This document shows positions 1-25,431 of a DNA stretch of 25,431 bases, piece by piece. Under the pieces are notes generated by a model. It was not told the DNA's origin and did no database searches. It saw nothing but the letters and a program-made list of their open reading frames with translations. Every line of letters starts with the position of its first letter. Positions within the stretch are counted from its first letter, which is position 1. Origin of the DNA: a virus. A program made the translations under genes and the position numbers. The stretch covers positions 1 to 25,431 of the IMG/VR virus record IMGVR_UViG_3300020034_000064; one strand, written 5' to 3'.

Positions 1-45
1 GAAGCCCCATTCGGCGGCGGGAAGGTGGGCGAAGAAGCGGGCCAT
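1..45 (-). CDS. 5' end of an unidentified early gene (partial)
   Basis: An ATG at 45 overlaps the stop codon of the SSB-like gene as TGATG, the same coupling used throughout this operon. Fifteen codons are visible before the window edge (MARFFAHLPAAEWGF). The product cannot be recognised from so little. Its position directly after an SSB-like gene suggests another DNA replication or recombination function, but this is inference. Confidence 0.6.
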   Translation of the reverse strand, partial: MARFFAHLPAAEWGF

Positions 46-899
46 CAGAAGGGGATGTCGTCCTCGGCGACAGGAGCGACCGGCACCGGGTGGCCTTCGG
101 CTTTCTCGTAGCTCGCTTCGACCCGCTTGAGCCCTTCGACCTTCCGGCTTTGTTCGGGGTCGTTGAGTTCGCCTTCCAGCGTCTTCAGTTGGTCGGGGCG
201 GAGTTTGTTGACGGCGTACAGGGCAAGCTCCCGGGCGGCGCTCCCAGCTCCGGCGACGACCAAGAGGCTTTCGATCCACTGATGTGAGTCGTCAGCTAGC
301 TCGCTCTTGTCGAAGTTGAGAGAGGTCGGAGGTTTCGGTTCCTCCGTGCGTGCCCCGGTGAAATCCATTTCGGCGGCCGTCAAGTCGATCGGGTTTTCCT
401 TGACACCTTGGTCGTTCCCGTCAACTCCACTTGAGGCCTTCTGGCCTGCTGCTATGGCGTCGGCGTCGAAGAAGTCGGCCCATTTGCGAAGTTCGGTTTC
501 CGCCGACTCAACGTGGTGCGGCTCAAACACGCCAATCTCTCGGCAGAGTTCGATCGCTACCTGCTGCGAGTGCTGCCTACGAATTTCGGCCTGGTCCTGG
601 GGCGTCTTGGGGCGCTGATACTCACCAGAACTCTTCGTTGAGGTTTCAGAAGAGCCCGTGTAGCCGCCGTCCGGCTTCTTCTCTTTCTTGAACATCGGCC
701 CGTAGTTGCCTTCGGAGATCGTCCCGTAGTAGGTCTTTCCCGTCTCGGGGTGATCCCCAGCGTTGCGTCGCCAGTAAGTGTCATCCGACCCTTCGAAGTC
801 GACATAGAACTTCTGGAACTCGCCGCCGTGCGGATTCGGTTCCGTCTTGCCGGGGCGGCAGTCGAGAACCTTCCAATCTTTGGTTTCGGGCAGGCTCAT
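45..899 (-). CDS. Single-stranded DNA-binding protein-like, DDIPF tail
   Basis: The 284-aa product probably coats single-stranded DNA during phage replication. The N-terminal ~75 residues (WKVLDC, FQKFYVDFEG, then YYGTISEGNYGPMFKKEKK) look like an OB-fold seen in phage SSB-like proteins. A charged linker and a helical middle follow. The protein ends in EDDIPF, the acidic C-terminal tip by which bacterial SSBs recruit partner proteins. It is longer than the usual 110-180 aa SSB. I place the start at the ATG at 899, because it overlaps the preceding gene's stop as ATGA. The open frame runs upstream to 1001, but that part crosses the 21-bp inverted repeat and the coding region of the 78-aa gene. 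The SSB role is inferred from the tail and OB-like segment; overall homology was not tested. Confidence 0.75.
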   Translation of the reverse strand: MSLPETKDWKVLDCRPGKTEPNPHGGEFQKFYVDFEGSDDTYWRRNAGDHPETGKTYYGTISEGNYGPMFKKEKKPDGGYTGSSETSTKSSGEYQRPKTPQDQAEIRRQHSQQVAIELCREIGVFEPHHVESAETELRKWADFFDADAIAAGQKASSGVDGNDQGVKENPIDLTAAEMDFTGARTEEPKPPTSLNFDKSELADDSHQWIESLLVVAGAGSAARELALYAVNKLRPDQLKTLEGELNDPEQSRKVEGLKRVEASYEKAEGHPVPVAPVAEDDIPF

Positions 900-1132
900 C
901 GTTCGGACCGCCGGACCTCTTCGATGTTCTCCAAGGAAGCGTCCAAGCGGCAGTACGTCTCCGAGCTCAGAGACGTACTGCCGCTTGGACGGCGTACCCA
1001 TCCCTCAAGGGCCTCCAATGACGGCGGCGGCGGAGGTTGAAGCTGCTCTTCTGCGGTGACGGGGTTGCCACCGATGAGGGGCTTGCCGAGGATTTCGTCG
1101 TAGAACTTGTTGAGGCGATCGAGGGAGTCCAT
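896..1132 (-). CDS. Small hypothetical protein, 78 aa, hairpin-bearing gene
   Basis: I do not recognise the family. The product starts MDSLDRLNKFYDEIL, has a proline run (PPPPP) near residues 34-38 and a Ser/Arg/Glu-rich C-terminus. The ATG at 1132 has a good ribosome binding site (GGGAGA, about 8 nt upstream) and overlaps the stop of the 38-aa gene as TGATG. Its own stop overlaps the SSB start as ATGA. The open frame extends upstream to a GTG at 1255, but the internal ATG is better supported. The coding region contains a perfect 21-bp inverted repeat (941-990), so residues around 48-64 may be dictated by a DNA or RNA structure. Location suggests a replication accessory role; this is inference only. 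Confidence 0.65.
   Translation of the reverse strand: MDSLDRLNKFYDEILGKPLIGGNPVTAEEQLQPPPPPSLEALEGWVRRPSGSTSLSSETYCRLDASLENIEEVRRSER
941..990. repeat. Perfect 21-bp inverted repeat with 8-nt loop
   Basis: The arms at 941-961 and 970-990 are perfectly complementary over 21 bp, around the loop CGAGCTCA at 962-969. There is no T-run after either arm, so it is not a standard intrinsic terminator. It lies inside the 78-aa gene, 42 bp upstream of the SSB start codon in transcription direction. It could be a regulatory mRNA hairpin, a protein-binding palindrome or an origin element. Confidence 0.9.
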
Positions 1133-1248
1133 CAGCGGTTCTCCCAGCAGACGTATTTGTTCGGGATGATCACTGCGAAGTGAGGCTGTGGGTGACCGGC
1201 TCGGTTGTGACAGCGGTGACCGTTCTTCTCGGCGGTGCAGCGCTTCAT
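1132..1248 (-). CDS. Micro-protein, 38 aa, Cys/His-rich
   Basis: This short gene starts at an ATG (1248) overlapping the stop of the 54-aa gene as ATGA, and its stop overlaps the next start as TGATG. The product begins MKRCTAEKNGHRCHNRAGHP and ends KYVCWENR. It has three Cys (4, 13, 35) and four His (12, 14, 19, 23), which could bind a metal. That is a possibility from composition and not a recognised fold. No independent ribosome binding site is obvious, so translation probably depends on coupling to the upstream gene. The coupling on both sides is the main reason to accept it as real. Confidence 0.6.
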   Translation of the reverse strand: MKRCTAEKNGHRCHNRAGHPQPHFAVIIPNKYVCWENR

Positions 1249-1409
1249 TTCGCACCCGTCTTCGCTACCGGCGGATGCCATTTCTTCGGCCACTGCCAGT
1301 CAGGCTTGCGATCTCCCGTGTTGTCGTCTTCGTCCTTCTGGGCTTTCTTGAAGGCGATCACCGCGAGCACACAAGGCGCACCGATGATCAAAAGTGGAAT
1401 CGAGTTCAT
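1245..1409 (-). CDS. Small membrane protein, 54 aa
   Basis: The product begins MNSIPLLIIGAPCVLAVIAF, a single hydrophobic segment at about residues 3-20. An acidic patch follows (KDEDDNTGD), then a Trp/Lys/Pro-rich tail (DWQWPKKWHPP). It is probably a single-pass inner-membrane protein with a short cytoplasmic tail. Start at 1409 overlaps the stop of the 49-aa gene as ATGA; the stop overlaps the 38-aa gene. The family is not recognised. A membrane protein between regulators and an SSB-like gene could act in exclusion or host takeover, but nothing in the sequence proves it. Confidence 0.65.
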   Translation of the reverse strand: MNSIPLLIIGAPCVLAVIAFKKAQKDEDDNTGDRKPDWQWPKKWHPPVAKTGAK

Positions 1410-1555
1410 CGATGGCTCCGTTTCAATTGCTCGTTTTCGATGTAGAGGTGGGCGTTTTCCTGTTGAAGGTCTTGCTGGGATGCGTCCCCGAGAGACGTGG
1501 CCAGCACGTAGCCGAGGACGAATGCGAAGAGGGCTACTCCTGCGATCAGGACCAT
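1406..1555 (-). CDS. Small membrane protein, 49 aa, TM plus short coiled coil
   Basis: The product starts MVLIAGVALFAFVLGYVLAT, one transmembrane segment at residues 2-20. A polar helix follows (QQDLQQENAHLYIENEQLKR) with spacing suited to a short coiled coil. The ATG at 1555 overlaps the stop of the second XRE gene as TGATG, and the stop overlaps the next gene as ATGA. Family not recognised. With the following 54-aa gene it forms a pair of tiny single-pass proteins that could form a hetero-complex; this is inference from adjacency and coupling. Confidence 0.65.
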   Translation of the reverse strand: MVLIAGVALFAFVLGYVLATSLGDASQQDLQQENAHLYIENEQLKRSHR

Positions 1556-1788
1556 CAGCGCTTCCTCACCCGGCCGACTTCGACGAGCTCGTCGTCTTGG
1601 ATCGGGAAGAGATCGGATGCGGCGACCTTGAAGTGGTCGGCCAGCTTCTTGGCGACTCGAGGGGTCGGCATCTGGCCTTCCTCAAGTCGACGGACCGTGC
1701 GACCCGAGACTTCGGCCTTGATGCCGAGCTGCTCCGGCGAGAGCCCGGCGTTGAAGCGCAGTTCGCGAAGCTTCAGCCGATCGGCCAT
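1555..1788 (-). CDS. XRE-family HTH regulator, second of a tandem pair
   Basis: This 77-aa DNA-binding protein consists almost entirely of an HTH_3/XRE domain: LKLRELRFNAGLSPEQLGIKAEVSGRTVRRLEEG, then a helix and a C-terminal VRKR. It is clearly paralogous to the upstream regulator: both have LSPEQLGI/MSPEQLGI, VSGRT and RR.EEG at matching positions. I chose the ATG at 1788 because it has GGGAGAG immediately upstream; the open frame reaches 1806. It overlaps the first regulator by 16 nt and is coupled downstream to the 49-aa gene. It is Cro/CII-sized and likely binds the operator array at 1961-2044. Confidence 0.85.
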   Translation of the reverse strand: MADRLKLRELRFNAGLSPEQLGIKAEVSGRTVRRLEEGQMPTPRVAKKLADHFKVAASDLFPIQDDELVEVGRVRKR

Positions 1789-1979
1789 AGCTCTCCCACG
1801 GGGCACTCGAACTCCTTCGCGATCAGGAACATCGTCCGGACCGTCGCGCGGTGCCCTTCCTCGACGCGGCGGATCGTTCTCCCGCTGACGCCGACCCGGA
1901 TGCCAAGCTGCTCCGGACTCATCCCCCGTTCGTAGCGGAGGACTTTCAATCGATGTCCCGTCAAGGTCATTGAAGCCAC
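1773..1979 (-). CDS. XRE-family HTH regulator, first gene of early operon
   Basis: The 68-aa product is a compact XRE helix-turn-helix protein (LKVLRYERGMSPEQLGIRVGVSGRTIRRVEEG, residues ~10-41, followed by a helix and ending ELWPIG). It lacks any oligomerisation or sensor domain, as in Cro. The start is either GTG 1979 or ATG 1970; neither has a Shine-Dalgarno sequence. A promoter-like pair (TTGACA, 17 bp, TACGGT) places the expected transcription start at about 1979, so the message may be leaderless from the GTG. It is the first gene of the minus-strand early operon and diverges from the repressor-like gene at 2070. Confidence 0.85.
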   Translation of the reverse strand: MASMTLTGHRLKVLRYERGMSPEQLGIRVGVSGRTIRRVEEGHRATVRTMFLIAKEFECPVGELWPIG

Positions 1980-2044
1980 GTCAACACCGTAGCGGCGGCT
2001 TCAAGCCGTGTCAAGTCCTTTCAAGCGGCGTCAACCAGAGTCAC
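1961..2044. repeat. 10-bp phased TCAA operator-like array
   Basis: On the plus strand TCAA occurs at 1961, 1981, 2001, 2011, 2021 and 2031, with TCAC at 2041 and TGAA at 1971. All are exactly in 10-bp register. In the opposite orientation these read as TTGAC/TTGAA. The array covers the -35 region of the early promoter and the space towards the divergent gene. One helical turn between sites puts them on one DNA face, as expected for cooperative binding of HTH proteins. The operator function is inferred. Confidence 0.75.
1986..2014 (-). promoter_or_regulatory. Early promoter, -35 TTGACA / -10 TACGGT
   Basis: Read on the minus strand, TTGACA (2014-2009) is followed by a 17-bp spacer and TACGGT (1991-1986). 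The -35 is a perfect consensus; the -10 matches at T1, A2 and T6. The predicted start at about 1979 coincides with the GTG of the first XRE gene. The phased TCAA motifs overlap the -35, so a bound regulator would block it. Confidence 0.55.
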
Positions 2045-2053
2045 CCGCTGCCG

Positions 2054-2062
2054 TGGTAGTTA
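2054..2062 (+). promoter_or_regulatory. Possible extended -10 for repressor-like gene
   Basis: TG-G-TAGTTA ends 7 nt before the ATG at 2070, so transcription could begin at or next to the start codon. No -35 is evident and there is no ribosome binding site upstream of the ATG. This supports a leaderless message, but the -10 match is modest. Confidence 0.35.
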
Positions 2063-2069
2063 ACGAGCC

Positions 2070-2462
2070 ATGCCTCTCTCTAAGGTCGAGTTCAGACGCC
2101 GCCTCGTGGCGGGCCTCGCCCTCTACGGGATGGAACTGACGGATGCCAAAGAGCTACTGGCGCCGTATAAGGATCTGCCCGTCCATCACGCCGAGCGGAT
2201 GGGTCGGGAAAGCGACCCGCTTGTTCCGGAGCCGGACTCGGCTACGGTCTTGGCGCTTGAGCGCGAGCTGGGAGTGCCACCGGGATGGTTCGCTGACGAG
2301 GAGTGGACGATGCTCGTTCCAGGTTCTCGCTTTCGCGACCGCGCAGCAGACCTTGGGGAGGCGCGACGGGCGAAGAACGCTGCCTCTCGAGCGAAGCAGA
2401 AATCGCAGAAGAAATCTCCCGGCAAGCAGACTTCCAAGGAGAGGAAACTTCAAGACCGATAG
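2070..2462 (+). CDS. Repressor-like HTH protein with basic tail
   Basis: The 130-aa product is transcribed divergently from the early operon, in the position of a CI-type repressor. Residues ~5-80 have the pattern of a short phage XRE-like domain: RRLVAGLALYGMELTDAKELLAPYK, then LALERELGVPPGWFADEEWTML. This last segment is typical of the C-terminal helix and tail of such domains. After residue ~90 it becomes strongly basic and low-complexity (KNAASRAKQKSQKKSPGKQ), perhaps for non-specific DNA binding. There is no protease or dimerisation domain, so SOS cleavage is not evident. Start ATG 2070 lacks a ribosome binding site and may be leaderless. The assignment as repressor rests on position and weak motif likeness. 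Confidence 0.7.
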   Translation: MPLSKVEFRRRLVAGLALYGMELTDAKELLAPYKDLPVHHAERMGRESDPLVPEPDSATVLALERELGVPPGWFADEEWTMLVPGSRFRDRAADLGEARRAKNAASRAKQKSQKKSPGKQTSKERKLQDR

Positions 2463-2669
2463 CGGCCTGCCTTGTCGCAGCCAGGACCGCCGCCAAGATC
2501 TCTGCTTCGTCTGCCGACATAGCCCCTCCCTTGCTCGACTGTGGCAATCGTACCGACCTACGGAATCAGGAGTAGACGCTTGGACGGATGGGTAAAGGAA
2601 CCGCGCTATTTACGAGCGTCCTGGCCCGAGCGCTTAGGATGGCGCCCGTAAACCACTCGGGGGGAATCG

Positions 2670-3017
2670 ATGAAGCTCAAGGTCTTGGCGGTCTCGCTGT
2701 TGGCGATGTTCGCGTTGAGCACCACGGCGCAGGCGGCCATCGACGGAGGCTGGGCGGTTCGCCAGATCAAGAAATACGTGGAGGAAGATTGCAACTCCGC
2801 TGAAGCCCGGCAGGGAGGATTCCGCTGCCTCGGCTGGCAGGTCTACCACTGCTACAAGCTCGGCAAGCGGAAGGTGCGGTGTTACGCCTTGCAGGAATAC
2901 GCCCACAACGCCCATCTCCGCACCTGCTACTTCAAAATCAGCCTCATCGAATGGCCGAACGAACAGCGGGCGAGCTTCAATGAAGACGGCATCGAATGCT
3001 TCAACGAAAGCTTCTGA
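2670..3017 (+). CDS. Secreted six-cysteine protein (moron-like)
   Basis: The 115-aa product has a clear Sec signal peptide: MKLK, hydrophobic core LAVSLLAMFALS, and an AQA cleavage motif at residue 22. The mature part (~93 aa) has six cysteines (41, 53, 61, 71, 86, 110), suggesting up to three disulfides outside the cell, and is rich in aromatic residues. The ATG at 2670 has GGGGGAA upstream. The next gene is coupled as TGATG. It lies on the plus strand between opposite-strand phage genes, typical of an accessory gene expressed independently, for example from a prophage. I do not recognise a family; surface modification or superinfection exclusion is a guess. Confidence 0.75.
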   Translation: MKLKVLAVSLLAMFALSTTAQAAIDGGWAVRQIKKYVEEDCNSAEARQGGFRCLGWQVYHCYKLGKRKVRCYALQEYAHNAHLRTCYFKISLIEWPNEQRASFNEDGIECFNESF

Positions 3018-3163
3018 TGCGGTGGCTACGCGACGAATGGGACGACCTCAGCGACCATCTAGCTCGCAACTGGAAGGTCGGGCCTGAAGCGCTCCTCGGC
3101 CTCTTCCTCGTCTGCTTCGTGATGGCACCCGTGATCGCCCTTCTCTATCTGGTTCTGAAATAG
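3017..3163 (+). CDS. Small C-terminally anchored membrane protein, 48 aa
   Basis: The ATG at 3017 overlaps the stop of the secreted-protein gene as TGATG. The product has a charged N-terminal half (MRWLRDEWDDLSDHLARNWK) and one transmembrane segment at about residues 25-47 (ALLGLFLVCFVMAPVIALLYLVL) running to the C-terminus. It is likely a tail-anchored or single-pass membrane protein. Coupling to a secreted protein suggests a two-component membrane/periplasm unit. Family not recognised. Confidence 0.65.
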   Translation: MRWLRDEWDDLSDHLARNWKVGPEALLGLFLVCFVMAPVIALLYLVLK

Positions 3164-3170
3164 GGCAAAG

Positions 3171-3204
3171 AAAAAGCCGCCGCCACAATGAAGTGACGAC
3201 GGCT
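3171..3204 (-). terminator. Intrinsic terminator of the RusA-like gene
   Basis: On the minus strand a 12-bp stem (3204-3193 with 3186-3175, two G-U pairs) closes a 6-nt loop and runs into TTTTT at 3175-3171. On the plus strand the two wobble positions become A-C mismatches and there is no U-run, so it works in the minus direction only. Confidence 0.8.
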
Positions 3205-3231
3205 CAGGGGGCGGCAAGGGGATGGACCCCG

Positions 3232-3603
3232 CTAAAGGACTATCACGGCGACGTGCGGGGTGCCGAACTTCTTTTCCGTGGTGATGCGGGTGACGTGCTT
3301 GTCGTCCACGATGAGTTCTCCCTGCTGGAGGCCGTCGAGACAGGCGCGCACAAGCTTGTCGAGATCTCCGTCCGAGACGGGCCAGAGATATTTCGGCTTC
3401 TTCGGTTCGGGCATCGAGAAGTGAAGCTCGACTTCGTAGGGAGGCTCCAGCGTGGGAAGTCCCTGCGCGACGGCCGCGAAGGCGACCCGTTCTACCCAAG
3501 GGCCGCAACGCTTGCTCATCTCGGCGGAGCGGCCGTTACCGAAGTACTTGCGACTTCCCTTCGGGGCCGCATGTCCAGCTACAAGGAATTCAGCCCGCGG
3601 CAC
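3232..3603 (-). CDS. rusA: RusA-like Holliday junction resolvase
   Basis: The 123-aa product fits the RusA family of endonucleases, which cut Holliday junctions in phage recombination and DNA processing; E. coli RusA is 120 aa. Key features are GHAAPKGSRK near the N-terminus, an aspartate cluster DGDLDKL (residues 78-84) and LIVDDKHV (98-104), followed by KKFG. In RusA the conserved aspartates bind the metal and the lysine/arginine near the end contacts DNA. The GTG at 3603 has no ribosome binding site, but GATAAT lies 7 nt upstream, so it may be leaderless. It is a monocistronic unit, ended by the hairpin at 3171-3204. Confidence 0.85.
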   Translation of the reverse strand: MPRAEFLVAGHAAPKGSRKYFGNGRSAEMSKRCGPWVERVAFAAVAQGLPTLEPPYEVELHFSMPEPKKPKYLWPVSDGDLDKLVRACLDGLQQGELIVDDKHVTRITTEKKFGTPHVAVIVL

Positions 3604-3609
3604 CCGTTG

Positions 3610-3615
3610 ATTATC
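3610..3615 (-). promoter_or_regulatory. Possible -10 box (GATAAT) of the RusA-like gene
   Basis: GATAAT matches the TATAAT consensus at five of six positions and ends 7 nt before the GTG start, so the message would begin at or next to the start codon. The sequence 17 bp further upstream (ATCGAG) is a poor -35, so an activator or another sigma factor might be involved. Confidence 0.4.
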
Positions 3616-3617
3616 CG

Positions 3618-3631
3618 TCTACCGCAGGACG
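3618..3631 (+). repeat. 14-bp direct repeat, left copy
   Basis: TCTACCGCAGGACG occurs here and again, identically, at 3909-3922. The two copies bracket the zinc-ribbon mini-gene and its terminator. They may mark the ends of an inserted cassette. Confidence 0.7.
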
Positions 3632-3696
3632 GCTCGATTGACACGGACGATAGAATGTGTTGGTTCACTCAATCCGACTGAGAGGGGAAACCTCAG

Positions 3697-3846
3697 ATGG
3701 ACACGAAGCTGAAATGCCGTAAATGTGGCCGCGAGGTCAGCGCCAAGGAAGCCGGGTCGCGAACGGAGAAAGGCGTCAGGTGTCGTGACTGCACCAGGCG
3801 CATGCTCCGTACTGCCGAGTCCGCAGGCTGGCTCCTCAAAACTTGA
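3697..3846 (+). CDS. Zinc-ribbon mini-protein, 49 aa
   Basis: The product has two CxxC knuckles (C7-C10 and C29-C32, 18 residues apart), the pattern of a small zinc ribbon, within a very basic protein (MDTKLKCRKCGREVSAKEAG at the start). It probably binds nucleic acid or a host protein. GAGGGG lies upstream of the ATG at 3697 at workable spacing, and the gene ends just before a plus-strand terminator. It stands alone on the plus strand, between opposite-strand genes, and is bracketed by a 14-bp direct repeat. It therefore looks like an autonomous moron. The specific target is unknown. Confidence 0.7.
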   Translation: MDTKLKCRKCGREVSAKEAGSRTEKGVRCRDCTRRMLRTAESAGWLLKT

Positions 3847-3883
3847 CGGGGCCAGTTTCCCGACGAGTCCCGTTTAGCGACTG

Positions 3884-3903
3884 CGGCCCTTTCGGGGCCG
3901 TTT
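3884..3903 (+). terminator. Intrinsic terminator of the zinc-ribbon gene
   Basis: CGGCCC and GGGCCG (3884-3889 and 3895-3900) pair around the loop TTTCG and are followed by TTTGTCGTT. It faces the convergent lysis genes from the minus strand. On the minus strand no T-run follows, so it appears one-directional. Confidence 0.65.
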
Positions 3904-3908
3904 GTCGT

Positions 3909-3922
3909 TCTACCGCAGGACG
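3909..3922 (+). repeat. 14-bp direct repeat, right copy
   Basis: Identical to 3618-3631 (TCTACCGCAGGACG), 291 bp away. This copy also encodes the last codons of the doubtful 20-aa frame on the minus strand. Confidence 0.7.
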
Positions 3923-3972
3923 TGAGAGACGATCAGGAGCAACAGGTCCCGGTGGTGTAGGACGTGGAGCAT
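3910..3972 (-). CDS. Possible micro-protein, 20 aa
   Basis: MLHVLHHRDLLLLIVSHVLR starts at an ATG overlapping the stop of the 23-aa gene as TGATG. It is amphipathic to hydrophobic with four His. It is the last frame of the lysis operon. The length is too small for confidence; the coupling is the only support. Confidence 0.3.
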   Translation of the reverse strand: MLHVLHHRDLLLLIVSHVLR

Positions 3973-4043
3973 CAGACCCTGCGGACTAAGAACACGATCA
4001 GCAGGATGACCACGATGACGATGAGAATCCAGAGGAGGCCCAT
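3972..4043 (-). CDS. Membrane micro-protein, 23 aa
   Basis: The whole product, MGLLWILIVIVVILLIVFLV then RRV, is one transmembrane helix with a positive C-terminal cap. It starts directly after the stop of the 44-aa gene (TAGATG) with AAGG-like bases upstream. Tiny single-helix proteins occur in phage lysis clusters and can act as pinholins, antiholins or membrane effectors. Which applies here cannot be told from sequence. Confidence 0.55.
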   Translation of the reverse strand: MGLLWILIVIVVILLIVFLVRRV

Positions 4044-4178
4044 CTACTTGCCTTTCGAGTAGAGACGGGCGATCAGCTCGCAGGCGGCTCCGAGACGTAC
4101 GGAGTCGGTCGCGTAGAAGTCCTTCACGACCTCCAATAGTTCGTCGTTCGTCATGTCCTCGATGGTCAGCGTGGGCAT
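4044..4178 (-). CDS. Small soluble protein, 44 aa, in lysis cluster
   Basis: The product, MPTLTIEDMTNDELLEVVKD followed by FYATDSVRLGAACELIARLYSKGK, is predicted to be mostly helical and has no membrane segment. A good ribosome binding site (GGGAG) precedes the ATG at 4178, which starts right after the holin-like stop. The family is not recognised. Confidence 0.6.
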   Translation of the reverse strand: MPTLTIEDMTNDELLEVVKDFYATDSVRLGAACELIARLYSKGK

Positions 4179-4179
4179 A

Positions 4180-4368
4180 TCAATCTCCCGGGAAGATCAG
4201 GCCGAAGGCGAAAGCCCCCAGCGTTGAACAGGCCGCGCCGACCTCGACTGGGACGGTCACGCCGTGGATGAGGGAAAGGCCCCATGCGACGAGACCTCCC
4301 AGTGCCGCGCCTGCAGTGGCCGCTGATGCAGTGGTCCGGTTGACGTTTTCTACCTTCGCCTTGTTCAT
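4180..4368 (-). CDS. Holin-like membrane protein
   Basis: The 62-aa product has two hydrophobic segments (residues ~15-34 and ~43-60) separated by a short turn, with a basic, polar N-terminus (MNKAKVENVNRTT). This is the size and topology of a class II-type holin, which forms the membrane lesion that lets endolysin out. Its ATG overlaps the endolysin stop as TGATG, the usual holin-endolysin partnership. Assignment rests on topology and position; many small two-TM proteins look alike. Confidence 0.7.
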   Translation of the reverse strand: MNKAKVENVNRTTASAATAGAALGGLVAWGLSLIHGVTVPVEVGAACSTLGAFAFGLIFPGD

Positions 4369-4952
4369 CAGACCTCCAGCTCGGGGAAGTGACGCCTGAT
4401 CGGGAATTCGGCGGTCCGCTGCTCAGGCGTCAGGCCCATGCCGACGCCGGGCGTGAAGAAGCAAGGCCCTCCGCCGGGAGTCGTGTTGTCCGTCCCTCCG
4501 CACTCGACCCAGCGGAACTTGGTCTTGCCGAAGTGCCAGGGACGAGGCCGTTTACGCATCCGGCAGATGACATGTTCGTCTCCGAGGGCCGAAGCGTTCT
4601 TGATGAACAACGTGAAGAACTCCCCGACTCCTGCCTCTCCTTCTTCGGCGAGGCTCCAGGTCGACCCGGCGTCGTTCTTCAGCTTCACCCCCATCGCGTC
4701 GAGGAGGTAGGTCGCGAAGCCTGAGCAGTCGGTCCACTTCTGGCCCGCTACCGGCTGGGTGATATGGCCGCCGACCCGTCCGCCCCCGTAGGAGTAGATG
4801 AGACGCTCGCCCATGAGGCGCTTCGTCAGCGTCTCTCCACGCCGTAGACGGGTCAGCACCCCGGCGCGGCCGGTCGTGTTCTTGCCCTTGACTTTGCTGA
4901 CAGGGGCTTTCTTCGCCGCCGGTTTACGGGCAGCTTTCGTTGCGGTCGCCAC
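4368..4952 (-). CDS. Endolysin, NlpC/P60-like peptidase
   Basis: The 194-aa product probably cleaves peptidoglycan peptide bonds at the end of infection. The core has WTDCSGFATYLLDAMGV (catalytic Cys at residue 76 in the DCSGF motif) and a downstream GDEHVIC segment with a histidine at 127, the expected nucleophile/base pair. The N-terminus (KAARKPAAKKAP) is basic and Ala/Lys-rich, perhaps a wall-binding extension. No signal peptide is visible, so release should need the holin encoded next. The start is a GTG at 4952, with AAAGGAC about 10 nt upstream. CHAP is a related alternative, but the DCSGF context favours NlpC/P60. Confidence 0.85.
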   Translation of the reverse strand: MATATKAARKPAAKKAPVSKVKGKNTTGRAGVLTRLRRGETLTKRLMGERLIYSYGGGRVGGHITQPVAGQKWTDCSGFATYLLDAMGVKLKNDAGSTWSLAEEGEAGVGEFFTLFIKNASALGDEHVICRMRKRPRPWHFGKTKFRWVECGGTDNTTPGGGPCFFTPGVGMGLTPEQRTAEFPIRRHFPELEV

Positions 4953-4982
4953 TGGCGGACCGTCCTTTCATATGGCCCCGAA

Positions 4983-5372
4983 CTAGGGCTTGGGTGGGTA
5001 CGCGGAGCGGCAGGCGACGGGCTGCAATTTCTTGATCCGTTCGCGGTGCTCGCGGTTGCCTTCGCGGATCACCTGTTCGGCGAGTGCAATGGGTGCATCT
5101 GGGAAGAGCTTGTGGATGCGAGGGTCGCGGGGATTCTGGATCGCCGCTTCCTGTTCTTCGATCAGGACCACCCGCAGGGGGTTGCCGTTAGTCAGGCAGT
5201 TGTTGACCAGCCCTTCGCGGAGTTCGGCCGAGAAGTTGGCGGTGTTCTGCGACTGGGTGGCGACGAGGTAGGCACCGAACCCCAGGACCGCGAGGAGAAG
5301 GATGAGGCTGAGCGTGAAGGCCGCTATGGCGATGCGAAGACCTTTGACGGGCCCGAACTGGACGCGGTCCAT
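4983..5372 (-). CDS. Single-TM protein of lysis cluster, 129 aa
   Basis: One strong transmembrane segment lies at residues ~12-38 (LRIAIAAFTLSLILLLAVLG), followed by a ~90-aa polar domain, probably outside the membrane, with two Cys and a Pro-rich end (CRSAYPPKP). I chose the ATG at 5372 because it overlaps the previous stop as TGATG; the longer frame to 5450 has no such support. Position between an XhlA-like protein and the endolysin suggests a lysis accessory (spanin-like or regulator). No spanin motif is recognisable, so the role is uncertain. Confidence 0.7.
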   Translation of the reverse strand: MDRVQFGPVKGLRIAIAAFTLSLILLLAVLGFGAYLVATQSQNTANFSAELREGLVNNCLTNGNPLRVVLIEEQEAAIQNPRDPRIHKLFPDAPIALAEQVIREGNREHRERIKKLQPVACRSAYPPKP

Positions 5373-5650
5373 CAGCCTTGCCCGCTCAGACTCAGGAGGA
5401 GGGTTGCGGCGGCGACGAAGAAGAGAAGGAAGCTCCCGGCCGCCGCCCACATCCCGCGCTTCACCCAGCTCAGCTCGTTCTGGATGTTCTGAAGGTCCTC
5501 CCGGGTTTCCCGTAGCTCGGTTCGCATGACCGAGATTTCGGTCTCGTGGCGGCTGGAGGTATCGCGGAGCTTGGCGAGGGAGTCGTGGTTGGCGGTGATC
5601 CGGTCTTCGTGGTTACGGAGGCGGATGTCTATCGCCGAAGCTGCCTCCAT
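5372..5650 (-). CDS. XhlA-like coiled-coil/TM lysis protein
   Basis: The 92-aa product has a long heptad-like helix (residues ~8-65, for example SVMRTELRETREDLQNIQNEL) and a C-terminal transmembrane segment at ~67-89 (MWAAAGSFLLFFVAAATLLL). This is the architecture of haemolysin XhlA-type proteins, which work with holin and endolysin in some prophages. Start ATG 5650 overlaps the HNH stop as TGATG. Function is inferred from architecture and neighbours. Confidence 0.65.
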   Translation of the reverse strand: MEAASAIDIRLRNHEDRITANHDSLAKLRDTSSRHETEISVMRTELRETREDLQNIQNELSWVKRGMWAAAGSFLLFFVAAATLLLSLSGQG

Positions 5651-6219
5651 CACGTGTGCCTATCTACGTGGCAGTTGCGGCACAGCCACTCGACCTCAAG
5701 CGGCTTGGAGTAGTCGTGATGGTGGGCGTGCATATTTACCGGACTCTCCACGCGCTTTTCGCAGCGTTCGCAAATTTCAGGCTTGCAAATCTTCCCGCGT
5801 TGCACCGCGTGACTTACGGCGCGGCGTGCTTTGGCTTTCTCAGGATGCCGCAGTCGCTGTCGGCGACTGTTCTCGGAATCAGCCTCCGGGTTACGTTCCT
5901 TCGAACGCTGGCGAGCTTCGGCGACCTTGTCCGCGTTTTCGATTTCCCAGAGGCGTGCGCTCGCGCGATGGCGCTCCCGGTTAGCTCGATACCAAGCCCG
6001 AGAAGTCGCCCTGACACAGGCTTTGCAGTGGGCGCTCAGACCGTCGCTCGCTCGCGCTTGACGAGAAAACTCGATCGTCGGCTTGGTGGACTCGCATTTC
6101 GAGCACCGCTTGTAGGCTACGTCTGGCATGAGGCTCAACTCCTCTTGTCCGGGGGCCGGACGTTCCACCGTCGCGGCCCCATTTATTCCCCTCATCATAT
6201 CTACGCTGACGGCCTCCAT
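5650..6219 (-). CDS. HNH endonuclease-like protein with N-terminal zinc knuckle
   Basis: The 189-aa product combines an N-terminal CxxC...CxxC zinc site (YKRCSKCESTKPTIEF then HCKACV, residues ~37-70), a long basic linker full of Arg, and a C-terminal HNH fold: ICERCEK then HAHHHDYSKPLEVEWLCRNC and VDRH. This form is common in phage HNH nucleases; the HH motif, Asn and final His are present. The ATG at 6219 overlaps the preceding stop as TGATG. An internal ATG at 6129 has a better ribosome binding site (GAGGAG) and starts just before the zinc knuckle, so it may be the true start. It sits between ejection and lysis genes and could be a homing or packaging nuclease. Confidence 0.8.
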   Translation of the reverse strand: MEAVSVDMMRGINGAATVERPAPGQEELSLMPDVAYKRCSKCESTKPTIEFSRQARASDGLSAHCKACVRATSRAWYRANRERHRASARLWEIENADKVAEARQRSKERNPEADSENSRRQRLRHPEKAKARRAVSHAVQRGKICKPEICERCEKRVESPVNMHAHHHDYSKPLEVEWLCRNCHVDRHT

Positions 6220-9200
6220 CAGCCGCCGTACTGCCCCACACCGGCGCTGTACTGGCCCGATCCTTTGGAATATTGCCCGGGTCCCGCGCTGTATTGGCCT
6301 TCTCCGGACCCGTACTGACCCGAGGATTTCTTCTGGCCGTTAGGTCCGGTTTCCCAAGCGCCTTCGACCGCCTTCAGAAGTTCGTCCTGGAGTTCGCTGA
6401 ACGGCTTCTCTTCCCCGTAGAAGGGCTGCGTCTTGCCTTTGAGGAAGCCCTTGGCCCGTTCGCCTTCGTGGATTTCTCCTAGTACCTGCGGGAGGATCTT
6501 CGGTTCAGGTCCTCCGTCCCTCCCGCCGTAGAGGAGTTTCTGGACGTTTGGCATGTCGAAGGGACCGGGGACCGCTTTGCGCGGGTCGTGGGCGGTGGTC
6601 TCTTCTTTTTCGAGTTTCTTGACCCCTGCGTACTGACCTGCGGTCTGACCGATGAAAGGGTCGATGGTGGAGCGGTATTTCTTAAGCGGGTCTTCGGCTT
6701 CGAAGGCTTTTGACGTGGCGGTCTGGGTCTTGCCGAGATCGGGGATGCCGACGAAGCGGCCGAAGGGCGAGAGGTTGGCTCCCTGACGCAGCATGTAGAT
6801 CCAGCCGTTTTCCCCAGTGTCCAATCCGGTGTAGGCGTTTTTCCCCGTGGCGGCTTCGATGGCGATTGCCAGGGGCGGAGAAGCCTCTCCGATCAACTGC
6901 GCGGGGTTGCCGGTGACGGCGGCCTGCTGGAGGGTCGAGAGGCCGGGGAAGATCCGCTGGCCTGCTGGCAGGACGGTCTTCTTCCCATCGCCGGTGTTCA
7001 GGACAGGCATCGTGTAGTCGAGGATGCTCGGTTCGGCTCCTTTTTCTTTGGCGATGCCCCGAAGCTCCTGCGCGTTCACCTGACCCATCGCGGCGAGTGC
7101 CGTGGCGACCACCGGATGATCCAGCGGGAAGTGGTAGAGCATCCACAGGACCGAGTAGCGCTGGAAGGGGTAGAAGACCGTCAGCGGCGCGAAGTGTTTC
7201 TCGAAGACGGTGAAGCTGTTCCAGTTGCCCGCCATGTCGTTCATGGCCCGCATGAGTTTGTCGCCGAGTTTCGGGTCTTTGGCGACGTAGGCCATCCGTT
7301 CGGCCCGGTTCATCCCTTTCATCGCCTCGACGGCGTCCTGCTCGCCCTTGAAGAGGTTGTTCGCCCCCATCCGCCATTTGGCGAATCCTTTGGAGGCTTT
7401 GCGGAGATCGCCTTGGACTTTCGCGTCCGCCGCTACCTCTCGGAAGAGCCCGGCTCGAGCACGGTCGAATTTGCCGAGCGTGTTGCCGTTGACGAGGTTC
7501 CACGCGTGGCGCCATGCAGGCGTCCCACCCGCTGCCCTGACCGGGTCCATGTAGCCGTCTGCGCGAAGAGCCTTGATCGACGGCGCACCGAGTACACCCA
7601 CCGACGAACCGCCCACCGCCTTGATAGCCGCCTGGTCCTCTGCTGGGAGTTTCGCGATCTCGCCCAGATTCTTGATCGCGCCGGGGATATGGACGACGTT
7701 GGCGCCGAGCGCGGCAGCCAGAGGCAGCCCCTCCTGCGGGATCTGGATCGCGGCGAAGGCCGGAGAGTTCAGGATGGTGCGGGTGGCGAGGTTGGTCCCG
7801 TGCGCCATGAAGGTCGTCACCTTGCCGAGCGGCTGTAGGTGGCCCATCAACTCGCCGATCGCCGCGGCGTCCATCGGGGCGAACTTTTCCCCCTTGGCGC
7901 CTTTCAGATCGTGCATCTCGCTCGCGAGTTGATCCCCCGATGCGAGTGCCTGCCCGTGCTCGATTTCCCCTTCGAGCCTGCGGCGGAAGGCGTCCGAGTC
8001 CAAGGTGTGCTCACCTTCCAGCACCGATTTAAGAGCCTGGGTGCGGAGGAAGATCGTGCCCTCGGGAACCTTGTGGGTGTTGATCGCGTGCTCGACCTGC
8101 TTCTCGGTCAGGTACCGGTGCCCTTCGATCTCCCGACTCGACTGGTCGAAGACGCGGTTCAGCCCTTTGACCACCGCTTTGCGCTGACGAGGCGCCTCGA
8201 TTGACGAGTGGATCAGGTGCTCGAAGTCCGACTGTGCGTTGCCTGATTTCGCCGCGATGCCGCGTGAGGGCCAGATCTTCCGGAGTGGAAGTTCAGCACC
8301 GAAGTCAGGCGCCTTGTCCTCGCCTTTCAATCCCTTGGGGACCTTGTTCGCGACGTAGGGGGATGGCTCGCGGAGGCCGACCTCCTTGCCTGCCTTCGCC
8401 GCCTGCTGGACGAACTCGCGCTCCATCTCGGGCGTGTAGGCATCTGCCTGCGTCGTGGAGATCCCACCCTCCGCCCCACCATGCTCGGGCGGCTTCATCA
8501 GGCCGTCGAGGGTCTGTCGGATCTCTTTCGCCTGGGTCTTGTCTTTCAGGCCCTTGGCGTAGGTCAGAGCTTCCGAGCGCGACCACTCCTTGTCCCGTTT
8601 CGGGAGAAGGGCCTTGGTCTCTGGAAGGATCTTCTCCTCAGGCAGGAGGATCGGGTCCTGACCACGCTCCTTGCGGATCGTGTTGATCAGGTTCTCGACC
8701 TGGGCGACGTACTGATGTCGCTTCGAAGTGGCCACGTCTCTCGACTGGCGGTCGAACTGCGCCACGGACTCGCCCAGCTTCGCCCCCCGCTTGCCCTGGA
8801 ACATCTCGGGATGGTCCAAGATCCACTGCACCGAGTGACGGTCGAGATGGACACCGGCCGGGATCTCGCCATGCTCCACCGGGCCGTAGCCTTCTTTCAG
8901 CCTGCGGGCAAAGTCCAAGGTCGAGTGGTCGAGCGGAAGGCCGTGTTTCAGGATCACCGCCAGCGCGTCGGAGTCGTTCTGCTGGGAGTGGTCGGTGCCT
9001 TTCGATTTCCGCAGGGGCTTGGCGACAGACTCGCTCTCTCGTTTGCCAGCGAACGCTCCCTCTTCCTGCATCCGCGCGACCTCCCGCGAGACGTGATGAC
9101 GTGAGCGCTGTTTCTCGATGAGTTTGCCGGTGCGGCGAAGGACGTATTTCTCACCGGGGCGTGACGTGTCGGCGACCGACTGGCGGACCTTCCGGGCCTT

Positions 9201-10502
9201 TTTCCGAGGGACGAAATCTCCGCCCTCCTGAGCGGCTTTCTCCGCCGCGATACGTGAGTCCCGCGTGGCGGCTCGGCGTCCCTCGACGGTGTCCCTGAGG
9301 CCTGCTCGCGCCCCCTCGACGGCATCCGTGCCCTTGATGCGTTTGATTACGTGCGGCACTCCAAAGAAGGGGACGAGGCCGGTGTCCTTGCGGGTGGTTT
9401 CTTCGACGAGCTTGGCGTTGCCCGAGGCGAGTTTCTTGCCGAGGTCGAGAGTGCCCTTGGCGAGGGTCGATGCCTCGGTGGCGATCGGCTTGGTGCTCCC
9501 CTCCTTCACGGAAGCCACTCCTGCTCCGGCCAGAGCTACAGGTGCCGTGAGGAAGCCGAGCGCGCCCTTACCCGTGGTGGCGAGCGTTTCGCCGGGATGG
9601 TGGATTACGGCGTCGGCGGTGCCCTCGAGGAAAGCTCTGGCACGCTCGCCCGGGTCGAAGCCTTCGATTTCCGCGCCGGGAGGAAGAGCGGCGGCGGCAG
9701 GGACGCCGGTTTTCAGAGGGTGCTTGACGGTCGTCTTGCCTGCCGCCTTGGCAGCGGCTTTCTGACCGGCTTTGGTTTTGAGCTCCGGTGCGCGGGCGAC
9801 GGTGGCCTTGGCCCGTCTCGGGGCCGACTTGACGGCAGCGACTTTCTTTTTCGGGTAGTCGCGCACGTCTTTGGCGATCTGTTTCGGGGCGCCCTTGATC
9901 TTGGCGACAACCTTGGCCCCGGCCTTCGCAGCGGTCTCGGCGTTCGATGCCTCCGACGCTGCTTTGGCAAGCGCCTTCTCCCCCGCTCCTGCCTCTGCGC
10001 CTCCCGTGGTCCCTCCGACGATGGTGAGGGCGGCCTGAGTTTCCTTGGAGGACGGAAGCTTGACGATCCCCCGCGCCTGTCTACCGGGCGTGACGCTTTC
10101 CTTCGCCACGTCAGCGAGGTTCTTGGCTTCGCCCTCCACGTACTTGCGGGTGATGGAGGAGGTCGGGTCCTGAGCCTCGACCCCGTGAAGAATCTTCTTA
10201 CCGAGGTCGGCGAGGCCAAGGCCATCGTGGAGGTTTTCGTTCGAGGCGACGCGTTCGTGCTTCTTGCGTTCGGCGGCGGTAGGGGCATTGTCGATGAACC
10301 CGCCTTCGACTTCCGCAACCTCTCGTTCGACCCGAGGCCTGCTCGCTTCCGCCGACTTCTTGGCCGCAGCCGCACCCGGTCCCTTGGCCGTGACGGTGCC
10401 GTCCCGATGGACCGTGACGACTGCCTTGGGCTTCGGCGTCGTCTGGGCCGGTTCGGTACTTGGTTTCCCTTTGTAGCCTGTGGAGCGGGTAGAGGTAGGC
10501 AT
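6219..10502 (-). CDS. Very large internal virion / DNA ejection protein, 1427 aa
   Basis: This is the largest gene of the window and follows two Ala/Lys-rich proteins after the tail genes, the place of ejection proteins in short-tailed phages. Residues 1-450 are low-complexity, Ala/Lys/Arg-rich. Hydrophobic stretches occur near 315-335 (GFLTAPVALAGAG), ~910-940 (FAAIQIPQEGLPLAAALGAN) and ~1105-1140 (FYPFQRYSVLWMLYHFPLDH), consistent with membrane insertion. The segment around 1100-1270 resembles large phage structural/polyvalent proteins. The C-terminus carries seven-residue GQYS repeats. No lysozyme or transglycosylase motif was recognised. The start at ATG 10502 directly follows the previous stop. 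An ejection role is inferred from size, composition and position. Confidence 0.7.
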   Translation of the reverse strand: MPTSTRSTGYKGKPSTEPAQTTPKPKAVVTVHRDGTVTAKGPGAAAAKKSAEASRPRVEREVAEVEGGFIDNAPTAAERKKHERVASNENLHDGLGLADLGKKILHGVEAQDPTSSITRKYVEGEAKNLADVAKESVTPGRQARGIVKLPSSKETQAALTIVGGTTGGAEAGAGEKALAKAASEASNAETAAKAGAKVVAKIKGAPKQIAKDVRDYPKKKVAAVKSAPRRAKATVARAPELKTKAGQKAAAKAAGKTTVKHPLKTGVPAAAALPPGAEIEGFDPGERARAFLEGTADAVIHHPGETLATTGKGALGFLTAPVALAGAGVASVKEGSTKPIATEASTLAKGTLDLGKKLASGNAKLVEETTRKDTGLVPFFGVPHVIKRIKGTDAVEGARAGLRDTVEGRRAATRDSRIAAEKAAQEGGDFVPRKKARKVRQSVADTSRPGEKYVLRRTGKLIEKQRSRHHVSREVARMQEEGAFAGKRESESVAKPLRKSKGTDHSQQNDSDALAVILKHGLPLDHSTLDFARRLKEGYGPVEHGEIPAGVHLDRHSVQWILDHPEMFQGKRGAKLGESVAQFDRQSRDVATSKRHQYVAQVENLINTIRKERGQDPILLPEEKILPETKALLPKRDKEWSRSEALTYAKGLKDKTQAKEIRQTLDGLMKPPEHGGAEGGISTTQADAYTPEMEREFVQQAAKAGKEVGLREPSPYVANKVPKGLKGEDKAPDFGAELPLRKIWPSRGIAAKSGNAQSDFEHLIHSSIEAPRQRKAVVKGLNRVFDQSSREIEGHRYLTEKQVEHAINTHKVPEGTIFLRTQALKSVLEGEHTLDSDAFRRRLEGEIEHGQALASGDQLASEMHDLKGAKGEKFAPMDAAAIGELMGHLQPLGKVTTFMAHGTNLATRTILNSPAFAAIQIPQEGLPLAAALGANVVHIPGAIKNLGEIAKLPAEDQAAIKAVGGSSVGVLGAPSIKALRADGYMDPVRAAGGTPAWRHAWNLVNGNTLGKFDRARAGLFREVAADAKVQGDLRKASKGFAKWRMGANNLFKGEQDAVEAMKGMNRAERMAYVAKDPKLGDKLMRAMNDMAGNWNSFTVFEKHFAPLTVFYPFQRYSVLWMLYHFPLDHPVVATALAAMGQVNAQELRGIAKEKGAEPSILDYTMPVLNTGDGKKTVLPAGQRIFPGLSTLQQAAVTGNPAQLIGEASPPLAIAIEAATGKNAYTGLDTGENGWIYMLRQGANLSPFGRFVGIPDLGKTQTATSKAFEAEDPLKKYRSTIDPFIGQTAGQYAGVKKLEKEETTAHDPRKAVPGPFDMPNVQKLLYGGRDGGPEPKILPQVLGEIHEGERAKGFLKGKTQPFYGEEKPFSELQDELLKAVEGAWETGPNGQKKSSGQYGSGEGQYSAGPGQYSKGSGQYSAGVGQYGG
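6222..6323 (-). repeat. 21-bp tandem coding repeat (GQYS heptads)
   Basis: The last 34 codons of the 1427-aa gene encode SGEGQYS, AGPGQYS, KGSGQYS, AGVGQYG and a partial leading unit. The units share GQY every seven residues. At DNA level they form a degenerate 21-bp minisatellite. Confidence 0.85.
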
Positions 10503-11711
10503 CTAGAGACCTGGAGAGAGGCGGCCGTCGAATTTCGTGTTCGGGTTCCGTTCGAGGTAGCGCTTGACCGCCCAGCGTGCATCTGCCGGTGAGACTTCGC
10601 TTTCCTTGGCCACTTCCCGTTCGAGTTCGGCGCGGGCAGCAGGAGACTCCGGATACCCGTGGGACGCGATGAAGGCGTGGACCGTGGAGAGAGCGTTGGT
10701 CCTACCCTCTTTGGATTCCCGTTTTTCGGCAGGGGTCCCGGCGTTCGGGTGTTCCCGTTCGTACTTTTCCGTCGCTTCTTCGTTGGTGAGCTTTTTCTTG
10801 CTGATGCCCAGCCCCGCCGCAGCCTGTTCGTTTTCGATCGTCTGCTGGGTGCGTCCTTCGGCACGTTCTTCGCCCCTTTCGCGCTGTTCCGCAAGGTGTT
10901 CGGTGTAGGCGATTTTGGCCGCTTCGGCTTCCGCCTTGGCGCTCTGCGCGGCGCTGTGCTTTTCGAGGGCGAAGGCCTGTTTCTTCAGCTTGATTTCCCG
11001 GGCTTCCGCCTGTTTCTGGCCGAGCGTCTTGACCGCGTATTCGCCGCGCTCCTTGCGTAGGGCGGTGCGGTCCCCTTCGATCGATGCCGTCTTTTTCGCC
11101 TGGTTGGTCATCGCGTTGACGCGTTGGCCCGCGCCGATCCGTTTCTGTTCCCCGAGGTAGGCGAACTCGTTGGCGCCCTGTCCTGCCGTCCTCGCACCCA
11201 GAGACGCAATCCCTGCGTTGCGGGTGGCCTGCGCAGCGTTGGCGGTGCCGGTCGTCGCTGCGTTCGCCGCGGTGGCGCTCTGGCCTCGAGCGGCGGCGTT
11301 GGCGGCAGCTTCCGAGTTCATCCCGGCGGTGTTCGCAGAGTCGACGGCGCCAGCCGTATTGATGATCCCCTGGGTCTGGCCTGCGGCAGCTTCGTAGGCG
11401 CCTTTCGTGGCCTGCTGACCGGCACCGACCTGAGCGAGGTATTCGTTCCACCACGTGCCCTCGTTCTTGGTCCGCTGGACGGAGGCGCGCTTTTCGGCGC
11501 CGATGCTCCGTTCGGTCGGGCGATAGGCGAGATTGGTGGCAGCGGTGGTTTCTTTGTGGAGCTGTTTGTTGCCGGGGAGGTTCAGGTATTCGAATTCGTT
11601 GCGGCCCTGCTTCGGCTGCTTGGGAGCGCCCTGCGGCTTGCCTTTGGCGGCGGCCGGGTTCTGCCCTTTGTTCTGGTTCGGTCGATTGCCTTTCGGCGCG
11701 TTCTTGGCCAT
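10503..11711 (-). CDS. Ala-rich helical virion protein, 402 aa (ejection-type)
   Basis: The product has a basic, disordered N-terminus (MAKNAPKGNRPNQNKGQ...), then a long Ala-rich region (residues ~110-190, with repeated AA and GQ pairs). A helical Lys/Glu coiled-coil region follows (KLKKQAFALEKHSAAQSAKAEAEAAK), and a small C-terminal domain (PADARWAVKRYLERNP). No catalytic motif or membrane segment is evident. Composition and position between tail and the 1427-aa protein resemble internal virion proteins that form the ejection tube. The coding frame is adjacent to the next gene without overlap. Family not recognised. Confidence 0.65.
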   Translation of the reverse strand: MAKNAPKGNRPNQNKGQNPAAAKGKPQGAPKQPKQGRNEFEYLNLPGNKQLHKETTAATNLAYRPTERSIGAEKRASVQRTKNEGTWWNEYLAQVGAGQQATKGAYEAAAGQTQGIINTAGAVDSANTAGMNSEAAANAAARGQSATAANAATTGTANAAQATRNAGIASLGARTAGQGANEFAYLGEQKRIGAGQRVNAMTNQAKKTASIEGDRTALRKERGEYAVKTLGQKQAEAREIKLKKQAFALEKHSAAQSAKAEAEAAKIAYTEHLAEQRERGEERAEGRTQQTIENEQAAAGLGISKKKLTNEEATEKYEREHPNAGTPAEKRESKEGRTNALSTVHAFIASHGYPESPAARAELEREVAKESEVSPADARWAVKRYLERNPNTKFDGRLSPGL

Positions 11712-11714
11712 GCC

Positions 11715-12488
11715 CTACCTCGCCTTCTTTGCGCCGTTTACGCCGATCACAGTCGACTTGCCGGTCTTCTTGTTCTTGACCTTTTTGACGACTCCCCCAG
11801 CCTGTTCGGCGTAGGGGTTCGCCTGCGATCCACCGCCACCGGGAGCCGTGTCCGGTTCGAGTTCCGCGGCGCTCGCAGCTTCGATCGCTTTCCATTTCGC
11901 GTTGGCTTTTTCTTCTTCGCGGTTGGTGAGAGCGCCCGCTTCTTCTTCGTTGACGCCCTGGAGCGATTTGCGGTAGGAGCCTTCGAGGGCGTTCGTTTCC
12001 TGACCCTTGTGTTCGCGGTTGTAGGTTTCCGCGTTCTGGGAGGCGCCCGAGTAGAGCTGGCCACCGGCTGCAAGGGAGTTGCCTGAGGCTCGGTTGGCGC
12101 GCTGGAAGGTCTGTTCGAGAAGTGCGGCCCGTGAGTAGGGATTGGCCTTGTAGTCGTTGTAGCCAGGGTCGAGCCCGTATTCCTGCCCGTAGGCAGTTTT
12201 CTTGTAGCGCGCGTTCAGGAGCGCGTTGTTGTATTTCGCGTCCGCTCCGGCGTCTGAAAGCTGTTCGGCCGCGTCCCAAGGTGCAGAGGAATACGGTTTC
12301 GGGGAAGCAGGGGCCGGAGCCGCGGCAGGCATCTGAGTCGGCTTCGGAGCAGGTCTCGGGACGTAGTTCGGGTGATTCGGGTTGATCGTGTTGTTGTTGC
12401 CGAGACCGATGGTCGGACCTTTGGCTGCGCTTTTGGGAGCAGTGATACCGCCGTTCATCGAGCGGGGCTGGATCGCTTTGACTGCCAT
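11715..12488 (-). CDS. Virion protein, 257 aa (ejection-type or tail-associated)
   Basis: The N-terminal ~75 residues are Pro/Ala-rich and disordered (PRPAPKPTQMPAAAPAPAS). A helical middle has YGLDPGYNDYKANPYSRAAL and RASGNSLAAGGQLYSG, a pattern common in phage structural proteins of this position. Glu/Lys helices and a basic end (KKVKNKKTGKS) follow. Start ATG 12488 overlaps the stop of the collar gene as TGATG. It is the first of three consecutive large, low-complexity genes, so a shared role in DNA delivery is likely. The family is unnamed. Confidence 0.65.
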   Translation of the reverse strand: MAVKAIQPRSMNGGITAPKSAAKGPTIGLGNNNTINPNHPNYVPRPAPKPTQMPAAAPAPASPKPYSSAPWDAAEQLSDAGADAKYNNALLNARYKKTAYGQEYGLDPGYNDYKANPYSRAALLEQTFQRANRASGNSLAAGGQLYSGASQNAETYNREHKGQETNALEGSYRKSLQGVNEEEAGALTNREEEKANAKWKAIEAASAAELEPDTAPGGGGSQANPYAEQAGGVVKKVKNKKTGKSTVIGVNGAKKAR

Positions 12489-12772
12489 CAGATCTTCACG
12501 ATTCCTTTGCCCGTCGAGGGTGAATAGGTGGGGACGTTGAAGGTGGTCGACCCGTCGCCCGTGTTCGGTGAGCCCATCGCCCGCCAGAGCGTCGCGTAGG
12601 TCGTCCGAGAGACTTCCTGCCCTTCGGTGAGGAGGAACCCTGCCGGTGCCGAGCTACCGGCGGTGGCGAGGAGCGCGCCCGTAGGGACCACGGCGAGCGG
12701 GAACTGGTTGGCGATGGTGCGGAAGTTCTGATCGGTCGCGGGATCGTGGACGGCTTGCAGGGGTAGGGCCAC
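12488..12772 (-). CDS. Minimal tail collar-domain protein, 94 aa
   Basis: Residues ~28-80 show the phage tail collar domain: VPTGALLATAGSSAPAGFLL, then EVSRTTYATLWRAMG and GDGSTTFNVP. The family usually occurs at the end of long tail fibres or in microcystin-dependent-type proteins. Here it stands almost alone and stops soon after FNVP, where longer homologues continue with DLRGR. It could be a short adsorption or fibre-tip protein joined to another subunit. Start is GTG 12772 with AAGGAG 9 nt upstream, a strong site. Confidence 0.85.
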   Translation of the reverse strand: MALPLQAVHDPATDQNFRTIANQFPLAVVPTGALLATAGSSAPAGFLLTEGQEVSRTTYATLWRAMGSPNTGDGSTTFNVPTYSPSTGKGIVKI

Positions 12773-12793
12773 TGTGGTTTGCTCCTTTCCGTG

Positions 12794-13129
12794 AAGAGGG
12801 TCTTATTGATCGGGGTTGTTCTTGCCGGGTTGCTGGCGGGGACGGCGAGAGCCGACCTCATCCAGCAGCACCGGGTCACCGCGAAAAAGGCCCCGAAGAC
12901 CTGGGTCAGCACGAGCCGTGGAACCCATGTCTACGTCTACGTCTACGACCGCATGGGGGAAATCGTGCAGGAATGGGTGAACGGCTGCAAGGCTCGCTAT
13001 GACACGCCGTGGGTCCGTGTCGTCGTAGAAGTCGCGGACTGTCACGACTCGGGCCTTCACCCCTACCGGATCACCTACAAATCGGTAGGCGCTCCTGAAC
13101 CGTTGACCTTCCGGCTGGCGTCCCGCTAG
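12794..13129 (+). CDS. Secreted protein, plus-strand moron in late operon
   Basis: This 111-aa protein is encoded opposite to all surrounding structural genes and fills a gap that has no convincing minus-strand gene. It has a signal peptide (VKRVLLIGVVLAGLLAGTARA, cleavage near residue 21), then a beta-rich mature part (THVYVYVYDRMGEIVQEWV, VRVVVEV) with two Cys that could form a disulfide. Start GTG 12794 is chosen for the signal peptide; a TTG at 12779 is also in frame. No clear ribosome binding site or promoter is visible. Its stop overlaps the stop of the converging gene (CTAG). Function unknown; likely a lysogenic-conversion type accessory gene. Confidence 0.7.
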   Translation, partial: KRVLLIGVVLAGLLAGTARADLIQQHRVTAKKAPKTWVSTSRGTHVYVYVYDRMGEIVQEWVNGCKARYDTPWVRVVVEVADCHDSGLHPYRITYKSVGAPEPLTFRLASR

Positions 13130-13713
13130 AAGGTCGTCACCGAGACCCAGAGTTTCCGTTCCTTGACTTTGACGGTTCCGGACGTGGCGGCGAAGCTCAC
13201 GCCGACGCTGTAGGTGCCTGCCGAGGCGAAGATTTCCATCGACTGGAATGCCACGGGGACGGCTTCGGTGGAGATTCTTCCACTGGCGAGTGGCGTCGAG
13301 GCCGACTGCGTCGACAGATAGGTCGTCGAGGTTCCGTTCGTGGTGGCTTCCGTGGTGCTGTTCTGCGCCGAGGGGAGCGCGCCGAGGGTGCTGACGGCAA
13401 GAATCGCCCTCCCCGCACCCGCAACCGTGCTGGACCAGATGGCGATATAGCCGACGCGGATCAGACCGTTGGCAGGTAGGACGACGCCGGTGACTTCGTC
13501 CGGAGTGGCGAGCCTCACGAAGGTGGTCGAGGAAGTCGACTGTTCGGCGCCGATGACGGTTGCCGGGTAGGTCTTGGTCTTCGACAGTGGGAGGCCGCCG
13601 ACTTCGCTCTGTAGGGCTTCGACTGCTTCCTTGATCGCCTTGTCGTTGTTGTAGACCTCACTCCAGAGATTGGGGCCGGTCGTGTTTTCGCCCGAGGGCA
13701 GATTGATCGTCAT
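13126..13713 (-). CDS. Small tail/fibre-like structural protein, 195 aa
   Basis: The N-terminus (MTINLPSGENTTGPNLWSEV then NDKAIKEAVEALQSEVGGL) is a short attachment helix region typical of phage fibre or spike subunits. The remainder is Ser/Thr/Ala/Val-rich, predicted beta (TTFVRLATPDEVTGVVLPAN, TYSVGVSFAATSGTVKVKER), suggesting a jelly-roll-like head. No enzymatic motif is seen. It starts right after the beta-propeller gene. It may be a receptor-binding or head-fibre protein; the exact role is inferred. Confidence 0.6.
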   Translation of the reverse strand: MTINLPSGENTTGPNLWSEVYNNDKAIKEAVEALQSEVGGLPLSKTKTYPATVIGAEQSTSSTTFVRLATPDEVTGVVLPANGLIRVGYIAIWSSTVAGAGRAILAVSTLGALPSAQNSTTEATTNGTSTTYLSTQSASTPLASGRISTEAVPVAFQSMEIFASAGTYSVGVSFAATSGTVKVKERKLWVSVTTF

Positions 13714-15306
13714 CTATCCATTCACCGTCGCTGGTTTGCGGGTCTCACGAAGCATGTGGTCGATCCTGTGGATCGAGAACGACTGTCCCGATATGGAGTT
13801 CTGGAAGATCACCGAGAAGGTCGTTCCGCGCACGGCGCGCACCCGCTCTTTGGCGACGAGATCCTGAGGTTCGGCCCAGACCGTTCCCCCCCACGTCGAT
13901 TCGCCCCAGACGGTCCCCGCGGCCGTCGACAGATCGAGCGGGTCGAGAGTGGGCACTTCTTTGAAGAAGTCGTGGTTGAGTCCGACGAAGACTTTCCCGG
14001 TCCCCCAGATCTTCGAGCGGACGAGGGTCTTTACGTCGGGGCTGTCGAGGTCGAACCAACCCGAGCGCCAACGTTCTCCGATGGCGGCTCCGTCGTCGGT
14101 CGTGAAGGCGGGGCCGAACTGCCCGAGGTCGTTGGTGCCGCTGGCAAGTCCGAAGACCAATTCCGCCTGCGAGCCGACACGGAAGGAAGTGAGCGCCGAG
14201 GCCGGAAGACTCGTCTGGGTCCACCATTCGGCGCGTGGGTCGAAGATCAGCGTCCGATCATTTGCTCCCGAGGTCGGGAAGCTGAGGTAGAGCTGTTCTT
14301 CATGCATCGTGGCGGCGCATTCGGTGATGGCGCCTTGGGCGATGACCCCTCCGGTGTAGAACGGGGAGGCATCGCCTTTCCAGATCGGTTCGATCTGGCG
14401 GGAGATCAGCTCGGGACTCTGGCCGGTGGTCCGATAGACACCTTCGCGGCTCATGAAGTAGACGCCGTTCAGGTCCGCGCAGATCGTCCGTGGGGCCACG
14501 CAGCCGATCCCGTTGTCGACCGTCCTGTAGTTGAAGATCGGGTTGCCTTCGCCGTCGACCGAGTTCCCGCCGAAGACGAAGAACTTGGTTTCCTTGAAGA
14601 CGAAGGTGAATTCCTTCCACGAGATGCAGCCGGTGATCTTCTCCCCGTCCCCCGGCGTCAACTGGACCGAGTTGTTCGGATGTTCGGCGGTGCCTGCCGT
14701 CATCCAGGATTCGGGTTTGCCGTCCTCCGAGAAGTAGACGGTCGAAGGGCTCGAGGTCGTCCCGTTGGGACCTCCCGAGGTCGTGCCGTAGCCTGCTGCG
14801 ACGAGGCGGTTGTCGGGACTCTGGACGCAGAGGAACTTGGCCTTCGGCATCGCTTTGGTCGCTTCGCCGTCCACCGTGGCCGTGGGAGTTTTCCATTCGG
14901 TCCCGGTCCATTTGCGGAGCGTGTCCTGCCCGTTCGCTGCGAACGCGACCTCTTCATTGGGGGAGCCGAAGCGGGCGAAGTCATATGGGCCTCCGGTCAG
15001 GCCCGTGGCGCTCGCGACAACGGCTCCGGCCGTACTGATCGCCTCCAGCCTCGTCCCGCATCCGGCAAGGATCTGCCTGGTCCCGGCGGCCGTGTAGAAA
15101 GGTTCGAGCGAGTCGACCCGGTTGGTCAGGGCAGAGGTCGTCAGCTTGCCGTAGCCGTTGCGACTTTCGATGGCGCCCCGGTCGTTGAAGACGACATTCA
15201 TCGCGTCGATGCACTCTTCGATACTCACCGTGTCAGGCTTATCGAGGAGGTTTAGACCTTTACCAAACCCCTGGAAGGCGTAAGACGTATAGCCACGGAT
15301 CGTCAT
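13714..15306 (-). CDS. Beta-propeller tail protein (gp10-like), 530 aa
   Basis: The product starts GFGKGLNLLDKPDTVSIEEC, then IDAMNVVFNDRGAIESRNGY, an opening common in phage tail/DNA-stabilisation proteins of short-tailed phages. Repeated beta blades follow, with motifs such as STVYFSEDGKPESW, FVFKETKFFVFGGNSV, GVYFMSREGVYRTTG and LIFDPRAEWWTQ. P22 gp10 (472 aa) plugs the portal channel and links to the tailspikes; this protein is similar in size and in place, next to the adaptor. The call rests on propeller-like pattern and context. Confidence 0.7.
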   Translation of the reverse strand: MTIRGYTSYAFQGFGKGLNLLDKPDTVSIEECIDAMNVVFNDRGAIESRNGYGKLTTSALTNRVDSLEPFYTAAGTRQILAGCGTRLEAISTAGAVVASATGLTGGPYDFARFGSPNEEVAFAANGQDTLRKWTGTEWKTPTATVDGEATKAMPKAKFLCVQSPDNRLVAAGYGTTSGGPNGTTSSPSTVYFSEDGKPESWMTAGTAEHPNNSVQLTPGDGEKITGCISWKEFTFVFKETKFFVFGGNSVDGEGNPIFNYRTVDNGIGCVAPRTICADLNGVYFMSREGVYRTTGQSPELISRQIEPIWKGDASPFYTGGVIAQGAITECAATMHEEQLYLSFPTSGANDRTLIFDPRAEWWTQTSLPASALTSFRVGSQAELVFGLASGTNDLGQFGPAFTTDDGAAIGERWRSGWFDLDSPDVKTLVRSKIWGTGKVFVGLNHDFFKEVPTLDPLDLSTAAGTVWGESTWGGTVWAEPQDLVAKERVRAVRGTTFSVIFQNSISGQSFSIHRIDHMLRETRKPATVNG

Positions 15307-15942
15307 CTAGAAGGCCAAGGGGTCGGTGATCTGGATGAACTGATCGGGACCGTCTCTGAAGCGTTCGAGGAGAATTTCGCGCATCTTCTGGAGACGGGAC
15401 TGGAAGACGTTGGCGGCACTCTGGGCGAGTTCGTAGTCGTCCGATCCCTCGTAGGCCCGTGAGACTGCTCCGTCGATGATCAGCGAGTGGAAGCGGGCCG
15501 GGATGATCGGCGTCGCGCTCCCGGTCAACTGCGGGGCGAATTCCCGGTAGCGGACCAAGAGGGTGTCCGTCGTGTTCAGGGGATAGACGTTCAGTTCCGA
15601 GCCGGTCAGGTAATAGAAGCGCGGCGTCCCCTGGCCTTCCAGATTCGGATAGGAGTCGGTGAGGTTGCGCCGGTCGTACGGGACGAGCTTCCGCCCCTGC
15701 GTCTGATCGACGACCAGTTCAAGGGATTCGATATTCGGCAGTTCGAGAGGAGCAGTGCCTTCCGCCGATTCTTCGAGGAAGGGCCAATCCTCCGAACCGA
15801 CGATGTCGATCCGGTAGGCATCATTGATGAGCAGTTCGGCTTCTCCCGTGCTCATGTAGTCGAAGCCTCTTGCGAGGAAGGCCGAGACCAGTTCGGGGAG
15901 GCTCATCCCTTCTTCGGTGCCGGGTTCGATGATGATCGGCAT
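15307..15942 (-). CDS. Head-tail adaptor / connector protein, 211 aa
   Basis: The 211-aa product matches the pattern of gp4/gp6-like adaptors: helical N-terminus (LVSAFLARGFDYMSTGEAEL, LINDAYRIDIVGSEDWPFLE), then YPLNTTDTLLVRYREFAPQL and a C-terminal helix pair (AQSAANVFQSRLQKMREILL). Such proteins bind under the portal and receive the tail. It lies immediately upstream (in transcription) of the beta-propeller tail protein, with adjacent codons. Start ATG 15942 has AAGGGG upstream. Confidence 0.75.
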   Translation of the reverse strand: MPIIIEPGTEEGMSLPELVSAFLARGFDYMSTGEAELLINDAYRIDIVGSEDWPFLEESAEGTAPLELPNIESLELVVDQTQGRKLVPYDRRNLTDSYPNLEGQGTPRFYYLTGSELNVYPLNTTDTLLVRYREFAPQLTGSATPIIPARFHSLIIDGAVSRAYEGSDDYELAQSAANVFQSRLQKMREILLERFRDGPDQFIQITDPLAF

Positions 15943-15957
15943 CAGGACCCCTTCTTT

Positions 15958-16107
15958 TCACGCATAGTGGAAGTCCCGCCACAGCAACCAAAGCTCGACC
16001 AAGCAGAGCATCGCCAGCACGATCCACTGAGGCGCGCGGGCGCCGTTTTCGATCATTTCCTGCGCGAGCATCCCCGTCGCCGCGATCGTCAGAAACGGCA
16101 GAATCAT
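15958..16107 (-). CDS. Small membrane protein, 49 aa, in structural operon
   Basis: The product starts MILPFLTIAATGMLAQEMIE and ends with a hydrophobic helix (WIVLAMLCLVELWLL then WRDFHYA), so one strong and possibly one weak membrane segment. The ATG at 16107 has an excellent ribosome binding site (TGAAAGGAC, 8 nt upstream). It lies between an unknown protein and the adaptor. A membrane protein at this place is unexpected; it may act in lysis timing or host interaction. Family not recognised. Confidence 0.65.
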   Translation of the reverse strand: MILPFLTIAATGMLAQEMIENGARAPQWIVLAMLCLVELWLLWRDFHYA

Positions 16108-16119
16108 CGCTCGGTCCTT

Positions 16120-16425
16120 TCACGCATCTGGACAGTCCTGTTGGAGGTCGAGCTTCCATAGCCCCTCGAACACGGGATCGGATTCATGCTCCCCACCCTG
16201 ACCGGCGTCTCTGTGGGCCGCCCGGATCAGCTCGCGCTCCTTCGGCGAGAACACCACCCACCGGTTCGAGCAGGCCAGCGTGGACCAGAAAATGCGAGAA
16301 GCTTCATCGGCGTCGAAGGCGTCTCCGAACTCACAGCTCCCGTCGTAGCCCACAGCCACGACCACGTCCCCGGCCGGATTCCGAATCTCAAGTAGATGTT
16401 CCTGGTCAGGCATCTGGACCGCCAT
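16120..16425 (-). CDS. Hypothetical protein, 101 aa
   Basis: I do not recognise the family. The product begins MAVQMPDQEHLLEIRNPAGD, has an acidic middle (FDADEASRIFWSTLACSNRW) and ends KLDLQQDCPDA. It appears soluble, with 4 Cys and a mixed alpha/beta pattern. It overlaps the end of the 82-aa gene by 20 nt. Its position after the tail fibre suggests a fibre-associated or assembly factor, which is inference. Confidence 0.6.
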   Translation of the reverse strand: MAVQMPDQEHLLEIRNPAGDVVVAVGYDGSCEFGDAFDADEASRIFWSTLACSNRWVVFSPKERELIRAAHRDAGQGGEHESDPVFEGLWKLDLQQDCPDA

Positions 16426-16654
16426 GATTCTCGGCCGTCGCCTGCGCTTCGAGCGCCGGGATCTGCGCCTTCAACTCCGCTAGGAGTCTCGACACCTGGG
16501 ACGGCGCAAGTTCGGTCATCTCGGCCTGTGGCCCCGGCGTCAACTCCTCGCCGTCGTCCCATTCCAAGATCGGTTTGACGAGCACCTTCGTGAGGCGCAG
16601 CCGTCTCGTCTTCTCGATCACGGGCGCTTTCGGTTTGGCTTTGCGCTGGCTCAT
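16406..16654 (-). CDS. Hypothetical protein, 82 aa (possible fibre assembly helper)
   Basis: The ATG at 16654 overlaps the fibre gene's stop as ATGA, so the two are translationally coupled. The product has a basic N-terminus (MSQRKAKPKAPVIEKTRRLR), then ILEWDDGEELTPGPQAEMTE and a C-terminal coiled-coil-like helix (PSQVSRLLAELKAQIPALEA). Small helical proteins directly downstream of fibres are often assembly chaperones; this is suggested by position, with no recognised family. Confidence 0.65.
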   Translation of the reverse strand: MSQRKAKPKAPVIEKTRRLRLTKVLVKPILEWDDGEELTPGPQAEMTELAPSQVSRLLAELKAQIPALEAQATAENHGGPDA

Positions 16655-17970
16655 TCTTTGATCCAGCCGTAGGTCTTGAGGGCCGCCACCACATCCCCGA
16701 GGGTGTAGGCGGTTGCCCCGATGCCCCCGGTGAATTTCCCGTCGATCGTGACTGCCGTGCTGGTACCAGCCGTGTAGCCGGTCGTCACTGCTGCGGCCGT
16801 CTGCTGTTTGGCGGGCGTGAGGCCGAAGACGGCGAAGGCGGCGGCGTTCGACACGACGCCCAACGTCATCGCCGTCAGCCATTCCTCCGAGCCAGGTTCT
16901 GCCGCCGCTTTGCCGAGCTGGAACTTGACGGTCTGCGTTTCGGTGATCTGCCGCGACGCATAGAATTTCCCGCTCGCGCCCGAGTACTTCCGCAGTCCGA
17001 ATTCGGCGTCGTTGGACGCGCTCGACGGAGAGGCGAAGAACCGGCTGAAGGTGACGGCCGTCTCGGCCGTGTCTTCCTTTCGCACCTGCAATTCTGCGCC
17101 GTTGAGAAGCAGCGTCTTGCCCTGGAACGCGAAGAGCTGCGTGGAGTCGGCGACGAACTTGGCGAGGGTGAAGCCGAACCCCGCTTTGGCCGCCGACGTG
17201 CCCCACTGCTGGAGGATCTGGCCGGTGCCGGGGGTGCCGTTCGCGTGGACTTTCAGGAGCGGCGTGGCGACGCCGGTCGTGTTGATGGATTCGAGGACCG
17301 CACCGAAGCTCCCGGCCCCGGTGGTGATGTGTTCGAGGTGGAAGAGCTTGCCGGTGGTGCCCGCCTTGTTGGAGAGCTTCAGCATGTCGCCCGACGATTC
17401 GGCCTTCTGGGAGAGCAGGAGGCCGGTCGCGTTGGTCGCGCCCCCATCCCCGAGTCCGAGGCCGATCAGGGCGTTGGTGATCCCGGTCATTTTCGGACCG
17501 GAGTGCAGGTGGATGGCGAAGCCCGCAGTCGGGGATTCGTTGTTGACTTCTACGTCGACAAAGCCGCCGGGACCGGTGACCTGCCCGGTCCATCTGAAGA
17601 GTTCACCGGCCGGGAGGGAGTTGGCCACGACCCATTTGGCGCCGTCCCATTTGAGGTTCTGCCCTTCTTCTTCGCCACCTACGCTTACCACCGAATCCGG
17701 CAGTCCTCCAGTGGTCAGCGGTGCGCTCTGTGACCCGATTTTCAGGTCGTACTCGCCAGCTTCCACCCAGACCTGATTGCCGTTCTTCGTCGGCAATCCC
17801 GCAGTGTCCGTCGTCAGCGGTTGGACGACCGTCGCTTCTCCCGTTTCCGAGGTGTAGATGGTGGCCTGCGTTTCGGTTCCTCGTAGGTAGACGAAGACCG
17901 ACTGACCCGAGGCCGTCTTGACCGGGTTGGTGCCTTTGAAGACGAGTTCAGAGATCGGGACGCGGCTCAC
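16651..17970 (-). CDS. Tail fibre protein, 439 aa
   Basis: The N-terminal ~75 residues (FKGTNPVKTASGQSVFVYLR, ATIYTSETGEATVVQPLTTD, then NQVWVEAGEYDLKIGS) form the common phage fibre/spike attachment domain, with the signature of a G/W-rich turn before YDLKIG. The body is Gly/Thr/Ala-rich with repeated short beta segments, like trimeric fibres. The C-terminus (IGATAYTLGDVVAALKTYGW) resembles a short trimerisation/tip helix seen in many actinophage fibres. Start is GTG 17970, overlapping the previous stop as GTGA. It is placed between capsid and adaptor genes, unusual for a fibre. Confidence 0.75.
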   Translation of the reverse strand: MSRVPISELVFKGTNPVKTASGQSVFVYLRGTETQATIYTSETGEATVVQPLTTDTAGLPTKNGNQVWVEAGEYDLKIGSQSAPLTTGGLPDSVVSVGGEEEGQNLKWDGAKWVVANSLPAGELFRWTGQVTGPGGFVDVEVNNESPTAGFAIHLHSGPKMTGITNALIGLGLGDGGATNATGLLLSQKAESSGDMLKLSNKAGTTGKLFHLEHITTGAGSFGAVLESINTTGVATPLLKVHANGTPGTGQILQQWGTSAAKAGFGFTLAKFVADSTQLFAFQGKTLLLNGAELQVRKEDTAETAVTFSRFFASPSSASNDAEFGLRKYSGASGKFYASRQITETQTVKFQLGKAAAEPGSEEWLTAMTLGVVSNAAAFAVFGLTPAKQQTAAAVTTGYTAGTSTAVTIDGKFTGGIGATAYTLGDVVAALKTYGWIKE

Positions 17971-18470
17971 GAGACTTTCCTTTTGACAAGCTCGCCGTCG
18001 GCCCTGTAGATGCGGCCCTGGACCCTCTGGGCCGCCTTGACGTCGGAGACCATTTCGTCATGCCACTGGTCTTTCTTCAGGTCCGCGGCCCTGCGACGGC
18101 GTTCTGCTTCACGGCGACTACGGCCGAAGACCTTCTCAGCCACATCGGGACGCCGCATGTCCTGCTGGGCCAGTTCGGAGACGATTGCCGAGTCAGGCTC
18201 CCTGTACTCGCCTTTGCTTCCGGTGATCGGGTAGTGCTTGGGAACCGGGAGGGCGTCGTTGTCGCGGACGTGCCAGAACCCGGGAGTGCAGTCGTAAGGG
18301 ACGGCCTGCGGAGCTACGTTCGGCTTGCAGTAGACAAGCTCGAGGGAGGGTTTCAGGGCGCGCAGCGCTTCCGCCACGCCCCTGATCCTCCGCTTCGTGC
18401 GGTCCACGTATTCATCGGCCTCATGCATCCGCCTGATCTCGGGCGGGACCAATCCGAAGCGATCTTCCAT
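17967..18470 (-). CDS. Hypothetical head-module protein, 167 aa
   Basis: The family is not recognised. The N-terminus begins MEDRFGLVPPEIRRMHEADE and continues with basic helices; the middle has FWHVRDNDALPVPKHYPITG; the C-terminus is a highly charged helix (RSRREAERRRRAADLKKDQW). It looks like a soluble, DNA- or capsid-binding protein. ATG 18470 overlaps the preceding stop as TGATG. Located after capsid genes it could be a head completion factor. Confidence 0.65.
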   Translation of the reverse strand: MEDRFGLVPPEIRRMHEADEYVDRTKRRIRGVAEALRALKPSLELVYCKPNVAPQAVPYDCTPGFWHVRDNDALPVPKHYPITGSKGEYREPDSAIVSELAQQDMRRPDVAEKVFGRSRREAERRRRAADLKKDQWHDEMVSDVKAAQRVQGRIYRADGELVKRKVS

Positions 18471-18796
18471 CAGGTTCCGTACGCCTCGACCTGGACCACG
18501 ACTTTGGACATGTCTTTGGTCGATTCGATCTCTTTGCCGGTGGCCGAGTCGATCAGGCGGATCTTGGCGGCGACCTTGTCGTATTCGGCGTTGGTCGGGC
18601 GCAGGGTCGCGCTTTCGCTGCCTTTGACGAGGACGCAGTTCGTGTACTCGACCACGTTCAGCCCGAGTTCTGCGGCCGTCAGCGGCTCGCCTTCGGACGG
18701 ATAGGAGCTGTCGAAGGTCACCCGCTTGACCGTCTTCTTCTCGTTCCCGACGATGCGATAAGGCACCGTCAATGCGTTTTCAACCGTGAGACTCAT
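18470..18796 (-). CDS. Capsid-adjacent structural protein, 108 aa
   Basis: The product has the pattern VKRVTFDSSYPSEGEPLTAAEL then GLNVVEYTNC near the start and VVVQVEAYGT at the end, with a beta-rich middle. Similar small proteins (FDSSYP.GGE.LT...LGL) commonly sit beside the major capsid gene in many phages, and are thought to be decoration or head-stabilising proteins. TGAAAGGAC is the ribosome binding site for the ATG at 18796. A hairpin (18815-18838) separates it from the capsid gene. Confidence 0.7.
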   Translation of the reverse strand: MSLTVENALTVPYRIVGNEKKTVKRVTFDSSYPSEGEPLTAAELGLNVVEYTNCVLVKGSESATLRPTNAEYDKVAAKIRLIDSATGKEIESTKDMSKVVVQVEAYGT

Positions 18797-18814
18797 TGGT
18801 GTCCTTTCAGACGT

Positions 18815-18838
18815 GGGGGAGAGCCGAAGCCCTCCCCC
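18815..18838 (-). other. Strong hairpin between capsid and downstream gene
   Basis: On the minus strand a 10-bp stem (GGGGGAG... with one G-U pair) closes the stable UUCG-type tetraloop (C-UUCG-G). No T-run follows, and the next gene's ribosome binding site comes 5 nt later. It may protect the capsid mRNA from 3' decay or reduce read-through. It is a weak terminator at best. Confidence 0.7.
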
Positions 18839-18851
18839 ATTGCCTATCGCT

Positions 18852-20048
18852 CTATTTCAGGCTGGAGAACCTGTAGAGGTCGTTCCGGCGGTCTGCCGCC
18901 AGATTTGCCCTGTAGGTGTACTTCCCGACGTATGCATCGGTGTTCTGGCTCCACTCCAGGATGTTGCCTCCGGTGTGCTTGTTCTGCCAATAGCCTTCGT
19001 TCATGGCGACCATGAAGAAGTGTTCCCAGTGACCGAGGTAGAGATCTTCGTCCGGACAATCCGGATCGCCGAAGATTTCCATCCCGTGCCAGGTGGGGGT
19101 ATCGACCGCACCGGCCGAGATGGCCGAGTCCGAGGAGAAATGGACCTGCTGCTGGAGCAGTTCATAGAACCGCTGCTCCTGCTTCAGGCTGGTCAGGAAG
19201 AACGTGGGCGCTTTGCCACGCACCTGCTTGATTTTCCGCTCTGCGTTGAGGAGGGCGGCGATCGTCAGCGACGTGGTCGTGTCGACCGTCGACTTCCAGA
19301 AGCGGGAGGTCGAGCTAGAAAGGCCACCCAAATCGGCGGTCCCCACGATGTTCCGTAGGCCGTTCATCTCGCGGCTGGCTTCGCCGACGCGGGACTTGGC
19401 CTGTGAGACGAAGTGGGTCGTACCCTCTCCGGTGATGTTTTCTCCGACGCTGAAGGAGTTTTCCGCTTCGTTGATGGAGACGATCTTTTTTTCGTTGACG
19501 ATCACGTGCTCTTCGGTTTTGGTACCGACGATCACCGGCTGGTTCTCGAAGAGCCAGCCGCGTTCGATCGCGATTGCGCCCGAAGTGGTGTTGAGATCCA
19601 CTTCGTTGCCTGACGAGGCGCGACACTGGGCGATCAGAGCCGAGCCGTCCATGTAGAGCTGCCGGGTGAGTTGGCGATTCATGTCGGTGATCGAACCGTC
19701 GATCTCCTCGGTGAAGGCCGAGACGAGGGCGTTGGCGTTATCAGCCGTGCCGTCGAGGGCCTCGCCCTGGATACCGACCTGGATGTGATGGTTCTTGTAC
19801 TTCCATCCGGCCTTTTTGTAGCCCTGCTGTCCGGCTTCGTTCAGCGTTCCGCCGCCTTCCGGCAGCGTGGTGTAACCACCGTTGCGGCCGTCATGGATGA
19901 CGGTGCGGGCTTCTTCGCCGACGGTGTACTTGCTGGTCTTTTTGACTTTCGCCAGGAACGGGGTTTCCTGGAAAAGCTGCTCGACCACGTTTTCGGGTGC
20001 GTACCGGCGCTTCAGCGTCGGTCCTACGGTTTCTAGCGTGCTGGCCAC
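18852..20048 (-). CDS. Major capsid protein (HK97-like fold predicted)
   Basis: The 398-aa product forms the icosahedral shell. Features include the N-terminal helix (RRYAPENVVEQLFQETPFLA), an exposed loop (GGYTTLPEGGGTLNEAGQQG then YKKAGWKYKNHHIQVGI), the spine-helix-like region (ALVSAFTEEIDGSITDMNRQ) and the late P-domain segment (GMEIFGDPDCPDEDLYLGH). It is preceded by the scaffold and portal genes and carries the strongest ribosome binding site of the module (AGGAGG, 6 nt before GTG 20048), as expected for an abundant protein. No protease is encoded, and there is no long delta domain. The fold call is from pattern, without structural search. Confidence 0.9.
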   Translation of the reverse strand: MASTLETVGPTLKRRYAPENVVEQLFQETPFLAKVKKTSKYTVGEEARTVIHDGRNGGYTTLPEGGGTLNEAGQQGYKKAGWKYKNHHIQVGIQGEALDGTADNANALVSAFTEEIDGSITDMNRQLTRQLYMDGSALIAQCRASSGNEVDLNTTSGAIAIERGWLFENQPVIVGTKTEEHVIVNEKKIVSINEAENSFSVGENITGEGTTHFVSQAKSRVGEASREMNGLRNIVGTADLGGLSSSTSRFWKSTVDTTTSLTIAALLNAERKIKQVRGKAPTFFLTSLKQEQRFYELLQQQVHFSSDSAISAGAVDTPTWHGMEIFGDPDCPDEDLYLGHWEHFFMVAMNEGYWQNKHTGGNILEWSQNTDAYVGKYTYRANLAADRRNDLYRFSSLK

Positions 20049-20072
20049 GGGGGCCTCCTGATTGGTTCAGGA

Positions 20073-20774
20073 CTACTCCGCCTGCCGCGCTTCTACGTCT
20101 TCAGCCATCCACTGGTTGATTTCGTCACGCGACATCTTGGAGAAGTCGATTTTGGCTTCTCCCGCAGATCCGACAGGTGCCTTGGGCGCTTTCTTGGAGG
20201 CGATGTAGCCGTCGCGGGCTTCGCCTTTGACGGCCATCAGGTCGTCGAAGGCACCCTTGAGGGCTGCGTTCAGATCATCCACCGACTGGAACTGCCAGCG
20301 GTTGATGAGAGCGTTGCTCTCGATGATCTTCTTGTCGCGATCGGAGAGGGTGACGGTGTCCTCTTTCTCGAATCCTTTGAGGGCGTCTTTCACCAATCGC
20401 TGCTCGGTCGCCGTGGCTTCGGCCTCTTGCTCGGCCTGTTCTTTGGCGGCGAGCCGCTGTTCGACGTTCCCGAGACGTTTGTCGTAGGGGTCCTCGAACG
20501 GATCGCCTTCCTCGGCTTCTTCTTCCTGCTGGACCTCTACGCCCAACTGTTGAAGAGCCTGCATCTGCGCCTCGGGGCCATGTTCGCCTCGGGCCGCTGC
20601 GATGAGTTGCTGACCCTGCGTGTAGACAGGGACCAGGTCGTCGTAGCGTTTCTGGTAGTCGACTGCGGGTTTTGAGTCCGTGGACTCGGGTGCGGGTATC
20701 TCCGTCTCGGAGGCCGCGTCTGCGTTGATCGGCGTGTCCTGAACCTCAGGGGCCTGTTCTGCCTCAGGGGGCAT
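20073..20774 (-). CDS. Scaffolding protein, 233 aa
   Basis: The product is acidic, Gln/Glu-rich and helical, the usual composition of a phage scaffold. It has a disordered N-terminus with many Pro/Glu/Asp, an acidic segment EEEAEEGDPFEDP near ~84-96, and a coiled coil (NVEQRLAAKEQAEQEAEATA). The basic-to-helical C-terminal part (IDFSKMSRDEINQWMAEDVE) likely binds the capsid subunit. Start ATG 20774 has AAGGAGT 7 nt upstream. It lies between portal and capsid genes, the standard place. Confidence 0.85.
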   Translation of the reverse strand: MPPEAEQAPEVQDTPINADAASETEIPAPESTDSKPAVDYQKRYDDLVPVYTQGQQLIAAARGEHGPEAQMQALQQLGVEVQQEEEAEEGDPFEDPYDKRLGNVEQRLAAKEQAEQEAEATATEQRLVKDALKGFEKEDTVTLSDRDKKIIESNALINRWQFQSVDDLNAALKGAFDDLMAVKGEARDGYIASKKAPKAPVGSAGEAKIDFSKMSRDEINQWMAEDVEARQAE

Positions 20775-20867
20775 TGATGTACTCCTTATGTGGCCGGGGC
20801 CGCTAGGGCGTATCCGGTGTGATGGCGGGGCCGCTTGCGCGGGTGTCCCGTATAGGTCAGGTGTGAC
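20775..20867 (-). other. Portal-scaffold spacer with direct repeat and palindrome
   Basis: This is the longest gap in the head operon. CGGGGCCGCT appears twice on the plus strand (20795-20804 and 20826-20835, 31 bp apart). At 20853-20870 TAGGTCA and TGACCTA form an inverted repeat around GGTG, covering the portal stop codon. No sigma70 promoter or terminator was recognised. It could be a regulatory or processing site. Confidence 0.45.
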
Positions 20868-22907
20868 CTAAGCTGGGGGAGCGATGGGCGCCTGATCGGG
20901 GAGCGGCGGCGGCGCACCTTGCGGTTTCGCTGCGTTGCTCATCCCTAGCGATTCGGCCGTTTCTGCCTGGGCCTGAGCCGCTTCGGCGTTCTTCTTCGCT
21001 TCAAGCTGCAAGATGGCATCGAAGTAGGCGTTGAGTGCCTCCTGCGAAGGGGGGTCCAACTCGTCGTAGTCCGGCGATTTCATCCAGTCCGAGAGAACAT
21101 CTTTCTGGACCTTCGTGTCGTCGAAGGGCCGCGGCATCCAACCGGGGATGAATTCGCGTTCGACCTGTTCGACTTCGCCGGTTTCGGGATTCGGCTGTTC
21201 TTCGAAGCCCGGTTCCTCACCGAAGAAGGGGCGCCTCGCCGGGGTCGAGAAGAGGACTTCAGGACCTTCCCTGACTTTCTGGATGATCAGGTTGGCCCTG
21301 GCAACGTCTCGTTCGTAGCCTTCGACCAAGGTTTCGGCGGTGCCGTTGTTGATCGCCGCCATCGCCGCGTGGGGGGCTATCCAACCTCGTTCGGCGAAGG
21401 CGAATATCTTGGCTTCGACTGCGGCCTGGGTTCGAGTTTCCAGAGACGCAGGATCGACACGTATATCGACCTCGCCGAGCAGTTCCGATCCGAGGAAGTC
21501 CTTGATCGGTTCGGTCCCGGCCTCGCCTCTCACCTTCAGAAGCCTCGGCTCCGTGTAGTGCTTCTGGACCAGGTAGAGGCAGTGGCGCATGAAGCGCGAG
21601 TCGAATTCGGAGAGGTTGTAGAGGAAGTTGGCGCGACGGGAGGTTTCCTGTTCGGCGACCGCCTGTAGTCCCTTGCCGGATTCGATCCCGGTCGTGTCGA
21701 ACTGACCGGCTATCCGCCCCATGTCGGCGACGGCTTCGGACTTCTGCTGGAAGAGTTGGCTCGGGATTGCGGGAACTTCGCGCCACTTCAGTTCGCCGGA
21801 GCCGACCGCGTTGTAGACAGCCCCCGGTTCGTCGGTCAGTTTCTGTTTCAACTGGCCGTTCTGGACGATCAACTGCGGGTTGAGTGCGAGGTTGATCCAC
21901 TCGCTGATCTTGTTGTTGCAGTGGTTGACCGTGCGCTGGGCGTCGAGCAGGTGACGGACCAGGCCCGAGTCCCGGTCGTTTTCGGGGTCCATCGCGTAGG
22001 TGAGCTTGTGAAGGACGGGCTCATCAAGGATGTTGCCTTCCTGATCCTCGCATGGGTAGGGGCGCTCCTCGACGATGACGCGGTCGTTCGCCATCGTGAT
22101 CCAACATCCGTGCGGCTTGGCTTTCGACGGACGCTCGAGGTACTCGGTCACGAGGACAAGTTTGTCCTGCGAACGGTTCGCTGTCTCCGTCTCGGCCTGC
22201 TGGCCGTCAGGATCGAGTTTGCCGCCGACGTAGCCTTCGGTCTCGTAGGTGCTCTGGAGGTCGCGGGCCTGTTCGATGGCATGCCACGGCGAATCCTCGA
22301 ACTTGAGACCCGCCTCCCAATAGACTTCATTGGGGCCGAAGACGCGGGCGCAGATGTCTCCCTGCCCGATCGTGTAAGGCTTGCCCTCTTCGTCCTGATC
22401 GGAGATGTAGGGGCCGATCGAGTTGTCGAAGTAGGGCCATGCAAAGCCTTCATCTGCCACCACCGCAAAGCGGATGACGCGCTCTCTCGCCCGCCTCACA
22501 CCCCATTTGTCGTAGCCGTAGAGCGCTACCCTGCGGGACATCCTCGCTGCGGAGATACGACGAGGCTCGGTGCCTGACGGGGAGACTTCGTAGCCGGGCA
22601 TCCGCTGGGAGGTCGCTGCGATCTCGGACTCGACGATGTCGAAGATGAAGTTGCGGGTCTGCCGCACCCGATGGCGTGGCTTCCCGGCGGTCTCACGGCT
22701 GCCGATCGTGTTGACCGACTGCGACGTGAGCTGGTTCTCTGAGTTGACGTATTTGTACTGTTCGCCGCGGGCATGGGCGAGGCACTCGTTGCGCTTCGGG
22801 GCGCCGCGTCTCATCGCCGATTTGCCGCGCCCCATGCGTTCCTTGAGGTCTTGCGGGATGCCTACTTTCTTGTACGTCGGGGTCTGCTCAGGCGCGGTCA
22901 GGGCCAT
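20868..22907 (-). CDS. Portal protein, 679 aa
   Basis: The product forms the dodecameric vertex through which DNA passes. Length and pattern fit large portals of short-tailed phages: N-terminal basic region, RQTRNFIFDIVESEIAATSQ with RMPGYEVSPSG, a wing/stem core (VNHCNNKISEWINLALNPQL then GAVYNAVGSGELKWREVP), the conserved QLFQQKSEAVADMGRIAG crown/stem helix and a long Pro/Glu-rich tail (APPPLPDQAPIAPPA). It follows the terminase by five genes and precedes the scaffold. Start ATG 22907 overlaps the previous gene by 10 nt. Confidence 0.9.
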   Translation of the reverse strand: MALTAPEQTPTYKKVGIPQDLKERMGRGKSAMRRGAPKRNECLAHARGEQYKYVNSENQLTSQSVNTIGSRETAGKPRHRVRQTRNFIFDIVESEIAATSQRMPGYEVSPSGTEPRRISAARMSRRVALYGYDKWGVRRARERVIRFAVVADEGFAWPYFDNSIGPYISDQDEEGKPYTIGQGDICARVFGPNEVYWEAGLKFEDSPWHAIEQARDLQSTYETEGYVGGKLDPDGQQAETETANRSQDKLVLVTEYLERPSKAKPHGCWITMANDRVIVEERPYPCEDQEGNILDEPVLHKLTYAMDPENDRDSGLVRHLLDAQRTVNHCNNKISEWINLALNPQLIVQNGQLKQKLTDEPGAVYNAVGSGELKWREVPAIPSQLFQQKSEAVADMGRIAGQFDTTGIESGKGLQAVAEQETSRRANFLYNLSEFDSRFMRHCLYLVQKHYTEPRLLKVRGEAGTEPIKDFLGSELLGEVDIRVDPASLETRTQAAVEAKIFAFAERGWIAPHAAMAAINNGTAETLVEGYERDVARANLIIQKVREGPEVLFSTPARRPFFGEEPGFEEQPNPETGEVEQVEREFIPGWMPRPFDDTKVQKDVLSDWMKSPDYDELDPPSQEALNAYFDAILQLEAKKNAEAAQAQAETAESLGMSNAAKPQGAPPPLPDQAPIAPPA

Positions 22908-23281
22908 TGCTCAAGCGCCTCTCTCTGGTTCTCGGCGAACATCTCGTCGTCGTCGAAGGGGACGTGCTGGGGCTTCTGCTCGCGGCCGGGGTCCATGAAG
23001 GGGGCGGCCTGCGGAACCTGGATGCGGTTGTTCAGGTCCCGACGCTCGGTTGCCCAGGCCTTCCGCTCGTCGTCGTTGGCGGTGATGAGTTCGTTGCGTT
23101 CGGCATCCCAACTCATCTGGGCTGCGGCCTCGGCATGGATCAGGTTGGTGCGCTCAAGGTTCCATCCGCCCCGCTCAACCGCCTGGTCTTTGAGGAGCTT
23201 GTCGATCGCCTGGTCCTTGGCCCGCTCGACGTAGAAGGCGAAGGCGACGAGCAGGGCGGCGGCGATGGCGAGGTAGATCAC
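22898..23281 (-). CDS. Membrane-anchored coiled-coil protein, 127 aa
   Basis: The product has one N-terminal hydrophobic segment (residues ~2-17, MIYLAIAAALLVAFAFYVER), then a long charged helix (KDQAIDKLLKDQAVERGGW to TERRDLNNRI) with heptad-like spacing, and an acidic end (FDDDEMFAENQREALEQW). It looks like a type II single-pass membrane protein, or a signal-anchor. An anchor in the packaging region is unusual. It starts with GTG 23281 right after the prior stop and overlaps the portal start by 10 nt. Family not recognised. Confidence 0.65.
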   Translation of the reverse strand: MIYLAIAAALLVAFAFYVERAKDQAIDKLLKDQAVERGGWNLERTNLIHAEAAAQMSWDAERNELITANDDERKAWATERRDLNNRIQVPQAAPFMDPGREQKPQHVPFDDDEMFAENQREALEQWP

Positions 23282-23575
23282 CTAGACCTCGACGAACGTG
23301 GTGACGGATTCGCCTTCTTTGGTGATGACCGAGACCACTCCGGAGTAGCCCTCCAACCGGAACGGAGGGCCTTCTTTGACCAGCCGCAAGCCTTCTTCGG
23401 CCACGGCAGTCGTCCCGAGCGCGATCCAGACATCTTTCGACCCGTTGTTCGTGATGTAGGCGGTGACGCGGTCGCCGTTGGCTGCGATCAGGGTTTTCGA
23501 AGCCGTTTCAGCGGTGACTTTCCCTTTCGAGTTCTTCGCCGTGTCCGATCGGGTGGCCGGGTTGCTATAGGCCAT
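23282..23575 (-). CDS. Small beta-rich virion-type protein, 97 aa
   Basis: The product has LIAANGDRVTAYITNNGSKD, VWIALGTTAVAEEGLRL and PPFRLEGYSGVVSVITKEGE, a compact beta-barrel-like pattern common in small phage structural proteins that resemble decoration proteins. It has no membrane segment and is 97 aa, adjacent to the next gene's start. Start ATG 23575 overlaps the previous stop as TGATG. The exact role is not known. Confidence 0.65.
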   Translation of the reverse strand: MAYSNPATRSDTAKNSKGKVTAETASKTLIAANGDRVTAYITNNGSKDVWIALGTTAVAEEGLRLVKEGPPFRLEGYSGVVSVITKEGESVTTFVEV

Positions 23576-23976
23576 CAGTCACGCAACTTCTCGATCAGCG
23601 CGTCCTTGTCGAGATCCGAGTAGCCGGAGATCCTGCGATCACGGGCGAGCTTACGAAGCTCTTTGAGCGTCCGCGACTCATAGGAGCCGGTGTCGACGTT
23701 GCCGGGACCATCGCCTCGTACAGCCTCCTCGACGACAGGGCCGGGAGCGACGAGGGCGAAGTCGGCGAAAGCCACCGCGTAGTTGGCGTGGTCGACCGCG
23801 AAGATCGAGACGGTCGGAGAGCCGTTCGTGTCGAAGGTCTCACCGTCGGTGATCTCCTTGGTCTCCTTGCCGTCGTTGACGATGAGGGAGCCGGTCGAGC
23901 ACGTGACGCTCGCGATCTGCCGCTCGAAGCTCTGGGTGTCGCCTTTGTTCAGCGAGAAAGTGCCGGTCTCGGTCAT
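23575..23976 (-). CDS. Structural-type protein with C-terminal Rho_N/SAP-like module
   Basis: The 133-aa product has a beta-rich N-terminal part (FSLNKGDTQSFERQIASVTC, SLIVNDGKETKEITDGE, VSIFAVDHANYAVAFADFAL) and, after a linker, a ~35-residue helical hairpin: LKELRKLARDRRISGYSDLD then KDALIEKLRD. This is the pattern of a Rho N-terminal/SAP-like nucleic-acid binding motif. The fusion of a small virion-like domain with a DNA-binding motif could tether to packaged DNA; this is inference. Start ATG 23976 overlaps the prior stop as ATGA. Confidence 0.7.
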   Translation of the reverse strand: MTETGTFSLNKGDTQSFERQIASVTCSTGSLIVNDGKETKEITDGETFDTNGSPTVSIFAVDHANYAVAFADFALVAPGPVVEEAVRGDGPGNVDTGSYESRTLKELRKLARDRRISGYSDLDKDALIEKLRD

Positions 23977-24287
23977 CGGATTCCTGCTCCTTGGAGTAGT
24001 GCTTTTGCTTTCTGATCAGCGTCGCTGAAGGCTTTGAGTCGCTCTATCTCCTCCTCCATCTCCGCCAGGCGCGAGAGGACGGGTCCTACCTGCGCGTCCA
24101 CGTCGGCCTGCGCGACCATCCCGAGGAGGTCGCGGGCGAGCGATTCGACGTAGGAAGCGGAGATGTAGCCGTAGGGCTTGATCCACGGCGCGAGTACCCC
24201 GGTGTCGATCCACGGACCTTCCTGGTCTGCGGAGAAGAGGCACTGGCCCGGGGGCATCGGCGCCTCGGTGACGATCTCGGGTTTCAT
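23973..24287 (-). CDS. Hypothetical protein, 104 aa, downstream of terminase
   Basis: The ATG at 24287 follows the terminase stop and has GGAG 7 nt upstream; the longer frame to 24482 is antisense-like noise within terminase. The product starts MKPEIVTEAPMPPGQCLFSA, contains DTGVLAPWIKPYGYISASYV and ends with a coiled-coil-like helix (LAEMEEEIERLKAFSDADQK). It is soluble. The family is not recognised. Confidence 0.7.
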   Translation of the reverse strand: MKPEIVTEAPMPPGQCLFSADQEGPWIDTGVLAPWIKPYGYISASYVESLARDLLGMVAQADVDAQVGPVLSRLAEMEEEIERLKAFSDADQKAKALLQGAGIR

Positions 24288-24289
24288 GG

Positions 24290-25431
24290 CTAGCTCCAAT
24301 CCCCGAACGGCGGCGCTGAACCGGCCGGAACGGGCTCGTAGGGAAGTTGGAAGTTGGGTTGGAAGGCGGTTCGTTCTGGTGCCGGGTCGTCGGGGCCGTA
24401 CCAGGTGCGGCTCATCACGCCGTAGCGGACCGTGTCGACGAGGTCGAAGCGGATGCGCTCGGTCTGTGGGAGCGCGGCCCATTCGTCATGCGATTTCGGA
24501 TCGCGGGCGTAACGCCTGAACTGCTGGATCGTCTGCGGGCAATCCGAGGAGAAGAAGATCATCGGTTCCGGTTTGGCTTGCAGACGGCGCTTCAACTCCA
24601 TGATCCCGGCGGCCCTGGAGTTCTGACCCCGCTGGGTATAGATCTCCTCGCGCGAATAGGCGGCCTCTACGTCATCGCCGTCGATCGGGGATTTGTTGCG
24701 GGCAGAGGGATCGAGAACATAGGTCGGGTCCTTGATCCCCCACACCTTGTTGCGTCGCTTGATCTCGTCGGCGACCTGCACGACTTCCACGTTCTTCGGG
24801 AAGAACTCATCGAAGACGAGAGCGGCGTTGTCCTTGTCGAAGGCCTTCCACGTCACCCCGCTCCGCTGTCTGCCGGGGTCGATCGTGATGACGACTTCCT
24901 GCGAGGAGACATGCTCTTTCGTCGGAGGCTCGACCACATGAAGATCGTCGCGGAACTCTTCGAAGAACAGGCCACCCAAGGAGACGAATTCGCCGTTGAG
25001 GCGCATCCGTTTCTCCTCCTCGGTCAACCCTTGCGCATACTTGGCTATCGCCTCCGGGGTGTTCCAAGGGTTGTCCTCCATCCGCATGTGGAAGACGGAG
25101 ATGTCGGGGTCAACGTCCTTCTGCATCAGAACGTCGTCGTAGACCCAGGAGAAGCCGATCAGGGGCGTCATGCCGATGATCTCGTCACCGTTGGTGGAGA
25201 TCAGACGGGCTCTCGCCTCAGAGCGGAGCTCCCTTGAATTGGGGGTGTTCGGCTCCTCGTCCCAGTGGATGCGATGAACCTCGGCAGACGCCCACGCATC
25301 GAGGTCCTGGTCGTAGGTTTTGAAGACCACCATCGATCCGTTGTTCAAGGTCAGGATCGGCGTCGGCTGCTTGCGGAAGGACTTCGAGAAGCTGCCTTCC
25401 TTCAGCGCGTCCCGAGGGAGGAAGGCAGCTT
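24290..25431 (-). CDS. Terminase large subunit, C-terminal part (5' truncated by window)
   Basis: The visible 379 residues are open to the window edge, so the N-terminus with Walker A is outside. The ATPase part shows the Walker B segment AEVHRIHWDEEP and a following TPLIGFSWVYDD motif. The nuclease domain shows VVITIDPGRQRSGVTWKAF (first metal Asp), YVLDPSARNK and FDLVDTVRYGVM (late Asp), the usual acidic triad. The enzyme powers DNA translocation and cuts concatemers. Upstream (right of the window) the small subunit would be expected. The C-terminus is Pro-rich (PYEPVPAGSAPPFGDWS), perhaps the portal-contact tail. Confidence 0.9.
   Translation of the reverse strand, partial: AAFLPRDALKEGSFSKSFRKQPTPILTLNNGSMVVFKTYDQDLDAWASAEVHRIHWDEEPNTPNSRELRSEARARLISTNGDEIIGMTPLIGFSWVYDDVLMQKDVDPDISVFHMRMEDNPWNTPEAIAKYAQGLTEEEKRMRLNGEFVSLGGLFFEEFRDDLHVVEPPTKEHVSSQEVVITIDPGRQRSGVTWKAFDKDNAALVFDEFFPKNVEVVQVADEIKRRNKVWGIKDPTYVLDPSARNKSPIDGDDVEAAYSREEIYTQRGQNSRAAGIMELKRRLQAKPEPMIFFSSDCPQTIQQFRRYARDPKSHDEWAALPQTERIRFDLVDTVRYGVMSRTWYGPDDPAPERTAFQPNFQLPYEPVPAGSAPPFGDWS

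What the first reader, a model, noticed from the sequence alone, without database searches (positions are those of the whole stretch)
1961..2044. Helically phased TCAA array in the divergent regulatory region
TCAA occurs at 1961, 1981, 2001, 2011, 2021 and 2031 with TCAC at 2041: all in exact 10-bp register, with four consecutive sites directly over the early promoter's -35. Classical phage operators are a few dyad-symmetric sites; a run of short same-facing half-sites one turn apart would suit a filament-like or cooperative binding by the two tiny XRE proteins or the divergent repressor. This is the most distinctive regulatory feature of the window.
Basis: partly seen in the sequence, partly recalled or inferred. 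Interest (0 to 1): 0.7.

Follow-up and report, generated by a model that had tools for sequence, protein, structure and literature searches.

The report
Ten-base repeat operator in phage switch
An uncultured phage keeps copies of one short DNA word spaced exactly one helix turn apart over the promoter that starts its early genes, and relatives from other phages and bacteria keep the same 10-base spacing even where the word itself has changed, so it is very probably a multi-site docking strip for the phage's own switch proteins.

Summary
TCAA stands at 1961, 1981, 2001, 2011, 2021 and 2031, with TCAC at 2041, in one 10-bp register; none of 300 simulated windows reaches six in register for any 4-mer at any period 5-25. 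Protein homology to the first small XRE gene found seven more loci with the same layout: tandem XRE genes, a divergent gene, and a leaderless early promoter. In the first six, without the window, lags 10, 20 and 30 stand at z = 6.6, 7.7 and 4.9, and no other lag exceeds 2.1. The eighth locus also shows it, with another repeat word. Each promoter's own -35 hexamer recurs at multiples of 10 bp. Best reading: a helically phased, multi-site operator, with the -35 box as one unit, bound cooperatively by the switch's own helix-turn-helix proteins. Which protein binds is unresolved, and 'same-facing' is only partly secure. The idea has a precedent: phage 186 Apl uses direct repeats one turn apart (PMC7498355). 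This differs in protein family, promoter geometry and exact 10-bp spacing. A new variant of a known kind; binding is untested.

The parts
1961..2044 (-). 10-bp-phased operator-like array; on the minus strand units read GTGAC (from 2044), TTGACG (2034), TTGAAA (2024), TTGACA (2014), TTGAAG (2004), [promoter -10 row], TTGACG (1984), TTCAAT (1974), TTGACG (1964)
   Evidence: phasing conserved in seven homologous loci
2009..2014 (-). -35 box TTGACA of the leftward early promoter, also one unit of the array
   Evidence: 6 of 6 to consensus, 17-bp spacer; same element in L297, L298, L301, L302
1986..1991 (-). -10 box TACGGT; start codon GTG 6 nt downstream (leaderless early mRNA predicted)
   Evidence: TAnnnT 6-7 nt before the start codon in all 8 loci
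1773..1979 (-). XRE1, 68 aa from GTG 1979 (or 65 aa from ATG 1970), Cro/P22-c2-like HTH; the units at 1961 and 1971 lie inside its first codons
   Evidence: HTH_31 2e-8, HTH_3 5e-8; pLDDT 94; 434 Cro 2.5e-7
1555..1788 (-). XRE2, 77 aa, second small HTH protein of the tandem pair
2070..2462 (+). divergent 130-aa gene, putative repressor (homologues in L298 and L301; no Pfam or PHROG family)
2054..2062 (+). candidate extended -10 (TGGTAGTTA) of the rightward promoter, 7 nt before ATG 2070 (leaderless)
   Evidence: sequence inspection; not tested further

Best explanation
The array is a multi-site operator of the phage's early switch. The early promoter's -35 hexamer (TTGACA on the minus strand) is repeated every 10 bp through the divergent intergenic region. 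Helix-turn-helix subunits from the switch itself, most likely the small XRE1/XRE2 proteins made by the early operon (autoregulation, Cro-like or Apl-like) and possibly also the divergent 130-aa repressor, dock in successive major grooves on one face of the DNA, one subunit per 10 bp, cooperatively with their neighbours. Full occupancy covers -35, spacer and start of the leftward promoter and reaches the -35 region of the rightward one, so RNA polymerase is excluded. Shown: phasing, its conservation, the register with the -35, and the conserved leaderless promoter and tandem XRE genes. Inferred: binding, cooperativity, repression and the identity of the binder.
For: Phasing beyond chance in the window. 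Six homologous intergenic regions found by protein homology only, window excluded: lags 10/20/30 z = 6.6/7.7/4.9, all other lags 4-31 at most 2.05. Empirical p against other windows of the same loci combines to 9e-7; control periods 7, 8, 9, 11, 12, 13 all combine to p>0.9. Each of 8 loci beats its own shuffles (p<0.005 in 7; L024 p=0.025) with different words: TTGAC (window, L298), TCGAC (L301), GCGCA (L320). The -35 hexamer recurs at +10, -10, -20, +30, -30: the top five of about 79 offsets; without the window the top four are multiples of 10. XRE1 is homologous in all 8 loci (z of 10 or more), XRE2 likewise (z 4 to 58), the divergent gene clearly only in three. Repeat-word similarity tracks XRE1 similarity (Mantel p=0.012). 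XRE1 is Cro/c2-like. Apl precedent.
Against: No binding data. Repeat-word similarity tracks the divergent gene even better (rho 0.65 against 0.48). XRE proteins of this fold normally bind dyads as dimers (established knowledge), and units are partly palindromic in 5 of 8 loci. Portal relatives with another switch lack such an array. Only 8 loci, not all independent. L302 and L297 are weak individually against natural windows, and 2-3% of poorly coding windows in related contigs reach the same periodicity score.
Confidence: 0.6

Rival explanations
1. The divergent 130-aa protein, not the XRE pair, is the ligand: a lysogeny repressor reading the -35 hexamer and its phased copies, somewhat as cluster A mycobacteriophage repressors read asymmetric sites at promoters.
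For: Strong arrays occur in the three loci sharing this repressor type (window, L298, L301); repeat-word similarity tracks the divergent gene best (rho 0.65).
Against: L320 and L316 have clear arrays with an unrelated or barely related divergent gene. No detectable HTH family in the window's protein.
Confidence: 0.3
2. Conventional XRE dimers tile over overlapping near-palindromic operators: each dimer uses two neighbouring units as half-sites (half-site spacing of one turn, as in the 434 operator), so no head-to-tail chain is needed.
For: The Cro/c2 fold is a dimer binder; dyad symmetry on the same lattice in window, L298, L301, L024, L316.
Against: No 20-bp alternation: even minus odd lags do not differ from row permutation (p=0.46). 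Dyad signal not significant in L297, L302, L320.
Confidence: 0.3
3. The phasing is intrinsic DNA bending, not protein sites.
For: 10-bp phased AA steps can bend DNA; the region is in the top 7% of contig windows in a wedge model (parameters from memory).
Against: Predicted contraction 0.043 against 0.56 for phased A-tracts; lags are exactly 10, 20, 30 and not 10.5, 21, 31.
Confidence: 0.04
4. A slippage-born decamer repeat without function.
For: Decamer repeats of other words occur across viral contigs: 67 contigs for this pattern, 45 for the letter-reversed control, over 120 at period 11.
Against: Units are degenerate yet stay in register, at the orthologous place in 8 loci and in register with the -35.
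Confidence: 0.05
5. The array is a site for a CII-like activator: direct tetramers 10 bp apart around the -35 box, as TTGC-N6-TTGC at lambda CII promoters (recalled).
For: Same geometry: tetramer, 6-bp gap, flanking the -35.
Against: The promoter has a consensus -35 (6 of 6 in five loci), unlike CII-dependent promoters; more than two units; no CII family match.
Confidence: 0.06

Closest known systems
Phage 186 Apl operators (and P2-like Cox boxes)
   Same: Direct repeats of about 6 bp, 10-11 bp apart, seven of them between lytic and lysogenic promoters; cooperative binding of a small phage protein that represses both promoters (PMC7498355).
   Different: Apl/Cox are excisionase-type proteins also acting at att; promoters face each other there. 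Here promoters are back to back, proteins are XRE (HTH_3/HTH_31), spacing is exactly 10, and the -35 box is itself a unit.
BldC, lambda Xis and RdfS head-to-tail filaments
   Same: One protomer per DNA turn along promoter or att DNA (PMC11963761).
   Different: Winged-helix proteins, often with weak sequence motifs; not phage switch repressors of XRE type.
Phage P2 C repressor
   Same: A small phage repressor that binds direct repeats flanking promoter elements (PMC4752584).
   Different: Two 8-bp repeats, 22 bp apart, not a run at 10 bp.
Cluster A mycobacteriophage operators/stoperators (L5, TipsytheTRex)
   Same: Asymmetric sites with a distinct word per phage group, read by a monomer, also at promoters (PMC9283540, PMC6550527).
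   Different: 13-bp single sites spread over the genome, two-domain repressor; no helical array. TTGA-N6-TTGA is found nowhere else in this window.
434 Cro / P22 c2 type switch
   Same: XRE1 is closest to these by sequence and fold.
   Different: Their operators are a few dyads, not a run of direct repeats (established knowledge).

Membership tests
Apl/Cox-type (RDF) direct-repeat operator | Direct repeats one helix turn apart between or over lytic and lysogenic promoters | tested here: met
Apl/Cox-type (RDF) direct-repeat operator | Recognised by an excisionase-type (Apl/Cox/Xis) protein | tested here: not met
   The early-operon proteins are XRE HTH_3/HTH_31 with no excisionase family match. 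So it may work like Apl sites but is not filed as one.
Apl/Cox-type (RDF) direct-repeat operator | Cooperative binding and repression of both promoters | not testable with these tools
   Needs purified proteins and reporters
Lambda/434-type Cro-CI switch | Divergent promoters with a Cro-like XRE gene first in the early operon | tested here: met
Lambda/434-type Cro-CI switch | A few separate dyad operators | tested here: inconclusive
   Direct repetition significant in all 8 loci; dyad symmetry on the same lattice also present in 5 of 8
Cluster A stoperator system | Many asymmetric sites dispersed over the genome | tested here: inconclusive
   The pair TTGA-N6-TTGA occurs only in the array, but dispersed single sites in a 25-kb fragment were not modelled
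CII-type activation site | Weak -35 flanked by two direct tetramers | tested here: not met
   Consensus -35, up to seven units

The most novel reading that the evidence does not exclude
A family of phages linked to Solirubrobacterales uses Cro-like XRE proteins that polymerise head to tail, one monomer per 10 bp, along an array whose unit is the -35 hexamer. Immunity types then diverge by rewriting the whole array's word while keeping the pitch.
Probability: 0.25. Interest if true: 0.75.

Novelty: new variant of a known kind. Interest (0 to 1): 0.58.

Why it matters
It shows a phage switch in which pitch, not sequence, is conserved: the repeat word changes between relatives but the 10-bp lattice and its register with the -35 stay. 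That gives a direct handle on how operator specificity can change in step at many sites, and on whether small XRE proteins can act as chains rather than as single dimers. It comes from a phage group with no match above 60% identity among annotated phages for the portal or XRE proteins.

Tried and rejected
Pattern-only search for TCAA decamers in viral contigs gave 67 hits, but controls gave 45 (letter-reversed) and over 120 (period 11), so it is no evidence for a widespread TCAA system. Portal-based relatives mostly carry other switch genes and no array, except G005 (L024). A 20-bp alternation (dimer-sized unit) looked likely from lag 20 exceeding lag 10 but failed the row-permutation test. 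Intrinsic curvature rejected. Searches for the 130-aa gene in viral contigs, phages and 399 genomes of the class Thermoleophilia found nothing. The first genome-contig scan found nothing. Fold search of the 130-aa model is inconclusive.

Full report
The window is a 25,431-base virus record of IMG/VR. It carries a P22/SU10-like portal and a RusA-like gene, and looks like a podovirus-type phage fragment. The region in question lies between a leftward pair of small XRE genes (XRE1 from 1979 or 1970 to 1773; XRE2 from 1788 to 1555) and a rightward 130-aa gene at 2070-2462.

Observation. Against 300 order-2 Markov simulations of the whole window, taking the best of any 4-mer and any period from 5 to 25, six in register was never reached. 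TTGA-N6-TTGA, the same motif on the minus strand, occurs three times in the window, all here. On the minus strand 2014-2009 reads TTGACA, a consensus -35, followed after 17 bp by TACGGT and after six more bases by a GTG start codon.

Relatives. Searching with XRE1-family proteins, not with DNA, gave further loci: L297, L298 and L301 from viral contigs, L302 in a Solirubrobacteraceae MAG, and L316 and L320 in genomes of the same class or family as that MAG. L024 lies in the portal relative G005. All have tandem XRE genes, a divergent neighbour and a TAnnnT box 6-7 nt before the XRE1 start codon, so a leaderless early transcript is predicted in all eight.

Main test. In the intergenic regions of L298, L301, L297, L302, L024 and L316 together, identity at lags 10, 20 and 30 is 0.37, 0.41 and 0.36 (z = 6.6, 7.7, 4.9 against dinucleotide shuffles); no other lag from 4 to 31 exceeds z = 2.05. 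Against all other windows of the same loci the per-locus p values run from 0.004 to 0.059 and combine to 9e-7; periods 7, 8, 9, 11, 12 and 13 give nothing. In window, L298, L301, L024 and L316 the divergent region is the most 10-periodic stretch of its source. L320, found afterwards, adds a ninefold array with the word GCGCA. Each locus taken alone beats its shuffles. The promoter's own -35 hexamer is most strongly repeated at +10, -10, -20, +30 and -30, the top five offsets of about 79; without the window the top four offsets are again multiples of 10. The spacing is exactly 10 and not 10.5, which argues against curvature, and a wedge-model calculation gives little bending. A caution: among windows with little ORF cover in the related contigs, 2-3% reach the same periodicity score; some of these are the loci themselves and some are tandem repeats.

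Who binds. XRE1 is a confident Cro/P22-c2-type fold (pLDDT 94). XRE1 and XRE2 are recognisable in all eight loci, while the divergent gene is clearly homologous only in window, L298 and L301. That favours the XRE pair. However, similarity of the repeat words tracks the divergent gene (rho 0.65) better than XRE1 (0.48) or XRE2 (0.45), so the divergent protein remains a serious candidate, and both may bind, as Cro and CI do at shared operators (established knowledge). The divergent protein has no family match and a low-confidence model.

How subunits sit. Direct repetition is significant in all eight loci, but in five the units also have dyad symmetry on the same lattice, so a chain of same-facing monomers and a row of tiled dimers both remain possible. 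A dimer-sized 20-bp alternation was tested and not found.

What is known. Phage 186 Apl binds seven 6-bp direct repeats 10-11 bp apart between pR and pL and represses both (PMC7498355). BldC, Xis and RdfS bind head to tail, with one DNA turn per molecule described for BldC (PMC11963761). P2 C binds two direct repeats 22 bp apart (PMC4752584). Cluster A mycobacteriophage repressors read asymmetric sites as monomers (PMC9283540). The present case works like the Apl sites but fails the family test on the protein, so it is filed as a new variant. No paper on such an array with XRE proteins was found in the library searches, which is not proof of absence.

Limits. No binding was or could be tested. 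Eight loci fall into perhaps three independent repeat-word groups. The window is a fragment without an integrase match, though 7 of 18 related records have one over the cut-off, so a temperate lifestyle is likely for the group but not shown for this phage.

Noticed in passing
window 940-991: A 52-bp nearly perfect palindrome (two 26-nt arms, 96% complementary, no loop) inside the 45-1001 reading frame: a strong hairpin, a recombination site or an assembly chimera.
   Followed up: partly
L106:8819-9194: A viral contig with up to 23 TCAA units in one 10-bp register over about 400 bp; context unexplained.
   Followed up: no
L066:503-538, L122:887-922, L128:11215-11250 and others: TCAAC decamer arrays lie inside reading frames that look like phage replication initiators, possibly origin iterons.
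   Followed up: no
viral contigs (L133-L212): The TCAA motif at period 11 is found in more than 120 viral contigs, more than at period 10; the cause is unknown.
   Followed up: no
L032:1-200, L057:1-300: 15-bp repeats (GAGGT/GGCA) at contig ends of two portal relatives, at the top of the periodicity scans.
   Followed up: no
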